This document shows, one piece after another, positions 1 through 64,000 of a stretch of 64,000 bases of DNA. The notes beneath the pieces are model-generated. The model did no database searches, was not told where the DNA came from, and worked only from the letters and a program-made list of their open reading frames with translations. The first letter of the stretch is position 1; every line of letters begins with the position of its first letter. Source of the DNA: Sunxiuqinia elliptica (GTDB lineage Bacteria > Bacteroidota > Bacteroidia > Bacteroidales > Prolixibacteraceae); contig NZ_FONW01000001.1 in the NCBI RefSeq assembly GCF_900113005.1, positions 762,996 to 826,995 of the forward strand, in the 5' to 3' direction. The position numbers were made by a program, and so were the translations under genes.

Positions 1-75
1 ACTCGCTCAATAAGAATGAAATAGTTTGATGAATTCGTGAATGTCTGGATTTAACCCAAAAAGTAGGTGTTTAAT

Positions 76-168
76 GGGTGCGGCGGATTCCGATCCGCCG
101 GAAGTTGTCAGCGGGTTAGAGATGACCTTGCCCGTAGTGTAGTCGCGGATCGGAATCTGCGACACCCG
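76..168. repeat. REP/BIME-like inverted pair of palindromes
   Basis: Two GC-rich hairpins lie about 40 bp apart. The first (81-100) has perfect 8-bp arms, CGGCGGAT and ATCCGCCG, around the loop TCCG. The second (142-163) has 9-bp arms with one G-U type mismatch around the loop CGGA. The two are in inverted orientation, since GGCGGATTCCG in the first is matched by CGGAATCTGC in the second, and the outer bases GGGTG and CACCC also pair. This is the architecture of a bacterial interspersed mosaic element, usually mobilised by REP-associated tyrosine transposases. No transposase is visible in this window. Confidence 0.5.
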
Positions 169-262
169 GGGAAGGGCTATGCACCCCACATGCTGACTAT
201 GGGTTATCCTCACGGTTATTCAATTTACACGAGGTTTAGCCTAGCCGAATCCCAATAAAAAA

Positions 263-301
263 CCCGGACTGAGCGATCGCGAAGGATCATCAGACCGGGT
301 G
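263..301 (-). terminator. Rho-independent terminator of the OsmC gene
   Basis: Read on the minus strand, a stem of CCGGG-A-CTGA type arms (one internal mismatch) is followed by a run of six T. It lies about 35 bp past the stop codon of the minus-strand OsmC gene. Confidence 0.6.
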
Positions 302-335
302 CATGTATGTAGTTGTTTTTTTGTTGTGTGCTTGG

Positions 336-785
336 CTAGCCAAGCTTAACCTCCACCGGAGTTTCGCGGCTAAGGTTATCCAATACCGGGCTACGTTCGG
401 CCATGATGCTCTTCCATTGCTCCACTGTTTGAGCATCGGCATTGGTTTCGGGTTGCAGGCTAATGCTAATGCCTTGGTAGCCTGCGCGGTCTTCGGTAGG
501 CATGCCAAATAGTTTCATGGGGTTAAGCTGTCCTGTGATGTTAATCTTCAGGTCGGTTAATTCCATCTCCAGTTCTTGCGCCACCTTGAAACCCAGGATA
601 TGCATGCATCCCGCCAGCCCAGTCAAGATGTACTCTACCGGGTTTGGTGCCTGGTCGGTTCCACCCAACTGGCTGGGCTCGTCGATTAGCACATTAAACT
701 GTCGTACTTTTATTTCAGCAACAGAATTGGATTTTGTTGTTGATGCTACGTTAAAATCGATTATTTGATCTTGTAATGTTTCCAT
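336..785 (-). CDS. OsmC/Ohr family protein (one cysteine)
   Basis: This 149-residue protein has the fold signature of the OsmC/Ohr family, whose classical members are cytoplasmic thiol peroxidases that reduce organic hydroperoxides. Visible landmarks are NPVEYILTGLAGCMHI around Cys60, the usual peroxidatic position, and a C-terminal RSPVLDNLSRETPVEV block. In active Ohr/OsmC enzymes the second block normally starts with a resolving cysteine (CPVS or CPVT). Here that position is Ser132, so the enzyme is either a one-cysteine variant or not a peroxidase. The gene is transcribed divergently from a Crp/Fnr regulator 125 bp away and has its own terminator. The family call is firm; the activity is not. 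Confidence 0.85.
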   Translation of the reverse strand: METLQDQIIDFNVASTTKSNSVAEIKVRQFNVLIDEPSQLGGTDQAPNPVEYILTGLAGCMHILGFKVAQELEMELTDLKINITGQLNPMKLFGMPTEDRAGYQGISISLQPETNADAQTVEQWKSIMAERSPVLDNLSRETPVEVKLG

Positions 786-827
786 CTGAAAAGTTTTAAT
801 TTAATACTTTTACAAAACTAGCGCTTT

Positions 828-853
828 AGCTGCGGGCTACATCGTCCGCAGCT
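828..853. repeat. Perfect inverted repeat in the osmC-crp divergent region
   Basis: The arms AGCTGCGG and CCGCAGCT are perfect 8-bp complements separated by 10 bases. The repeat sits between the two divergent starts. It may be an operator or a leader hairpin; the sequence alone does not decide. Confidence 0.4.
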
Positions 854-873
854 GTGTATTAAGAAATAGCCAG

Positions 874-891
874 GGGTGTAACTTTACACCC
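874..891. promoter_or_regulatory. Candidate Crp/Fnr-type operator
   Basis: GGGTGTAA-CT-TTACACCC is a perfect palindrome with 8-bp half sites and a 2-bp spacer, 19 bp before the start codon of the Crp/Fnr regulator and about 90 bp before osmC. Its TGTAA/TTACA core resembles the symmetrical sites bound by this regulator superfamily. Autoregulation and control of the OsmC gene are inferences from position. Confidence 0.5.
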
Positions 892-910
892 TGTTTAATG
901 ATTGTAGTTT

Positions 911-1576
911 ATGGAAATAGTTTATCCAACGGGCAGTACCTGCATTAATGAGCTTCGTGTTGACGAGAAGGCCGAACTGTTTGACAGCGGCCGATACCTG
1001 GATTTTAAGCAGGGCGAGCTGGTGGTTAAAAAAGGAGCACCGGTTCATGATTTGTACCTGATTCAGGACGGAACTGTTGAGTTGACCCTCGACGATGAGC
1101 GGACCAAGAAATCGCTGATGTTGCTTTTCTCGGGTGAAATCATTGGCATTAACTGTGCTTACTCAACAAGGAACTATCGGTTTTCGGCCCGGGCACTTAC
1201 CGATTGCAAAGTGCTGATTATCGATTATCAGCTGTTTTCCCGTTTGCTGACAAGTAATCCGCGCTTTTCGATGGCTTTTATTCAGTACATCTCGATGGTG
1301 AATGAGAATTTCCTGAACTGGCATATGAAGCTGACCGAGCGGAACTCCGCCGGTGCACTGGCTTTTCTGTTGTGCGAATTTGAAAAGAGCTATGGGCAGC
1401 GGTCGTTTGAACTGCCATTGACCCGAAGCGACATGGCCCGGGTAATTGGTTTCTCGAAGGAGAGTGTCCTGAAAAACCTGGCCGATTTTAGGAAGGAAGG
1501 CCTCGTGGAAAGTGAAGGACGGAAAATAACCATCGTAGATCTTGCACGCCTTCAGGATATTTCAACCTATGGGTAA
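911..1576 (+). CDS. Crp/Fnr family transcriptional regulator
   Basis: This 221-residue regulator has an N-terminal cyclic-nucleotide-binding-type beta-roll (about residues 20-120, including GELVVKKGAPVHDLYLIQDG) and a C-terminal winged helix (about 170-215, with LTRSDMARVIGFSKESVLKNL as the helix-turn-helix). The length is normal for the family. No FNR-type N-terminal cysteine cluster is present (only Cys9 near the start), so oxygen sensing by an iron-sulfur cluster is unlikely. The ligand is unknown. It faces the OsmC gene across a 125-bp spacer that carries a perfect palindrome just before this start codon, which suggests autoregulation and control of osmC. Confidence 0.88.
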   Translation: MEIVYPTGSTCINELRVDEKAELFDSGRYLDFKQGELVVKKGAPVHDLYLIQDGTVELTLDDERTKKSLMLLFSGEIIGINCAYSTRNYRFSARALTDCKVLIIDYQLFSRLLTSNPRFSMAFIQYISMVNENFLNWHMKLTERNSAGALAFLLCEFEKSYGQRSFELPLTRSDMARVIGFSKESVLKNLADFRKEGLVESEGRKITIVDLARLQDISTYG

Positions 1577-1633
1577 GCAGAAAAATCAGGCTGGTACGCT
1601 TGCTGATTCTACTACCGAAAAATCGACTAGTTA

Positions 1634-2392
1634 CTAGGCCTTTAGTTTCTTGATTTTTTGAGGGATGGTGCCCCGTTCGGTGAGACGAACCATGGCAAGG
1701 ACGGTGTTGGCAATTAAACCGGGTTCGAGGACGACGACTACTTTAGTGGCTACCCGTTGGTCACGTTGACCGATAAAATCAGCCTGCTGCTCAGGTGGTG
1801 TTTGATGCAGCTGGGTAGCAAATTTCCAGGCGCCATCGCGGGCCAGCTGCATGCTGAAATCAACCAGGTAATCATCCACTTCGCCGGTCCATTTCAGGAT
1901 GTATTTCAGGGCTGGCCAAATGCGAGATAGTTTGTTCTGAACCTCGTGTACCAAGGAAGAGAGAATGGCATTGATCCGGTTGAAATCGTTGTGCAAATCG
2001 TCGAGTTGTTTGCCAGCCATGATTTGAGTGGCTGCAATTCCCAAATCGAGGTTGATATGCGCATTCATGCCCAGCAATAAATGTTGCAACACGATGGGCC
2101 AGTAGTTGTGCGAAACAGCAAAAGCCTGTTGCCACGACCCCGTGACAGCTGCCCCGTCCTGCCAGGCATACCAGGCATCGAGGTAGCGTTGGGCAAACAG
2201 CACATCGAGCTGTTCCATGCGCGGGCTATCATCAAAAAAGTTGTTGGCTATGCCTTCTTTTACCTGGATGGTGACTTGCTGATACAGGGCGGCAAAGTAG
2301 CCCGCCGGATCGTTGTTCTGCTCGCTGACTCGGATAATGTGATCCAGCAGGTCAATGACTTCATCGATGGTTTGTGGTTTTGGTGCAGGCAT
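1634..2392 (-). CDS. DUF5995 family protein
   Basis: This 252-residue, mostly helical protein has no signal peptide or membrane segment. The segments NDPAGYFAALYQQVT near residue 27 and LLLGMNAHINLDLGIA near residue 105 match what I know of the DUF5995 family, which has no established function. The conserved NAHINxDL stretch could form a metal or cofactor site, but this is a guess. The gene is convergent with the Crp/Fnr regulator, with 57 bp between the stops, and stands alone. Confidence 0.65.
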   Translation of the reverse strand: MPAPKPQTIDEVIDLLDHIIRVSEQNNDPAGYFAALYQQVTIQVKEGIANNFFDDSPRMEQLDVLFAQRYLDAWYAWQDGAAVTGSWQQAFAVSHNYWPIVLQHLLLGMNAHINLDLGIAATQIMAGKQLDDLHNDFNRINAILSSLVHEVQNKLSRIWPALKYILKWTGEVDDYLVDFSMQLARDGAWKFATQLHQTPPEQQADFIGQRDQRVATKVVVVLEPGLIANTVLAMVRLTERGTIPQKIKKLKA

Positions 2393-2525
2393 GAGCGAAA
2401 ACCTTAGTTTTTGAATAAGAGTTTGTTAGATTAAGGTATGCAACGGTTTTCCTGCAGATAAAGTTCAGGAGTTTCTGGGGAGATAAGTTCCTAAGTTCAA
2501 AGTTCCTGAGTACATAAGTTCCTGA

Positions 2526-2640
2526 GTCCCTAAGTTCATTCCACCACTCGAACCTTCTAATATTCTAATCTTCCTTTGCTCTTACCTCTCTGCCCTTGGC
2601 TCTCCGTCCGCTAGTTCAAATAGAGAAACAGATCGGGTTA
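2526..2640. repeat. Copy A of a spacer plus ilvA 3'-end duplication
   Basis: Bases 2526-2583 repeat 2825-2882 with only a few mismatches. The similarity resumes at 2604-2638, which matches 2908-2944, the last codons and stop of ilvA. In copy A the minus strand still reads PDLFLYLN-stop against PDLFQYLI-stop in the real gene. It is a fossil of a tandem duplication of the ilvA 3' end and its downstream spacer. The preceding 2465-2525 holds short degenerate repeats of the AAGTTCCTGAGT kind. Confidence 0.75.
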
Positions 2641-2824
2641 AAGCCTGGAAGTTCGCAGTCCCTGAGTCTCTATGAACTCAAGCTTTTCCCAGAAGTTCTC
2701 GGATTACACTGATATAAAATCTCTGTGTTCTCTGTGGTTTGGAATATTTAGATTTGAAAAAACAGTTCTTCTATTGACACATTTGAAGCAGGAGGGTGCA
2801 GACTTGGAAATTCAAAGTTCCTAT

Positions 2825-2944
2825 GTCCCTAAGTTCATTCCACCACTCGAACCTTCTAATACTCTAATCTTCCTTCGCTCTCCAGTCTCCCTTTTCCTGT
2901 TTCCTGTCACCGTTCGTTAGATCAAATACTGGAACAGATCGGGC
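2825..2944. repeat. Copy B of the duplication, running into the ilvA 3' end
   Basis: This is the partner of 2526-2640, about 300 bp away. It contains the pyrimidine-rich spacer and the authentic stop codon of ilvA. The 2641-2824 segment between the copies shows no gene. Confidence 0.75.
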
Positions 2945-4173
2945 TTGTCATTCACATACTCATAGACAAAGCCATTCTCTTGCATGCGGGTTAACAGTCC
3001 CTCCACATCTTTGTGATCTTGAACTTCGATGCCTACAAAAGCGGGGCCCCGTTCACGGCTGTTCTTTTTGGTGTACTCAAAGTGGGTGATGTCATCTGTT
3101 GGTCCCAGTACGCGTTCTACAAAGTCGCGTAGAGCTCCGGCCCGCTGCGGAAAGCGAACGATGAAATAGTGCTTCAGCCCTTCGAACAGAAGGGAGCGTT
3201 CTTTAATCTCTTCGGTGCGGGTGATGTCGTTGTTGCTACCCGAAACAATGCACACGACATTCTTCCCTTTAATTTGATTGGCGTAATAATCCAGAGCGGC
3301 AATTGACAAGGCTCCGGCTGGTTCAACAACGATGGCATCGCGGTTATAGAGCTCCAGAATTTTGGTGCAGATGCGTCCCTCCGGAACAATGACAATGTCG
3401 TCAATAACCTGCTGACAAATTTGAAAAGGAAGGTCGCCCACCCGTTGCACGGCTGCCCCATCAACAAACTTATCGATATTTTCGAGGGTGACCACTTCGC
3501 CTTTTTTTAAGGACTCGCTCATGGAAGGTGCTCCGGCTGGCTCAACACCAATGATCTTGGTATTGGGGCTCATTTGTTTGAAATAACTTCCAACACCGGC
3601 AATAAGGCCGCCGCCACCAATAGGCACAAACAGGTAATCAATCTGGCAGGTGGAGTCCTGCAAAATTTCAAGGGCTGTTGTGGCCTGTCCCTCAATAATC
3701 AGGGGATCGTCAAAAGGCGGGATGAACGTTTTTTTGTTTTCGGTGCAATCTTTCCAGGCTTCGCTGCTGGCCGCATCGTAAGTGTCGCCGTGCAAGACAA
3801 TCTCTACAAACTGCTTCCCAAACATTTTCACCTGCTTAATTTTTTGGCGCGGTGTTGTGGTGGGCATGTATATTTTCCCTTGAATACCCAGTTTTTGGCA
3901 AGAATAGGCAACTCCCTGTGCATGGTTTCCAGCGCTGGCACAAACAATACCGTTCTTCAGTTGCTCGGCACTCAGGCTTTTAATTTTGTTGTATGCTCCC
4001 CGAATTTTGTAGGAACGAACGATTTGCAGGTCTTCGCGCTTAAGATAAACCTGCGCACTGAATTGCTCCGACAGATTTAAATTTTCGGTTAAGGGGGTGG
4101 CGCTCAATATTTCGTTTAAGGTCAGCTTGGCCTTATTAACATTCTGCAGGCTTGGGAAATAAGATTTTGTCAT
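2917..4173 (-). CDS. ilvA: Threonine dehydratase (threonine ammonia-lyase), biosynthetic
   Basis: A pyridoxal-phosphate enzyme that converts L-threonine to 2-oxobutanoate and ammonia, the first step towards isoleucine. The 418-residue form shows the cofactor lysine in SYKIRGAYNK (Lys56), the phosphate-binding loop PIGGGGLIAGV (about residue 185), and a single C-terminal ACT-like regulatory region (about 335-410, starting HYFIVRFPQRAGALR). The size and single regulatory domain fit the Bacillus/Bacteroidota class. Two in-frame ATGs compete; I prefer 4173 because YFPS lies close to the N terminus in relatives, and 4194 would add seven residues. No other ilv genes are adjacent. Its last codons are duplicated downstream at 2604-2638. 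Confidence 0.9.
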   Translation of the reverse strand: MTKSYFPSLQNVNKAKLTLNEILSATPLTENLNLSEQFSAQVYLKREDLQIVRSYKIRGAYNKIKSLSAEQLKNGIVCASAGNHAQGVAYSCQKLGIQGKIYMPTTTPRQKIKQVKMFGKQFVEIVLHGDTYDAASSEAWKDCTENKKTFIPPFDDPLIIEGQATTALEILQDSTCQIDYLFVPIGGGGLIAGVGSYFKQMSPNTKIIGVEPAGAPSMSESLKKGEVVTLENIDKFVDGAAVQRVGDLPFQICQQVIDDIVIVPEGRICTKILELYNRDAIVVEPAGALSIAALDYYANQIKGKNVVCIVSGSNNDITRTEEIKERSLLFEGLKHYFIVRFPQRAGALRDFVERVLGPTDDITHFEYTKKNSRERGPAFVGIEVQDHKDVEGLLTRMQENGFVYEYVNDKPDLFQYLI

Positions 4174-4770
4174 TTGTCTGAATTTTCTGGTCATTGCTAT
4201 AAAACAAACGAACGAAGCATCTTGCTTGCTTAGTCTCCTTCAGCGGGTAGTCTCTTTCCTCCAATGTGTTGAAAATATCCAGGAAGCGTCGTTTTCTGTT
4301 CGGCTGTTTTCTCTTTGCAAAAATAAGCGTCTTTCTGCCATAAGAAAAGCAATTGCGTTTATTTTGTGTGAAGGATTTTTGAGGAGGGAAACATAGACTC
4401 CTTTTAAAGACCTGAGACCTATTTTTTCTTTGCTTGCTGTTGCCCTTCGGATGAATGTTTGAAGTTCCAGGTTTCAAGTTTCAAGTTCAGGAAAACACAC
4501 TTATCTCTGCTCACAGATCTGTTTGAAATCGTTTGCTTTTATCGAAGGCCTTTGCGTTTTTGGACTAACCCGCTATGGATTAAAGAGTCGATCTTTCGTG
4601 ACCGATCGCAAGATCACTGTCTTTAATCATGAAGTTTTCTCTTTCATCAATCTTTGTTCCGGTTTCCTTTTGATTTTTGCCTCCTGCTTGTCGTAGTCTT
4701 TGATCTAAAGCCTATTGACTGTTATTTCTCCTCTTTCCCCATGCACTCTGCTCCTTGCCCCGGCTCTTCC
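4174..4770. other. Intergenic region with nested hairpin
   Basis: About 600 bp without a convincing gene. It contains degenerate repeats of AAGTTC type near 4458-4490, a structured hairpin at 4578-4628, and a pyrimidine-rich stretch (4629-4770) downstream of the PorE-like gene. A minus-strand 113-codon reading frame overlaps the ilvA start and is compositionally odd, so I do not call it. Confidence 0.5.
4578..4628. repeat. Two-tier nested hairpin
   Basis: The outer arms GATTAAAGA and TCTTTAATC are perfect. Inside them the arms GATCTT and AAGATC are also perfect, and the apex holds GACCGATCGC. There is no T-run on either side, so it is not a classical terminator. It could be a structured RNA element or a decayed mobile-element end. 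Confidence 0.4.
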
Positions 4771-6771
4771 TTACTCTTCGACCTCGGGAGCGAAGCGCTC
4801 GTGGAAATCGGTAGAAAGCACTCGAAATTCGGTTCTCCGGTTGAGTGCTTTGGCGATCTCCTGCTGTTCGGGTGTTAGCCCGTTGATGAATTCTTCTGTC
4901 AGCTCATCGTTGCGTTGCAGGAATTCGTATTGTTTGGCCATGGTGCGGGTAACTTTTTTCGGCCAGGTTTCGCCATAGCCCTTAGCCACCAAACGATCAG
5001 GATTAATTCCTTTCTGAATGAGGTAATCAACGACTGATTGCGCCCGTTTTTGCGACAGGTTAAAGTTGAATTGCTCAGAACCGACAAAGTCGGTATGCGC
5101 CATCAACTCAATGGTGATGGTTGGGTTAAGGGTCAGGATGTCAACCAGACTGTCGAGTGCCGACACCGATTCCGGTAAAAGTTCCCAACTTCCAAATTCG
5201 TAGTTGATGTTATCAATTTTGATTGGTGCATCGGTTGGCGTCAGGTACAGGTCAAGCCGGAAGTCTTTGCTGTCTGCCAATCCAATGGTGGATTCGCGCC
5301 CTTTGTCGTTCAGGAAGCCATCTTTAAAGGCTGCAAAAACATATTCGGTTTCCGGGTTCAGCTTCATCTGGAACTTGCCGTCATCAGCACGCATTTTCAG
5401 GTTGGTTCCGTCAGTCCCAATGATTCGGATACGGGCGCCATCCAAGCGCTGGCTGGTTTCTTTGTTGTAAATTTCGCCGGCAATGCGGAAAATCTTTGGC
5501 GGCAGGTAAAAGGAGTAAATATCATCGCTTCGGGAGCCTTTCCGGTTCGATGCAAAAAGCCCACGGGTTTCTTCGCCTTCAATAAATGCCATGCCAAAAT
5601 CATCGCCTGATGAGTTGATGGGGGCTTTCATGTTTTGAATGTGCCATTCTCCATCTTCATTACGAGTCGCTTTGAAAATGTCCAGTCCGCCCATGCCCAT
5701 GTGGTAGTTCGAAGAGAAATACAATTCACCATTGGAACGGATGGTCGGGAAGACTTCATCGCCAGGGGTGTTGATCTTTGCCCCCAGGTTAACAGGCGTG
5801 CCGAAAGTAGCTCCACTGCGAACACTCATCCAAATGTCTTTGCCACCAAATCCGCCGGGTTTGTCCGATACAAAGTAAAGCGTGTCGCCATTGGCAGATA
5901 AGGATGGGTGAGCAGCTATCAGACTGTCTCCAAGCAATTCAAGCTTAACTGGCTCCGACCAATCTCCGCGCGACATCTTAACGCGATAGAGTTCGGCACC
6001 AAGATCTTCCTGTTTGTTGTAGCGTGCCCGGGTGAAAATCATTTCATCACCACTACTGGAAAGGGTAACGGCTCCTTCTTCATCAGGCGTGTTAATCAGG
6101 CCTGACTCATCAATCAGTTTGGGAGCTCCCCACTTTTGACGCTGAACCTGGTATTCAACCCGAAAGATATCGGCAAACTGTTCGCCGGTAATGTTGTTCT
6201 CTTTCTTCCCAACGTTATTCTCGCGGGTCGAAGTCATTAAAATTTCATTGTCACGTCCACCCACAAAAACAGGGGCGTAGTCGGCGTATTTCGAATTTAA
6301 CTCACGCACGGAGTTAACGACATAGCGTGTTGGCTTATCCTCCCAGTCCTGAATGTAACGGCAAGCATCCAAGCCATTAATGGCTTGTACATCCTGCGGA
6401 ACGGAGTCGAGGTACTGTTGGTAAGCTTCAATCGCTTCTTCGTATTTCTTGGTTGCCCGCAAACAATCGGCATAGTGGAGCACGGCTTTAAAATCGGGGT
6501 GTTGCCGGCGAATGGCGTTTTTGTACCAAATGGCAGCTTTGCCGTACTCGCCAATTGCCCGGTAAGCCTCTGCCATATGGTAAGCCATTTCCATTTTATG
6601 CTGTAAGTTATCATCTTTGCGATAAGCTTTACGGTATTTTTCGGTCGCCCGATAGTATTCTCCAATCTCATAGGAAAGTTGACCTGATCGATAATATTTT
6701 TGGGAAGAACAAGCTCCCAGGATCAGCAGGACCAACGAAAGGCTAATGACAGCTAAATACGTTCGCTTCAT
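4771..6771 (-). CDS. porE: PorE-like lipoprotein: TPR, PD40 propeller, CRD, OmpA C-terminal domain
   Basis: The start at 6771 gives a 666-residue lipoprotein (signal ending LLILGAC with the lipid cysteine). The domain order is TPR-like helices (about 25-150), PD40/WD40-like propeller repeats (about 170-430), a carboxypeptidase-regulatory-like beta fold (about 440-520), and an OmpA C-terminal peptidoglycan-binding domain with the ELMAHTDFVGSEQFNFNLSQ motif (about 545-650). This is the unusual architecture described for Porphyromonas gingivalis PorE, which links the type IX secretion machinery to peptidoglycan. Other Bacteroidota OmpA proteins share parts of it, so orthology is probable, not proven. 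A longer ORF to 6894 exists but would bury the signal peptide. It is divergent from the sigma factor gene. Confidence 0.72.
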   Translation of the reverse strand: MKRTYLAVISLSLVLLILGACSSQKYYRSGQLSYEIGEYYRATEKYRKAYRKDDNLQHKMEMAYHMAEAYRAIGEYGKAAIWYKNAIRRQHPDFKAVLHYADCLRATKKYEEAIEAYQQYLDSVPQDVQAINGLDACRYIQDWEDKPTRYVVNSVRELNSKYADYAPVFVGGRDNEILMTSTRENNVGKKENNITGEQFADIFRVEYQVQRQKWGAPKLIDESGLINTPDEEGAVTLSSSGDEMIFTRARYNKQEDLGAELYRVKMSRGDWSEPVKLELLGDSLIAAHPSLSANGDTLYFVSDKPGGFGGKDIWMSVRSGATFGTPVNLGAKINTPGDEVFPTIRSNGELYFSSNYHMGMGGLDIFKATRNEDGEWHIQNMKAPINSSGDDFGMAFIEGEETRGLFASNRKGSRSDDIYSFYLPPKIFRIAGEIYNKETSQRLDGARIRIIGTDGTNLKMRADDGKFQMKLNPETEYVFAAFKDGFLNDKGRESTIGLADSKDFRLDLYLTPTDAPIKIDNINYEFGSWELLPESVSALDSLVDILTLNPTITIELMAHTDFVGSEQFNFNLSQKRAQSVVDYLIQKGINPDRLVAKGYGETWPKKVTRTMAKQYEFLQRNDELTEEFINGLTPEQQEIAKALNRRTEFRVLSTDFHERFAPEVEE

Positions 6772-6892
6772 GAATATAGGCAGATTTAGGCGATAAAAGT
6801 AACCAATTTTGTTCGTTATGGAAAAACGAAAAATGTAAAGATAAAGTATATATATTGCGATATTCGTAAATAATTCTCTTTTTTTGAGGTAC

Positions 6893-7519
6893 ATGAATGG
6901 GAAGGAAGAAATACCGATGAGCTTGGTTTGGAATCAAATGAAAGCAGGCAATGAGCAAGGATTGTCTGACTTGTTTACTCGTTTGTATCCGGACTTGTAC
7001 CTCTATGGGATGAAGATTTTCAACCTTCCGGACTTGGTAAAAGACTCGATTCAAGATGTTTTCGTTCGGGTGTGGGAGAAACGGAAAACCTTAGGGGAAG
7101 TGTTGAATCCGAAAGCATACCTGATCACGGCCTTAAGGCGTAAGCTTTTTGAAAATAAAGAACGCTACTTTGCAGCGGATGCTGAGATACTGACTAAGAT
7201 TTCGGAGAAGCAAGCTTTTTCCTTTGTCGAAAATGAGTTTACAGAGATTCCCGAGATTTCAGAAAAGCTTCGTGAAAGCCTGATCGCCACCATCAATGAC
7301 TTACCGGAACGCCAACGCGAGCTGGTTTTTCTACGGTTTTACTATAATTTGAAATACCTCGAAATTGCTGATATTCTGAATGTGAAAGAGCAAACGGTGA
7401 AAAACCTGATGCAGCGAACCATGGGCAGCCTAAGTTCTAAACTCGACCGCAAACAGTGGGAGCGGATGGATGATTTAGATGGACTTCTCTTTACCTTTTT
7501 TGTTTTTGTGAAAAAATAG
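6893..7519 (+). CDS. ECF RNA polymerase sigma factor, FecI-like (Bacteroidota family)
   Basis: About 208 residues. Region 2 (about 15-85, with LFTRLYPDLYLYGMKIF and DSIQDVFVRVWEKR) and region 4 (about 135-190, with LPERQRELVFLRFYYNLKYLEIADILNV kept as a clear helix-turn-helix) are intact. It would direct RNA polymerase to the downstream SusC/SusD genes when released by the FecR-like anti-sigma factor that follows 68 bp later. The start is uncertain: ATG at 6893 is used, while ATG at 6917 (MSLVWNQMK) also fits the family N terminus. Confidence 0.9.
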   Translation: MNGKEEIPMSLVWNQMKAGNEQGLSDLFTRLYPDLYLYGMKIFNLPDLVKDSIQDVFVRVWEKRKTLGEVLNPKAYLITALRRKLFENKERYFAADAEILTKISEKQAFSFVENEFTEIPEISEKLRESLIATINDLPERQRELVFLRFYYNLKYLEIADILNVKEQTVKNLMQRTMGSLSSKLDRKQWERMDDLDGLLFTFFVFVKK

Positions 7520-7587
7520 TACTGATTTCCCTAGTACCTTTTTCAACTTTTGCCTTCTATACTTGTAAATGGCAATAATAGTTGACT

Positions 7588-8691
7588 ATGGAACCAGAAG
7601 GGAAATTGATAAAATTGCTGGCTGACGAGACGTTTCAGGATGCTATTCGAACGTCTAAAGATGCGACTGCTGAGGAGCAAAAGGCATTGATGATCAGCTA
7701 TGGAATTCGTGCTGAGGAGTTGGCTTATGCTTACAAGCTGCTAACGGCGATGAAGCTTGAATCTGTTCAGCCAGATGCTGCAGAGGTGGCCTATGCTTTG
7801 GCTCGCTTGAAGAGTCAGGTTCATGAAAAACAAAAAGGAAACGGACGGCAAACTTCTTCAAAAGATAAAATCTTGCTACTGATTACCCGGGTGGCTGCGG
7901 TTTTAGCCTTTCCATTATTACTCACTTCAATTTATCTTTTTTATCAGACCAATTCCACAGACATCACTCTTGGGGAGGAACAAACAGCTGAAAATTACAA
8001 TACCTTTTTTGCTAGTCCTGGTGCAAAAACTCAAGTTGTTTTGCCTGATGGCTCATTGGTTTGGCTAAACTCAGGAAGTAGCCTTTCATGTCCTCCGGTT
8101 TTCTCGGCAAAGCTGCGACGGGTGCATCTTGAAGGGGAAGCTTACTTTGAAGTGGTATCTAATAAGCAGGTGCCGATGCTGGTTGAAACCGATCATTTAT
8201 CGGTGAAGGTTTATGGAACCAAGTTCAATGTAAATGCTTTTGTAGATGAGGAGATCATTGAAACAACGCTGGTTGAAGGAAAAGTAACCATGATTCCGGC
8301 AAATAGCAGAAAAGAGTATGCCTTGGAGCCCGGATATGCAGCCCAATATCGTATAGACGGGAACGAGATAACCGCTTGGCGAGTTGAAGATATGGATGCT
8401 TTCACTGGTTGGAAAGACGGAAAATTGCTGTTTCGGAATGAACAGTTCAGTGACATTGTGAACGACCTGGAGCGCTGGTACAATGTGGATATCGAGTTGA
8501 AAGACCCTTCCCTGGGGCGCTTGAACTTGTATGCCACCTTTGTTGATGAAAGCATTGAGCAGGTGTTCTCCATTCTGTCCAGTTCCATTCCCATCAAGGT
8601 TGACTATCCAGCTCGAAAGCGGCAGGCTGACGGGAGTTATGCCAGACGGAAGATTGTCGTGAGCAGAGATCACAATCGAATTATTAATTAA
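7588..8691 (+). CDS. FecR-type anti-sigma factor
   Basis: This 367-residue inner-membrane protein has a cytoplasmic N-terminal part, one membrane segment (about 95-118), a periplasmic FecR domain (about 140-235, with VYGTKFNVNAF) and a C-terminal DUF4974/STN-like domain (about 275-350, with NDLERWYNVDIEL). It would hold the preceding sigma factor inactive and receive a signal from the STN domain of the SusC protein downstream. The order sigma, anti-sigma, SusC, SusD is the classical trans-envelope regulation module of Bacteroidota. The start is ATG 7588; the TTG two codons earlier is unlikely. Confidence 0.9.
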   Translation: MEPEGKLIKLLADETFQDAIRTSKDATAEEQKALMISYGIRAEELAYAYKLLTAMKLESVQPDAAEVAYALARLKSQVHEKQKGNGRQTSSKDKILLLITRVAAVLAFPLLLTSIYLFYQTNSTDITLGEEQTAENYNTFFASPGAKTQVVLPDGSLVWLNSGSSLSCPPVFSAKLRRVHLEGEAYFEVVSNKQVPMLVETDHLSVKVYGTKFNVNAFVDEEIIETTLVEGKVTMIPANSRKEYALEPGYAAQYRIDGNEITAWRVEDMDAFTGWKDGKLLFRNEQFSDIVNDLERWYNVDIELKDPSLGRLNLYATFVDESIEQVFSILSSSIPIKVDYPARKRQADGSYARRKIVVSRDHNRIIN

Positions 8692-8713
8692 AAACAATAC
8701 AGATTAGAAAAGT

Positions 8714-8737
8714 ATGAAAAAACAGATTCGCCTATGA
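8714..8737 (+). other. Seven-codon mini-ORF in the susC leader
   Basis: AAAAGTATGAAAAAACAG precedes a stop after seven codons (MKKQIRL). The same AAAAGTATGAAAAAA string recurs at the true susC start, 129 bp later. This may be a decoy or leader peptide, or a remnant of a duplication of the susC start. The rest of 8692-8842 shows no gene. Confidence 0.3.
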
Positions 8738-8842
8738 AATAAGTCTTTTAAATGAAGAACAGGAAAGAGCTGCAACTCCCCCCTGTTCGGATGTAAAAAA
8801 ATTCTATGATTTATTAAAACACTAACAAATCAATTCAAAAGT

Positions 8843-11800
8843 ATGAAAAAAAACAGAGGATTGTATGCCTGTGGCTTAATACTCAGGCATCCCCAGAAAA
8901 TTGTATTAAAAATGAAGTTTACGATTTTGTTTATAATGCTGGGACTTGTGCAGTCATTCGCATTAGACGCATATGCCCAGTCAGCGAGGTTTTCGCTAGA
9001 CCTTCATAATGCCAAGGTAGTTGACGCTTTGCTTCGGATTGAAGATCAAAGCGATTATTATTTTGTTTATAATAAAGAGGCCATCGATTTGGACCGTACC
9101 GTACAAGTTGATGTTAAAAACCGCAGTATTGAAGAGGTGTTGGATCTTCTTTTTGCAGATACCAATGTAAACTACCAGATTTCAGAAAGACATATCATTC
9201 TTTCGACTTTGCAGCTGACACAGGATAACCGGACGGTAACCGGAAAAGTGACTGATCCAACAGGAGGGCCACTGCCAGGGGTAACCGTTGCGATTAAAGG
9301 AACGACCCAGGGAACCATCACGGATATCGATGGCCGTTTTGAGCTGTCGGGCGTGACTTCAGAAGCGACTTTGGTCTTCTCTTTTGTAGGCATGAGGAGT
9401 CAGGAGATTGTTGTTGGAAGCCAAACCTCTTTCAATATTATATTGGAGGAGGAAACCATTGGTATGGATGAGGTTGTTGTGGTTGGTTATGGAACGCAAC
9501 GCAAAGAGAGTTTAACCGGCTCGATGCAAACGGTGAATAGCGAAAAACTGAAAGATGTAACAACTCCTTCGGTTGAGAATATGTTGAGTGGTAAAGCGCC
9601 GGGTGTTTATGTGGCTCCAGGAAGTGGACAGCCAGGTGCAGCCGGAGCAATTATCATTCGTGGTAAATCAACGGTGAATGGAAGCAATGACCCGCTTTGG
9701 GTAATCGATGGTGTTATTGTTGGTTCTGATGCTGGTGCTCTAAATCCTTCCGATGTTGAGACGATTACAATCTTGAAAGATGCGGCATCGACGGCAATTT
9801 ACGGTTCGCAGGGAGCCAACGGTGTGATTGTGGTTACCACCAATAAAGCGAAAGCGGATAAAATGACGATTAAAGCATCGGCAAAGTTGGCACTAACCAG
9901 TTTAGATCGCGGTAACCTGGAAGTGATGAATGGTGCTGAGTTGTATGACTATTATAAGTCTTTTGGCAATGTTGATGAGATTTCTTTTCCTCGATGGAAT
10001 GACGATTTGCGGAATAGCAACTTTGATTGGTGGGATTTAGCCAGTCAAACGGGAATTGCACAGGACTATAATGTGTCTATTGCCGGGGGTAAAGAAAAAG
10101 TGAAATCTTACCTGTCGGTTGGTGTTTATGACGAAGAAGGAGCCGTAAAAGGTTACGACTACAAGCGTTATAATTTCCGCTATAAAACAGATTTTGAATT
10201 TACGCCTTGGTTGAATATCAGGCCTTCGGTTGCCGGATCAAAAAGAGATATTTCAGATCAGCAACATGCTGTTAGTGCGATGTACTCTAATTTGCCTTGG
10301 GACAGCGCATATGATGAAGAAGGAAATATTGTTGAAAACTACTCGAGTAGCTGGGTAAACAGTAACAGTACAAACTATTTGCACGACTTGCAATGGAACC
10401 GTAGTGAGTCAACAACTTATGAGTTTATGGGTAACCTTGATTTTGATGTTAAGCTTACCGATTGGTTGACGTTCTCTTCTGTCAATAACTTCAAATGGAG
10501 AGGATACTCCAGCAATAGCTACACGGATCCTCGTTCCTCAGCGGGAGAAGGAGTTAATGGTCGTTTGGAAGAATACCAGTCTAATTTAACTCGCCGGTAT
10601 ACAAACCAGTTGTTGCGCATCAATAAGGTTTGGGAAAACCATAGTTTAAATGCAATGGTGGCCTATGAGTTTAATGATTATAGACACAAGGAGATTAAAG
10701 CTATCGGTACCGGATTTGTCCCCGGATTTGAAGTTCTGGATGTCACAGCTAAGCCAGAAGCAACAGAGGGGAAAATTAATGAATGGGCTGTACAATCAAC
10801 CTTTTTGAATGCTCATTATGGTTACGATGGACGCTATTATGCTCAGTTGTCTTTAAGACGTGATGGTGCTTCGAACTTTGGTGATAACGCCAAGTATGGA
10901 AACTTCTTCTCAATCAGTGGAGGATGGAGTATCAACCGGGAGCAATGGTTTAACAGCGACTGGGTAGATGTACTAAAACTTCGCCTTTCCTATGGTTCTG
11001 TGGGTAACCGTCCAAATTCGTTGTATCCTCAGTATGACTTGTATTCTGTATCACAAAGTTATAATGAAGTTCCGGGAGCACTTATTTCGCAAATTGGGAA
11101 TAAGGATCTGACTTGGGAAAAAACCTATACAACTGGTATCGGTTTAGATTTGGCTTTCTTTAAACGCCTACGGATGACTGTGGATCTGTATGATAAAAAC
11201 ACGAGCAATTTGCTTTATGCTGTTCCTGTTTCTGGGCTTACTGGAGTTACCCGTCTTTGGCGTAACGTTGGTGAGTTGAACAATAAAGGGTTTGAAGTTA
11301 CTATGGGCGTCGATATCATTAAGACCAAAGATTTATTCTGGAGTTTTGATGCAAACTTGGGGTTGAACCGAAACAAAATTGAGAAGCTTTATGGTGACCG
11401 TGCCGAAATTATTGTAGGTGATGGTTCGGGCATTGCTGGTGGTGCCAATAAATTGTGGAAGCCAGGAGTTGATAGCGATACTTGGTATGTTCGTGAGTGG
11501 GCTGGAGTAGATCCTGAAAATGGCGATGCACTTTGGTATACAACTGCTGAGGATGGAAGCCGTGTGACTACCAACGAATATGATAAGGCTGACCTTGTAA
11601 AAGCCGGAGCTTATACGCCTGACTTTTTTGGTGGTTTCTCAACGCAACTGAACTATAAGGACTTTGATTTTAGTGCTGTTTTTGGTTATTCAGTAGGTGG
11701 TAAAATTTATAATTATACACGTGCAGAGTATGACTCAGATGGTGCTTACACCGATCGTAACCAAATGCGATTAATGGATGATTGGTCTCGCTGGGAAAAA

Positions 11801-12115
11801 CCTGGTGATATTGCGACACATCCACTGCCTAGCTATAATAATTCAAGCAATTCAAATAAAGCATCATCTCGCTACTTGGAAGACGGTGATTATTTGAAAT
11901 TGCGAAATGTTACTTTGGGTTATAATTTGGCATTGCCAGAATACTATATTTCTAATTTGAGATTGTTTGTTTCAGGTGAAAACCTGCTTACTCTGACTAA
12001 CTACTCTGGTGTTGATCCCGAAATTCCTCCTAAAGAAGGAAAAGTAACAGGGGTAACAACAACAGTTTATCCATCAACTCGTAAATTCATCTTCGGAGTT
12101 AACTTAACATTCTAA
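8843..12115 (+). CDS. SusC/RagA family TonB-dependent receptor with STN domain
   Basis: This 1090-residue outer-membrane transporter has a long N-terminal signal (cleavage near AYAQS), an STN signalling domain (about 50-110), a carboxypeptidase-regulatory-like domain (about 130-210, starting TVTGKVTDPTGGPLPGVT), the DEVVVVGYGTQRK TonB-box region, a plug (about 220-330, with LKDAASTAIYGSQGANG) and the beta-barrel to the C terminus (ending FIFGVNLTF). It imports a ligand, usually an oligosaccharide, with its SusD partner directly downstream. The STN domain explains the sigma/anti-sigma pair upstream. No glycoside hydrolase is nearby, so the substrate cannot be inferred. Confidence 0.95.
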   Translation: MKKNRGLYACGLILRHPQKIVLKMKFTILFIMLGLVQSFALDAYAQSARFSLDLHNAKVVDALLRIEDQSDYYFVYNKEAIDLDRTVQVDVKNRSIEEVLDLLFADTNVNYQISERHIILSTLQLTQDNRTVTGKVTDPTGGPLPGVTVAIKGTTQGTITDIDGRFELSGVTSEATLVFSFVGMRSQEIVVGSQTSFNIILEEETIGMDEVVVVGYGTQRKESLTGSMQTVNSEKLKDVTTPSVENMLSGKAPGVYVAPGSGQPGAAGAIIIRGKSTVNGSNDPLWVIDGVIVGSDAGALNPSDVETITILKDAASTAIYGSQGANGVIVVTTNKAKADKMTIKASAKLALTSLDRGNLEVMNGAELYDYYKSFGNVDEISFPRWNDDLRNSNFDWWDLASQTGIAQDYNVSIAGGKEKVKSYLSVGVYDEEGAVKGYDYKRYNFRYKTDFEFTPWLNIRPSVAGSKRDISDQQHAVSAMYSNLPWDSAYDEEGNIVENYSSSWVNSNSTNYLHDLQWNRSESTTYEFMGNLDFDVKLTDWLTFSSVNNFKWRGYSSNSYTDPRSSAGEGVNGRLEEYQSNLTRRYTNQLLRINKVWENHSLNAMVAYEFNDYRHKEIKAIGTGFVPGFEVLDVTAKPEATEGKINEWAVQSTFLNAHYGYDGRYYAQLSLRRDGASNFGDNAKYGNFFSISGGWSINREQWFNSDWVDVLKLRLSYGSVGNRPNSLYPQYDLYSVSQSYNEVPGALISQIGNKDLTWEKTYTTGIGLDLAFFKRLRMTVDLYDKNTSNLLYAVPVSGLTGVTRLWRNVGELNNKGFEVTMGVDIIKTKDLFWSFDANLGLNRNKIEKLYGDRAEIIVGDGSGIAGGANKLWKPGVDSDTWYVREWAGVDPENGDALWYTTAEDGSRVTTNEYDKADLVKAGAYTPDFFGGFSTQLNYKDFDFSAVFGYSVGGKIYNYTRAEYDSDGAYTDRNQMRLMDDWSRWEKPGDIATHPLPSYNNSSNSNKASSRYLEDGDYLKLRNVTLGYNLALPEYYISNLRLFVSGENLLTLTNYSGVDPEIPPKEGKVTGVTTTVYPSTRKFIFGVNLTF

Positions 12116-12214
12116 GAGTAACCAAGAATTTGAAGGTAATATTTCTGATTTGTAACGATGAAAAAAAATACAAACATGAGAATTAGTAATAAGATGACAA
12201 TAAAGATCAGACCA

Positions 12215-13927
12215 ATGAAAAAAATAGCCATTCTGTTGCTTGCTGGAGCTAGCCTGTTTACAGCCTGTGAGATCGAACGTTTACCTTATGGGTCTATGGC
12301 ATCAGAGTCTGTCGTTGATGATCCGGATGGATCAATGGATGCCTTGTTGAACGGGTGTTACGCTCAGATGAAAGCCTGGTCGGATGTGATGCACCGTTGT
12401 GGCGAGTATGCTGGGGATAACATGATGATCCGGGGGACTTCTACGGATTCATTCTATGAATTTATTTCATACTCCCGGACGCCTAACAATGGCCGTTTGC
12501 AAACATTTTGGGATAACAGTTATAAAGTAATTGCGCAGTCTTCCAACATTATTGATATGATTGATGAGGGAATTAGCGAAGAAGTTGATAGTAAGTTAGG
12601 CGAATGCTATTACCTGCGCGGACTGATGTATTTTTATCTGTGTCGCGCCTATGGCCGTCCCTATTACCAAAGTCCTGATCAAAATTTGGGTGTGCCAATT
12701 GTGAATGGGACTCCTGAGGATATGAATAACCTGGAATTACCTGATCGCTCAACGGTTGCCCAAACTTATGAGCAAGCAATCAGCGATTTGAAAAAAGCAG
12801 AAAGCTTGTTGTCAGATGAAGGAGAGTCAATTCGGGCATCTAAAGGAGCAGCTCAGGCCATGTTGTCACGGGTGTATCTTTATATGAGTGGAACTTGGGA
12901 AAGCCCGAATACGGAATATGCAACCTTAGCCGTTGATTATGCCAACCGTGTGATTGACTCTGGCTATTACGAGTTGCTTGATCGGGAGACCTTCATGCAA
13001 TACACAACCTTTACGCCAGAGCAAAATGCAGAGACGATTTTTGCGGTAAAACGTGTTGCTTCAGAATTCTCCGGTTACGACCATTACTACGGAATTGGTG
13101 GAATGTATGCCAATATTGGCGGTATGGGCTGGGGTGAAATGTACGCCAGTGCCAAATACCTGACTTTGTTGGATGAAACAGGACGAAACGACTGGCGCGA
13201 AGAATCTCGCAAGTTGGTTGATGCTCGTGCTGCTTTTATCGATCCTCAATATACCGATGAAAAGAGAGAAGTATTCCGCTTCATTAAAAATGTTTATTCC
13301 TCTGGGGTACATGTCAATTACAACTACGTACAAGCACCGACAACCCATTCGGGAGAAACTGTGACTTGTGTTGATGGGGATCAAACCTATACTCTGACAG
13401 CGGTTGATGCAGCACAAGGAATATACAGTGTTGATTACAGTGATGGAAACACGTATACCGGTGTCTTGGATTATGAGATGCGTTTAAATAGAGCTTATCC
13501 AATGTTCTATATCACCAAAGCTTCGTTGGAAGGAGAAGAGTCGCATTTGCACTCTCCAGTGATTTCGCGTTTGGGAGAAGTTTACTTGAACCGTGCAGAG
13601 GCACAGGCGAAGTTGGGAAACTACCCGGGAGCGCTTGAGGATTTGAACACCATTCGTGAGCGTTCTATCCCGGGAGCTGGCTATGGAAGCTTGAATGCAG
13701 AGACGGCACCAGAGTTGATCGAAAAAGAGCGTCAGCTGGAGTTGGCCTATCAGGCTGAAAGAAGTTATGATGTGTTCCGTAACGGACGTTCGTTGACTCG
13801 TCGTTACCCGGGGCCTCATGGTGCGATGGAGGAAGTTCTGCCAACGGACTACCGGGTGGTTTACTACATTCCGCAGGATGCTATTAACTCCTATCCGGGA
13901 ACATTAACTCAAAATCCAACCAATTAA
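12215..13927 (+). CDS. SusD/RagB family nutrient-binding lipoprotein
   Basis: About 570 residues from the start at 12215, which gives a clean lipoprotein signal (MKKIAILLLAGASLFTAC). An upstream ATG at 12158 in frame would add 19 residues of basic leader. The helical TPR-like SusD core is visible (LGECYYLRGLMYFYLCRAYGR near residue 130, PVISRLGEVYLNRAEAQAKLG near 445) and the C-terminal RNGRSLTRRYPGP region is typical. It forms the lid of the SusC transporter encoded 100 bp upstream and is the last gene of the unit, followed by a strong terminator. Confidence 0.93.
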   Translation: MKKIAILLLAGASLFTACEIERLPYGSMASESVVDDPDGSMDALLNGCYAQMKAWSDVMHRCGEYAGDNMMIRGTSTDSFYEFISYSRTPNNGRLQTFWDNSYKVIAQSSNIIDMIDEGISEEVDSKLGECYYLRGLMYFYLCRAYGRPYYQSPDQNLGVPIVNGTPEDMNNLELPDRSTVAQTYEQAISDLKKAESLLSDEGESIRASKGAAQAMLSRVYLYMSGTWESPNTEYATLAVDYANRVIDSGYYELLDRETFMQYTTFTPEQNAETIFAVKRVASEFSGYDHYYGIGGMYANIGGMGWGEMYASAKYLTLLDETGRNDWREESRKLVDARAAFIDPQYTDEKREVFRFIKNVYSSGVHVNYNYVQAPTTHSGETVTCVDGDQTYTLTAVDAAQGIYSVDYSDGNTYTGVLDYEMRLNRAYPMFYITKASLEGEESHLHSPVISRLGEVYLNRAEAQAKLGNYPGALEDLNTIRERSIPGAGYGSLNAETAPELIEKERQLELAYQAERSYDVFRNGRSLTRRYPGPHGAMEEVLPTDYRVVYYIPQDAINSYPGTLTQNPTN

Positions 13928-13966
13928 TCAAAGCAAATAGCCGATTGGAAAGATTTGGCATAGGAG

Positions 13967-13998
13967 CCGCTTCAGTGATTTACTGGAGCGGTTTTTTT
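13967..13998 (+). terminator. Terminator of the SusC/SusD unit
   Basis: CCGCTTCAG and CTGGAGCGG form a 9-bp stem with one G-U pair, followed by seven T. It lies 40 bp past the susD stop. Confidence 0.85.
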
Positions 13999-14024
13999 GT
14001 GCTTTTCAGCGAAGAAGCTGAAAT

Positions 14025-14058
14025 AAAAAACGCCAGACATTACATCCGGCGTTTTTTT
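14025..14058. terminator. Bidirectional terminator between susD and glnN
   Basis: ACGCCAGA and TCCGGCGT pair around a 7-base loop, flanked by A-run and T-run. It works on the minus strand for the type III glutamine synthetase (stop at 14072) and could also act on the plus strand. Confidence 0.8.
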
Positions 14059-14071
14059 CGTTTAACGGGTC

Positions 14072-16261
14072 TTATCTTACAAAAAGTAATTCGCGGTATT
14101 TTGGCAATGGCCAAAGCTCGTTGTCCACAATCAATTCAAGTTTGTCGATGTGGTAACGAATATCGTTTAGGTATGGGCGTACGGTACGATCGTAAACTTT
14201 TGCCTTTTCGATCGAGTCTTCAATGACATTGGCTACTTTCCTTGCTTCAATCATTTCCCGCACTTTCGCTTTAATGGCAGAAATGTGTCCTCCGATCTCT
14301 CGGATTAGTTCTTTCCGGGCATGTGCCAGCTCTTCAAACTCTTCCTCCGAGAACACTTCCTTAAGGTTGCGAACGTTGGTTAACAGCGTTGTTTGATACT
14401 GAACAGCTGTTGGCACAATGTGGTTAATCGCCAGATCGCCAAGAACACGGGCTTCAATCTGCACTTTCATGGTGAACTTCTCGAATTCAACTTCGGTACG
14501 TCCTTCCAATTCTGTTTCAGTCAGCACTTGTTGTGAAGCAAACAACTTTTTAACAGGCTCTGTTAAGTAACGTTCCAGTGCTTCAGGAACACTGTTGATG
14601 TTGCTCAATCCTCGTTTTTGAGCTTCAACAACCCAATCGTTGCTATAGCCGTCACCATCAAAACGGATCGGCTTAGTGTTGATGATGAGTTTTTTCAGAA
14701 TTTGGAAGATGGCTTCATCTTTCTTAACTCCGCTTTCGATGAGTTTGTCAACATCAATTTTGAACTGGTCAAGTTGAGCTGCTACTGCCGTGTTGAGGGC
14801 AATTAATGAAGATGCACAGTTGGCTGATGAACCAGCAGCACGGAACTCAAAACGGTTACCAGTGAAGGCAAAAGGTGAGGTCCTGTTGCGATCGGTATTG
14901 TCCAGAATAATTTCAGGAATTCGGCCAATATTTAGTTTCAAAGCGGTTTTCTCGTCCGGAGTCATTTTGCGGTCAACAACAGCTTCTTCCATCAGGTCAA
15001 GCATCTTGCTAACTTCAGTTCCTAAGAATACCGAGAGAATTGACGGTGGTGCTTCGTTGGCTCCCAAACGGTGTGAGTTGGAGTCGCTGATGATGCTGGC
15101 GCGCATCAAATCCTGATTGTCGTAAACAGCTTTCATGGCATTAACGACAAAGGTTAAGAACTGCAGATTTGATTTTGGATTTTTGCCTGGAGAATAAAGG
15201 TTTACGCCGGTGTCGGTTGACAAGGACCAGTTGTTGTGTTTCCCGGAACCATTGATGCCAGCAAAAGGCTTCTCGTGGAACAGTACCCTGAAATAGTGTC
15301 TGCGGGCAACTTTCTTCATGATGTCCATGAGCAGCTGGTTGTGGTCGTTGGCCAGGTTGGCTTCTTCAAAAATTGGAGCCGCCTCAAACTGGTTGGGAGC
15401 AACCTCATTATGTCTTGTTTTTAAGGGAATTCCCAGCTTGTAAGCTTCATTTTCCAAATCTTCCATGTAGCGGTAAACACGGGTTGGGATGGAGCTGAAG
15501 TAGTGGTCGTCAAGCTGTTGATCTTTTGATGATGCATGTCCCATCAGTGTCCGGCCGGTTAGAACCAAGTCGGGACGAGCCGAAAACAGGGCTTCATCAA
15601 TCAGGAAATATTCTTGTTCCCAGCCAAGGTTTGCTGTTACCTTGGTAACATTTTTATCGAAATAAAGACACACGGCAGTTGCTGCTTTATCGACAGCCTG
15701 AATTGATTTCAGCAGAGGGGTTTTGTAGTCGAGCGCTTCGCCGGTGTATGAAATAAAGACCGTAGGAATACATAAGGTTCCGTCAACAATAAAAGCTGGC
15801 GACGAAGCATCCCAGGCAGTATATCCGCGAGCCTCAAACGTTTGGCGAATTCCTCCACTTGGGAACGATGAAGCATCAGGTTCTTGCTGGGCCAATAGTT
15901 TTCCGCTAAAGGCTTCAACAACGCCATTTTCTTCTCCGTGAACAATAAAAGCATCATGCTTTTCTGCAGTTCCATCGGTTAGTGGGTGAAACCAGTGGGT
16001 GTAGTGTGTAGCTCCATTTTCAGTAGCCCATGCTTTCATTCCCTGAGCAACTTGGTCTGCCATTTTACGGTCAACAGCTCTTCCAAGATCAACGGCGTCA
16101 CACACCGCTTTATATGCTTCTTTGGAGAGGTATTTCTTCATTTTGGGGCGATCAAAGACATTGATGCCGTAAAAGTCCGAAATCAGGTTGTGGTCACGTT
16201 TTACCGGAACGGGATGCCGTTCAATAACCTTTTGCAGGGCTTTAAATCTGAATTCTGCCAT
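14072..16261 (-). CDS. glnN: Glutamine synthetase type III
   Basis: This 729-residue enzyme makes glutamine from glutamate, ammonia and ATP. Length and N terminus (RFKALQKVIERHPVPV, DFYGINVFDRPKMKKYL) are those of GSIII as in Bacteroides fragilis GlnN, about 250 residues longer than type I. GSIII segments visible include GINGSGKHNNWS near residue 340, RLGANEAPPSI near 400, and NRTSPFAFTGNRFEFRAAGSS near 460. It is monocistronic, with a terminator just downstream. Upstream lie a TATTTTTG -7 element (16317-16324, minus strand) and repeated CCCCT..TAAAA motifs (16371-16470) shared with the GSII gene at 23 kb. Confidence 0.95.
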   Translation of the reverse strand: MAEFRFKALQKVIERHPVPVKRDHNLISDFYGINVFDRPKMKKYLSKEAYKAVCDAVDLGRAVDRKMADQVAQGMKAWATENGATHYTHWFHPLTDGTAEKHDAFIVHGEENGVVEAFSGKLLAQQEPDASSFPSGGIRQTFEARGYTAWDASSPAFIVDGTLCIPTVFISYTGEALDYKTPLLKSIQAVDKAATAVCLYFDKNVTKVTANLGWEQEYFLIDEALFSARPDLVLTGRTLMGHASSKDQQLDDHYFSSIPTRVYRYMEDLENEAYKLGIPLKTRHNEVAPNQFEAAPIFEEANLANDHNQLLMDIMKKVARRHYFRVLFHEKPFAGINGSGKHNNWSLSTDTGVNLYSPGKNPKSNLQFLTFVVNAMKAVYDNQDLMRASIISDSNSHRLGANEAPPSILSVFLGTEVSKMLDLMEEAVVDRKMTPDEKTALKLNIGRIPEIILDNTDRNRTSPFAFTGNRFEFRAAGSSANCASSLIALNTAVAAQLDQFKIDVDKLIESGVKKDEAIFQILKKLIINTKPIRFDGDGYSNDWVVEAQKRGLSNINSVPEALERYLTEPVKKLFASQQVLTETELEGRTEVEFEKFTMKVQIEARVLGDLAINHIVPTAVQYQTTLLTNVRNLKEVFSEEEFEELAHARKELIREIGGHISAIKAKVREMIEARKVANVIEDSIEKAKVYDRTVRPYLNDIRYHIDKLELIVDNELWPLPKYRELLFVR

Positions 16262-16316
16262 GATTGAGATATTTAATTAATATAATTTTCAGAAATGGAT
16301 TGTGTATTAGACGAAC

Positions 16317-16324
16317 CAAAAATA
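16317..16324 (-). promoter_or_regulatory. Putative -7 element of glnN
   Basis: Minus strand reads TATTTTTG, a match to the Bacteroidota -7 consensus TAnnTTTG, giving a leader of about 50 bases. The -33 element is weak. Confidence 0.45.
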
Positions 16325-16370
16325 CGGATTTTTTAGTTCGATATATTTCATTTTTCTATTTTTTATCCTC

Positions 16371-16470
16371 CGTTTTAGGGAGGGGAGTAGATTGAAGTTG
16401 CCTTTTTTGTTTGCTAGGGGCTGTATTTTTAGGGGAGTATGTGTTTATAGATCCTGTTTTAGGATTTGGA
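16371..16470 (-). promoter_or_regulatory. Repeated CCCCT..TAAAA motifs upstream of glnN
   Basis: On the minus strand: ACTCCCCTCCCTAAAACG (16371-16388), ATACTCCCCTAAAAATACAG (16421-16440), and a weaker AAATCCTAAAACAGG (16453-16467). Very similar strings recur upstream of the GSII gene at 23471-23592. I infer binding sites for a shared nitrogen regulator; no such motif is known to me. Confidence 0.4.
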
Positions 16471-16667
16471 TAGTCTATTTTAAATGTGTCTTAATTGTCA
16501 TTATAGTAAACGAAATGTTATTTGTGGGGCTCGTAACTGTTTGCTATTTTTATGCTGTTGTTGCTTACAATCTGTTTATTTTTAACAAATACCTTGCTTT
16601 AAAGGTGTCAATATTCTTATTTTGATGGAAAGTGAGTGGTAATTAAAAGGAAGAGGAGTGTCAGTTT

Positions 16668-18026
16668 ATGGGAAATTCAGAATTGCTTCAGACGATCAGG
16701 AAAAGTCATCATCACAAAATAAAGTTTGCGGTAACAGATATTGATGGAATTTTAAGGGGAAAAACCATTCTTAAAGATAAATTTTTGGAGGTTGCCGGAG
16801 GGTCTATTGGTTTTTGTGATGTTGTTTTTGGTTGGGATTCCAATGATAAGTGCTATGATAATGTGAAGTTGACTGGCTGGCATACAGCTTATCCAGATGC
16901 GAGAGCTCGGTTGGATTTGTCAACTTATCGGACAGTCCCCTGGGACAATGAGTTACCCTTCTTTTTAGCCGATTTTAGTGCGGAGCAAGGACCGGGCTTT
17001 GCGGCTTGTCCGCGTAATCTGTTAAGGAAAGTGCGAACGCAAGCCAATGAAATGGGCTATACGCCGGTATTTTCTCAGGAGTTTGAGTGGTTCAATTTTC
17101 TAGGAACTTCACGTGAGTTAGCTGATCGGAACTACACGGATCTTAAGCCAATCACGCCAGGTATGTTTGGTTACTCCATGACTCGTCCAACTCAATTTCA
17201 GGATTATTTTAATGAGTTGTTTGACTTGCTTCTTCGCTTTCATGTGCCGATTGAAGGGTTGCACACCGAAACGGGGCCTGGTGTTTACGAAGCTTCTATT
17301 CGGTATGATGAGGTGTTGGGCGCTGCAGACAAAGCCGTTTTATTCAAGAATGGGGTTAAAGAAATTGCTTCACGCCATGGGATTGTCGCTAGTTTTATGG
17401 CGAAATGGCACGATGAGCTTCCGGGGTGCAGTGGTCATTTGCATCAGAGTTTATGGGATGCAGAGCAAGAAAAGAACTTGTTCTATTCTGGAAATAAAAA
17501 GAAACCCATGAGTTCGCTTATGGAGAGTTATTTGGCTGGACAATTGTATTGCTTGCCGTTTATTTTACCCATGTATGCGCCAACTGTCAACAGCTATAAG
17601 CGATTGCGTGAGGGTGGCTGGACGCCGGTTACAGCGAGTTGGGGCTATGATAATCGGACGACGGCTATTCGGGTGATCAATGGGCAGGAGAAGTCGACCC
17701 GATTGGAGATGCGGGTTGCTGGCTCTGATTCAAATCCCTATTTGGGAATGGCTGCTTCGTTGGCTTCGGGCCTTTATGGAATTAAGCAGGGATTGAAGCT
17801 GGAGGGCGAGCCAACAGCTGGAAATGAGTATGCTCAAACAAAGCGCGAACGCTTGCCGTCTAATTTGTTGGATGCTACACGAAAAATGAAGGAGTCGAAG
17901 ATTGCTAGAGAGCTGTTTGGCGATGATTTTGTGGCACATTTTGTAGCGACCCGTGAGTGGGAGTGGCGCGAGTTCTCGTTGGCGGTGACCGATTGGGAGA
18001 CCAAACGCTATTTTGAGATTATTTGA
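16668..18026 (+). CDS. Glutamine synthetase family protein, type I-like (gamma-glutamyl amide ligase)
   Basis: This 452-residue member of the type I fold has a short beta-grasp N terminus (KFAVTDIDGILRGKT) and a full catalytic domain: QEFEWF for a metal glutamate near residue 140, TGPGVYEASIRYDEVLGAADKA near 202, PGCSGHLHQSL near 253, NSYKRLREG near 305 and TRLEMRVAGSDSNPYL near 345. The usual FMPKP stretch is FMAKW, which argues against a housekeeping glutamine synthetase and for ligation of glutamate to another amine, as in the PuuA/GlnT/IpuC group. The cell already has GSIII and GSII nearby. A kinase-like gene and a HAD gene follow, so a small salvage pathway is possible. Confidence 0.85.
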   Translation: MGNSELLQTIRKSHHHKIKFAVTDIDGILRGKTILKDKFLEVAGGSIGFCDVVFGWDSNDKCYDNVKLTGWHTAYPDARARLDLSTYRTVPWDNELPFFLADFSAEQGPGFAACPRNLLRKVRTQANEMGYTPVFSQEFEWFNFLGTSRELADRNYTDLKPITPGMFGYSMTRPTQFQDYFNELFDLLLRFHVPIEGLHTETGPGVYEASIRYDEVLGAADKAVLFKNGVKEIASRHGIVASFMAKWHDELPGCSGHLHQSLWDAEQEKNLFYSGNKKKPMSSLMESYLAGQLYCLPFILPMYAPTVNSYKRLREGGWTPVTASWGYDNRTTAIRVINGQEKSTRLEMRVAGSDSNPYLGMAASLASGLYGIKQGLKLEGEPTAGNEYAQTKRERLPSNLLDATRKMKESKIARELFGDDFVAHFVATREWEWREFSLAVTDWETKRYFEII

Positions 18027-18144
18027 AGGGGACTGCCGTTGAAAGATTTTGGCGATCTGCAAATAAAAGGATTCTGAGGATGATTAAAAATATTGATTTC
18101 TGCTTACTTTTGGGTAGTGACGATTGAATAAAGAAGAACAAATT

Positions 18145-19188
18145 ATGCAAACGCTTGATTATTTTCAGATCATCCGGCAAGCTTGGGAGGAGTTTGATGA
18201 CCGCCACGAAATCAAAGGTATTTTTGATGTTAGCGCACATGTGTCAACCAATCATGTGTATAAAATTTCATTTTTCGAACGCCAGCCAGTGTTCGCCAAA
18301 CTGTCCGATTATGGGAACTTTGAGCATTTCAAAGAGGACCATGTCATCATTAATAACCTGGCGAATAATTTGGAAGCTCCGTATGAGAATTTCCTGGCAA
18401 AATCGCTGGTGAAGCGCAATGACTTGTTTATTTATCGCTACTACGAGCAGAAGAACTGTGCCTGGGTAGTTTTTTATAACCCAATTAAGATTAAACATCG
18501 GATGCCGCGCAGGCTTGAGGGGAAACACATTCGTAAGTTGGGGCGTGAGCTGGCTCGCTTTCATAAAGCGTGTTCCAATGTTAGCAATCAACTGCCTCGC
18601 GCTTCAAAAACGGTTGTTACAGATATTCATCGGTTGATGAAAAACCTGAGGACGGAGAAGTTTTGTGCCACGCAGGAGCAAAAAGATTTGCTTATGCGTC
18701 AGTGTGATGAGTTCTTGCATCAGGCTGACAGGGTGAACTATTCAACAGAAATTGAGAGCATTCCGGTTTTTGTCGATTGGAATATTGGAAACTTTTCGGT
18801 GGGTGGCGATGGTAAGTTTTACTCCCGTTGGGACTATGACTGGTTTCGAGCCTCCTCGCGGGTGATGGATTTTTACTTTTTCAGCCGGGTTGTTTCCGAC
18901 GTGGGCGATCGAACTGTTTTTAGTTACCTGATTGATCCGCTGATGGAAGATCGTTTTATCATGTTTTTAAAGGAGTATCATCGGATTTTTCCGCTCAATG
19001 AGGCTGAAGTGAGGCTGATCAAAGAAGCGTACCGCTTTTTTATTCTGAATTATGTGGTTAAAGATGGAACCCACTTCTTTTTGCCTTCCTATGCCCGTAA
19101 GTTACAGAAGGAGGCTTACGATCTTTATATTCCGGCGATTGAGACCAATTATAATGTCGATAAAATATTGAAAGCATTAAAAATTTAG
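18145..19188 (+). CDS. Phosphotransferase of the aminoglycoside/choline kinase fold
   Basis: This 347-residue protein has kinase-fold marks: PVFAKLSDYGNFEHFKEDH (ATP lysine, about residue 50), the catalytic loop VFVDWNIGNF with Asp211 and Asn216, and the metal-binding WDYDWFRAS about 15 residues later. The usual HGD of the Brenner motif is FVD here, so the conserved histidine is absent. The substrate is unknown; choline, ethanolamine, sugar and homoserine kinases share this fold. It starts 118 bp after the GS-like gene and ends 4 bp before the HAD gene, so the two latter genes are surely co-transcribed. The TTG at 18124 is an alternative start but ATG 18145 is better. Confidence 0.75.
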   Translation: MQTLDYFQIIRQAWEEFDDRHEIKGIFDVSAHVSTNHVYKISFFERQPVFAKLSDYGNFEHFKEDHVIINNLANNLEAPYENFLAKSLVKRNDLFIYRYYEQKNCAWVVFYNPIKIKHRMPRRLEGKHIRKLGRELARFHKACSNVSNQLPRASKTVVTDIHRLMKNLRTEKFCATQEQKDLLMRQCDEFLHQADRVNYSTEIESIPVFVDWNIGNFSVGGDGKFYSRWDYDWFRASSRVMDFYFFSRVVSDVGDRTVFSYLIDPLMEDRFIMFLKEYHRIFPLNEAEVRLIKEAYRFFILNYVVKDGTHFFLPSYARKLQKEAYDLYIPAIETNYNVDKILKALKI

Positions 19189-19192
19189 AAAG

Positions 19193-20041
19193 ATGAAGAC
19201 GAAGGATTTTCGGAGTATCGTAACCAATTACAAGGCAGTCTTTTTCGATGCTTTCGGGGTGTTGAAAAATCACAAGGGAATTATTCCCGGAGTGGAGAAT
19301 ACCTTTGACTTTTTAGATGAGCAAGGAATTGATTATTACATTTTAACGAACGATGCTTCCCGGAGTCCGGAGGCTTTGGCTCAGGTGTATCAAGATAAAG
19401 GCATGGTGGGGATTACAACGGATAAGATTATTTCCTCAGGCATGTTAGCGCACGATTGGCTGAAGCTCAAAATAAAATCGGGGCGGGTAGCTTACCTGGG
19501 GACCGAGCAGTCGGCTCATTACATCGAAAAAGCGGGCTTGGAAACTCTGTCCATAAATAGGCTGAACCTGGAAGATGTGGATGACATTAAATGCCTGGTG
19601 TTTCTGGATGACGAGGGCTTCGACTGGAATGATGATATCAACAAGGTGATCAACCTGTTGCGCAAAAAGAACATGACGGTGATTGTTGCTAATACCGATG
19701 TGAATTACCCGGTTAATCGAACCGATATAGCCATCGCTATTGGTGGAATTTCGGATATGGTTGAGCAAATCTTAGGGCGTCATTTTATTCGATTTGGGAA
19801 GCCCGATGCGCAGATGTTCATGTTTGCCTATGAAAAAGCTTGTGCCCGGCAGCCAATGACCCGCGATGATGTTCTGATGGTTGGAGATACCTTGTTTACA
19901 GATATTATTGGGGGGAATAAATTTGGGATGGATACGGTTTTGGTCCTGTCGGGGAATACCTTGCCCGAAAATGCAAAAATGAAAATCCGTTCAACGGGGA
20001 TCATTCCAACCTATGTTTGTGGTTCGGTGGCCAGTTTTTAA
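19193..20041 (+). CDS. HAD superfamily hydrolase, NagD-like (class IIA)
   Basis: This 282-residue protein shows HAD motif I as AVFFDAFGVLKNHKGIIPG (nucleophile Asp19), motif II as LTNDASRS, and motif IV as VLMVGDTLFTDIIGGNKFGM near residue 228; the cap is of the NagD class IIA type. The second aspartate of the DxD motif is replaced by Phe21, as seen for example in dehalogenase-type (DAYG) members, so ordinary phosphatase activity is not assured. It follows the kinase-like gene by 4 bp, suggesting the two act on one metabolite. Confidence 0.8.
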   Translation: MKTKDFRSIVTNYKAVFFDAFGVLKNHKGIIPGVENTFDFLDEQGIDYYILTNDASRSPEALAQVYQDKGMVGITTDKIISSGMLAHDWLKLKIKSGRVAYLGTEQSAHYIEKAGLETLSINRLNLEDVDDIKCLVFLDDEGFDWNDDINKVINLLRKKNMTVIVANTDVNYPVNRTDIAIAIGGISDMVEQILGRHFIRFGKPDAQMFMFAYEKACARQPMTRDDVLMVGDTLFTDIIGGNKFGMDTVLVLSGNTLPENAKMKIRSTGIIPTYVCGSVASF

Positions 20042-20156
20042 TCTTCATTCTCATTCATGAGGTGATTTGCTTCCGAAGCTTGAATTTGACTTCAGTTCTT
20101 TTGCTTTCGCGACCAATATTGTATCTTCCAGAAAAATCTTTGAAAAGTTTCTGGCT

Positions 20157-21062
20157 ATGGAGCGAGTTATCGACTATTTTCAGACACACACCGGGCTAAG
20201 TTCCAGTACGCTGAATCGTTTATTTGTATCTGTTGTCATTATTTTCCTACTGTGGGGCTTGCGGATGCTAATCCTGCGAATTGTTTGGAGGCGGACGGAG
20301 AATGTTAAGCTTAGGTATCAGTGGAAACGTTCGTTGTCGTTTTTTATCCCTTTTCTTGGTCTCGTGTTGGTAAGTACTGTTTGGTTGCACGCTTTTCGGC
20401 AGCTAGGGGCTTTTTTGGGTTTAGTCTCAGCGGGATTGGCAATAGCGCTGAAAGATCCGGTGACCAATATTGCCGGCTGGTTTTTCATTGTTTTGCGTAA
20501 GCCTTTTGCTATTGGCGATCGGGTTCAAATTGGCGAGAACAAAGGAGATGTGATTGATATTCGGCTTTTTCAGTTTACTATTTTGGAAGTGGGAAATTGG
20601 GTGGATGCCGACCAGAGTACCGGGCGGATTATTCATATTCCTTGTGGTAAGGTTTTCTTGGATGCTCAGGCTAATTATAGTTCTGGATTCAAGTATATTT
20701 GGGATGAGTTGGCGGTAAGCATCACTTTTGAAAGTAACTGGGAAAAGGCAAAAGGCTTGCTCGATACGATCGCAAGCAGGCATGCACAGCGATTTAGCAA
20801 AGCTGCTGAGCGCGAAATTATTGAGGCCAGTAAAAATTACATGATCTTTTATCAGCACCTGACGCCCATCGTTTATGTGAAAGTTCGGCAGGAATATGGG
20901 GTGACCTTGACGATTCGTTTTTTATGTGATCCACGAAAAAGGCGAATGATGGAAAACGAAATCTGGCAAGATATTTTACAGGCATTTGCTAAGGAAGCGG
21001 ATATCGACTTGGCTTATCCAACCCAGCGTTTTTATAATTTCCCTACTGAAAAACTGCCTTAA
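20157..21062 (+). CDS. MscS family mechanosensitive ion channel
   Basis: From ATG 20157 the protein has 301 residues. It has three N-terminal membrane segments (about 20-40, 60-80, 85-110), with the pore-type helix LGAFLGLVSAGLAIALKDPVTNIAGW, followed by the MscS beta domain (PFAIGDRVQIGENKGDVIDI) and a cytoplasmic alpha-beta domain. It would release solutes on hypo-osmotic shock. The ORF could extend to 20067 but MERVIDYF is the natural N terminus. Its 3' end overlaps that of the convergent aminotransferase by 4 bp. Confidence 0.9.
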   Translation: MERVIDYFQTHTGLSSSTLNRLFVSVVIIFLLWGLRMLILRIVWRRTENVKLRYQWKRSLSFFIPFLGLVLVSTVWLHAFRQLGAFLGLVSAGLAIALKDPVTNIAGWFFIVLRKPFAIGDRVQIGENKGDVIDIRLFQFTILEVGNWVDADQSTGRIIHIPCGKVFLDAQANYSSGFKYIWDELAVSITFESNWEKAKGLLDTIASRHAQRFSKAAEREIIEASKNYMIFYQHLTPIVYVKVRQEYGVTLTIRFLCDPRKRRMMENEIWQDILQAFAKEADIDLAYPTQRFYNFPTEKLP

Positions 21063-22192
21063 AGTGACGTTTTGACATAGGCCTGAGAAATTTCCCGAAG
21101 AGCTTCAATTAAAGGCTGGTCTTTTTCTTGTCCCTGCGATGCCACCCGAATGTGTTGCCGGTCGATGCCAATTTTATTGCTACAGTCACGAACATAAAGC
21201 CCTTTGTTTTCCAGGAGCCACATTTGAAGTTCGGTAGCCGTCATTCCAAATTCAATTTTCAGAAGAATAAAGTTACTGCCTGTGGGGTAAACTTCGTAGC
21301 CCGGGATTTCTTGCAATTGTTGGTAAAGTTGGCGCACATCCTGAATGACCCGCAATCTTGTTTCATGGTAAATGGCATTGGTTTGTTGCAGCTGGTTTAG
21401 AAAGAACTCAGCCAGCGAGTTGATGTTCCAAATCGGCATTGCCTGGCGAAGTGTCTGTAAAAAATTCGTGTTGGAAGTACAGCAGTAGCCAAGCCTCAAT
21501 CCGGGCACTCCGCAGTGTTTGCTCATGCTTCTAACAATAAGCAGGTTGTTGTAGTTAGTAACTTGGTCGAGAAGGCTCGGGATGGCTTCGTTAGCAAAAT
21601 CGATGAATGACTCATCGAGCAAAACCATTTTCAAATGACGCACTTCGTTTAAAAAATCGGTGAGCTCTTCTTTTGAATGGAGTTGTCCGGTTGGATTCTC
21701 GGGGTTAATAATTAGGGCTGCCTCCAGTTTGTTGGCCTTGATCCACTGGGCGTATTCTTTCAAGTTCAGTTGATAGTTCTCTTCTGGATTAAGTTGAAAG
21801 AAACGGGCATTGCCAGAATCGGTCAGTTTATCGATGTACTCGCTGAATGTAGGAATGGGGATGGCTAAATCGCCGATCAGGTGCTGTTCAATCAGGGTGA
21901 TCAGTTCGGTGGCTCCGTTTCCCAATAGTAAATGTTCGCTGTTAACTTCTAAAACCCTGGCGAGTGTTTGTCGGGCCAATTCGGGATTGCTTGAAGGGTA
22001 GGCTTTGAGCAGCGAGGGAAGCTTGGCCTGCAGCTCTTCAAGCATAGCTGTTGTCGGGTAATACGGATTCGCTATGAAACAATAGTCGATGACATGGGGT
22101 AGTTGATCTTCGCCAACAATATCAATTAGGGCTGGCGAATGGGGGGTGTCCTCGAAGAGCTGGCGGTTTATTTGAAGTTGATTTGGTGTCAT
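21059..22192 (-). CDS. HisC/CobD-like PLP-dependent aminotransferase (fold type I)
   Basis: This 377-residue enzyme has the cofactor lysine in VRSMSKHCGVPGLRLGY (about residue 225), LLLGNGATELI near 88, NPENPTGQLHS near 162 and the C-terminal RVASQGQEKDQPLIEAL arginine. It resembles histidinol-phosphate aminotransferase and threonine-phosphate decarboxylase. No his or cob genes are nearby, so the substrate is open; an aminotransferase linked to the GS/kinase/HAD cluster is conceivable. ATG 22192 is chosen over 22213. The GSII terminator lies upstream, so it is transcribed separately. Confidence 0.82.
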   Translation of the reverse strand: MTPNQLQINRQLFEDTPHSPALIDIVGEDQLPHVIDYCFIANPYYPTTAMLEELQAKLPSLLKAYPSSNPELARQTLARVLEVNSEHLLLGNGATELITLIEQHLIGDLAIPIPTFSEYIDKLTDSGNARFFQLNPEENYQLNLKEYAQWIKANKLEAALIINPENPTGQLHSKEELTDFLNEVRHLKMVLLDESFIDFANEAIPSLLDQVTNYNNLLIVRSMSKHCGVPGLRLGYCCTSNTNFLQTLRQAMPIWNINSLAEFFLNQLQQTNAIYHETRLRVIQDVRQLYQQLQEIPGYEVYPTGSNFILLKIEFGMTATELQMWLLENKGLYVRDCSNKIGIDRQHIRVASQGQEKDQPLIEALREISQAYVKTSL

Positions 22193-22251
22193 GGCACGAA
22201 TTTTAGCCCACAAAAATACAGAATCCCTTGGTTTGATAAGGGGTGGAAATA

Positions 22252-22282
22252 AAAAAAGCTGCTCTATTCAGAGCAGCTTTTT
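22252..22282 (-). terminator. Terminator of the GSII gene
   Basis: AGCTGCTCT and AGAGCAGCT form a perfect stem around ATTC, flanked by A and T runs on both sides. It is placed 18 bp past the GSII stop. Confidence 0.9.
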
Positions 22283-22300
22283 GCAATAAAAGTGTCAATC

Positions 22301-23317
22301 TTATTTTTGTGAACTGTGAACAGTTTCAATAATTACTGCTGCAACACGGTATGGATCTGCGTTTGAAGCAGGACGACGGTCTTCCAAACGTCCTTTCCAG
22401 CCATCTTCAACGGTTCCTACAGGAATACGAATTGAAGAACCGCGGTCTGATACACCATAGCTAAAATCATGGATTGAAGCTGTTTCGTGCTTTCCTGTCA
22501 AACGTTCGTCGTTGTATGCACCATAAACAGCAATGTGTTTTTTGATGTTGTCGCCACCAAATGCTTCACAAATTGAGGTGAAAACCTCTTTGCCTCCTGA
22601 GTCACGCATCAAGCTATTGGAGAAGTTAGCGTGCATCCCAGAGCCGTTCCAGTCAACGTCTTTGCCAAGTGGTTTTGGGTGCCACTCTACGTAAACACCA
22701 TATTTCTCAGCTGTTCTTTCCAGAAGGAAACGAGATACCCAGATTTGGTCTCCTGCGTCGTGCGCACCTTTAGCAAAAATTTGGTATTCCCACTGTCCGG
22801 CAGCAACCTCAGCATTGATTCCTTCTACATTTAATCCGGCTTCCAGGCAAAGGTCAAAATGCTCTTCCACAATCTCGCGTCCAAACATGTATTTTGCACC
22901 TACACCACAGTAGTATGGACCTTGAGGTTCAGGATAGCCGTTTAAAGGAAATCCAAGAGGACGGTTGGTTGAAGGATCCATCAGGAAATATTCCTGCTCA
23001 AATCCAAACCAGAAATCTTCGTCTTCATCCATGATTGTTGCACGTCCGTTTGAAGCGTGAGGTGTGCCGTCGGCATTCAATACCTCGGTCATAACCAAAT
23101 ATGCGTTCTTGCGATCTGGATCTGGATAAATTGCAACGGGCTTCAATAAACAGTCAGAAGCGCCGCCTTCTGCTTGACGAGTAGAAGATCCATCGAATGA
23201 CCAAATCGGACAATCTTCTAATTTTCCACTAAAGTTTTCTGCAATTCTGGTTTTAGCCCTTAGGCCTTGAGTTGGTTGGTAGCCATCCAACCAGATATAC
23301 TCCAATTTTGCCTTCAT
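22301..23317 (-). CDS. glnII: Glutamine synthetase type II (eukaryotic type)
   Basis: This 338-residue protein has the short GSII layout: beta-grasp N terminus with LEYIWLDGYQPTQGLRAKT, CPIWSFDGSSTRQAEGGASD near residue 36, the catalytic FGFEQEYFLMD near 103, GPYYCGVGAK near 133, WEYQIFAKGAHDAGDQIW near 171, the GSGMHANFS histidine region near 225 and RGSSIRIP near 293. It forms glutamine from glutamate and ammonia in the cytoplasm. GSII is scattered in bacteria (Rhizobiales, actinobacteria, some Bacteroidota). It is monocistronic, with its own promoter element (23367-23374) and far-upstream motifs shared with glnN. Confidence 0.95.
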   Translation of the reverse strand: MKAKLEYIWLDGYQPTQGLRAKTRIAENFSGKLEDCPIWSFDGSSTRQAEGGASDCLLKPVAIYPDPDRKNAYLVMTEVLNADGTPHASNGRATIMDEDEDFWFGFEQEYFLMDPSTNRPLGFPLNGYPEPQGPYYCGVGAKYMFGREIVEEHFDLCLEAGLNVEGINAEVAAGQWEYQIFAKGAHDAGDQIWVSRFLLERTAEKYGVYVEWHPKPLGKDVDWNGSGMHANFSNSLMRDSGGKEVFTSICEAFGGDNIKKHIAVYGAYNDERLTGKHETASIHDFSYGVSDRGSSIRIPVGTVEDGWKGRLEDRRPASNADPYRVAAVIIETVHSSQK

Positions 23318-23366
23318 TTTGTTACAATTTATAAGTTAAATATCAGTTTCCTTTCTGAATTGATGT

Positions 23367-23374
23367 CAAAAGTA
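23367..23374 (-). promoter_or_regulatory. Putative -7 element of glnII
   Basis: Minus strand reads TACTTTTG, matching TAnnTTTG, about 50 bases before the start codon. Confidence 0.5.
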
Positions 23375-23470
23375 GGTCGGAATGTTTTAAAAATGAATCT
23401 TGAGACGACATTTTGTAAAAAGTTAATGTAAAATTTACATAGGACTTTGATTTTTCATGAACATCCCCTC

Positions 23471-23592
23471 TTTTATGGGGGTGTTTTTGGTTTTTTGGTA
23501 TTTTTAGTAGTGTAGTGATTTGTTTTTAGAGGGGTGCTTCTATTTTGTTGATTAGTTTTTATTGTTTTGGTCTTGTTTTAGGAGGGGTGTTT
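23471..23592 (-). promoter_or_regulatory. Repeated CCCCT..TAAAA motifs upstream of glnII
   Basis: On the minus strand: CACCCCCATAAAA (23471-23483), AAGCACCCCTCTAAAAAC (23522-23539) and AAACACCCCTCCTAAAACA (23574-23592), about 50-bp spacing. They match the motifs upstream of glnN and lie 100-220 bp upstream of the -7 element. Confidence 0.4.
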
Positions 23593-23765
23593 GTTTTTTG
23601 AGGAGTTCCTTTTTTATTGACCGGGATTCTTTATTTTATAAAGCATAAATCACCTTTTTTAAATAGATATAGCGTAATTTTAAAGACAGAGTACATACAA
23701 ACGTCAAAGTAGTTCTTCAAAAAAAAATCAAATAGAAACTTACAACCAGATAAATTTTATTCGAC

Positions 23766-25292
23766 ATGAGAAACATTGACCGAAGAAAATTTCTTAAGTC
23801 TTCCGGTTCGGCTGTGGTAGGAAGTATGCTTTTGCCTGCTTTTGTCCAGTCGTGTCAGGGAGCTTCTGTTTCAGCAGAAATTCAGGCTTACCTGGAGCAT
23901 TTTGGGGTAGATTTAAAGTTGCTGCAGAAAGTAACCGAAAAAGCCCTGAGTAAAGGTGGCGATTATGCTGACCTCTTTTTTGAGCACAAGATTGTGAATA
24001 GCTTGGGCTTGGAAGATGGGAAAGTGAATCGTGCGTTCTCCAACATCGATTTTGGAGTGGGAATCCGGGTATTGAAAGGTGATCAAACCGGATTTGCCTA
24101 TTCGGAGACAATCACGCCCGAAGCCATGCTGAAAGCCGCAAATACGGCAGCGAATATTGCCAGTGGCAGCCAGGCAGTGTCAGCACAGGAAATCAAAGAG
24201 GCGATGCCGGCCAACTATTATACCATTAATAAGTCATGGGAAGATGTCAGCGTACCTGAGAAAATTCCTTTTATTCAGAAGTTGAATGATCAGGTGTTTG
24301 ATTTAGATTCTCGTGTTTCGAAAGTCAATGCTTTTTTGAACGATGAATCCGCTTATGTGATGTTTTACAGTTCAGAGGGCGTATTAACTTACGATTATCG
24401 CCCCATGGTTAGCTTGGGCGTTGTTTGTGTGATGGAGCAAAACGGCCAGCTGGAAAACTCGTATTCCGCCCGTTCCTTCCGGAAAGGCTTTGAGTTTTTA
24501 AACCAAGAGGTTGTGGATTTGCTGGCCAATGAGGTGGTTGATCGGACCGCCTTGCTTTTTGATGCAACGAAACCCAAGGCAGGTGAAATGCCTGTTGTGA
24601 TGGGAGCTGGTGGTTCTGGTATTCTGTTACACGAAGCCATTGGGCATACGTTTGAAGCAGACTTTAACCGCAAGGGAACCTCAATTTTTGCCGATAAAAT
24701 GGGCAAGAAGGTAGCTGAGAAATTTGTCAATATTGTTGATGATGGCACCTTGGCCGAGAACAGAGGTTCTATCAATATGGATGACGAAGGCAACCGCTCG
24801 GAAAAAACCTATTTGGTGAAAGACGGTATTTTAAATAGCTACATCCATGACCGGATTAGTGCTCGCCACTACCAGGTTGATCCAACCGGAAACGGACGTC
24901 GGGAGTCGTTCCGCCATGTGCCGCTGCCACGTATGCGGGCAACTTACATGGAGACAGGTCCTCATTCCAGAGAAGATATTATCAGCGATGTGAAGCAGGG
25001 AATTTATGTCGATAACTTCAGTAATGGAGAGGTGAAGATTGGTGCTGGTGATTTTACCTTCTACGTGAAGTCGGGTTACCTGATTGAAAATGGAAAGCTG
25101 ACGCAGCCCATCAAAGACATCAACATTATTGGAAACGGGCCGCAAGCACTTGCGGATATTACCATGTGTGCCAGCGACTATAAAATTGATAATGGAACCT
25201 GGACGTGCGGAAAATCCGGACAGTCGGTTCCTGTGACCTGTGGTTTACCAACTGTGCTTGTGAAAAAACTGACTGTTGGAGGTGTAAGTTAG
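23766..25292 (+). CDS. tldD: TldD family metalloprotease with twin-arginine signal
   Basis: This 508-residue TldD/PmbA-family protein carries the zinc-binding HExxxH motif in LLHEAIGHTFEADF (His289). TldD with TldE forms a heterodimeric protease that degrades unfolded or ribosomally made peptides, such as microcin B17 precursor. Unusually for the textbook cytoplasmic enzyme, the N terminus reads DRRKFLKSSGSAVVGSML, a good Tat signal, so export is likely. TldE follows after 33 bp. The length is slightly above the family because of the signal. Confidence 0.92.
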   Translation: MRNIDRRKFLKSSGSAVVGSMLLPAFVQSCQGASVSAEIQAYLEHFGVDLKLLQKVTEKALSKGGDYADLFFEHKIVNSLGLEDGKVNRAFSNIDFGVGIRVLKGDQTGFAYSETITPEAMLKAANTAANIASGSQAVSAQEIKEAMPANYYTINKSWEDVSVPEKIPFIQKLNDQVFDLDSRVSKVNAFLNDESAYVMFYSSEGVLTYDYRPMVSLGVVCVMEQNGQLENSYSARSFRKGFEFLNQEVVDLLANEVVDRTALLFDATKPKAGEMPVVMGAGGSGILLHEAIGHTFEADFNRKGTSIFADKMGKKVAEKFVNIVDDGTLAENRGSINMDDEGNRSEKTYLVKDGILNSYIHDRISARHYQVDPTGNGRRESFRHVPLPRMRATYMETGPHSREDIISDVKQGIYVDNFSNGEVKIGAGDFTFYVKSGYLIENGKLTQPIKDINIIGNGPQALADITMCASDYKIDNGTWTCGKSGQSVPVTCGLPTVLVKKLTVGGVS

Positions 25293-25325
25293 TCAAGTTG
25301 AATCATCCTGAAAAAATGAACGAAA

Positions 25326-26642
25326 ATGACACAAGAAGAAAAATATAACTTGGCCAAGTGGGCCATGCAACATGCTCTGGACAGTGGTGCTGATGCCGCA
25401 AGTATTGTTATTTCGGAAAGTAAAAGCAGTACCGTTGATGTCAGGGAACAAAAAATTGATACACTCAAAGAAGCCATTCAGAGTAGTTTGAGTGTGCGCT
25501 TGTTTGTCGATCAGAAATATTCTGCGCACCGGACAAACCGGTTGGATAAGCAAGAGCTGGCTCATTTTATTGAGCAGGCTATTGCCGGAACCAAATATTT
25601 ATCGCCCGACCCGTATCGTCAATTGCCTGATCCGGCTTTGTATTACCAGGGGAACGGGCAGGAGCTCGGCACGGTTGATCCGTCCTATGACAAGGTTGAT
25701 CCGGCAACAAAAGTGAAATTGGCTTTTGATGTGGAGAAGGAAGCTTTTGAAAAGGACGAGCGGATTATTTCGGTATCAGCCAGCTACTCGGACAATACCA
25801 ACAGCCGCCTGATGGTAACCAGCAATGGTTTTGAAGGTGAAACCAAGAACAGCAGCTTTAGCTTGTCGGCTTCGGTTTCGGTTAATGGTGGCGATGCCCG
25901 TCCAAGTGAAGGTTGGTACGAACGTGCGATCTTTTTCGATCAACTGAAAAAATCGGAAATTGGAAGTCTGGCTTTGGAGCGTGCCTTAAAAAAGATTGGG
26001 CAGGAGAAAATTAAGTCGGGGAAATACGACATGTTGATTGAAAACAGAGCCGTATCGCGCCTGTTTTATCCGCTGTTAAGTGCGCTTGACGGCTACAGCA
26101 TTCAGCAAAAGAATTCCTTCCTGATTGACCAGCTGGGTAAAAAAGTGGCTTCGGAGAAGTTAAGCTTGGTTGATGATCCGCTCATCCCTGGAGGACTTGG
26201 CTCGAAGTTGTTTGATGGTGAAGGGCTGGCAGCTAAAAAGCGGACTGTCTTTGATAAAGGCGTTCTGGGAACCTATTTTATTGACACTTACTATGCCCGG
26301 AAACTGGAGATGGAACCAACCACTGGCGATACTTCCAACCTTGTTTTTGAACTTGGAGACAAGGACTTGGCAAGTATGGTAAAAGGCATGAAGAAGGGGA
26401 TTTTGGTGACCGGCTTCAACGGTGGAAATACCAATGGCTCAACCGGTGATTTCTCTTACGGTATTGATGGTTTCCTTGTTGAAAACGGAGAAATTATTCA
26501 GCCGGTTTCCGAGATGAACATCAGTGGAAACATGAAAAGCTTATGGATGAGCTTGGCGGAACTTGGAAATGATCCGAACCCGATTTCATCCTGGCAAATT
26601 CCATCCATGTTGTTTGAAGGCATTGACTTCAGCGGAAGCTAA
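25326..26642 (+). CDS. pmbA: TldE/PmbA family protein, TldD partner
   Basis: This 438-residue protein has the TldD/PmbA fold but no HExxxH, as expected for the non-catalytic TldE subunit. Landmarks are DAASIVISESKSSTVDVREQKI near residue 22, GLAAKKRTVFDKGVLGTYFID near 302 and NGGNTNGSTGDFSYGIDGFLVENG near 362. Unlike its TldD partner it has no signal peptide, which raises a localisation question. It is co-transcribed with tldD and ends at a terminator. Confidence 0.92.
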   Translation: MTQEEKYNLAKWAMQHALDSGADAASIVISESKSSTVDVREQKIDTLKEAIQSSLSVRLFVDQKYSAHRTNRLDKQELAHFIEQAIAGTKYLSPDPYRQLPDPALYYQGNGQELGTVDPSYDKVDPATKVKLAFDVEKEAFEKDERIISVSASYSDNTNSRLMVTSNGFEGETKNSSFSLSASVSVNGGDARPSEGWYERAIFFDQLKKSEIGSLALERALKKIGQEKIKSGKYDMLIENRAVSRLFYPLLSALDGYSIQQKNSFLIDQLGKKVASEKLSLVDDPLIPGGLGSKLFDGEGLAAKKRTVFDKGVLGTYFIDTYYARKLEMEPTTGDTSNLVFELGDKDLASMVKGMKKGILVTGFNGGNTNGSTGDFSYGIDGFLVENGEIIQPVSEMNISGNMKSLWMSLAELGNDPNPISSWQIPSMLFEGIDFSGS

Positions 26643-26673
26643 ATCGAATTTTCAGCATAAGACAACTCATAAC

Positions 26674-26706
26674 AGGCCTCTTCCGGAAAACGGGGGAGGT
26701 CTTTTT
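26674..26706 (+). terminator. Terminator of tldD-pmbA
   Basis: CCTCTTCCG and CGGGGGAGG pair (two G-U pairs) around a GAAAA-type loop, followed by TCTTTTT. Confidence 0.75.
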
Positions 26707-26847
26707 ATGAATGTTCATTGGGTGGCGAGTGGTCGGTGATCCTTGGCGACTATGCCTTTGAGGCTGCTGGAAAGTAAAAGCAACATAAGAGGAAGGCCTT
26801 TCGTTTAAGGACTAATAAACTATTCTTATTTTTGAGAAAAAAAGATT

Positions 26848-27282
26848 GTGGCAAAACGAGAGAAAAGAGGAAAAAGCAAAAGTTCGGCTGGGTACAACCA
26901 AAAAACGGGTGAAGATTTTTTGAAACAGAATGCCCAAAAGGAAGGGGTTGTTGAAACGGCGAGTGGCCTTCAGTATAAAATTGTGGAAGAACTGGAGGGG
27001 CCAAGGCCCGACGAGTATAGCACGGTGCTTATTCATCAGCGGGCCTTGCTGCTGAATGGCTCCATCTTGGAAGATACTTACCGAAAAAACGAACCAGATG
27101 AAGTGCGGGTGGAGGAGTTAATTGAAGGCCTTCAGGAAGGGTTGCAGCTGATGGGAAAAGGAAGCCGTTTTAAGTTTTGGGTACCTTCGGATCTGGCTTG
27201 GGGGCGCAAAGGAACAAGCAATAAAATTCCGCCTTATGCGGTTTTGTCGTTCGATATTCGGCTGGTCGATATCGTGAGTTAA
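26848..27282 (+). CDS. FKBP-type peptidyl-prolyl cis-trans isomerase
   Basis: This 144-residue protein is a single FKBP domain after a basic, Lys/Arg/Ser-rich N terminus. It would speed proline isomerisation during folding. The core is TASGLQYKIVEEL, EGLQEGLQLMGKGSRFKFWVPSDLAWG and IPPYAVLSFDIRLVDI. The flap region is altered (VLIHQRALLLNGSILEDTY instead of VxVHYxGxLxDGxxFDSS), which may lower isomerase activity. There is no signal peptide. The only start is GTG at 26848. Confidence 0.85.
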   Translation: MAKREKRGKSKSSAGYNQKTGEDFLKQNAQKEGVVETASGLQYKIVEELEGPRPDEYSTVLIHQRALLLNGSILEDTYRKNEPDEVRVEELIEGLQEGLQLMGKGSRFKFWVPSDLAWGRKGTSNKIPPYAVLSFDIRLVDIVS

Positions 27283-27430
27283 TAGAATAATTTGATGCTT
27301 TTTGCGTTTGGATGTAAACTTCTGGCATCAATCTTGTTTTGTTCAGAAACAAATCAGAATAAAAAAGAATAAGTATAACGCGAATCAGGATTTTTGTCCA
27401 AGCTGAGGGCATTCTTGATTGGCATAAAAA

Positions 27431-27991
27431 ATGAAGCGTATGAAAACAATTACACGAATTTTATTGGTGGTTTCGTTGGCGGTATTTGCTGCTTGTGAAG
27501 GACCTGTTGGCCCTCCGGGACCTCCCGGACTTGATGGTGAAGATGGTCTGAACGGAGAGAATGGATACCTGTTTGAGATTGAAGGGACATTCTCTGAGGC
27601 GAACGATTATGCCCTGTTTTTCCCATTTCCAGATGATTTTAAAATGTATAATACCGATATTGTGATGGTTTATATCCTTTGGGATCAGGTTGAATCAACA
27701 ACAGGAGAGCTACTTGATGTATGGCGTCCTTTGCCTCAAACCGTTGTTTTCCAGGATGGCGGGGTGATCCAGTACAATTTCGATTATACGGTGGGAGATG
27801 TAAATATCTTTATTCAGGAAACAGTTGGCGAACTTTTACCGGCGGAAACTGATAATCAGGTTTTTCGGATTGCCGTTTTGCCTGCTGACTTTGTTGCTAC
27901 AAAATCCATTGATGTCAATAACCTGGATGCCGTTATGAAAACCTTTAGTCTGAACGAAAAATCAGTAAAGAAAATCAGCATCGAGAAATAA
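27431..27991 (+). CDS. Lipoprotein with short collagen-like repeat
   Basis: This 186-residue protein has a lipoprotein signal ending AVFAAC (Cys22) directly followed by seven Gly-X-Y triplets (GPVGPPGPPGLDGEDGLNGE onward), then a globular domain of about 130 residues of unknown family with beta-rich composition. The collagen-like stretch so close to the lipid anchor suggests a trimeric stalk on the outer membrane. The downstream domain could be a ligand- or surface-binding head, but I do not recognise it. It is monocistronic and followed by a long hairpin. Confidence 0.75.
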   Translation: MKRMKTITRILLVVSLAVFAACEGPVGPPGPPGLDGEDGLNGENGYLFEIEGTFSEANDYALFFPFPDDFKMYNTDIVMVYILWDQVESTTGELLDVWRPLPQTVVFQDGGVIQYNFDYTVGDVNIFIQETVGELLPAETDNQVFRIAVLPADFVATKSIDVNNLDAVMKTFSLNEKSVKKISIEK

Positions 27992-28011
27992 GATTTTCGA
28001 CACGATAAATT

Positions 28012-28087
28012 GAAAAGAGCTTATTGATGCGATCCCATAAGAAGGCAGTCTTTGACTTACTTCAGGGACGTTTCAATAAGCTCTTTT
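28012..28087 (+). terminator. Large hairpin with T-run after the collagen-like lipoprotein gene
   Basis: AAAAGAGCTTATTGA pairs perfectly with TCAATAAGCTCTTTT, enclosing about 45 bases, and is followed by a T-run. The 15-bp closing stem with a large internal region is bigger than a normal terminator and could also be an RNA that carries its own terminator. Confidence 0.6.
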
Positions 28088-28398
28088 TGTATCTAAAAAC
28101 AAGGCTTAGTCTACAGGAGTTTTTTATTGATCGGGAGACTTGGAGTCTCTTGAGAAATTGCTGATAATAACAAATCATGCATGAAAAGATCAACCCAGGG
28201 AGTTGGGAAAGTGCTTCCAGCAGTTGAATGATTTCGGAAATCTTAGGAAGCTATAAATAAAGTTCTTAGTGAATCAAACTCGGTCCTTTAAATACTCATC
28301 GGGAACTCTTGGTATAGCGAATTTTGTATTGAAATAGCTAAGGGAGAGGTTTAAATGCTAAAAAAAGTACTTAAAAGGCTTGGCTTAGTCAAAAAGCT

Positions 28399-28566
28399 GT
28401 GTTTCAAGTACTCGGTCTTGTATTTCAACTAGAAAGAATCGTGTTTGAATGACTCGGTTGAGTGTTTCAACTGGTCGGTTTAGTGTTTGAATTGCTCTTT
28501 TTTGAGTTTCAAGTTGTCGGTTAAGTGTTTCAACAACTCCGTTGTGTATTTGAACTGCTCGGTTGA
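28399..28566. repeat. Array of eight 21-bp tandem repeats
   Basis: Eight contiguous units of exactly 21 bp with consensus GTGTTTCAACTGCTCGGTTGA, individually diverged at several positions; starts at 28399, 28420, 28441, 28462, 28483, 28504, 28525 and 28546. There are no spacers, so it is not CRISPR. Because 21 is a multiple of three, the minus strand reads open heptads in two frames: NRPVETL-type (28385-28585) and TDQLKH-type (28480-28668). I do not call a protein. Confidence 0.85.
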
Positions 28567-28624
28567 ATGGAGAAGAAAGAGGCAAAGCATCGAATAAAGA
28601 TCGAATGCTTGCCTCATTTTACTT

Positions 28625-29329
28625 TTAGTATTCTTTGACTTTGCCAGATCCGACAATACCTTGATCAACCAGCGGGTTGCCTTTATAGGTGATGTTTCCA
28701 GAGCCGGCGATACGGGCTGTTAGGCTTTTTTCTGCATGAACACTGGCGTTTCCTGATCCGGCGATTTTAACGTTGACATCTTTGGTTTTAAATCCAATGC
28801 CATTAAAATCTCCAGAGCCCGAAAGCGTAACCATCAGGTCGTCAGCTTCTCCGTTACCATCAATTTCGAGGTCGCCACTTCCTGATATGCTTGCCTTTAC
28901 TCGGTTGGCTTTTAGGTCATCCAGCAAAATATCACCACTCCCGCTAACTGATAGGTCAAGGATTCGGGATTCGATTGGTCCGTCGTTGATAATATCGCCG
29001 GAGCCGGATAAGGCAATTGCATCAATCTCGGGAACGGTAATGAAAATTTCGATTTTCCCAGGGGTGAAGCTTTTCCAAAGGTAATTTTTTGCAGCAAAGC
29101 GAATAATCAGTTGGCGCCCTTTGACTTCAGTGATTATTTCGTCCATGGTAGAAGATTTGGCTACAATCTCTACAGATTGCTTTTTGCCTTGTTCCAGGTA
29201 AACTTTGGCTGGGATGCGCAGTGAAATTTCAGAGAAGGACGCAAGTTCCCGGATTTCAGTTTCTGCTTTAGCCTGAAAGGACACCAGCATAACAAGTGCT
29301 GCTATTAGTGTTGCGAATGTTGTTTTCAT
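28625..29329 (-). CDS. DUF2807 (head GIN) family secreted protein
   Basis: This 234-residue protein has a signal peptide cleaved near AKAET and a right-handed beta-helix-like domain with repeated SGSGD and AGSGN turns (about residues 108-230), diagnostic of DUF2807. These are periplasmic or surface proteins of Bacteroidota with no firm function; adhesin-like and auto-transporter-like roles have been suggested. The regularly spaced GSGD/GSGN turns may bind calcium. It stands alone, with the tandem repeat array directly after its stop codon. Confidence 0.88.
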   Translation of the reverse strand: MKTTFATLIAALVMLVSFQAKAETEIRELASFSEISLRIPAKVYLEQGKKQSVEIVAKSSTMDEIITEVKGRQLIIRFAAKNYLWKSFTPGKIEIFITVPEIDAIALSGSGDIINDGPIESRILDLSVSGSGDILLDDLKANRVKASISGSGDLEIDGNGEADDLMVTLSGSGDFNGIGFKTKDVNVKIAGSGNASVHAEKSLTARIAGSGNITYKGNPLVDQGIVGSGKVKEY

Positions 29330-29459
29330 AGTCTGTTATTTTTAATTTCTACATCAATTGCTACTAGTAAAAGACACTACAAATTTAAAAACGTTGCAGT
29401 TGGCAAACGAGAAAACAGTTTGCGTATTGTCTCTATATGGGATGAATTCTTGGCTGTGT

Positions 29460-29993
29460 TTAGTCCAGCTCAAAGATTCCTTCGGGGCATTGAAGGACGA
29501 TTTTTTGATCTTGCTCATCGAAACTGATGAGCAGTTGTTCGTTGAATGGAACCATCACCTCTTTGCCTTGGTAGTGCACCAATAGCAGGAGGTTTCCTCC
29601 GTAATCTTCCACCTTCTCGATGGGGCCAATCAAGCCAAGTTGTGCGTCGTGTAGTTTAAAGCCAACCAAGTGATGAAGCGAAAGCTCCTCCTCCGGATAA
29701 ACCACATCCTCTAGCTTGATGAAAACCGATAGACCTGAGAGTTTACGGGCCTCATCTTCATTGTTGACCCAGTCGAGCTGAATAATGGCTGACTCGCCAG
29801 AACGGAAACGGATGCCTTCTTCGGCAAAGAAAAAAGGAACCAGCAAGCCGTCAATCTCTAAAAAGAGGATGGGTTCATTTTCCAAACTGAGGTCAAATTG
29901 CGGCTCAAAAATCAAAGATAATGCTCCTTTGATTCCGTGCGGCTTTTGCAGATAGCCAACTTTCTGGCAAGTACTTTTTTCGATGGTTTCCAT
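29460..29993 (-). CDS. rimM: Ribosome maturation factor RimM
   Basis: This 177-residue protein assists 30S subunit maturation by binding the S19/16S head region. The N-terminal RimM domain shows VGYLQKPHGIKGALSL and the C-terminal PRC-barrel shows LVGFKLHDAQLGLIGPIEKVEDYGGNLLLLV with the PFNEQLLISFD ending. The length is normal. In many genomes rimM follows rpsP; here no rpsP or trmD is beside it. Confidence 0.92.
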   Translation of the reverse strand: METIEKSTCQKVGYLQKPHGIKGALSLIFEPQFDLSLENEPILFLEIDGLLVPFFFAEEGIRFRSGESAIIQLDWVNNEDEARKLSGLSVFIKLEDVVYPEEELSLHHLVGFKLHDAQLGLIGPIEKVEDYGGNLLLLVHYQGKEVMVPFNEQLLISFDEQDQKIVLQCPEGIFELD

Positions 29994-30218
29994 GGCTCAA
30001 AAATAGAAAAGACTGCTTCTTGAAACAAATCTGGATGAACTTTTGAGAGCGTTTGGTAGTGGTTTGTGGGGATCGGCTTAATTGGGGCTTTCTTTTTGCT
30101 CTGGACCTGGCTTGTTAAAGCAAAGGGTTTGGTTATTTTTGTAGGTGGTCTGCCGTCTGTTGGGAAATCGTTTAAATGAACTGATTTACGGAGGCTGCCT
30201 TTTAAAAGAATGGTGTGC

Positions 30219-31148
30219 ATGAATAACCTGTTTGACATTCAACAGTTTCAGCAATTCGATAATTTAGAATTGATTGCCCGAGAAGTGGTGGAAGGCTTTA
30301 TTACCGGCCTGCACCGAAGTCCTTTTCATGGGTTCTCAGTTGAGTTTGCTGAGCATCGCCAGTACAACCAGGGCGAATCAACCAAGCACATCGATTGGAA
30401 ATTGTTTGCCCGCTCGGATCGCTTGTATGTGAAGCAGTATGAAGAAGAGACCAACTTACGCTGCCAGTTGGTGATCGATACTTCGTCGTCCATGTTATTT
30501 CCGTACGAAAAAGGCAAAAAAAACTTGTTTAACAAGTTGGCTTTTTCGGTGTACAGTGCTGCTGCTTTGATGTACCTGATGCGTAAGCAGCGGGATTCGG
30601 TTGGCTTAACCTTGTTTTCAGATCATATTGAATTTCATTCAGAAAACCGCTTGTCGTCGGTGCATGCCGAGTTGTTGTATGGCAAGCTGGCCGGTTTGTT
30701 AACCAGTAGCAAAGAGGATCTGCGAAAAACCACCAATACGATTGAGGCTTTACACCAAATCGCAGAGCAGGTGCATAAACGCTCGCTCATCATTGTTTTT
30801 AGCGATATGATGGATGAAGGGAAGGAGGATGAGCTGTTTTCAGCCCTGCAGCATTTGCGGTACAATAAACACGAGGTCATTCTTTTTCATGTGACAGACC
30901 ACAAACAGGAGCGGGAATTTGATTTTAAAAACCGGCCGTATCGGTTTGTGGATTTGGAAAGTGGACAACAATTGAAATTCTCGCCTCACGAGCTACGCGA
31001 AAATTACCAAAAGGCGGTTCGTGCTTATTTCGAAAACTTGAAGGTGAAATGTGGTCAATATCATATTGACTTGGTTGAAGCTGATATCAATGCCGATTTT
31101 AAGCAGGTGCTCTACCGCTTTCTGCAAAAGCGAAAAAAACTTTATTGA
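30219..31148 (+). CDS. DUF58 / von Willebrand factor A-like protein
   Basis: About 309 residues without signal peptide. The DUF58 motif GFSVEFAEHRQYNQGESTKHIDWKLFARSD is clear near residue 45, followed by a VWA-like metal-ion site in LVIDTSSSML (DxSxS). Such proteins usually act with a MoxR-type AAA ATPase as a chaperone or metal-insertion pair; no moxR is adjacent here. ATG 30210 is an alternative start three codons earlier. Its 3' end overlaps the convergent endonuclease-fold gene by 7 bp. Confidence 0.88.
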   Translation: MNNLFDIQQFQQFDNLELIAREVVEGFITGLHRSPFHGFSVEFAEHRQYNQGESTKHIDWKLFARSDRLYVKQYEEETNLRCQLVIDTSSSMLFPYEKGKKNLFNKLAFSVYSAAALMYLMRKQRDSVGLTLFSDHIEFHSENRLSSVHAELLYGKLAGLLTSSKEDLRKTTNTIEALHQIAEQVHKRSLIIVFSDMMDEGKEDELFSALQHLRYNKHEVILFHVTDHKQEREFDFKNRPYRFVDLESGQQLKFSPHELRENYQKAVRAYFENLKVKCGQYHIDLVEADINADFKQVLYRFLQKRKKLY

Positions 31149-32206
31149 TCATTCTTGATGAGGACACAACTGATCGGATAGTGATCGGAATAAGCAACTT
31201 TATCAATGTGAAAGTTAAAGCTGTTGTACTCCGGGCTATGCAAGATGTAGTCGATTCGGAATGAAGGCAGCTTGCCAAGATAGGTATTTCCAATTCCTGT
31301 TCCCGATTGCACAAAAGCGTCCAGCAGCCCTTGGGTAACGGTGTGATAGGTGTATGAAACAGGCGTGTCGTTAAAATCACCGCAAATCACCACCGGGTGA
31401 GGCGATTGGCTGATAAGCTGATGCAGTGTTTCGGCTTGTACGGTTCGTTTTATAAACGCTTGCTTCAGTTTTGAGCCGGTGTATTTTACCTTCTGATAGC
31501 TTTCTTCCTGGTTGTTGAATGACAATGAGTCCAGCGACTTGATATCGGCATCTGAGAAGTAGTAGCTTTGCAGGTGACAATTGAACAGGCGCAGGGTGTC
31601 ATCGTCAATTTTCAGGTCCGAAATCAGGATCATATTGGACGAGCCTTCAAAGTGGGCTTCGTCTTTATGGATGATCGGATAACGGGAATAGCTGGTCTGT
31701 CCGCCCTTTTTACTAACATGCACATAGCGAAAAAATGGTGATTCTTTGTCCTTCTTCGGACGAGTTGGAAAGCTTTTCTGTTTGTATAAATTGACCTCTT
31801 GGAGGCATAAAATGTCGGGCTGTTTTTCCTTAAGAAAGTTTAAAATGTGAGCTGCAACCTCTTTGCGTTGAAGATCTTCTTCGCCGTAAAAGTTTTTGAC
31901 ATTGTAACTGTACAGCTGAATACCATCATCCTTTGTCTCGCTACCAGCAAACTGGAAATAGCGGGTGAGGTGGTTGTATCCCAAGGCAATGGTCAGAAAG
32001 GAGAGCAAGGCAAATGGGGTTTTTACAAATAACCAAAACAGGATGAATAAAATATTGGCTAACAAGAAGTAAGGGTAAGCTAAGCCAAAGAAAGCTGGAA
32101 CTGACCAACTTGCCGGGCTGACTTTTACTGCCAAGTAGCTGACGAGTAGTCCTGCGATGGCAAGCAGGTTGAACAGGAGAAAGCTATTTCGAAAAAACTT
32201 TTTCAA
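31142..32206 (-). CDS. Membrane-anchored endonuclease/exonuclease/phosphatase family protein
   Basis: This 354-residue protein has three N-terminal membrane helices (about 5-90) and then a DNase I-like EEP domain (about 100-350) with the metal Glu in DILCLQEVN, the catalytic CGDFNDTP, RIDYILHS and the final YSDHYPISC. The active site would face the periplasm or outer leaflet. Substrates in this family range from DNA to phosphoinositides and sphingomyelin. This membrane-tethered form is common in Bacteroidota, with function unassigned. Confidence 0.88.
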   Translation of the reverse strand: MKKFFRNSFLLFNLLAIAGLLVSYLAVKVSPASWSVPAFFGLAYPYFLLANILFILFWLFVKTPFALLSFLTIALGYNHLTRYFQFAGSETKDDGIQLYSYNVKNFYGEEDLQRKEVAAHILNFLKEKQPDILCLQEVNLYKQKSFPTRPKKDKESPFFRYVHVSKKGGQTSYSRYPIIHKDEAHFEGSSNMILISDLKIDDDTLRLFNCHLQSYYFSDADIKSLDSLSFNNQEESYQKVKYTGSKLKQAFIKRTVQAETLHQLISQSPHPVVICGDFNDTPVSYTYHTVTQGLLDAFVQSGTGIGNTYLGKLPSFRIDYILHSPEYNSFNFHIDKVAYSDHYPISCVLIKNDQ

Positions 32207-32371
32207 GGTGCGCTGTTGGTTTAAATCCGATGGTGTTGAGACAAAGATAGCGAAAAGCCTCGGTCAGACCGAAACACGGAACCATAGATTTTGATTTCTT
32301 GCCTCGGTCTGGCTGTTTTTCTTTTTTGGTCGTGCAAAAGATCTCTTCTTAGAATAAGTTGTTTTTGTCTT

Positions 32372-33247
32372 TTAGGACTTGCTGTTTTTCAAGACAATAC
32401 TCCGAATGTTTTCCGGGGCAAGCGTTATTTGTCCAAAGCTTTCTTGTTGTGCTAGTTTCAGGTAGTTAAGTGTGGTTGGATCAATGCCCAGGCGTTTGGC
32501 TGCATAAGCTTCTGCCGCTACCATATCGGTCGACAGGAATAGGCTTTTGTAGTCATGAATGGTATCATTTCCGGGAACTTGGCAGGCATCAACCAAGGTG
32601 AGCGTTGGCTTTTTAAAACGAAGGAGGTCAAGGATGGCTTCAGCTTGTTGTTGCTCCGATTGATAATTCCACATCAAATTCAGCATATTTTGAAACGCAC
32701 CAAAGTAAGTTCCATCTGCCAATTCTTGAACAGCAGGGACATTGATGATTAGGTCTGCTTCATGAGCCAGCTGATGAAGTTTGGGATCGCTCAATACTTT
32801 TGCGCCCGGGATGTTAGCCGGTTGGTACAGGAATTCTTTGTCGCCCGGGATGATTTTGGCGCCGGCATCTTTTACGGCACGCTCAATACCGCTGTTTTTG
32901 TAGCATTTCGTCCAGGGATCAATGGTTTGGTCAAACAAGTAAACTCCTCGTGAACCGGCCTCGTAGCAGCGACGAACCAACAAGCCTAACAAATCCGGGT
33001 TTGTATTTCTTCCGCTTGCCGGCATTTGGTTCCAGCGCATGGTTGGTTTAACCAGAATTTTTTGCCCGGGACTGATGTATTTGCTGAGTCCGCCCATGGC
33101 TTCAATGGCCAGGTCGAGCATTTCTGTTGCGCTTCCACCACGAATACTGGCAAGTTTGGTTGGGGCTTTTTTGACTTTTCCGTGCGCTTGAAAAAATAAG
33201 CCTCCGGTGGCAAGTAAGCTGGTATGTATGAATGTTCTTCGTTTCAT
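32372..33247 (-). CDS. DUF362 domain protein with Tat-like signal
   Basis: This 291-residue protein, from ATG 33247, begins MKRRTFIHTSLLATGG, a twin-arginine signal. It then has a DUF362 domain: GQKILVKPTMRWNQ, GRNTNPDLLGLLVRRCYEAG, DLIINVPAVQ and AAEAYAAKRLGID. Many DUF362 proteins carry a ferredoxin domain; this one lacks the cysteine clusters. The function is unknown. The ORF can be extended to 33283 but that overlaps prmC and hides the signal. It follows prmC by 13 bp, so they may be co-transcribed. Confidence 0.8.
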   Translation of the reverse strand: MKRRTFIHTSLLATGGLFFQAHGKVKKAPTKLASIRGGSATEMLDLAIEAMGGLSKYISPGQKILVKPTMRWNQMPASGRNTNPDLLGLLVRRCYEAGSRGVYLFDQTIDPWTKCYKNSGIERAVKDAGAKIIPGDKEFLYQPANIPGAKVLSDPKLHQLAHEADLIINVPAVQELADGTYFGAFQNMLNLMWNYQSEQQQAEAILDLLRFKKPTLTLVDACQVPGNDTIHDYKSLFLSTDMVAAEAYAAKRLGIDPTTLNYLKLAQQESFGQITLAPENIRSIVLKNSKS

Positions 33248-33260
33248 ATTCAAAATGAGT

Positions 33261-34112
33261 TTAAATCGTGGAACAAGTTGCAAAAATCATGCGATCTTTT
33301 CCGTTGATATCTTTTTTTAATTGAACGTTTGAAAAGCCTTTTTCTTTTAACAGCGCAATACATGCTTCGCCGTAAGCTTCATTAATTTCCCAAAACAAGC
33401 TTCCCGTTTGGCTCAGGTGCTTTTTTGCAAAGTCGGCTAGGGCCCGATAAAAAAGCAAGGGTTGATGATCGGGTACGAACAAGGCTCCTGATGGCTCAAA
33501 CTCCAGGACATTGGGATGCATCTGTTCTTTTTCTGATTCGGTAACATAAGGCGGGTTGCTCACCAAAACATTCAGGGCAGGAAAAGCCTCCGGAAGTTGT
33601 GGATGCAAAATATCCATCTCAAAAAAATGGACTTCGGTATCGTTCAGCCGAGCATTGGCTTGTGCTGTTTCCAGTGCTTTCTCTGAGATGTCGCAAGCCC
33701 AAATATTTGCTTCTGGGAGTTTGTGTTTCAGGCTGATTGGAATACATCCACTGCCAGTGCCTACATCCAAGATGGTTGGAGAAGTTCCGGCATATTGATT
33801 CAGAATCCATTGAACAAGTTCTTCGGTTTCAGGCCGCGGAATCAGTACGTGTTGATTGACTTGAAAAGGCAGGTCAAAAAATTCCGTTTCACCCAGAATA
33901 TACTGAACAGGTTCGTGTTGTTTTAAACGATCAACAATGGTTTTGATCTGCTCGGTTTCTTCCGGTGAAAGTTGCTCATCAGCTTTCATCAGCAAATCAG
34001 TCAGTTGATAGTTCTTCAAATGTTGAAAAAGCAATCGCACAAAACCTTCAATCTCCTCTTTGGGATACACTCCGGCCAATTCTTTTCGGATATACTTGAT
34101 GCTTGCCTGCAT
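33261..34112 (-). CDS. prmC: Release factor glutamine methyltransferase
   Basis: This 283-residue enzyme methylates the glutamine of the GGQ loop of release factors RF1 and RF2 using S-adenosylmethionine. It shows an N-terminal helical domain, the SAM motif ILDVGTGSGCIPISL near residue 113 and the substrate motif LVSNPPYVTES near 184. Its target, prfA, is encoded 8 kb downstream. It is divergent from ribD across only 35 bp. Confidence 0.93.
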   Translation of the reverse strand: MQASIKYIRKELAGVYPKEEIEGFVRLLFQHLKNYQLTDLLMKADEQLSPEETEQIKTIVDRLKQHEPVQYILGETEFFDLPFQVNQHVLIPRPETEELVQWILNQYAGTSPTILDVGTGSGCIPISLKHKLPEANIWACDISEKALETAQANARLNDTEVHFFEMDILHPQLPEAFPALNVLVSNPPYVTESEKEQMHPNVLEFEPSGALFVPDHQPLLFYRALADFAKKHLSQTGSLFWEINEAYGEACIALLKEKGFSNVQLKKDINGKDRMIFATCSTI

Positions 34113-34119
34113 TTATTTG

Positions 34120-34127
34120 TATTTTTG
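34120..34127 (+). promoter_or_regulatory. Putative -7 element of ribD
   Basis: TATTTTTG matches TAnnTTTG, with TTG at 34096-34098 at the right distance as a -33 core inside the prmC 5' end. Start codon follows 20 bases later. The whole ribD promoter is therefore squeezed into the prmC-ribD gap and prmC coding sequence. Confidence 0.5.
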
Positions 34128-34147
34128 GCAAAGTTAAATTTTTCCCG

Positions 34148-35197
34148 ATGAACACCGCCGAAAAATACATGAACCGCTGTTTGGAACTGGCCCAACTTGG
34201 AGCTGGAAGTGTTGCGCCTAACCCCATGGTTGGCTGTGTTGTGGTTCATGAAGGGAAAATTATTGGCGAAGGTTATCACCAAAAATGTGGCGAGGCGCAT
34301 GCTGAGGTAAATGCCATCCGTTCGGTTAAGGATAAAGTCTTGTTGAAAACTTCCACCTTGTACGTGAGCCTGGAACCATGTGCTCACTTCGGCAAAACTC
34401 CTCCATGTTCCGACCTGATTATTGAGCATCAGATTCCAAAAGTTGTCGTTGGATCAATTGATCCGTTTGCTGCGGTTGCCGGAAAAGGAATTGAAAAGAT
34501 GGAGAAGGCGGGTATTGAAGTTCAGCTTGGCGTGCTGGAAGAAGAATGCTTGTGGCTAAACCGGCGCTTTTTTACTTTTCATCAGAAAAAAAGGCCTTAC
34601 CTGATTTTGAAGTGGGCTCAAACGCTGGATGGATTTCTGGATATTGATCGTGCTCAACAGACCTTTGGACAGCCCACGTGGATTAGTAACGAGCTGTCGC
34701 GTCGGCAGGTGCATAAACAGCGCACTGAAGAAGATGCCATTTTGGTGGGCACCAATACGGCTCTGAAGGATAATCCGTCGTTGACCGTGAGAGAGTGGGT
34801 TGGGAAGCAGCCTTTGCGTTTGTTGATTGATCGGAAAAACCGCTTGGCTGAAAGCCTGAACCTGAAAGATGGAAGTGTGCCAACAGTCGTGTTTACAGAA
34901 GAGAAGATCGACTCGAAAGCCAATTTGGAGTATATCCGCATCGATTTTGACACCAATATTTTACCGCAGTTGTTGGCTTGGCTGTATGCACGAGATATTC
35001 AGTCGGTCATTGTCGAAGGGGGGCAGTTTTTGATACAATCTTTCATTGATCAAGGACTGTGGGACGAGGCGCATGTATACTTTGGAAATACCTTTTTCGT
35101 GAATGGTGTGCCAGCTCCCAAGCTTCCAGTGCCACCCATCAGGTCGGAAAATATGCACGACACCCAACTAAGGTTTTTTGTGAACCGACTTAAATAG
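34148..35197 (+). CDS. ribD: Bifunctional riboflavin biosynthesis deaminase/reductase RibD
   Basis: This 349-residue enzyme performs steps two and three of riboflavin synthesis. The deaminase domain (1-145) has the zinc site AHAEVNAI (His51, Glu53) and PCAHFGKTPPC (Cys78, Cys87). The reductase domain (about 146-349) has ILKWAQTLDGFLD, NELSRRQVHKQRTEEDAILVGTNTALKDNPSLTVR and the IVEGG motif. The ORF could extend to 34103 but that would enter prmC; ATG 34148 matches family N termini. No other rib genes are adjacent. Confidence 0.93.
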   Translation: MNTAEKYMNRCLELAQLGAGSVAPNPMVGCVVVHEGKIIGEGYHQKCGEAHAEVNAIRSVKDKVLLKTSTLYVSLEPCAHFGKTPPCSDLIIEHQIPKVVVGSIDPFAAVAGKGIEKMEKAGIEVQLGVLEEECLWLNRRFFTFHQKKRPYLILKWAQTLDGFLDIDRAQQTFGQPTWISNELSRRQVHKQRTEEDAILVGTNTALKDNPSLTVREWVGKQPLRLLIDRKNRLAESLNLKDGSVPTVVFTEEKIDSKANLEYIRIDFDTNILPQLLAWLYARDIQSVIVEGGQFLIQSFIDQGLWDEAHVYFGNTFFVNGVPAPKLPVPPIRSENMHDTQLRFFVNRLK

Positions 35198-35347
35198 TGT
35201 CTGCAATAAAAACTTCAAAACTAAAATCTTTGATAAGAAAACCTTAAAGGCAAGGCTTTCGAGGTTTTAAAAATCAGGGAGTTTACTTTCGTAAATGACC
35301 GTTTTTAAACCGAGAGTAACGCAGTATTTGGCTTTTTCTTGCAAAGA

Positions 35348-35749
35348 CTAAATAGCTCGCGGGCTATTGGATAAAATCCGTATTTTTAGCTCATTCTCAA
35401 CATACTGGAAATAATAGAATAGCTTGTGGTTGATGTCCAATCCATAATCAATTTGCGGGTTGTAGTCAATTTGTCCGTCCAGTAATCGTGCATTCCGGTG
35501 CCAAATGGAATTGTAGTTCCAGGCATTGACATACTGCTCGTTCCATGTTTCGTAATATTGTTGCGAATGGTACCAGCTGGGTTTACTGTATGTTAAGAAC
35601 CAGGATTCAAAACCGGGATCCAACACGATAAGTTCGTAAGAAACGCTATCTTCGGTATCAACAGTGTCGGTCGCTTTAATTTGAATGTTTTGCTGACTGG
35701 CACAAGCCGCTATCAGTATAAGAAAAAGAGTAAATTGTAGTGTTTTCAT
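35348..35749 (-). CDS. Small lipoprotein, DUF6146-like
   Basis: This 133-residue protein has a lipoprotein signal ending LIAAC (Cys16). The mature part is rich in Tyr, Trp and Asn, with LIVLDPGFESWF and EQYVNAWNYNSIWH. This matches my recollection of the DUF6146 family of Bacteroidota, which has no function. It is monocistronic. Confidence 0.7.
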   Translation of the reverse strand: MKTLQFTLFLILIAACASQQNIQIKATDTVDTEDSVSYELIVLDPGFESWFLTYSKPSWYHSQQYYETWNEQYVNAWNYNSIWHRNARLLDGQIDYNPQIDYGLDINHKLFYYFQYVENELKIRILSNSPRAI

Positions 35750-35849
35750 GATTTTTCCTTTTTATCTTGATACGAATAAGCGCCGCATATTGTTTATAAT
35801 TGTAAAATTCCAGTAAATTTAAATCACTGATTTTTTAAAGCTGCATTGA

Positions 35850-37316
35850 ATGTTGGAGTTTCTTAGAGAAGTCTGGGGGTATATGCCTGGTGCCATAACC
35901 GTGCTGTATATTGTTACGGTTATTTTTATTGCCATCTTAATTGTGTTAGAAAACAGAAATCCAATTAAAACGATAAGTTGGGTGCTGGTGTTGGTTGCTG
36001 TTCCGGTAGGCGGAATGATTATCTACCTGTTTTTTGGACAGGAGTACCGGAAAAAGAAGATGTTTTCGAAAAAGGGACTTTATTACCTTGAGAAACTAAG
36101 AAAGCAAACGCAGGATCAACTGCGGCAGTTGCCTCATAGCGGACACCTCTTTCCGGAAAATATTGTCGCTAAAAAGCACTTAATTAATTTGGCGTTGGCG
36201 AATTCAAATGCTTTGCTTAGTGTGAATAATGAGGTCACCATCCTGAAAAATGGGCATGAAGCTTTTCCTGCTATTTTTCAGGCCATTGAGAGGGCCCGGC
36301 ATCATATTCACCTGGAATATTACATTGTTGAAGGAGATGAACTGGGGAACCAACTGAAAGATTTACTGGTGCGAAAAGCCCGGCAAGGCGTTGAGGTGCG
36401 GTTTATCTATGATGATGTGGGAAGTTGGCAGTTACCCAAAAAATACATTCGGGAGTTGAGGGAAGCAGGCGTGAAAATTGACTGCTTCATGCGGGTGCGT
36501 TTTCCCGTGCTGACTTCGCGGGTCAACTACCGAAATCATCGGAAGATTATTGTGATTGACGGTGAGATTGGATTTACCGGAGGATTGAATTTCGCTGATC
36601 GTTACATTCATGGAACCCGTGGCTTAGGCAAGTGGCGCGATACGCATTTGATGGTAAAAGGTGACGCAGCTATTTCATTGCAGATCGTATTTATGGCTGA
36701 CTGGTATTTTGTGTCGAAAGAGATTTTGAGGGGAGAGGCATATTTCAAGCAGTTACCTGCCAGTGATGGGAAGTTGGTTCAGGTGGTATCCAGTGGACCC
36801 GATTCTGATTGGGAGAGCATTGGGCAGACCTATTTCTCAGCTATCGCATCGGCTAGCGAGCGCGTATTTATTGCAACTCCCTACCTGATTCCAACTTCGG
36901 ATATTGTGTTTGCCATGAAAACGGCGGCTTTGGGTGGAATTGATATCCGGGTGTTGTTGCCGGAAAACTCAGATGCCTTTTTCCCAAAATGGAGTTCCGA
37001 TTCTTATATAGAAGAATTGTTGGAAGCCGGCGTTCGGATTTACCATTACAAGCCGGGTTTTACACATAGTAAATTGATGGTTGTCGATAGTATTTTCTCA
37101 TCAGTTGGGACAGCCAATATGGACTTCCGAAGTTTGGAAACCAACTTTGAGGTGAATGCCATGGTGTACGATGAAGAGATAGCCCACGAGCTAGAGACTC
37201 ATTTTTATGAAGATCTGGAAAGCAGCGAAGAGTTGGTATTGCGCGAATGGGAAAAGCGCAGCAAATGGCGAAGAGCGATGGAATCCTTTGCCCGCTTGCT
37301 TAGTCCTACCTTATAG
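35850..37316 (+). CDS. cls: Cardiolipin synthase (phospholipase D family)
   Basis: This 488-residue membrane enzyme condenses two phosphatidylglycerol molecules into cardiolipin and glycerol. It has two N-terminal membrane helices (about 10-65), and two HKD motifs: HRKIIVIDGEIGFTGG (about residue 230) and HSKLMVVDSIFSSVGTAN (about 406). Length and order match bacterial ClsA. The gene stands alone. Confidence 0.94.
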   Translation: MLEFLREVWGYMPGAITVLYIVTVIFIAILIVLENRNPIKTISWVLVLVAVPVGGMIIYLFFGQEYRKKKMFSKKGLYYLEKLRKQTQDQLRQLPHSGHLFPENIVAKKHLINLALANSNALLSVNNEVTILKNGHEAFPAIFQAIERARHHIHLEYYIVEGDELGNQLKDLLVRKARQGVEVRFIYDDVGSWQLPKKYIRELREAGVKIDCFMRVRFPVLTSRVNYRNHRKIIVIDGEIGFTGGLNFADRYIHGTRGLGKWRDTHLMVKGDAAISLQIVFMADWYFVSKEILRGEAYFKQLPASDGKLVQVVSSGPDSDWESIGQTYFSAIASASERVFIATPYLIPTSDIVFAMKTAALGGIDIRVLLPENSDAFFPKWSSDSYIEELLEAGVRIYHYKPGFTHSKLMVVDSIFSSVGTANMDFRSLETNFEVNAMVYDEEIAHELETHFYEDLESSEELVLREWEKRSKWRRAMESFARLLSPTL

Positions 37317-37631
37317 CCAGTAGATTAGCGTGAAAATAAAAAGTGCATCAAGGAGAATATTCAATCAATAAATTGCGTACAATTGCAGGGTAAAATTGAT
37401 GCTATTATTAACCTGATTTTAGTTCAAATTGAAAGTCTGTTGGTTTGATATATCCCAGTTTTCGTTTTCTCTCCGGATTGAGAAAATAAGCGAAAGCGCT
37501 TGGAAACAACTGTTTCTGGCTGCTGATGGTATGCTGCGCGCTTTTTCTCTTCAGGTTGACCGACGAAAAGCCGTCTATAAACTTACCGCTGGCTCTGCAC
37601 CGTTGGGTGTTTAATATTCAATCATAAACAA
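37317..37631. other. Intergenic region, no gene seen
   Basis: About 315 bp upstream of the RimK-like gene. A 61-codon frame at 37429-37614 looks like chance. The string ATATTCAATCA occurs near 37360 and again at 37613, just before the start codon, but nothing else is recognisable. Confidence 0.4.
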
Positions 37632-39101
37632 ATGCAATCCACATTGATCCTTCTGGATTCGGTGACGCAATGGAAGCCCTACTATGAAACGGAAACCATT
37701 ACGACAGCTGCAGACTACCTGCAGAACGAAGACCTGAGTAAAAAACCGTTGTTGGTGATTAACCTTTGTGAAAAGCTCAACTATCTTTCTGAAGGTTACT
37801 ACTGTTCGCTTTTGGCCCAAGCTCGTGGGCATAAAGTCTTGCCCGATGTTGATGTCCTTAACCGGATGGAAAGCGGAGCTATTTCCCGTTTGGATGATAA
37901 CCTGCAGAAAATAACCTATCGCTGGCTGCAAACCATGGACTGTCCGGAGCAGGAGTTAATTCCGTTGGACATTTATTTTGGGGTATGCAATGTGCCGGAA
38001 ATGAGTAAAGTGGCCCACTTCATTTTTGAGCAGCATCCTTGTCCGGTGTTGCGGGTGTTGTTTGCCAACCGTCCCAAAAACCAGATCGACTCAGTTCATC
38101 CTTTGGGCTTGAGTGAGTTGTCGGATGAACAGCAGGATTTGTTTGCTCAGGCTTTGGATAATTTTAGCAAGCGCGTTTGGCGTCAACCACGTTCGCACAA
38201 GTCTTCCCGGTTTGATTTGGCTATTTTGCACGATCCGGCGGAAGTACTTCCTCCAAGCAATAAAGGTGCGTTGAATAAATTTTTATCGCAGGCCAAAAAG
38301 ATGAACATTAATGCTGAGTTGATCACAGAAGATGACTCCATTCGTTTGTTGGAGTTTGATGCGTTATTTATACGTCAAACAACGGCGTTGAACCACCCGA
38401 CCTATCGGTTGGCCCAGCAGGCCCGGCAGGCTGATATGGTTGTTATTGATGATCCACTGTCGATCATTCGCTGCACCAATAAGGTGTATTTAAAAGAGTT
38501 GCTGGAAAGGGAAGGAGTGCCCACACCCAATTCAAAGTTGATCTTCAAAAATAACCTGGTGTCTTTTCAGGAGTTGGAAGAATGCTTGGGAAATCCGGTG
38601 ATCCTGAAGGTGCCTGATGGCTCATTTTCAGTGGGAATGCACAAAGTGTCAACCGAGCAGGAATATGCTGAGGCTTTGGAGGTGCTTTCTTTGCAATCGT
38701 CTGTTTTTTTAGCGCAGGAGTTTGTCCCTACCAGTTTCGATTGGCGCATTGGCTTGCTAAATGGGGAAGTGCTGTTTGCTTGCAAGTACTTCATGGCTCG
38801 CGGACATTGGCAAATCTACAATCACCAGGGAAATGGAAAAACGCGCTCGGGGGCGTATGAGGCAGTGCCAATTGCTAAAGTTCCCCGTCATGTGCTTCGC
38901 AATGCGATAAAAGCGGCCTCGTTAATTGGCAAAGGCTTGTATGGGGTCGATATCAAAGAGCTTGACCGGCGCTCGGTAGTCATCGAGGTAAACGATAACC
39001 CGTCCATTGATCAGGGGGTGGAAGATGACGTGTTGGGTGATGAGCTTTACCGGTTGATTTTGCGTGAGTTTATGGATCGTTTGGAACAAAAACGCCGTTG
39101 A
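37632..39101 (+). CDS. RimK-like ATP-grasp ligase with N-terminal RLAN domain
   Basis: This 489-residue protein has an N-terminal RLAN domain (about 1-170, with PLLVINLCEKLNYLSEGYYCSLLAQARGHKVLP), a linker and a C-terminal ATP-grasp domain (about 275-480; IIRCTNKVYLKELLEREGVPTP, VILKVPDGSFSVGM, DWRIGLLNGEV, GVDIKEL, VIEVNDNPS). RimK relatives ligate glutamate or other amino acids to a carboxyl group. RLAN-RimK genes commonly neighbour a GNAT or GNAT-peptidase gene, as here (2 bp downstream). The product of the pair is unknown; an acylated small peptide is a reasonable guess. Confidence 0.87.
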   Translation: MQSTLILLDSVTQWKPYYETETITTAADYLQNEDLSKKPLLVINLCEKLNYLSEGYYCSLLAQARGHKVLPDVDVLNRMESGAISRLDDNLQKITYRWLQTMDCPEQELIPLDIYFGVCNVPEMSKVAHFIFEQHPCPVLRVLFANRPKNQIDSVHPLGLSELSDEQQDLFAQALDNFSKRVWRQPRSHKSSRFDLAILHDPAEVLPPSNKGALNKFLSQAKKMNINAELITEDDSIRLLEFDALFIRQTTALNHPTYRLAQQARQADMVVIDDPLSIIRCTNKVYLKELLEREGVPTPNSKLIFKNNLVSFQELEECLGNPVILKVPDGSFSVGMHKVSTEQEYAEALEVLSLQSSVFLAQEFVPTSFDWRIGLLNGEVLFACKYFMARGHWQIYNHQGNGKTRSGAYEAVPIAKVPRHVLRNAIKAASLIGKGLYGVDIKELDRRSVVIEVNDNPSIDQGVEDDVLGDELYRLILREFMDRLEQKRR

Positions 39102-39103
39102 CA

Positions 39104-39562
39104 ATGAGTGCGAATTCCGTGCATATACGTCCGGCAGTAGCTGCTGATCTAAACGAGTTGTTTCATTTAGAGCAATTGTGTTTTGATGCCGAAAGTTTTA
39201 ATCGCAGACAGCTTCGCTACTTAGCCCACCGTGCCAATGGGTTGTTTTGGATACTGACTGATGAGGGACGTATTGCTGCTTTCATCATTTTACTTGAACG
39301 CAAGAATACCGAAGGATTGCGGGTGTACTCGTTGGCCGTATCGCCAGCCTTTAGAGGGAGAAGTTATGCGCAGCAAATGATTCAACAGGCTTTGGTTTTA
39401 GCTCAGGAACGTGCTAAGCGATTCCTTTACTTAGAAGTTAGTGAGCACAATGGTGCAGCGATTCAGTTGTATCGAAAGCTGGGATTTATGGAAACAGGTC
39501 GCCGAAAGGCATATTACAAAGATGGCAGTGCTGCTTTGTTGATGCGCCTATTTATTGACTGA
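39104..39562 (+). CDS. GNAT family N-acetyltransferase
   Basis: This 152-residue enzyme shows the GNAT core: VYSLAVSPAFRGRSYAQQMI (acetyl-CoA binding, about residue 75) and LEVSEHNGAAIQLYRKLGFMETGRR. It resembles RimI-type N-terminal acetyltransferases. It begins 2 bp after the RLAN-RimK gene, so the two are translationally linked. ATG 39104 is preferred over the TTG at 39098. Its 3' end overlaps the convergent MFS gene by 15 bp. Confidence 0.88.
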   Translation: MSANSVHIRPAVAADLNELFHLEQLCFDAESFNRRQLRYLAHRANGLFWILTDEGRIAAFIILLERKNTEGLRVYSLAVSPAFRGRSYAQQMIQQALVLAQERAKRFLYLEVSEHNGAAIQLYRKLGFMETGRRKAYYKDGSAALLMRLFID

Positions 39563-40711
39563 AAGAGCTGGTTTGGGTAGTGCAAAGGAAAAACTGAGCA
39601 GAATGCCAACGATGGTTGTTAGCCCGGTAAAAACAAATGCAACCTTAGGAGATATTGCCCACAAACTTCCGGTTAGGGCGGCACCCAAGAAAGAGCCAAA
39701 GTACTGCAGACTTATAATGATGCCATTCCCTTTTCCTCGTTGTTCGTTTGAAATCCCTCGGTTTGCCAGCATCGGAACAATACTTGAAATGGAGAAGCTG
39801 CCACTCATCAGCAAAACGGTACCGGCAATGGTGAAGGGCAGCGAATGGAAAGCTAATAAGATAAATCCAATACCTTCCATGATGAAAAGAGAAGCAAGAA
39901 CACGCCAGCCTTTTTCCTTGGTAGCCAGTTTAGAAAAGAAGGACAGTAAGCCGAGCGCAACCAAAATGGCTGGCGTTAAAATGAGCCACATCTGATTGGT
40001 TTCCAAAATTCCTTTCAGCAAAAGGGGAAGCATGAAAAAGAAAGCCATCATAACAAAGTTGTTGGTCGTAAGTAAAAATCCCATGGTTAGGTTTCTCCGG
40101 GTGATGACCCGCTTTTGGCTTTTCTTTTCAGCATATTTTGCTTTCCGAACTACGGGGTCAACTTGCTTGGTTGCAAGCAAAACCCAAATAAAACAGCCTG
40201 CAATTAGTAGGGCTGAAAAGATAAACATCTGGCTAACATTCAGAACAATGTGCATTAATGGGCCAACGGTGTACGAAAGCATGGTAAAGGTGCCCAATAC
40301 GGCTCCCAGCCTCGTCAGTTCTTTATCGCGATCTTCGTTATCAACAGCCGATGAAATCCAGGAATAGCCAACGGTAACGATGGCACCACTTCCTTGCAGG
40401 GCTCGGGCAAAAATTAACCAGTAAATGTTGGTGGCAAAAGCTGCTGTTAGTAATCCTGCAATGAGCATCACGAGACCAGCAAGCATCATCTTTTTATAGC
40501 CAATACGATCACTTAGTGAGCCAAATGGAATTTGCAAGACGGCTTGCGTAAGTCCAAAGATGCCAAGTGCGTAGCCAATTAACGTTGGCGATCCTCCTTC
40601 CAAATTGAGGCCGTAAGCCGTGAGGAATGGAATAATGCTCGACATGGAAAATAACCGCATTCCCAAAGTCGTTGAAATAATATGGGTTAACCTTCCGGTT
40701 GACTTGTTCAT
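39548..40711 (-). CDS. MFS transporter (drug/efflux type)
   Basis: This 387-residue protein has about 12 membrane helices and the MFS motif A GSLSDRIGYKKM (about residue 62) followed by ARALQGSGAIVTVGYSWI (motif B/C-like). It resembles proton-coupled efflux pumps of the DHA type. The substrate is not predictable. It is divergent from purM, with about 190 bp between the starts. Confidence 0.88.
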   Translation of the reverse strand: MNKSTGRLTHIISTTLGMRLFSMSSIIPFLTAYGLNLEGGSPTLIGYALGIFGLTQAVLQIPFGSLSDRIGYKKMMLAGLVMLIAGLLTAAFATNIYWLIFARALQGSGAIVTVGYSWISSAVDNEDRDKELTRLGAVLGTFTMLSYTVGPLMHIVLNVSQMFIFSALLIAGCFIWVLLATKQVDPVVRKAKYAEKKSQKRVITRRNLTMGFLLTTNNFVMMAFFFMLPLLLKGILETNQMWLILTPAILVALGLLSFFSKLATKEKGWRVLASLFIMEGIGFILLAFHSLPFTIAGTVLLMSGSFSISSIVPMLANRGISNEQRGKGNGIIISLQYFGSFLGAALTGSLWAISPKVAFVFTGLTTIVGILLSFSFALPKPALSVNK

Positions 40712-40865
40712 AGCTCGAAAAATTAAAGGGAGTGAGGGCTGGTTAGGAAGTTCAGGCTACAAAATTAACAGTAAATTAGATGAAAAGAAAAGGAATGCAA
40801 GAAAGTTGCAAGAACAAGCCTAATGCTTAAATGGTTGGCAATCCTTTTTTTTTGCTTAAAAATAT

Positions 40866-40873
40866 TAACTTTG
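40866..40873 (+). promoter_or_regulatory. Putative -7 element of purM-prfA-pyrF
   Basis: TAACTTTG matches TAnnTTTG, 25 bases before the purM start codon; the -33 region is T-rich. Confidence 0.5.
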
Positions 40874-40898
40874 TGCGCTGAAATTACAGACTGATTTT

Positions 40899-42065
40899 AT
40901 GAGCGATAACAGGTACATGGCGAGAGGTGTTTCGGCTTCGAAAGAGGATGTTCATCAGGCCATTAAAAATATTGATAAAGGATTGTTTCCTAAAGCTTTT
41001 TGCAAAATTATTCCTGATGTGTTGGGAGGCGATCCGGATTGGTGTAACATTATGCATGCCGACGGTGCCGGGACCAAATCTTCTTTGGCCTACATGTACT
41101 GGAAGGAAACAGGCGACCTATCGGTGTGGAAAGGCATTTCCCAGGATGCACTGATTATGAATATTGATGATTTGTTGTGTGTTGGGGCAACCGACAATAT
41201 TTTATTGTCATCAACTATTGGCCGGAATAAGAATAAAATTCCCGGAGAAGTAATTGCTGCAATTATCAATGGAACAGATGAGTTGTGCCGCGAACTGCAG
41301 GAGATGGGCGTTGGTGTTTTCCCAACGGGAGGTGAAACAGCTGATGTGGGCGATTTGGTTCGTACCATCATTGTCGATTCTACCGTAACTTGCCGGATAA
41401 AAAGGGAAGATGTGATCGCTGCTGACCGAATTGAAGCTGGCGATGTGATTGTTGGTTTGTCTTCTTTCGGACAAGCAAGCTATGAAAAAGAATACAATGG
41501 AGGCATGGGAAGTAACGGACTGACTTCAGCCCGTCACGATGTATTTGCCAATTACCTGGCGGCTAAATACCCCGAGAGTTTTGATCCTGAGGTGCCAGCC
41601 GACTTGGTTTATTCCGGAAGTCGGAAACTAACGGAAGCGATTGAAGGATTAAGTCTGGATGCCGGAAAGTTGGTCTTGTCGCCAACACGGACGTATGCGC
41701 CGGTTATTAAAAAGATTTTGGACGAACACCGGACTTCTATTCATGGAATGGTTCACTGTTCTGGTGGTGCTCAAACCAAAGTGCTTCATTTTGTAGATGG
41801 GGTACATGTGGTGAAAAACAACCTGTTCCCGGTTCCTCCCTTATTCAAGTTAATTCAACAGGAATCTCAAACAGAATGGGCTGAAATGTATAAGGTGTTC
41901 AACATGGGACATCGGATGGAAATCTACCTGAAGCCAGAATTGGCTGATTCGATTATTGAAATATCAAAATCATTTAACATTGATGCGCAGGTGGTCGGTC
42001 ATGTTGAGGCTTATGAAGGCAAAAAATTGACCATCACTTCTGAATTTGGAACTTTTGAGTATTAA
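40899..42065 (+). CDS. purM: Phosphoribosylformylglycinamidine cyclo-ligase
   Basis: This 388-residue enzyme closes the imidazole ring in purine synthesis (FGAM to AIR, with ATP). It shows the PurM fold: ADGAGTKSSLAYMY near residue 52, the QDALIMNIDDLLCVGA stretch near 84, FPTGGETADVGD near 143, and HCSGGAQTKV near 285. It is about 40 residues longer than the E. coli enzyme, in line with Bacteroidota PurM. It leads a run of same-strand genes, purM-prfA-pyrF. Confidence 0.92.
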   Translation: MSDNRYMARGVSASKEDVHQAIKNIDKGLFPKAFCKIIPDVLGGDPDWCNIMHADGAGTKSSLAYMYWKETGDLSVWKGISQDALIMNIDDLLCVGATDNILLSSTIGRNKNKIPGEVIAAIINGTDELCRELQEMGVGVFPTGGETADVGDLVRTIIVDSTVTCRIKREDVIAADRIEAGDVIVGLSSFGQASYEKEYNGGMGSNGLTSARHDVFANYLAAKYPESFDPEVPADLVYSGSRKLTEAIEGLSLDAGKLVLSPTRTYAPVIKKILDEHRTSIHGMVHCSGGAQTKVLHFVDGVHVVKNNLFPVPPLFKLIQQESQTEWAEMYKVFNMGHRMEIYLKPELADSIIEISKSFNIDAQVVGHVEAYEGKKLTITSEFGTFEY

Positions 42066-42156
42066 AGAATACGGGTCTGTCAGCAAAGACAGAAGAAAAG
42101 CTTCCGGCTTTAGATTTTAGAAATTGAAAACTCGAAATTAGGAACTAGATTAATAT

Positions 42157-43242
42157 ATGGCAGATCATTCTATTTTAGACAAATATGAAGCCATTCAGCA
42201 CCGCCTGGATGAAGTAGGGCAGCAAATTACTGACCCTTCGGTGATGGCTGACATGAAGCGGTATGTGAAATTGAATCAGGAATATAAACGACTGGAAGCT
42301 TTAGTCAAAGCGTTTAAAGAATATAAAAACCTGGTTGAAAATATTGAGTCTGGTAAGGAAATGCTAGCCACGGAATCGGATGAGGAAATCCGCGAAATGG
42401 CGCGCGAAGAAATCGAAGCCAGCGAAGAGCAATTGCCGGGCAAAGAGCAGGAAATAAAAATGTTGTTGGTGCCCGCTGATCCGGAAGATAGCAAGAACGC
42501 TATTTTGGAAATCCGTGCAGGAACGGGTGGTGATGAGGCCAGTATTTTTGCAGGTGACCTGTTTCGCATGTACACCAAGTTTTGTGAGAAAAGAGGTTGG
42601 CGCATGGACGTTACCAACTACAGCGAAGGAACGTCAGGTGGTTACAAAGAGGTTGTTGTTAAAGTGACCGGCGAAGGAGTGTATGGAGTTTTGAAATATG
42701 AATCAGGCGTACACCGGGTACAACGGGTTCCTCAAACCGAAACGCAAGGCCGTGTGCACACATCGGCTGCTTCGGTGGCTGTTTTGCCTGAAGCTGAAGA
42801 ATTTGATATCGAATTGCGCAACGAAGATATCCGTCGCGATGAGTTCTGCTCTTCAGGACCTGGTGGACAATCCGTGAATACCACTTATTCTGCCATTCGA
42901 TTGACACACATTCCGTCAGGAATTGTCGTTCAGTGTCAGGATCAGAAATCAAAATTGAAGAACCTCGATAAGGCGATGGCTGAATTGCGGACTCGTTTAT
43001 ATAACATGGAGCATCAGAAATACCTGGACGAAATCGCGTCGAAGCGGAAGACCATGGTGTCAACAGGTGACCGTTCTGCAAAAATCCGGACTTACAACTG
43101 GCCACAAGGACGTGTGACTGATCACCGGATTAACTTGACTTTGTATAACCTGCAAGCTATCATTAACGGTGATATCGACGAGATCATCGAAAAACTGATG
43201 CTTGAAGAGAATGCCGAACGGATGAAAGAAGCTGAAATTTAA
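42157..43242 (+). CDS. prfA: Peptide chain release factor 1
   Basis: This 361-residue factor releases the nascent chain at UAA and UAG. The GGQ loop is GPGGQSVNTTYSAIR (Gly236-Gly237-Gln238), the target of PrmC methylation. The stop-codon recognition tripeptide is Pro192-Gln193-Thr194 in HRVQRVPQTETQGR, within the PxT rule for RF1 but with Gln rather than the usual Ala or Val. No in-frame stop or frameshift is present. It follows purM by 91 bp. Confidence 0.95.
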   Translation: MADHSILDKYEAIQHRLDEVGQQITDPSVMADMKRYVKLNQEYKRLEALVKAFKEYKNLVENIESGKEMLATESDEEIREMAREEIEASEEQLPGKEQEIKMLLVPADPEDSKNAILEIRAGTGGDEASIFAGDLFRMYTKFCEKRGWRMDVTNYSEGTSGGYKEVVVKVTGEGVYGVLKYESGVHRVQRVPQTETQGRVHTSAASVAVLPEAEEFDIELRNEDIRRDEFCSSGPGGQSVNTTYSAIRLTHIPSGIVVQCQDQKSKLKNLDKAMAELRTRLYNMEHQKYLDEIASKRKTMVSTGDRSAKIRTYNWPQGRVTDHRINLTLYNLQAIINGDIDEIIEKLMLEENAERMKEAEI

Positions 43243-43310
43243 AGAGCGATCAACGTCTATTTTGCCCAAAAATCTATTGTCTAATACCTCGTGTATAACA
43301 TCTATTGAAC

Positions 43311-44144
43311 ATGAATCGCGAACAATTATTTGAACAGATCAAGAAAAAGAGAAGTTTCCTGTGTGTTGGATTGGATTCTGATATCCTGAAAATTCCAGCT
43401 CATCTGAAAGAAACTTCTGACCCAATATTTGCATTCAATAAAGAGATTATTGATGCTACCCAAGACCTTTGTGTTGCTTACAAACCGAACCTGGCGTTCT
43501 ATGAAAGCTTGGGAGTTTCGGGCTGGGAAAGCCTGGAGAAAACCGTACACTACATTCGGGAAAAGTACCCGGAGCAATTTATTATAGCTGATGCCAAGCG
43601 TGGCGACATTGGTAACACTTCCAACTTGTATGCCCGTGCATTCTTTGACCGGATGGACTTTGATGCGGTAACAGTAGCTCCGTACATGGGTGAGGATTCT
43701 GTGAAGCCATTCATGACCTACCTTGACAAATGGGTGATTTTGTTGGCTTTGACTTCAAATAAGGGAGCTTTCGATTTTCAGTTTATCAAGAATGACGAAA
43801 ATGGCGAGCAACTGTTCGAGACCGTGTTGAAAACCTCACAGCAATGGGGAACTGGCGACAATATGATGTATGTTGTTGGTGCCACCAAAGCTGAAAAGCT
43901 GGAAGAAATTCGGACGATTGTTCCTGATCATTTCTTGCTGGTTCCCGGAGTTGGAGCGCAAGGCGGAAGTTTGCAGGAAGTTGCGAAGTATGGTATGAAT
44001 GAGCAGTGTGGTTTGTTGGTTAACTCATCACGAGGCATCATTTATGCATCAAATGATACTGACTTTGCTGAAAAAGCTCGTGCTGCTGCGATGGAAGTTC
44101 AGGTAGATATGGAAGAATTGCTACTTGAGGCAGAACTACTGTAA
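43311..44144 (+). CDS. pyrF: Orotidine 5'-phosphate decarboxylase
   Basis: This 277-residue enzyme decarboxylates OMP to UMP in pyrimidine synthesis. The catalytic block is [19 protein letters not shown] (about residue 88), with FLCVGLDSD near the N terminus and [18 protein letters not shown] near the end. It belongs to the longer type 2 group. It follows prfA by 68 bp and ends at a strong terminator. Confidence 0.94.
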
Positions 44145-44180
44145 CAAGCGATGAGCATTTAAAATATTGAAAACTCATAG

Positions 44181-44213
44181 GCCCGGGACTGGATTGGTCC
44201 CGGGCTTTTTGTT
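44181..44213. terminator. Strong terminator between pyrF and the VTT gene
   Basis: GCCCGGGAC pairs with GTCCCGGGC around a short loop, followed by TTTTTGTTTT. It serves pyrF on the plus strand; the converging gene at 44214 begins where it ends. Confidence 0.85.
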
Positions 44214-44738
44214 TTAAAAGATCAGACTAATCAAGCTGTATTTTAAAAGCAAGCCGAGCAAGCTATAAAACAGCGTTTCTTTTAGGTTCAGTTTCAACAT
44301 ACCGGCAGCCAATAGAATGACGGGCGAGGAAAGAGGAAGTAGGTTGAAGACAAAAATGACCACATTGCCATATTTGCGAATTTCTTCTTTGGCTTTTTCA
44401 TAGCGGTTTCTGCCGACCAGTCGATCAATCACCCGTGTACTGAATGAACGGCCAATGTAATAGTCTGCCAGCTGGGCGCAAAGGGCTGTGCTTATTGCAA
44501 TGGCATTGAGGGAAATGGGGTCGATCCCCGCTTTCAGGTAATAGATGAAAGCCAGCTCAACAGGCATAAGCAAGAAAAAGAGGTAGCCGAAAAAGTTGAC
44601 AATGGCAAAGGATAGCAGGTTTTCTTCGCGGTGTCCGTAAATCTCTTTTCCAATGGTAAAAGACGCAATGGCGATCGCAATTGCCGCAAGAAAAATAAAC
44701 GGTAAGTATTCTTTGATATGTTGATAAATCCGTTTCAT
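44214..44738 (-). CDS. VTT/DedA-like membrane protein
   Basis: This 174-residue protein has about five membrane helices and a VTT-like core: CAQLADYYIGRSFSTRVIDRLVGRNRYEKAKEEIRKYG followed by FNLLPLSSPVILLAAGMLKL. The loop arginine and the P-rich LPLSSP segment are typical of YqaA/DedA relatives, some of which flip lipids such as undecaprenyl phosphate. The protein is shorter than DedA itself. Function is inferred only at family level. Confidence 0.75.
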   Translation of the reverse strand: MKRIYQHIKEYLPFIFLAAIAIAIASFTIGKEIYGHREENLLSFAIVNFFGYLFFLLMPVELAFIYYLKAGIDPISLNAIAISTALCAQLADYYIGRSFSTRVIDRLVGRNRYEKAKEEIRKYGNVVIFVFNLLPLSSPVILLAAGMLKLNLKETLFYSLLGLLLKYSLISLIF

Positions 44739-45044
44739 AACCGATTGGTTGCTCTCTAATAAAATTACCAGCTTTTTAATATATAATCATGCTATTGCTG
44801 TGTTTTTATGCCGAATAATAGTTCGTCGATCAGCTAGCCCCTTAAAAATGAATGGGGAGCATGAAGCTGTTAATGATCGATTAATTTGACCGGTAAATGG
44901 AGGCTTTCAGGGTAAAAATTGTAGATTTGTGGTTCGGTTGTTTGCAGGGGGCTAAATCTTTCTTTTTTGGGAGATTAAGCCGTTAAAAAAAGGAATAACT
45001 ATAGTAAAATACGATTCAACTATTCATTTTAAATAAAAAACACA
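44739..45044. other. nagB upstream region
   Basis: About 305 bp without a gene. A TAGATTTG element (44922-44929) fits TAnnTTTG and would give a leader of about 110 bases. Within it, GGCTAAATCT (44950-44959) pairs with AGATTAAGCC (44972-44981) with one mismatch. Confidence 0.4.
44950..44981 (+). promoter_or_regulatory. Leader hairpin upstream of nagB
   Basis: A 10-bp stem with one mismatch and a T-rich loop lies 63 bp before the GTG start. It may control nagB expression; this is inferred from position only. Confidence 0.3.
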
Positions 45045-45872
45045 GTGAGACTAATTATTCAAGAAACACATCAGGTTGCATCGCGTTGGACAGCAAATTA
45101 CATCGCGCGAAAAATTCAGTTGGCAAATGCTACTGAAGAGAAACCATTTGTACTGGGATTGCCAACAGGTTCTTCTCCGCTGGAAACATACAAAGAGCTG
45201 ATTGCACTATACAAAGCTGGTAAAGTAAGCTTTAAGCATGTGGTTACATTCAATATGGACGAATATGTGGGCTTGCCAAAAGATCATCCTCAAAGTTACC
45301 ATTCTTTCATGTGGGATAATTTCTTCTCACACATCGATGTTCAGGAAAAGAATGTGAATATTTTGAATGGAAATGTAGATGATGTCAAAGCTGAATGCCA
45401 ACGTTACGAGGACAAGATTAAAGCACTTGGTGGTATCGACTTGTTTTTAGGTGGAATTGGTGCTGACGGACACATTGCATTCAATGAGCCTGGATCATCG
45501 CTGACTTCACGCACACGTGACAAAGAATTGAACTACGATACGATTGTGGCGAATTCTCGTTTCTTCGACAATGACGTGAATAAAGTGCCTAAAAGTTCAC
45601 TGACTGTTGGTGTTGGAACTGTACTGGATGCCAAGGAAGTGGTGATTATCGTTAACGGATTGTCAAAAGCCAGGGCTTTGCGTCATGCCGTAGAAGAAGG
45701 TGTGAACCACATGTGGACAATCAGTGCCTTGCAATTGCACCCCAAAGGAATGATTGTTTGTGATGAGCAAGCGACTTACGAGTTGAAAGTAGGCACTTAC
45801 AAACACTTTAAATCAATTGAAGAAAACAACTTGGATATTGAAAAACTAGCAACATCAGACTTGGTTTGGTAG
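45045..45872 (+). CDS. nagB: Glucosamine-6-phosphate deaminase
   Basis: This 275-residue enzyme converts glucosamine 6-phosphate to fructose 6-phosphate and ammonia in amino-sugar use. The motifs are [34 protein letters not shown] (catalytic Asp) and [18 protein letters not shown]. It starts with GTG, preceded by a long leader containing a hairpin. No nagA or transporter is adjacent. A terminator follows. Confidence 0.95.
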
Positions 45873-45897
45873 TTTGATTCAACCGATCAGTTGATTA

Positions 45898-45944
45898 AAG
45901 GGCGATTGTTTTCCGGGATAACGGAGGGCAGTCGCCTTTTTTTT
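45898..45944 (+). terminator. Terminator of nagB
   Basis: AAGGGCGA and TCGCCTTT close a hairpin with an inner CCG/CGG pairing, followed by eight T. Confidence 0.7.
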
Positions 45945-46054
45945 GTTTTGGGGGCCGAGAGCAAGCCTCTGTGACTAAGATGTTGCAAAACTGCTTTGGT
46001 GGGTTTGTTTTTACTAGCTTGTTTTTCATAACTTTATTGAAAAACAAGCAGGCT

Positions 46055-47356
46055 ATGAATGAAGCTTTTCTTCAGCACGTATGGAAACACCGATTGTTTC
46101 TGAATGATGAACTTAAAACAACCGATGGGCAACAGGTTGAAGTTATTCATCCGGGACAAGTCAATTCAGATGCAGGCCCCGATTTTTTCAATGCCCGGAT
46201 AAAGCTGAATGGAACCTTGTGGGCCGGGAATGTTGAGATTCATACGCAAGCTTCGGATTGGAACCGGCATGGCCATGAAACGGATGCCGCCTACAACAAT
46301 GTGGTTTTGCATGTGGTTCGGAAGAGTGACCAAAAAATACGCAATGAAAGAGGAGAGCTTGTGCCTGCCTTGGAGTTGAACTATCCTGCTCAGTTGGAAT
46401 TGAATTATCAGGAATTGCTTCAATCAGACCAGTGGATTGCCTGTGCCGATCGTTTCCATGAAGTTGATTTTATGGTGCTTCAGATTCGGTTTCACGCGTT
46501 GATGGTGGAGCGGCTGCAGGAAAAGACAAAAGCCGTTACCGATCGGTTGCAGCAGAATAAGAATGATTGGAATGAGACATTCTACCAGTTTCTTGCCCGT
46601 AACTTCGGCATGAAAATCAATGCTGTTCCTTTTGAGCTTTTGGCGCAGGCACTGCCTTTGCAGGTTTTGGCGAAACACAAGAACAACTTGTTTCAGTTGG
46701 AGGCTTTGTTGTTCGGAACAGCTGGTTTGCTGAATGAACAGCTTTTGGGTGATGATTATTTTTTAGCCCTGCGAAAAGAGTATGCCTTTCTGTATAAGAA
46801 ATATCAACTGAAGCCCATTGAAGCCCATATTTGGAAGTTTCTGCGTTTACGTCCGGTCAACTTTCCAACGATTCGCTTGGCACAATTTGCTGCATTAATT
46901 CATCAATCTTCGGCTTTGTTTTCAAGCTTAATTGAGCTGGAACGCTTGCAGGATATTCGTCGTTTGTTTCAGGTGCAGGCTTCTGAATATTGGGATACGC
47001 ATTATCGTTTTAACAAAGAATCATCGAAACGAAAGAAACTTTTGGGTGATGCTACTTTTCAGAATTTGATCATTAATACGGTGGTGCCTTTTTTGTTTGT
47101 GTATGGCGAATACCATAATCAACAAGCCTTAAAAGATCGGGCATTAACTTTCTTGGAACAAATTCCGGCTGAAGCGAATTCCATTGTTTCAAACTGGGAA
47201 AAATTGGGTGTCGAAGTGCGTTCAGCCTTTGATAGTCAAGCCCTGATTCAACTGAAAAATTGTTACTGCAATCCCAAAAAATGCTTAAATTGCCACTTCG
47301 GAGCCAAATTAATTAACCAAGCAGCTGCGAGCGGAAATAAGATGACCGATGAATAA
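46055..47356 (+). CDS. DUF2851 family protein
   Basis: This 433-residue cytoplasmic protein starts at ATG 46055 (MNEAFLQHVWKHRLF). It shows DUF2851 marks: QVEVIHPGQVNSDAGPDFFNARIKLNGTLWAGNVEIH near residue 30 and YNNVVLHVV near 78, and a C-terminal CNPKKCLNCHFG with three cysteines, a possible metal site. The N-terminal part resembles a nuclease-like fold, but function is unknown. Its last 8 bp overlap the potassium channel gene. Confidence 0.85.
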   Translation: MNEAFLQHVWKHRLFLNDELKTTDGQQVEVIHPGQVNSDAGPDFFNARIKLNGTLWAGNVEIHTQASDWNRHGHETDAAYNNVVLHVVRKSDQKIRNERGELVPALELNYPAQLELNYQELLQSDQWIACADRFHEVDFMVLQIRFHALMVERLQEKTKAVTDRLQQNKNDWNETFYQFLARNFGMKINAVPFELLAQALPLQVLAKHKNNLFQLEALLFGTAGLLNEQLLGDDYFLALRKEYAFLYKKYQLKPIEAHIWKFLRLRPVNFPTIRLAQFAALIHQSSALFSSLIELERLQDIRRLFQVQASEYWDTHYRFNKESSKRKKLLGDATFQNLIINTVVPFLFVYGEYHNQQALKDRALTFLEQIPAEANSIVSNWEKLGVEVRSAFDSQALIQLKNCYCNPKKCLNCHFGAKLINQAAASGNKMTDE

Positions 47357-48377
47357 ATTTCAGGAAGTATCGCACAGGACCATTCAGGCAGGTATTGTAT
47401 TGCTGCTGTTCATGCTTTTTGCTGGGACGCTTGGTTATTGGTACATCGAAGATTTTTCGCTGATTGATGCCTTCTTTATGACCATCATTACCATTTCTAC
47501 CGTTGGTTTTGGTGAAATCCATCCGTTATCAGATGTTGGCAAACTGTTTACCTCGGGCTTAATTTTTTTTAGCCTGGGAAGTTTGGCTTATGTGGGATCC
47601 AGTATGGCCAGCTTTGTTTTCGACGGAGAATTAATGAACTACTTAAAAACGTATCGTGTGGATAAAGCAATCTTAAAACTGAAAGATCATGTGATCATTG
47701 TAGGCTATGGTCGTAATGGTGAGCAGGCTGCGCTGGAGCTAAAAGACCACGGTGTCAAGTTTGTGATCATCGAAAAGCGGGAGAATGTGTTGAATCGTAT
47801 CCGGCGGGATGATTCGTTGCTTTATATCCGGGGCGATGCAACACACGAAGAGGTTTTGAATAAGGCTGGGGTTGACCGTGCCCGGGCACTGATTGCAACC
47901 ACCCCGAACGACGCGGACAATGTGTTTGTAGCTCTGACGGCTCGAAGTATGAATCCAAGTCTGCGGATTGTGAGCCGGGCTTCTGAAGTGGAATCAGACC
48001 TGAAACTGAAGCGGGCCGGAGTAACCAATGTAATCATGCCGGAGCGGATTGGTGGGCAGCGAATGGCCAAGTTAGTTACCCAGCCTGATGTGGTGGAGTT
48101 CCTGGAATACATTCTACTGCAAAAGAGTAAAGATGTAAGCTTGGAAGAGGTGAGTTGCACTCACATGGCAGGTTGTTATGTGAATAAGCCAATTCGCGAG
48201 CTGAAAGAGCAGGATTCTTCGGGGGTAAACGTTATCGGGATTAAAATTAGCGGAGCCAAGTATGTTTTCAACCCCGATCCTCAATTAACCCTGAGCCGAG
48301 GCGATCAACTGTTTGTCATTGGTTCGCCGGATCAGGTTAAAGCTTTCCGAACGGCACTTGAAACAGAGAAAGAATAA
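47349..48377 (+). CDS. Potassium channel with TrkA-N (RCK) domain
   Basis: This 342-residue protein has two membrane helices flanking the selectivity filter ITISTVGFGE (about residue 50), then an RCK/TrkA-N Rossmann domain (HVIIVGYGRNGEQAALEL near 113) and a C-terminal TrkA-C domain (about 255-340). It resembles MthK-like two-helix channels and would allow regulated potassium flow. It is translationally coupled to DUF2851 through an 8-bp overlap. Confidence 0.92.
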   Translation: MNKFQEVSHRTIQAGIVLLLFMLFAGTLGYWYIEDFSLIDAFFMTIITISTVGFGEIHPLSDVGKLFTSGLIFFSLGSLAYVGSSMASFVFDGELMNYLKTYRVDKAILKLKDHVIIVGYGRNGEQAALELKDHGVKFVIIEKRENVLNRIRRDDSLLYIRGDATHEEVLNKAGVDRARALIATTPNDADNVFVALTARSMNPSLRIVSRASEVESDLKLKRAGVTNVIMPERIGGQRMAKLVTQPDVVEFLEYILLQKSKDVSLEEVSCTHMAGCYVNKPIRELKEQDSSGVNVIGIKISGAKYVFNPDPQLTLSRGDQLFVIGSPDQVKAFRTALETEKE

Positions 48378-48392
48378 TTGCTACCAAAAAAA

Positions 48393-48424
48393 GACAGAGC
48401 TAATTAGGAAAAATTAGCTCTGTC
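48393..48424. terminator. Terminator at the 3' end of the ABC/PepSY operon
   Basis: GACAGAGCTAATT and AATTAGCTCTGTC are perfect 13-bp arms. On the minus strand a run of seven T follows, ending the operon at 48448; on the plus strand it lies past the potassium channel gene. Confidence 0.85.
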
Positions 48425-48447
48425 GGTTTGTAATCACTCTTTGGGCT

Positions 48448-48993
48448 TTAGCTCAACACAATGTATAGGATAGGAATTGCTAATCCTGCGAGGACAAGCC
48501 AAATTCCCCGTTTCATCAACCCGTTTTTTCCTTTGACCATGAACATGCCTGAGATGGCGAGGAAAATGAGCGAGAATGCAAATACATCGCCCATAATGGT
48601 CCACCCGGAAACTTTATTGTAGTGTAACTTATTGATGTGGTAAATAAACGGTCTTTTTTGATGAAGCTCATAGCTTAACTCGCCTGTTTTTGTACTATAG
48701 GCACCAATTCCACCGTTAAACATCACCTTGTAAAATTCGTTGCCACTAAAAAGAATTCGGTTAACTTGAGGGACTCCTTCCAAGGTAGCAAGGTGTTTTT
48801 TCAAGTTCTTTTCATTGAGATGTTTATCAATCATCGTTGTGGCTTCAATGGTATGATATGCTGGATCTTTGCCATCCATGTGGTTGAGAAGATAACCAGA
48901 TAGTCCATAGATAACAGAAATACCAACCAGGAAATAGCCCAGATCACGATGAATGATTCGGATCCATTTTCTGAGTTTAGTCGACGATGTCAT
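48448..48993 (-). CDS. PepSY-associated membrane protein
   Basis: This 181-residue protein begins with KLRKWIRIIHRDLGYFLVGISVIYGLSGYLLNH (first helix with a HRDLG motif), a soluble PepSY-like part (about 45-120) and two C-terminal helices (about 130-175) with NKLHYNKVSGWTIMGDVFAF. Such proteins, reminiscent of PiuB/FiuB reductase-type membrane proteins, have been linked to iron or heme handling. The two conserved histidines could ligate heme. It is the last gene of the operon and overlaps its neighbour by 17 bp. Confidence 0.78.
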   Translation of the reverse strand: MTSSTKLRKWIRIIHRDLGYFLVGISVIYGLSGYLLNHMDGKDPAYHTIEATTMIDKHLNEKNLKKHLATLEGVPQVNRILFSGNEFYKVMFNGGIGAYSTKTGELSYELHQKRPFIYHINKLHYNKVSGWTIMGDVFAFSLIFLAISGMFMVKGKNGLMKRGIWLVLAGLAIPILYIVLS

Positions 48994-49504
48994 AGTTTTC
49001 TCCGTTGATGTAATAGATTGAATAGTAGTTTTTTTCGTTATCCTCCATCCATTGGCGCATATTGTTGATGTTGTTCATCTCGGCAGCACAAGTTTCTGCA
49101 GAACCATCTTCCTGAGCCTCTTGGTTTTGAACTTTCTCCTCCCACTGATCAATATATTCAGCAGTTAACCTACGTTCCTTTAGAATTCCTTTAACCGCTA
49201 TGCTGTTGCCAACCAATTCACGGTTGAACCCTTGGATCTGCCCTCCGGCTTCAACCCTGATACTCAGATTAGCATCATCGCCTACGATGAAGCATCTTTT
49301 ACCGGAGTGTTTACAGGTATGGGTAACATGTCCCTGTACTACCACCGGCTTATCTACCAGCGTTTCGGCCTTGGCTAAAAGTTGGTCTACCACTACGACA
49401 TTGGTTTGAATGCTTTCCGTTTTAGGATTTGCACTCTCCTGTTTGATTTTCGACTGGCATGCAGCCATGAGAATGACTGCAGCTACTAATAATAGATTTT
49501 TCAT
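48977..49504 (-). CDS. OB-like lipoprotein with Cys-pair motif
   Basis: This 175-residue lipoprotein (signal ending LMAAC, Cys16) has a predicted beta-barrel resembling the OB/tRNA_anti-like fold (KPVVVQGHVTHTCKHSGKRCFIVGDDANLSIRVEAGG...). The HTCKHSGKRCF motif near residue 62 has two Cys and two His and could bind metal or heme. A further acidic Cys-containing tail (ETCAAEMNN) follows. The function is unknown. It lies between DUF4857 and the PepSY gene. Confidence 0.65.
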   Translation of the reverse strand: MKNLLLVAAVILMAACQSKIKQESANPKTESIQTNVVVVDQLLAKAETLVDKPVVVQGHVTHTCKHSGKRCFIVGDDANLSIRVEAGGQIQGFNRELVGNSIAVKGILKERRLTAEYIDQWEEKVQNQEAQEDGSAETCAAEMNNINNMRQWMEDNEKNYYSIYYINGENYDIVD

Positions 49505-49507
49505 TTT

Positions 49508-50764
49508 TTATTTTAGTTGAATGATATTTTTTGTTTCCTGTTGTTTCTCTTTGAAGCACCAAACGGCTATGGCACCAATTACACCTGTTAGCATAATGTA
49601 AGCGAGTTGAATGAGACTGAAGCGTTGCTTTTTACGCCACCATAAAAGACCAATCATGAGAATTACTGCAAGGCCATTGGTTAGTACAGCCTTAGCTGAC
49701 CAGCCAATAAATCGTGGGAAGATATAAGTTGAATGGTAAGATTTCAGCTCAATATAGCATGGGAAGATCCAAGGCTGAATTTTCTCCCATTGATTTGGCT
49801 CATGAAATTCGGTATGCTCATCAGCCCGGTTAAGGTCATTGTTATCAAGAATGTAGAGGTCTCGTTGGTGTGGGCGAGTAACCGTTACATTCCAGTAGAA
49901 CAAGTTCGCCATAATTAGCATGCGATCTTTTTTTAAATCGAAGGAGTCGATAGGAAGTTTTACAAGTTCGTAGTTAACATCGGAAAGGAAATAGACATTT
50001 TGTTGGCGGTCAAATACAAAACCATAGAGGCGATGGTTGGCTGTTTCAATGGTTTTCATCCAAACGATATCAATCTTCTCGCCGGCTTTGGTGTTTTTTA
50101 CAAATGGCTTGCCATTGACCATTTTTACTTGGAACAATTGGCCATCAGCATCAAGCATAAACCAGCCCTCGTCATAGGGCTTTCGAGCAGAAAGGTTGCC
50201 AGCTATCCATTGTACAGGAAACTGGAATCCGCGTTTTTCCATGGCGGTTTGAAAGAGTCGGCTTTTATCCTGCTTTAGTTTGTTGGTTTCAGCCTCGTAG
50301 AACCGGATTCTGTGGTCGATACTGAAAAGATCATCCGGAGACTCAAGGCTAACTCGTCCTGACATGGATTCGTACATCGGATAAAGATTGACTGAGCAGC
50401 TATTGTAATTTCGTGGAGTACACCGAAAGAAAAACTGGTTGAGTTGGATCTGTTTGGGATTGATTGCAACTCCCTTGATGGTATCAGGTAATCGTCCGTC
50501 TTGCATCAACTGGCGATAGTTGAACATCGGAACGATACTGTCGTATTCATCTTGGTTGTATTCGCGGCCTTCTAAATCAACCCTTTTCATTTCTTTGCCA
50601 TCAAAAACGGTTTGGATAAACTGGTTGTTGATACTTGAGTAGTAAGTGAATGGATAATCCAGGGCTTCATTGGTCATGAGTTTGATAGCCCAAGGGAGTA
50701 TCCAGTAAAGCAAAGCTGTTGTCAGGACAATCAGGATTGCTTGAATATTCTTTTTTGTAATCAT
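49508..50764 (-). CDS. DUF4857 family membrane protein
   Basis: This 418-residue protein has one N-terminal helix, a large extracytoplasmic beta-rich domain (about 30-345) with repeated YDEGWFMLDADGQLFQVKM-like blade segments, and about two C-terminal helices. I recognise it as a DUF4857 protein, a family seen beside ABC transporter genes in Bacteroidota. It probably forms a periplasmic subunit of the transporter encoded upstream. Confidence 0.7.
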   Translation of the reverse strand: MITKKNIQAILIVLTTALLYWILPWAIKLMTNEALDYPFTYYSSINNQFIQTVFDGKEMKRVDLEGREYNQDEYDSIVPMFNYRQLMQDGRLPDTIKGVAINPKQIQLNQFFFRCTPRNYNSCSVNLYPMYESMSGRVSLESPDDLFSIDHRIRFYEAETNKLKQDKSRLFQTAMEKRGFQFPVQWIAGNLSARKPYDEGWFMLDADGQLFQVKMVNGKPFVKNTKAGEKIDIVWMKTIETANHRLYGFVFDRQQNVYFLSDVNYELVKLPIDSFDLKKDRMLIMANLFYWNVTVTRPHQRDLYILDNNDLNRADEHTEFHEPNQWEKIQPWIFPCYIELKSYHSTYIFPRFIGWSAKAVLTNGLAVILMIGLLWWRKKQRFSLIQLAYIMLTGVIGAIAVWCFKEKQQETKNIIQLK

Positions 50765-50799
50765 TGTTTTATGCTTGTAATGTGTCGATGATAATTTGC

Positions 50800-51471
50800 T
50801 TATTCTGAAACGCCTTCCTTGAATCGGAATACTGAGTAGAACGGAAAAATGAGGGCTAGTAAACCTATTGCTAGTAATATTGGTGTTGCATAGGTATAGT
50901 CAAATGAGCCCGATGCTCGCAGAAAGACGGAGAGCAATGCGCCGGAGAATAAAGCATTGATGAGACGCCTTTTCCAGGAAGGTTCGATACATATCCACAC
51001 TGTTAATATGTAGGCCGTAAAGCCAGCAAGGTACCAAGGCAAACTGGCTGTTAGCCATGTTGTGATAATTGTTGGTGGCAAAGACAGACTGAGTAAGGAA
51101 AAAAGCAAACTTCCACTAAGTAAAAAGCTTATTGCCAGGCTTCCCAGGCCAAAAAGAATCATCTTAACGATGGTTAGCTTTTCGGGGTGTGGTAGGTGTA
51201 AGGTGAGTTTTAAACTTCTTTTACTCATTTCCGGGATAAACTGAAATAGTCCCAGGATCAGGCCAGCAACGAGTGGAAGGTACTGTAGTTGGCTAATTAG
51301 ATTAACGTCTTTTTCGGCAATTACACTCCACAGGTGAGCTTTCCCCGCAAAACGGAACTTGCTTTGCAAGCTGAGTACCAGGTAGGGAATCATTGCTAGA
51401 AAAATAGTGGCTATACTTACAAGTAGCCAGCGTAGCTTAATCCATTCTTTATAAAATATCGCTTTGGTCAT
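50800..51471 (-). CDS. ABC-2 type transporter permease
   Basis: This 223-residue protein has six membrane segments, starting with MTKAIFYKEWIKLRWLL. The small permease is typical of ABC-2 exporters. It lies 12 bp after the ATPase gene and 35 bp before the DUF4857 gene. Substrate unknown. Confidence 0.75.
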   Translation of the reverse strand: MTKAIFYKEWIKLRWLLVSIATIFLAMIPYLVLSLQSKFRFAGKAHLWSVIAEKDVNLISQLQYLPLVAGLILGLFQFIPEMSKRSLKLTLHLPHPEKLTIVKMILFGLGSLAISFLLSGSLLFSLLSLSLPPTIITTWLTASLPWYLAGFTAYILTVWICIEPSWKRRLINALFSGALLSVFLRASGSFDYTYATPILLAIGLLALIFPFYSVFRFKEGVSE

Positions 51472-51483
51472 GTCTGTGTTTGT

Positions 51484-52368
51484 TTAATATTTTCCAGTTA
51501 ATCCGATGAATGCATCTTCCAAACTCAATGTTTCTTCCCGCATATTCGTGGGTGAAAAACCTTGCATTTTAATTTCTTCCTCAACTTGTTGTTGTGGTAA
51601 AAAAGAGTAGAGTTCGGCCTGTCCGTTTATGACTTCAGGATGATATAGTTCACTCGTTGCATTGATGGTGCTTCCTTGAGGACAGTTGAAGCGGAAACGA
51701 CGGAATTGATCCATAATTGCTTGGGTTGAACTGTGTAGTAGAATTTTGCCAAAATCGAGGATAATGGCTTCATCAATGAGTTGCTCCATGTCTTGAATGA
51801 TGTGGGAGGTCAGGAAAACGGTTTTATCACTTGCCGCAACATATTCGCGCAGGTAGTCAACAAATAAGCGACGATAGCCTGGATCAAGTCCCATGGAAAA
51901 ATCATCGAGAATGAGCAACTCCGGATCTTGTGCGAGGATTAAGCCTAAGGCTACTTGAGACCGTTGCCCACAGGACATGGTCGATAGTTTCTGAGTCCGG
52001 GTTACCTTTAAGCGGTTCATCAGCTCCCAGTAGGGTTCGCTCTTCCAATTTGGGAAAAATCGGGAATAGAATTTCTCAATTTGGACAATGTTGAAATAGC
52101 TATGTTGTACATGCCCTTCCAGCAACAGGCCTATTCGCGATTTGGTGGCAGGCGAAAGTGTACGCATGTCTTCGCCAAGAAGGTAGCAGGATCCCGAATA
52201 AGGTTTTAGGTAGCCATTAAGAATGTTGATAATGGTCGTCTTTCCTGTTCCGTTTTTCCCAAGAAGCCCCAGGATTTTTCCTTTCGCTACGGTAAAGTTT
52301 AGGTTTTCGTAAATGAGCCGTTTCCCGTAATAGTGAGTGATATTTTCGCATTTAATAATTGGTTCCAT
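51484..52368 (-). CDS. ABC transporter ATP-binding protein
   Basis: This 294-residue ATPase has Walker A GLLGKNGTGKTT, signature LSTMSCGQRSQV, Walker B LLILDDFSMGLDPGYRRLF and the H-loop TSH. The Walker B catalytic Glu is Asp (DD for DE) and the signature is SCGQ; both are seen in this Bacteroidota group, so it may still be active. It opens the operon ATPase-permease-DUF4857-OB lipoprotein-PepSY. ATG 52368 (MEPIIKCENITH) is chosen over the longer frame to 52446. Confidence 0.9.
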   Translation of the reverse strand: MEPIIKCENITHYYGKRLIYENLNFTVAKGKILGLLGKNGTGKTTIINILNGYLKPYSGSCYLLGEDMRTLSPATKSRIGLLLEGHVQHSYFNIVQIEKFYSRFFPNWKSEPYWELMNRLKVTRTQKLSTMSCGQRSQVALGLILAQDPELLILDDFSMGLDPGYRRLFVDYLREYVAASDKTVFLTSHIIQDMEQLIDEAIILDFGKILLHSSTQAIMDQFRRFRFNCPQGSTINATSELYHPEVINGQAELYSFLPQQQVEEEIKMQGFSPTNMREETLSLEDAFIGLTGKY

Positions 52369-52554
52369 ACTATAGATGACTTTTTTTGAGTGATATGTGT
52401 ATATTAATTTAATTGCCGATTCATTTATGGATCTTGATCTAGTCATAAATAATGAGGCTCCCTCATATATTTTGTCGATGGGAACAGAAAAGAATGATTT
52501 TTGAGTAAAATGGAGATGAATTTTCTTACTCTTGATGCTTATCGCATCTTGTTT

Positions 52555-53919
52555 TTAATCTTTTAGAGCCTTTGTAAGTGTTCCGCTTTTTAACACGTAC
52601 TTTTTCGTCATACTATTGCTTATCAAAAAAGTAAAGATTCCAACTATCAAGTTTCCTATTCCCATAATAGCCTCAATGGGTTTGTTGATAATTGAAAAGC
52701 CAATTATCCATATTGACATAAGGATGAATAGTATTTGAAAGAAAGGAAAAAGTGGACTTTTATAGTCCTTTGGGATTGTTTTGTGTTTTTTTGCTTGAGA
52801 ATTGAAAGATACCTTTTTGATCCTTCTTAAACGAATTACTCCAAAGACTGTTAGTAGCGCTGAGATATTCAATAAGATTCCACAATAAATCATGATCTGT
52901 TCAAATGTTCCAGAGAATAGTAATACCGAACTTAAAATAGCTTGAAACCACAAGGCTTTCACTGGAATTCCTTTTTTAGGGTTAGTGAATGATTTCCACA
53001 GTAAATGATCGTTTGCTATGCTAGAAGTGACACGTGGACCAGTCCAAATCATTGCACTAATTCCAGAGATAAGTAGTAACGAGATAGCTCCGCTAAAGAA
53101 GATGGAAGATCGTGGACCGAGCATCTGTTGGATTGCTATGGTACCTACGTTTAAACTTCCAGAGAGCTGATCATAAGAAGCATGTTTTAAAAAAATGATT
53201 TGCAAAAAGCTATATAGTACTGTTACCAAAATTGTTCCCGCAATTAGCGCAATTGGTAATGACTTTTCTGGATTTTTAAATTCGCCAGTAATGTAGGCCG
53301 CTGCATTCCAGCCTGAATAGGAGTAACTAACATAGATTAGAGCAACAGCAAAAGCAGTGGACTTTAGTTCTCCGATAAAAGAAGAGTTGAAGGATAGCGC
53401 ATTATCCGTTTCGGGAGATAATACCAAGCCAAGTACAATAATTGAGCTTATTAAGAGGATTTTTAATAATGTTGTTATATTTTGAAATTTTGCACTAGTG
53501 TTTAGGCTTAAGCTATGAATAGCTGTTAGTCCGACAATAAGCAAGACACCAAATAATCGGGCGTATGGAATATGAAAGGGGAGATATTCGATACATGCAA
53601 TTGCAGATAATGCAATAGGGGCAGCAAAGCCAACAGTTAGAGAGATCCAGCCTGACAAATAGCCCAGGAGAGGATTAAATAACTCGGAGAGGAAGGTGTA
53701 TTCTCCTCCGGAGCGTTTGATGGCTGTTCCAACCTCTGCGTAGCTGAAAGCCCCTGAAAGAGCCATTAAACCTCCTGCTAGCCAAAGAGTAAGGATCGTT
53801 CCTGGATTCTTTAAGTCTACTAACTGAAAGCCAAGACTTGTAAAAGCTCCGGTACCAACCATGCTGGCAACAACCAACGATATCCCAGTGGTAGCACTTA
53901 TTTTCGTTTTTTTAGACAT
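52555..53919 (-). CDS. APC family amino acid permease
   Basis: This 454-residue inner-membrane transporter has about 12 helices and the APC signature VVASMVGTGAFTSLGF near the N terminus and FSYAEVGTAIKRSGGEY. It is the last gene of a six-gene operon and starts 2 bp after the preceding lipoprotein. As the operon also encodes a putative surface protease and a TonB receptor, amino-acid uptake fits a peptide-use role. By eye it is AT-rich. Confidence 0.88.
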   Translation of the reverse strand: MSKKTKISATTGISLVVASMVGTGAFTSLGFQLVDLKNPGTILTLWLAGGLMALSGAFSYAEVGTAIKRSGGEYTFLSELFNPLLGYLSGWISLTVGFAAPIALSAIACIEYLPFHIPYARLFGVLLIVGLTAIHSLSLNTSAKFQNITTLLKILLISSIIVLGLVLSPETDNALSFNSSFIGELKSTAFAVALIYVSYSYSGWNAAAYITGEFKNPEKSLPIALIAGTILVTVLYSFLQIIFLKHASYDQLSGSLNVGTIAIQQMLGPRSSIFFSGAISLLLISGISAMIWTGPRVTSSIANDHLLWKSFTNPKKGIPVKALWFQAILSSVLLFSGTFEQIMIYCGILLNISALLTVFGVIRLRRIKKVSFNSQAKKHKTIPKDYKSPLFPFFQILFILMSIWIIGFSIINKPIEAIMGIGNLIVGIFTFLISNSMTKKYVLKSGTLTKALKD

Positions 53920-53921
53920 GC

Positions 53922-54788
53922 TTATTGGAAAATTAACTTTGATTGATAGTAGTCATTTAGGAGTTCGCTAGCTTTTAATGTGCTGTCTGGATTTAAATAG
54001 TTTTGACGAATATCTCGATAATGGTTTAATAATGTTATGCTACGTTCATACAGACTAGAATCAACTTTGGTTGGGATATGTTTTTTGGGATAGGCATAAA
54101 CAAATGCACCTTCTTTTGCTGAAAAAGATGGAATTTGAAAATAGTTTCTAGGGAGGAGAACATCATTTTCCTTCATCTCAACCATTGCTTCAACAAAAAA
54201 GTCAACAGCATAATCAGGGTATCCAAACAGGTATCCATAAGCCCTTAGTCGTTCATACCTATCACTGTTCTCAACGGTCGAAAGTACTATTGAGGCATTA
54301 GTTCCAGGAACTAGACCAAATTGTCCAAAGAACGATGCTTTTGTTTCCAAAAGGCTATCCAACAAGCTTTCTTTAAAAACAACTAATTGTAAATTCCTAC
54401 GATTTTTTCTGTTTTTCTGAAAAGGATATAAAACAAATTCTAGATCTGGATAGTCCACAGTACCTATAAGATGTTGTAAGTTTGTTATTTCATCCAGATG
54501 TATTTGATTTTTATCTAAATCAAGTACATCTGCTTTTGTTTTCTTTATACTGTCGGTGTTGGCTATTGGAAACGAATAAGACCTTATTGTACTCATTGGT
54601 TTTATTTTCCCCAACAGGGTGTATAGTGCTTCATAATCAAGCCCTCGGCTTAGCAGAGCGTCTAGTTGTTCTTGTTGGCTTGAGTTTATATTATGTGTTA
54701 AAAAGTAATTCCTTGCCAGGTTTTTTTGAGTCCTACAAGATAGTATCAAGAAGGCCCCTACTAACAATAGCATTATTTTAGTTTTCAT
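53922..54788 (-). CDS. Lipoprotein of unknown family in protease operon
   Basis: This 288-residue protein has a lipoprotein signal ending LILSC (Cys18). The mature part is helical then beta-rich; I recognise no family. It overlaps the protease-like gene by 4 bp and precedes the APC permease by 2 bp, so tight co-expression is certain. It could be a partner, substrate-binding protein or inhibitor of the protease. Confidence 0.7.
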   Translation of the reverse strand: MKTKIMLLLVGAFLILSCRTQKNLARNYFLTHNINSSQQEQLDALLSRGLDYEALYTLLGKIKPMSTIRSYSFPIANTDSIKKTKADVLDLDKNQIHLDEITNLQHLIGTVDYPDLEFVLYPFQKNRKNRRNLQLVVFKESLLDSLLETKASFFGQFGLVPGTNASIVLSTVENSDRYERLRAYGYLFGYPDYAVDFFVEAMVEMKENDVLLPRNYFQIPSFSAKEGAFVYAYPKKHIPTKVDSSLYERSITLLNHYRDIRQNYLNPDSTLKASELLNDYYQSKLIFQ

Positions 54789-56965
54789 GGTTTTATTTTT
54801 ATTCGGTTTAGTGTTCTGGTTAATTCACTTTTTATATTTTGCTTTTCTTCTTTCTGAAGTGACGATTCGCAGAAATCAATGATTTGGTTACGCTTACTGG
54901 AGTATTTAAACCATCCAAGCATTTCAGTTGCTGCTAGTTTTAATTTTTTGTTTTTAACAGTATCGGTATAACTAATGAGTTTATCCAGATGACTATGAAC
55001 AGTAATGTTTCGGAAGGCTCTCAAGTTGAAATATGCATTTTTTACATCTTGAGGAGTAGCTAGAATCTCATCTACATATTTAGCCGCTTTTTCTGTATTG
55101 TAATCAATAGTTTTCTGTAAAGATTTCCTTTTGTCTTCTTTGTTTAATAGATATTCTTTGTTGTCTATTTGTTTCTCTAGTTCATTTGTTAATGATTGTT
55201 GACTATATGCAGAGATTGCATTACGTAAATTATAGTTTACACGTTTACTAAGATTATTTCGAAGCAATGCTTCAATGAGAAAAGGAATATGAGATTCATC
55301 CCCGGAGCGCAGTAGGTAAAGCGCAGATAATCTTTGAATCAACTCATAGGAGTCGTTGACACCTAGGTTAATGGCTGTGACAAAGTTTGCATCACGACAA
55401 AAACTTAATAGTTTAAAAGCTTCGGCACGAACAGTAAAAAATGGAGACGTTTCAAATTTTTCAAGGAGTAAGCTGGAGCTATTACTACCTTCGATATCGA
55501 ATAGCATTCTTAATGCCAAGGCTTGGATATCGGCATATTCACTATTGAGCTGGTTTTTCCAAAATGTTAAATCGTTTTGATATTCAATTAATATATGATT
55601 GATATCTAGTGTGTTATTGGGGGATTGGAAAGCAAAGGTTGGATCGCCAAGCAAATGCGTTTCGAGCGTGCAAGTCATTTTATTCCAGTGCCCAACTCGT
55701 AATCCTAAGCCAATCAAACCCACCATTTCATCTGGCCATTTATCTTGAAAAACATTAACAGAATTAGCTTGTGCTACAATGGTGTTGCCTGTGCTAAAAA
55801 TATACTCACCAGCAAGGTATGTATCTTGATGAAATGACCCGGTAAAGCAAGCATCAAGCATAATGAATTTGGCATTGGGGGTGTAACCTTTCATATCTTC
55901 AACATAAATATCGAGGTTGGCATTAAATATTGAGTCCTTTCTTATTTGATTTGTGTCAAAAGTGCCTTCAAACCAATCTTTTGGAACTCCATAGTATTTT
56001 TGGTACCGTTCAATAATGAGTTTTTGTTTCTCTTTGGAAGTTCCGGCTTTACTTAATTTTGAGCGCAGATAATATTTAATATTCTCGATACTTCCTTTTA
56101 CCGCTGATGTTTCGGGCATACCATTTAAGTATTGAGCTTTTGTTCCTCCGTGATGATGAAGGAGGGCAATGTCCAGATTGTTGCGCTTGAGTTCTGACAT
56201 TAGCCTAAATTTGATATGGGTGTCGAAACTAAAATTGATGTATTCCAGCCAATTCTTTTGTCCTTCTAAATGGGAGAATTGTTGTGAAATGGCGATTTTT
56301 TCATCCATGTATGCTCTTGGCGCTTCTGAATTGTAGCCATGCCCAGTAAAAAATAACACTTGTTGGGCTAGCCTTGGAGCTTGCTTATAAGCTACAACTT
56401 TAGATAAGTACGCTTTTAGTTTATCATATTTATCCTTTCCTTCTTTGGGTTTTATTCGGGCAGTATATATATCTACGGTAAGTTCTTGTGGCGATTCTGG
56501 GTTTAAACTGTAGTAATGATATAATGAATGTGTGGTATCCTGCTTTAAATAGGAGAACTGTAAATCAAAGTCGTCATAAAAACGATCAGAAGGAATGGAA
56601 GATCGACTCCATTTATAGCGATTTTGATCCATTTTAAAGGCCGTTGAAAGGTGTTGAGCATCGCGTAGCATAGGGACTGGAATTGCCCCTATGAATACGG
56701 CTCCCTCTATGGGAAATTTGTCTTTGGTGTAAAGGTTTAGTAGTCTATTTTTTATTGAGTCGGGGTGTTGCCATTGATCAATAATTAAGTAGGTTTTTAA
56801 TCCTTCTTGCTCGATGGCATTTGCATATGCCTCAACTTCTTTTTGGGCCTTACGGTAGCTTGTGGAATCAATTACAATAGCGAAGCCTTTATTTTGTTCC
56901 TTACCGCATGATATGAAAAGTAAACTTAAGAATAGGATTAGGAGAAAGGATATATGTTTCATCAT
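54785..56965 (-). CDS. Lipoprotein with gingipain/caspase-like (clan CD, C25-type) domain and HEAT-like region
   Basis: This 726-residue protein has a lipoprotein signal ending LLFISC (Cys20). Residues 25-450 form a C25-like domain: substrate motif FFTGHGYNSEA (about 206), catalytic-type His in DIALLHHHGGTKAQYL (His270-272), catalytic-type Cys in AKFIMLDACFTGSFHQ (Cys373), and the closing LLGDPTFAF typical of C25 domains. Residues about 470-720 are helical repeats of HEAT type. No T9SS C-terminal sorting domain is seen; the lipid anchor replaces it. The operon pairs it with a TonB receptor and a permease, so a surface protease feeding peptide uptake is likely, though autoregulatory cleavage is also possible. 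Confidence 0.78.
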   Translation of the reverse strand: MMKHISFLLILFLSLLFISCGKEQNKGFAIVIDSTSYRKAQKEVEAYANAIEQEGLKTYLIIDQWQHPDSIKNRLLNLYTKDKFPIEGAVFIGAIPVPMLRDAQHLSTAFKMDQNRYKWSRSSIPSDRFYDDFDLQFSYLKQDTTHSLYHYYSLNPESPQELTVDIYTARIKPKEGKDKYDKLKAYLSKVVAYKQAPRLAQQVLFFTGHGYNSEAPRAYMDEKIAISQQFSHLEGQKNWLEYINFSFDTHIKFRLMSELKRNNLDIALLHHHGGTKAQYLNGMPETSAVKGSIENIKYYLRSKLSKAGTSKEKQKLIIERYQKYYGVPKDWFEGTFDTNQIRKDSIFNANLDIYVEDMKGYTPNAKFIMLDACFTGSFHQDTYLAGEYIFSTGNTIVAQANSVNVFQDKWPDEMVGLIGLGLRVGHWNKMTCTLETHLLGDPTFAFQSPNNTLDINHILIEYQNDLTFWKNQLNSEYADIQALALRMLFDIEGSNSSSLLLEKFETSPFFTVRAEAFKLLSFCRDANFVTAINLGVNDSYELIQRLSALYLLRSGDESHIPFLIEALLRNNLSKRVNYNLRNAISAYSQQSLTNELEKQIDNKEYLLNKEDKRKSLQKTIDYNTEKAAKYVDEILATPQDVKNAYFNLRAFRNITVHSHLDKLISYTDTVKNKKLKLAATEMLGWFKYSSKRNQIIDFCESSLQKEEKQNIKSELTRTLNRIKIKP

Positions 56966-57051
56966 ATTTTTTTGATTATAAATGCTGGGAAAAGAGATTG
57001 CTGTTACCTTATAATATGTTTTTAGCAGATCTTATAGGGTGTTGTTCTACT

Positions 57052-58620
57052 TTAAAAAAGAACTCCCAATTTGAATGTGATATTTAAATATTTTTGATTG
57101 GTCTTTGTTGGTTTGGTATATACTGCACCAATGTCAACATAAACTTGATCTATAGACTTGATATCTCCATGGCTATAGCCAATCTTAAGGTTGGCTTCTG
57201 ATTGAAAAACATCGGTAGTGTTGTAGTTGAAATCAGCTAAGAAAAGATCAATTTGTTGGTATTTTGTGATTTCAGGATCATTGTGTAAGACTAGTTTTTT
57301 ATTAATGTTTTTGAAATATTGTCCTTTTATTGTTGGACAAAAATGAAACTTCCCTGGGTAAAAGTTTTTATGAAACATGGCAGATGTTCCTAGGTTAAAA
57401 TAGGACATGGAAAATATCTCAGGGATGTAATAATATTTTTCAGCATGGTGACTTGCTAGAGTTGTTATTTTGATCATCCAGTTTTGGAAGCCGTTTTTAT
57501 GTTTTTTTAAAAAAGTGTAGTCTAGTTTTCCATCTAGTTTTTTTTGAGTGTATTTCTTATTCTTAGCAATGGTAATGTACTCTGTGAGGTCACCGCTTTC
57601 TTTTTTATTCTGTGTATATTCAATACCTTTTCCCGATAGAAAATCAGCTTTGAAATCTAGCAAGTGGGTCACTTTATTGGGAGTCCATTTAAAGTGTTGA
57701 CTGAAATTAGCATTTGTTGACTCCCAGTCTCCTGCATAAAGTTTTTTATTTTTTACACGTTCATCGTCGGTCTGCTGTATTCCTTTATTGAATTGAATCT
57801 CAGTGAGTGATTTGAGGTCGTTAAATTGGTTTTCTATTTGAAGAGCAGCGTACAGGTTGTTTTGAGATTGGTATCGACTGGTTTGCTGGTCAATTGCACG
57901 GGTGTAGAAACCAAACCCTTTAAAATAGAAATAACTGTAGTTAAAGTTTGTTTTTTCAACTTTATAATCTATTACTTCTTTGCTTGTATGTATTCCTATA
58001 TTAAAACCTATTTTGAAGGAGCTGGTTTGATAGATTAGGGAGGGAGAGATATCAATTCCATTCACTGTGTTTTCAGGACGAGGATCTAGGGCTTTAGCTG
58101 CTATTGCTGCATAGTAGCTGATATTTCCCCCGATTATCCAGCTGTCTGAAAATTGGAAAGCTGCTTTTCCTTGTAAGTTATAATCTTCGTAAGTATAGCT
58201 TGCACCAGTTAAGGTGTCGGCTATAATATAGGGACTGCCTTTGTAGGGATCATAGGTAGCGTTCCATCTGATACTATCTTTATTGGTCTTTTGGTAAGAA
58301 AAATTTCCATAAAGAACAAGTCTGTCATTTATCGAGTTATAACCTTCTGCTTTTATTTTGGTAAGGTTTCCATTATCTGTATCGTGAACTTTATGAAATG
58401 CTCCATTCATTAGTTCATAGCTACCTTCAAAGGAAGTGTAACGGGGATTGGTATTGAAGAATATCCCAGCTGCATTAGCAGTCGTTAGCCAACGGTTAGT
58501 GTTATGAAGTTGTAATTTGCTATTAAAGGTGTTCCATCTGGTACTATCGGAAGCAGAGCTGAGAGTCGTATGAAGCATTGTAATAAGCAGAAATAATATT
58601 TTAACGAAAAACCTGAACAT
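57052..58620 (-). CDS. DUF6850 outer-membrane beta-barrel protein
   Basis: This 522-residue protein has a signal peptide (cleavage near SSASDS) and then amphipathic beta-strands to the end, with C-terminal KYLNITFKLGVLF, matching an outer-membrane barrel. The family (DUF6850) is Bacteroidota-specific and commonly found after a TonB receptor and DUF4876 protein, as here. Function is unknown. Confidence 0.72.
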   Translation of the reverse strand: MFRFFVKILFLLITMLHTTLSSASDSTRWNTFNSKLQLHNTNRWLTTANAAGIFFNTNPRYTSFEGSYELMNGAFHKVHDTDNGNLTKIKAEGYNSINDRLVLYGNFSYQKTNKDSIRWNATYDPYKGSPYIIADTLTGASYTYEDYNLQGKAAFQFSDSWIIGGNISYYAAIAAKALDPRPENTVNGIDISPSLIYQTSSFKIGFNIGIHTSKEVIDYKVEKTNFNYSYFYFKGFGFYTRAIDQQTSRYQSQNNLYAALQIENQFNDLKSLTEIQFNKGIQQTDDERVKNKKLYAGDWESTNANFSQHFKWTPNKVTHLLDFKADFLSGKGIEYTQNKKESGDLTEYITIAKNKKYTQKKLDGKLDYTFLKKHKNGFQNWMIKITTLASHHAEKYYYIPEIFSMSYFNLGTSAMFHKNFYPGKFHFCPTIKGQYFKNINKKLVLHNDPEITKYQQIDLFLADFNYNTTDVFQSEANLKIGYSHGDIKSIDQVYVDIGAVYTKPTKTNQKYLNITFKLGVLF

Positions 58621-58680
58621 GGTGATGGAATTGTAGCTGCCGAGATTTTATAAGATCCCGACAGCTAATATGGATAATGG

Positions 58681-59898
58681 TTATTTTTCAACAGTTGATG
58701 GGTGCTGGCCGGGAGTAGGAGTAAGATCATGTAAAAAGTCTTCTGATGAGTTGTTGGTGTCTTGGTAGATAACACGACCATCAACAATCATTTTAGCTTT
58801 TCGCCTTACTGATAAACCACAATAGGAACCACCTTCAAGATAGGTATAGCCGGCATCTAAGTCATCAGGTAGTCGCTTGTTACGTTTATCTTCTTCTACC
58901 CGAACTATTTCAACAGCATCAATCACCATGTTTTTGTCAATCATAAAGTATTCAGTAGCTGAAGTGCTTCCTGGCAGTGTCATATAATTGTTGGCGTTGG
59001 CGGCGTAAGTTTTCCAATCGATATCTTTGGGAAAGCGGAAGATAACAACAGCAGACCCGAATACAGAGTGAAGCCAGTCATGCATTCTAGTAGATGTTGT
59101 ATACATCATGGTCATATTAGGCACCCCGGGGGCGTCTATATCTTTTCCTGAAATTTCAACGTAGCTTTCCCAGTTAGCGTTCCCCAGGTTAACTGGAGAG
59201 TTGGGGTTGCCATTTTCGTCTGTTTGATGGTCGATTCCATCTTGAGCAATAACTATACTTTTGCCAGGATAGATTGGGTAGTCTGTACCACTTCCTTTAA
59301 TGGTCCAAATATGATAGGTAAGTGGAAGACGGTCCATGAAATTTCCTTCATTATTTAACCATACATTTGCTTTGGTGCTTGATTGCTGTAAAACTCCTAT
59401 GCATAGTCCATCAGCATAAAGTGTATCGTTAGAGTTGTTATAAATTTCGTGAAACTGATCTGAGAAATAGCTCTTGTTCTCTGGGGTCTTAGTGCCAGAA
59501 AAATAGACTTCTTTGATTATTAGGCCCCCAGTATTTGTAGCCATAACCAATGTGATTTCTTTCGCTAAATCTGAAGATAATTGAAGGTTCGATAATTTCC
59601 CATTAAAAGTATACTGTTGGTTTGCTTGGTCGGTAACGCTAAAGCTGGTAGCAATAGAATAAACTCCTTGGGGGAGGCTTACGGTGGCTACACCTGAACT
59701 ATTTGGCACAGCTTTGGTAACCCTGGAGCCCGAATCAAAACCTATTTCTATTTCTCTGGGAAAATCAAAATCAACTCCTTCAGGATAGATTAGCTGGATT
59801 GATAGATCGAACGTTGGGGTAATGTCATCATCCTCAGAACAGCTCCAGAAAGCAATGCCTAACGATAATATTATAGAAAAGAAAACTATTTTTTTCAT
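58681..59898 (-). CDS. DUF4876 lipoprotein
   Basis: This 405-residue lipoprotein (signal ending AFWSC, Cys20) has an N-terminal Ig-like domain (about 25-125) and a DUF4876 region (GGLIIKEVYFSGTKTPENKSYFSDQFHEIYNNSNDTLYADGLCIG) that resembles lamin-tail-type domains. It probably sits on the outer membrane with the TonB receptor encoded 32 bp upstream, taking the place of SusD. Function is unknown. Confidence 0.8.
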   Translation of the reverse strand: MKKIVFFSIILSLGIAFWSCSEDDDITPTFDLSIQLIYPEGVDFDFPREIEIGFDSGSRVTKAVPNSSGVATVSLPQGVYSIATSFSVTDQANQQYTFNGKLSNLQLSSDLAKEITLVMATNTGGLIIKEVYFSGTKTPENKSYFSDQFHEIYNNSNDTLYADGLCIGVLQQSSTKANVWLNNEGNFMDRLPLTYHIWTIKGSGTDYPIYPGKSIVIAQDGIDHQTDENGNPNSPVNLGNANWESYVEISGKDIDAPGVPNMTMMYTTSTRMHDWLHSVFGSAVVIFRFPKDIDWKTYAANANNYMTLPGSTSATEYFMIDKNMVIDAVEIVRVEEDKRNKRLPDDLDAGYTYLEGGSYCGLSVRRKAKMIVDGRVIYQDTNNSSEDFLHDLTPTPGQHPSTVEK

Positions 59899-59930
59899 TT
59901 TGAAGAATATTTATGTGGTTAATAATTTAT

Positions 59931-62804
59931 CTATATTGTTAATTTTACTTCTGCTCCAAAATAGGTGGGTTGATTTGCTCGATAGTATGTGTCATTGATG
60001 CGAGATGTTCGTAGTGGTCTGTGATTTAGTATGTTGTTTGCAAAGAAGGATATTTTGGCATGCTTCCCAATTTCTTTGGTTAGTTTCATGTTTAATTGCC
60101 AGGTTGGAGGATTCTTGTCCATGTTAAAAAAATCAGCTCTTCTTTGTTTGATCATAGTTTTATAGGGTAGCTCTCTTTCTACGCTCGCATCCCAAGAGTG
60201 ATAATTCATGTCGAAGTCGTAATATCCTATTGGGTCTATATAGAGCATATCTTCTCCATTTGTTACTCCATATTGTTTATTCCCCATATCATCAAGAGAG
60301 TAATACAAGGGAGTGTTATTGTGATTATTCCAGAAACGTGTTGATTTAGAATGCCAAATAAACATTCCTGTTAAAGAGCAAATCATTTTAATTTTGGGGA
60401 TATGTGTGTTTATTCTCAGGTTAGAATTCAGGCGTTGTTTGGTATAACCATCATTTCCGGCATAAACGGGGAGATATGGAAACCGATCACCAAGGTAGCT
60501 AGTATTTATCCGTTCCAAAGATGTGGTGTTGTTATTTGTTCTGGTAATATGAAAATAGGCACCGTCTAGAATAACAGATGATCTTATTGGTTTTATGCGT
60601 CCAAAATCAATAATATATTCCAGCCCCTTTTTTTTGGTCTCATAGGTGTTTTGTGGCAGTTTATAACTGCTAAACTCTTGTTGCCAAGTATAATCTAGTA
60701 TTTTTCTGCTGCCGTCAGGGGTAGTGTAATAAATATCACCATCCACAAATTCTGGCATAGAATCGGTATTATCAAGTTGAGCCCATTTTCGGAAATTCAT
60801 TGTTGTGTATTGGTTGTTCCAGCTGAATCCATTGGTTAAGTGCTCTTTGAATGCTGTGAGTTTTAAATTAACACCTTGAATGTTGATATCAATTCCAGCT
60901 TCTAGCTTTCTGTTACTGGCTGGTTGTAGTTCGGGATTAATCATATCGTCAATTGCCAGCGTCGTAAATACATACAAGTCGGGATAATAGTTAAAGCTAA
61001 TTTCATCTTTGTAAGATTTATCTGGATATAAATAAATCATAGATGGAGATTTGGAGGAGACCCCGTATCCTGCTCGAAGCTCAAGGTTTCTTAAGACACC
61101 TTTGCGCCTTTTCTTGATTAAGATGTAATTAGTATTTATTCGAGGTTCAAACGTCTGATATCCTTTTGTTGAAAAAAGTCCTTTGGGGAGGAAATTGTTG
61201 TAGCGGAATCCGGCTTGCGTTTGTAGGGTTGTTGTCCCAAGTGTAATTTGTAGTTTTTCTTCCACAAAAACAGATAATTCATCGCTGTTGGGAATCTCAT
61301 TAAATGCACGTGGACGTGTAGATGTTCCTCCAAATGGAGGAGTTGCTAGATCGTATAGTTTCCCCAAACCATTATTTCCAGAAACTCGATAGTCTATACC
61401 TGTATAAAAGCTACTTATAAGATTTCCCCAAACATTGGATGTCGTAGTTTTAAGGTTTGCAAAATAACTAAATGGTCGCCCGTCTATTGTTAGTTCACTA
61501 AAGTAAGATGTTGGCAGAAGCACACCAATAGATTCTCCTGACTCCCATGATTTCGGAGTTGGAGTCGAAGCTCCTGATGTAATTTTATATTCGTAATAAT
61601 CTTGTTTTTCAAAGCTGCCCGATATGTTATAAGTGATACTATTTAGCCAAGAGAGATTTGTTGCCCATTTCCCAAACAACTTAAAGTTAATGTTTTGTTC
61701 CTTGTTTTTATATAACTCAGTGGTTTGTGCATCTTCATCTTCTTTTTCGTTGTCAATAGTGCTATAAATACTCAATTTAGCATTGATGGTTAAGGGAGTA
61801 CTGTTTTTTGCGATGATGTTTGAGTAGCCTAGCTGACCAGTAATGCGTTTGAAACTTTTTGTAGGAGTACGTAAGTCATTGACAGCATTTAGGTAATCCA
61901 GATCAATATTGACAGCGCCCCAGTTTTCTTTGGGAATCAGGAGTCCTTTGGAGATAGCTAATTGTTTAATATTAATGTCAGATTTCAGCTTTACATTTAA
62001 TGGTGCTTCTCCAGCTTTTGTTTTTACTACAAGTGCTCCCGATGTTAAATCTCCATATTGAGCAGAAGGAATTCCTCTGATTACCTCAACTGATTCAATC
62101 TGATCAACAGGGATTTGTCTCAAATCAACTCCCTGGCCTGCGCTGGAGTATGATTGTGAGATTCCTCCACTTGACGTGTTCAGAGTTTGCATGTTAGCAT
62201 CATTGCTTAGTGGAGTTCCATCAATTATAATGGAAGTTCCAAGAGAACTATTGGCATCCGGATTTTGTCCGGGCGTGTTAATATCGCGTATTGTAATTTG
62301 ATTTTTTGCAGATAGATCTGGGTTGACTGTTATTTGTCCTGGCACTAATTGCATTAAATCACCGATTGTATTTGGTTGTATGTGGTCGAGGGCTGACCTT
62401 TCAATTTTAGAAGATGAACTTAAGGCACTATTCTCCTTGGCAACGATAACGACTTCCTCTAGTCCCAAACTAAGCTCTTTGAGCTTTAATTTTAAGTTTG
62501 TGATATCTCTGTTGATAGTGATCGGTAGTTCATATTTTTCATATCCTAAGCGGCTGGTCTGTAGGGTGAATGTTCCTTCCGGAACATCCCTGAACCTAAA
62601 ATTACCATATTTATCAGAAACAGTCCAAGAAAGGGTCTCCTTTAGCTGGATAACAACCATTTCAATAGGTTCTCCACTTTCCAAGTGCATTACTGTTCCT
62701 GATAATTCATACTTGTTTTGTGCATGCAGTTCCGTTTTGCTCAAACCAAACCAAGCAAGAACCATCATGAATAAGAATGTCTTTTTAAGAAATTCTAGTT
62801 TCAT
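59931..62804 (-). CDS. TonB-dependent receptor (non-SusC type)
   Basis: This 957-residue receptor has a signal peptide ending LHAQN, a carboxypeptidase-regulatory-like domain (about 35-115), a plug (about 130-265, with QIPVDQIESVEVIRGIPSAQYGDLTSGALVV) and a beta-barrel ending FGAEVKLTI. The plug resembles siderophore/heme-type receptors more than SusC. It opens the operon and has its own promoter with a perfect palindrome. ATG 62804 is preferred to the TTG at 62807. Confidence 0.92.
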   Translation of the reverse strand: MKLEFLKKTFLFMMVLAWFGLSKTELHAQNKYELSGTVMHLESGEPIEMVVIQLKETLSWTVSDKYGNFRFRDVPEGTFTLQTSRLGYEKYELPITINRDITNLKLKLKELSLGLEEVVIVAKENSALSSSSKIERSALDHIQPNTIGDLMQLVPGQITVNPDLSAKNQITIRDINTPGQNPDANSSLGTSIIIDGTPLSNDANMQTLNTSSGGISQSYSSAGQGVDLRQIPVDQIESVEVIRGIPSAQYGDLTSGALVVKTKAGEAPLNVKLKSDINIKQLAISKGLLIPKENWGAVNIDLDYLNAVNDLRTPTKSFKRITGQLGYSNIIAKNSTPLTINAKLSIYSTIDNEKEDEDAQTTELYKNKEQNINFKLFGKWATNLSWLNSITYNISGSFEKQDYYEYKITSGASTPTPKSWESGESIGVLLPTSYFSELTIDGRPFSYFANLKTTTSNVWGNLISSFYTGIDYRVSGNNGLGKLYDLATPPFGGTSTRPRAFNEIPNSDELSVFVEEKLQITLGTTTLQTQAGFRYNNFLPKGLFSTKGYQTFEPRINTNYILIKKRRKGVLRNLELRAGYGVSSKSPSMIYLYPDKSYKDEISFNYYPDLYVFTTLAIDDMINPELQPASNRKLEAGIDINIQGVNLKLTAFKEHLTNGFSWNNQYTTMNFRKWAQLDNTDSMPEFVDGDIYYTTPDGSRKILDYTWQQEFSSYKLPQNTYETKKKGLEYIIDFGRIKPIRSSVILDGAYFHITRTNNNTTSLERINTSYLGDRFPYLPVYAGNDGYTKQRLNSNLRINTHIPKIKMICSLTGMFIWHSKSTRFWNNHNNTPLYYSLDDMGNKQYGVTNGEDMLYIDPIGYYDFDMNYHSWDASVERELPYKTMIKQRRADFFNMDKNPPTWQLNMKLTKEIGKHAKISFFANNILNHRPLRTSRINDTYYRANQPTYFGAEVKLTI

Positions 62805-62839
62805 CAATTTCGTTGTTTGTCATATTTCGTGATAAGCAG

Positions 62840-62847
62840 CAAAGGTA
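62840..62847 (-). promoter_or_regulatory. Putative -7 element of the TonB/protease operon
   Basis: Minus strand reads TACCTTTG, matching TAnnTTTG, 35 bases before the start codon. A TTTT tract lies 18 bases upstream, inside the palindrome at 62858. Confidence 0.5.
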
Positions 62848-62857
62848 GGGGGCGTAA

Positions 62858-62897
62858 ATCATAATAAAATCCCTAAAACTGGGGATTTTATTATGAT
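62858..62897. promoter_or_regulatory. Perfect 16-bp inverted repeat, candidate operator
   Basis: ATCATAATAAAATCCC and its exact complement GGGATTTTATTATGAT flank an 8-base loop. It overlaps the expected -33 region of the TonB/protease operon promoter. No T-run follows on either strand, so a binding site is more likely than a terminator. Confidence 0.6.
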
Positions 62898-62981
62898 CAT
62901 ATGCTATCTATTGGGGGTTTTGTAAGTACAAAAAGGGAGAAGCGATTTTGAAACGGAGAAAGAATAAGAATATTGGTGGGG

Positions 62982-63027
62982 AAAAAGAAGGCAGGTTTCA
63001 GGATGGGGGAGTCCGGAAGCCTGCCTT
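62982..63027 (-). terminator. Terminator of the fucosidase remnant
   Basis: AAGGCAGG and CCTGCCTT form a perfect 8-bp stem; on the minus strand CTTTTTC follows. Confidence 0.65.
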
Positions 63028-63067
63028 TTGGATATTTGAATCCCCAAATCGAGGGATTGCTTGCTAG

Positions 63068-63455
63068 TTAATAAATTTCGAGATTGGAAATTACGGGACA
63101 AGCTTTAGAGTCCTGAATTGTAATTTTGAGTTTATTGGTAACCACGCTTTCAACGGGCACAATTCGTTTATAACCAATGGTTGTTCCTTTGCCAATCGTT
63201 TGCCATTGGTCATCGATCCTGGCTTCTATGTTGAACGATTTAATACGTTGCCCTAAGGTGATGTACTCCTGAAGAAGAACATAGTTGATGGTTTGTTCCT
63301 CGGGAAATTCTATTTCAACTTCACCAGAGACTTGATCGTCATTGGTTGTCCAATAGGTTTCAGCCTGATTGTCAATCAAGTTTTGAGCGCCATATGCTGG
63401 CTCATTTCCTCGTGTTGCGGAGCTGCTTACTTTTGATTTTGGAGCCAGGTTGGAT
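63068..63455 (-). pseudogene. 3' remnant of an alpha-L-fucosidase-type gene (F5/8 type C/discoidin domain)
   Basis: The minus strand encodes about 125 residues beginning NLAPKSKVSSSATRGNE, then YGAQNLIDNQAETYWTTND and a beta-sandwich ending ACPVISNLEIY. It is the C-terminal discoidin-like domain seen on GH29 alpha-L-fucosidases. The frame meets a stop just before NLAPKS and the catalytic domain is missing, so this is the decayed tail of a larger gene. The first ATG (63379) is inside the domain. The original terminator is retained. Confidence 0.72.
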
Positions 63456-63877
63456 TATTTGTTCAGAAAGACATGAAAATTAGCAGAAGTACATATGAGA
63501 TTCTGAGTATATCATTGACCGATAAAACTCAACTTCGAGACCTATTCTAGAGAATTAAATTTCAAAATGACAGAGAACGTTTTAGGCTTAATAAGTCAAA
63601 TTTGTTTTACTATAAAAATGTCTCAATTTTAATGGGACACTAGTGTTATATCACTAGATATGGTGATATTTATTTTTATAGGGAATGGAGCTATTTGTCT
63701 TGTAAATGTCCAGTAATTGGCTTCTAGCTGATGATCGAAAAGGATATATTACTCTCAAATATCATAATAATTGGGTATTGTTATGATGTTTAAAATGAGC
63801 ATAATTTCGTATTAGATTAATCTAAGGAGTATAGTAATTAGTTGTATTCCTAATTATCAACATTAAAAGTCCAAATT
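63456..63877. other. Intergenic region with small palindromes
   Basis: About 420 bp with no gene. It holds an inverted repeat at 63648-63669 (ATATCAC/GTGATAT) and a perfect 14-bp palindrome TTAGATTAATCTAA (63812-63825) about 50 bp before the edge gene. Confidence 0.45.
63812..63825. promoter_or_regulatory. Perfect palindrome upstream of the edge lipoprotein gene
   Basis: TTAGATTAATCTAA is fully symmetrical and lies 52 bp before the start codon at 63878, the usual distance for an operator. Confidence 0.3.
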
Positions 63878-64000
63878 ATGAAGAAAGGAATTTTTCCTAT
63901 TGTAATGGCTGTGTTACTGACTGCAGGCTTTTATGCTTGTGACAACAGCATTGATTTGTCTGAAAAAACGGATATGCAAGACCAGAGTAAGAGTAAGGCA
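63878..64000 (+). CDS. Lipoprotein, N-terminal fragment (runs off the window)
   Basis: ATG at 63878 opens 41 codons to the right edge: MKKGIFPIVMAVLLTAGFYAC gives a classical lipoprotein signal with lipid Cys21. The mature part starts DNSIDLSEKTDMQDQSKS. The protein family cannot be told from this fragment. Confidence 0.75.
   Translation, partial: MKKGIFPIVMAVLLTAGFYACDNSIDLSEKTDMQDQSKSKA

Follow-up and report, generated by a model that had tools for sequence, protein, structure and literature searches.

The operon described here, on the minus strand of the window (the whole 64,000-nucleotide stretch of Sunxiuqinia elliptica DNA that was analysed), probably encodes an iron-starvation-induced system that takes iron or haem from proteins. 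Its core is a conserved module of a TonB-dependent receptor, a DUF4876 lipoprotein and a DUF6850 protein, to which many Bacteroidota add a peptidase of gingipain-type fold. The published iron induction of homologous loci, the ABC transporter, DUF4857 and PepSY partners of the module, the HmuY-type genes of relatives and a shared operator-like palindrome together point to iron or haem, not amino acids, and do not support the purpose given in a preliminary description of the DNA, feeding on protein. Uptake of iron or haem linked to TonB is a known kind of system; the peptidase is unusual and the operator newly inferred. If the model holds, the peptidase would supply the enzyme so far lacking from an iron-induced locus that is widespread in gut and oral Bacteroidota.

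All six ORFs between positions 52555 and 62897 lie on the minus strand, and their coordinates reproduce the gaps described earlier between successive genes (32, 60, 86, −4 and 2 bp). The receptor (59931–62804), which has a carboxypeptidase-regulatory-like N-terminal domain, is followed by the DUF4876 lipoprotein (58681–59898), the DUF6850 protein (57052–58620; an outer-membrane barrel as predicted from family annotation), the peptidase (54785–56965; a gingipain-fold, clan CD-like domain, then HEAT repeats), a 288-residue lipoprotein without an assigned family (53922–54788) and an APC-family amino-acid permease (52555–53919), the last two being rare add-ons. A Pfam scan of the six proteins agreed with the initial family calls (DUF4876, E 1.6e-50; DUF6850, E 8.3e-88; TonB plug; amino-acid permease), gave a HEAT_2 match below the curated cut-off in the peptidase (21.9 vs 27.7 bits) and assigned no family to the 288-residue protein. 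The profile of the latter had no match in the PDB, and its predicted structure was set aside for low confidence (pLDDT 47.5). No match was found for the receptor among PDB sequences. As had been noted from the start, the operon contains no SusD, a family absent from the Pfam matches of the six proteins, and the receptor does not match the NCBIfam SusC model, both of which set the locus apart from SusCD nutrient systems.

The limits originally given to the block, 52555–62897, were right for the genes but not for its end, as the ATG start of the receptor gene is at 62804 and the remainder takes in a perfect inverted repeat (62858–62897). Genes on the same strand also continue beyond 52555, beginning 186 bp further on and occupying 48448–52368. 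In relatives, these genes are usual partners of the receptor; they encode an ABC transporter ATPase (51484–52368), an ABC transporter membrane protein (50800–51471; assigned by position and homology in relatives, without a Pfam match), a DUF4857 protein (49508–50764), a small lipoprotein (48977–49504; OB-fold-like by eye only) and a PepSY-TM protein (48448–48993).

The impression that the block is richer in AT than its flanks was confirmed by G+C content per kb (32.5–39.9% at 53–63 kb vs 43.9% for window positions 1–48400) and by GC3 (0.27–0.36 in the six genes vs 0.43–0.46 in the five adjoining same-strand genes from the ABC ATPase to PepSY), and is consistent with the transfer suggested for it. 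The AT-rich stretch extends beyond the window, where a gene for a 540-residue protein with a MACPF_D3 match (34% G+C) is flanked on either side by a copy of a 447-bp repeat; the copies are 95.5% identical and one forms the end of an alpha-L-fucosidase gene. Together, the AT-rich stretch and the repeat support the view that the locus may have been acquired or rearranged here.

The 726-residue peptidase is predicted to carry a gingipain-like caspase-type fold. The AlphaFold model (pLDDT 93.9, pTM 0.92) retrieved the gingipain RgpB as the first two Foldseek matches (1cvr, E 7.8e-7, TM by target 0.49; 4ief_D, E 1.5e-6, TM 0.51), which are in keeping with the fold that had been proposed from the letters of the sequence. 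Designed HEAT-type repeat proteins ranked next. The motifs reported earlier were recovered, HHHGG starting at residue 270, DACFTG at 371 (Cys373) and LLGDP at 438; a His-Gly pair with a later Cys is the motif of clan CD. Residues H270, H272, G273 and C373 are invariant in 17 relatives gathered without use of the motifs, and H272, G273 and C373 also in a second alignment. Across 116 ORFs, HxHG is present in 110 and DxC in 106, the latter count being partly by construction, since one of the two patterns used to fetch the loci was the DxC stretch. The putative catalytic His-Gly and Cys are thus conserved, and would correspond to the RgpB residues. The resemblance to family C25 (gingipains RgpB and Kgp) lies in the fold of the catalytic domain and in these motifs, but the sequence match is weak: Pfam gave no Peptidase_C25 match for the window protein and weak matches for relatives in three sets (3 of 17, 10 of 62 and 1 of 10), those among the 62 reaching E 0.01 or lower (best value 3e-4) and the one match shown being below the cut-off. 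Further, HEAT repeats replace the C-terminal parts of gingipains, relatives have mostly a plain signal peptide, and no T9SS sorting domain was found, Por_Secre_tail being absent from the matches of the window protein, as stated at the outset, and from the families listed for the two alignments. At best, the protein is annotated as a HEAT-repeat protein, and on the reading given here the gingipain fold would also occur in an enzyme that is mostly periplasmic.

Relatives were sought in named genomes using two catalytic-domain patterns, which found 431 relatives, and the best 80 loci were kept; ORFs in the fetched loci were called with an in-house script. Within these 80 loci, the best of 431, DUF4876 or DUF6850 was near the peptidase in 65, such that the gene neighbours are conserved in other genomes, and all four core genes were present in 57; of the 15 loci with neither DUF4876 nor DUF6850, several lie on contigs that are short or have other genes as neighbours. 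At least two copies of the peptidase occurred in 25 of the best 80. Of the same 80, five carry the 288-residue lipoprotein and three the permease, the two recurring together with the peptidase in loci L081, L129 and L141, and this rarity argues against amino-acid import as the core function. Peptidase homologues were detected in 10 of 395 genomes of the phylum (seven long, the window's own included, and three short and HEAT-only), 9 of 140 genomes of the family (one short) and 15 of 119 Bacteroides-group genomes.

Approached from the DUF4876 side, 16 of 61 relatives' genomes contained the family, and 19 regions were fetched from them. In 15 of the 19, ABC genes and DUF4857 accompany the receptor module, and five regions hold the small lipoprotein and PepSY. 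The peptidase was found in a single region (L023) and is lacking in the other 18 (in 13 to 15 of the 19 by another count), which makes it dispensable for the module. In four relatives of the same family (L054, L069, L070 and L071) the ABC ATPase comes immediately after the peptidase, so the window holds a known gene order with the lipoprotein and permease inserted between the two.

Published expression data for homologous loci link the system to iron. Under iron depletion, BT1933–39 of Bacteroides thetaiotaomicron was induced 3.5–7.4-fold, BT3625–33 38–128-fold (tabulated values) and PG1019–22 of Porphyromonas gingivalis 20.8–214.5-fold (PMC10434189). As listed there, BT3625–33 includes DUF4857, ABC ATPase, PepSY, DUF4876 and TonB receptor genes, like the window, and BT1933–39 includes a HEAT-repeat protein (PMC10434189). 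In a Bacteroides-group relative (L176), a receptor split into two ORFs is followed by DUF4876, DUF6850, three peptidases and an opposed ORF that by eye appears to be an IS256-type transposase, a make-up equal to the listed content of BT1933–39, and the HEAT protein there is therefore likely to be a peptidase of the window type. A DUF4876 gene is also among haemin- or stress-regulated genes reported from P. gingivalis (PMC10470040, PMC10101095). The PG1019–21 and BT1938–39 'outer membrane transport system locus' resembles the window in that a TonB receptor adjoins DUF4876, but the listing of that locus does not name its HEAT protein as a peptidase and describes no operator (PMC10434189), and the window adds the 288-residue lipoprotein and permease. 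In the open-licence literature searched, no description of the peptidase or palindrome was found, nor any paper on DUF6850.

Lipid anchoring of the peptidase, as first described, is real in the window copy but a minority feature of the family. By a simple pattern, 16 of 121 peptidase relatives have a lipobox, 101 have a plain signal peptide-like start and 4 have neither; taking the presence of any Cys in residues 10–40 as a bound on such counts, only 56 of the 121 qualify and at least 65 cannot be lipoproteins. The DUF4876 family, suggested in the preliminary description as a possible stand-in for SusD and represented by a solved, uncharacterised structure (4q1z), shows the reverse, with a lipobox by pattern in 68 of 85 proteins, Cys in 84 of 85 and acid residues after it in 44. 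The acid-rich CSEDDD after the lipobox of the window's DUF4876 protein presumably favours surface export. For the peptidase, the large share of relatives that cannot be lipoproteins favours a place in the periplasm, where an iron or haem protein would be digested after import, similar to the Fus system. On this model, DUF4876 and the TonB receptor would bind an iron or haem protein, or a large fragment of one, at the surface and carry it into the cell envelope; there, most likely in the periplasm, the peptidase would cut the imported protein while the HEAT part holds the chain; iron or haem would pass onward via the PepSY and ABC proteins; and in the window's lineage the permease may recover amino acids.

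Fus, which takes up ferredoxin in Pectobacterium through FusA (receptor), FusB (TonB-like), FusC (M16 protease) and FusD (ABC), likewise joins a TonB receptor, a protease and an ABC transporter (PMC7593965). Both would draw iron from protein, and M16 peptidases adjoin the gingipain-fold peptidase in relatives L065, L090 and L143. Unlike Fus, the window has a gingipain-like peptidase and no TonB homologue in the locus; an M16 protease of FusC type, a TonB homologue of FusB type and HmuY were all absent from the window operon among the proteins scanned. The full proposal, a Fus-like import-and-digest route in Bacteroidota in which the receptor with DUF4876 and DUF6850 imports the protein, the periplasmic gingipain-fold HEAT peptidase digests it, and a phylum-wide iron operator (AATACCTA-N4-TAGGTATT) is read by hemerythrin-LuxR (CdhR-like) regulators, is put forward tentatively, as less likely than not.

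The peptidase might instead be exposed and digest haemoproteins outside the cell, with the receptor importing the freed haem. Such surface piracy has a precedent in the gingipains and HmuY of P. gingivalis (PMC7312356), and HmuY-type genes are near the peptidase in five related operons (L094, L119, L135 and L136 by Pfam, L111 by phmmer only; two further small genes tested are not HmuY), bringing together the HmuY-type protein, TonB receptor and C25-like protease of the Hmu (HmuY/HmuR) system with its gingipains. The window operon differs from Hmu in having no HmuY. Through its lipobox, the window peptidase could face outward; however, the CGKEQNKG that follows is acid-poor, unlike the CSEDDD of DUF4876, and the relatives that lack Cys in residues 10–40 and the missing match to a T9SS sorting domain weigh against exposure, leaving extracellular digestion somewhat unlikely. 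A quite unlikely reading is the one first given to the operon, in which the peptidase feeds peptides to the receptor and the permease imports amino acids. It would account for the placing of a peptidase and an APC permease in one tightly spaced unit and for the recurrence of lipoprotein and permease with the peptidase in three relatives, but it is lowered by the rarity of these two genes, by the iron induction of homologous loci (PMC10434189) and by the ABC, DUF4857 and PepSY partners and shared palindrome.

That the peptidase serves the receptor system as a maturation or defence factor, for example by cutting a lipoprotein partner or a receptor-exploiting bacteriocin, is very improbable. Its optional presence in the DUF4876 regions and its tandem copies would suit such a role, but in some loci other peptidase families take the same slot (M16 in L065, L090, L143 and, adjoining DUF6850, L040; S8 in L039), which agrees better with a degradative role.

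The inverted repeat upstream of the receptor gene, on the minus strand as are the elements named below, has two 16-bp arms and an 8-bp spacer, ends 53 nt before the start codon and scores 16, whereas 100 shuffles of the stretch reached at most 10. Its core, the operator-like palindrome AATCCCCAGTTTTAGGGATT (62868–62887), is the only exact match to AATMCCYANNNNTRGGKATT in its own genome. Downstream, TACCTTTG (62840–62847) matches TAnnTTTG, which we take to be the −7 element consensus of Bacteroidota promoters. Comparison of upstream regions returned a 20-bp palindrome, AATMCCYA-N4-TRGGKATT, with arms AATACCTA and TAGGTATT around N4. Scores of at least 14 of 16 were reached in 9 of 57 receptor upstream regions and 0 of 285 shuffles, and in 7 of 477 control regions. 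All seven are located at receptor operons: four are intergenic regions that also belong to a positive receptor, and the others (L036_12, L120_6 and L129_2) head or adjoin such operons. In 140 family genomes there were 56 exact sites against 4 of the reversed pattern, and in 119 Bacteroides-group genomes 98 against 1 (summed over the listed rows), and one-mismatch sites outnumbered the control 17 to 2 in five genomes. At two mismatches, the own genome has 30 sites vs 17 for the control, so weak sites mean little.

In other genomes, palindrome sites precede genes for flavodoxin, hemerythrin followed by a LuxR-type regulator, pyruvate formate-lyase (PFL), enolase, cation efflux, PepSY and TonB receptors, and one precedes an ABC ATPase 68% identical to that of the window. 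Flavodoxin, pfl, hemerythrin-CdhR and TonB loci are all in published iron lists (PMC10434189). Of the six one-mismatch sites in the own genome, two precede TonB receptors and one pyruvate formate-lyase, while two fall in the 447-bp repeat and one is beside genes not identified. A palindrome at 63039–63058, considered as a second operator, was dropped, as it lies in one copy of the 447-bp repeat at the end of the fucosidase gene. Against an iron operator, 48 of the 57 receptor operons have no strong palindrome, and many family sites precede genes not tied to iron here: among the 50 scanned of 63 proteins beside palindrome sites, PAS-LuxR regulators (GerE, 13 of 50), OprB porins (3 of 50), DUF6662 (3 of 50) and unknown genes. 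The inverted repeat before the receptor gene also folds well as RNA (z −4.7) and may be a hairpin, acting as attenuator or terminator; an operator is preferred because the inverted repeat precedes TACCTTTG and because other iron genes have copies of its core next to them.

Mechanistic knowledge of iron-dependent regulation in Bacteroidetes is described as scarce, and the control of hmuYR by CdhR as unclear (PMC10434189); the palindrome offers a concrete sequence, testable by a single binding assay. The Escherichia coli Fur box was rejected as its identity, with 7 mismatches in the best match of the window promoter and no clear difference from shuffles in 49 upstream regions. A PAS-LuxR regulator was likewise discarded as the reader, since the own genome has only short HTH matches of this kind; a hemerythrin-LuxR pair (L278; PF01814, PF00196) was found instead, 34% and 31% identical to the pair of another genome (G298). 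The palindrome nearest to the own pair has two mismatches and follows the pair rather than preceding it. A hemerythrin-LuxR (CdhR-like) regulator is proposed as the candidate that may act on the palindrome, and palindrome sites co-occur with hemerythrin-LuxR pairs in three loci (L207, L249 and L263).

The peptidase (the gingipain-fold HEAT-repeat protein of the window operon) was encoded by at least two genes in 25 of 80 loci (the best 80 of 431 relatives). Tandem peptidase genes, two or three per operon, were observed in loci L092, L095, L131, L152, and L176, amongst others. Immediately after the peptidase, a family of ~510 residues occurred in L094, L106, L113, L119, L135, L136, and L144, for which similarity to the papain family was marginal in L113 and L144 (E 0.04–0.05) and a match to HmuY, a haem-binding protein type, was weak in L094. 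In L141 (14607–18653), genes for a pyruvate formate-lyase, its activase, and a formate channel immediately follow the peptidase, lipoprotein, and APC permease. In loci from distant lineages (L064, L065, L066, and L067), either the peptidase or DUF6850 has a gene for a YCF48-like beta-propeller as its neighbour. Large S8 subtilases with a T9SS tail were found close to DUF6850 in L038 (623–5326) and L039 (11612–16234), the latter occupying the position held by the peptidase in other loci.

The exact operator-like palindrome found ahead of the window receptor (AATMCCYA-N4-TRGGKATT) also occurred 50–62 nt upstream of outer-membrane-type genes in L211, L218, L221, and L222 and in L212, L215, and L217 (the window's family); these genes belong to DUF6662 and a family of ~380 residues.

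Beside the operon, a direct repeat of 447 bp has copies (95.5% identical) in the window (63005–63451) and in L273 (2668–3114), the adjoining stretch of the same genome. Because the window copy corresponds to the end of a fucosidase gene, intact at L273 2731–4188, the discoidin-like ORF at 63068–63379 is a gene fragment. Between the two repeat copies, just outside the window, an AT-rich gene of 540 residues (L273 874–2496) has a MACPF_D3 match.
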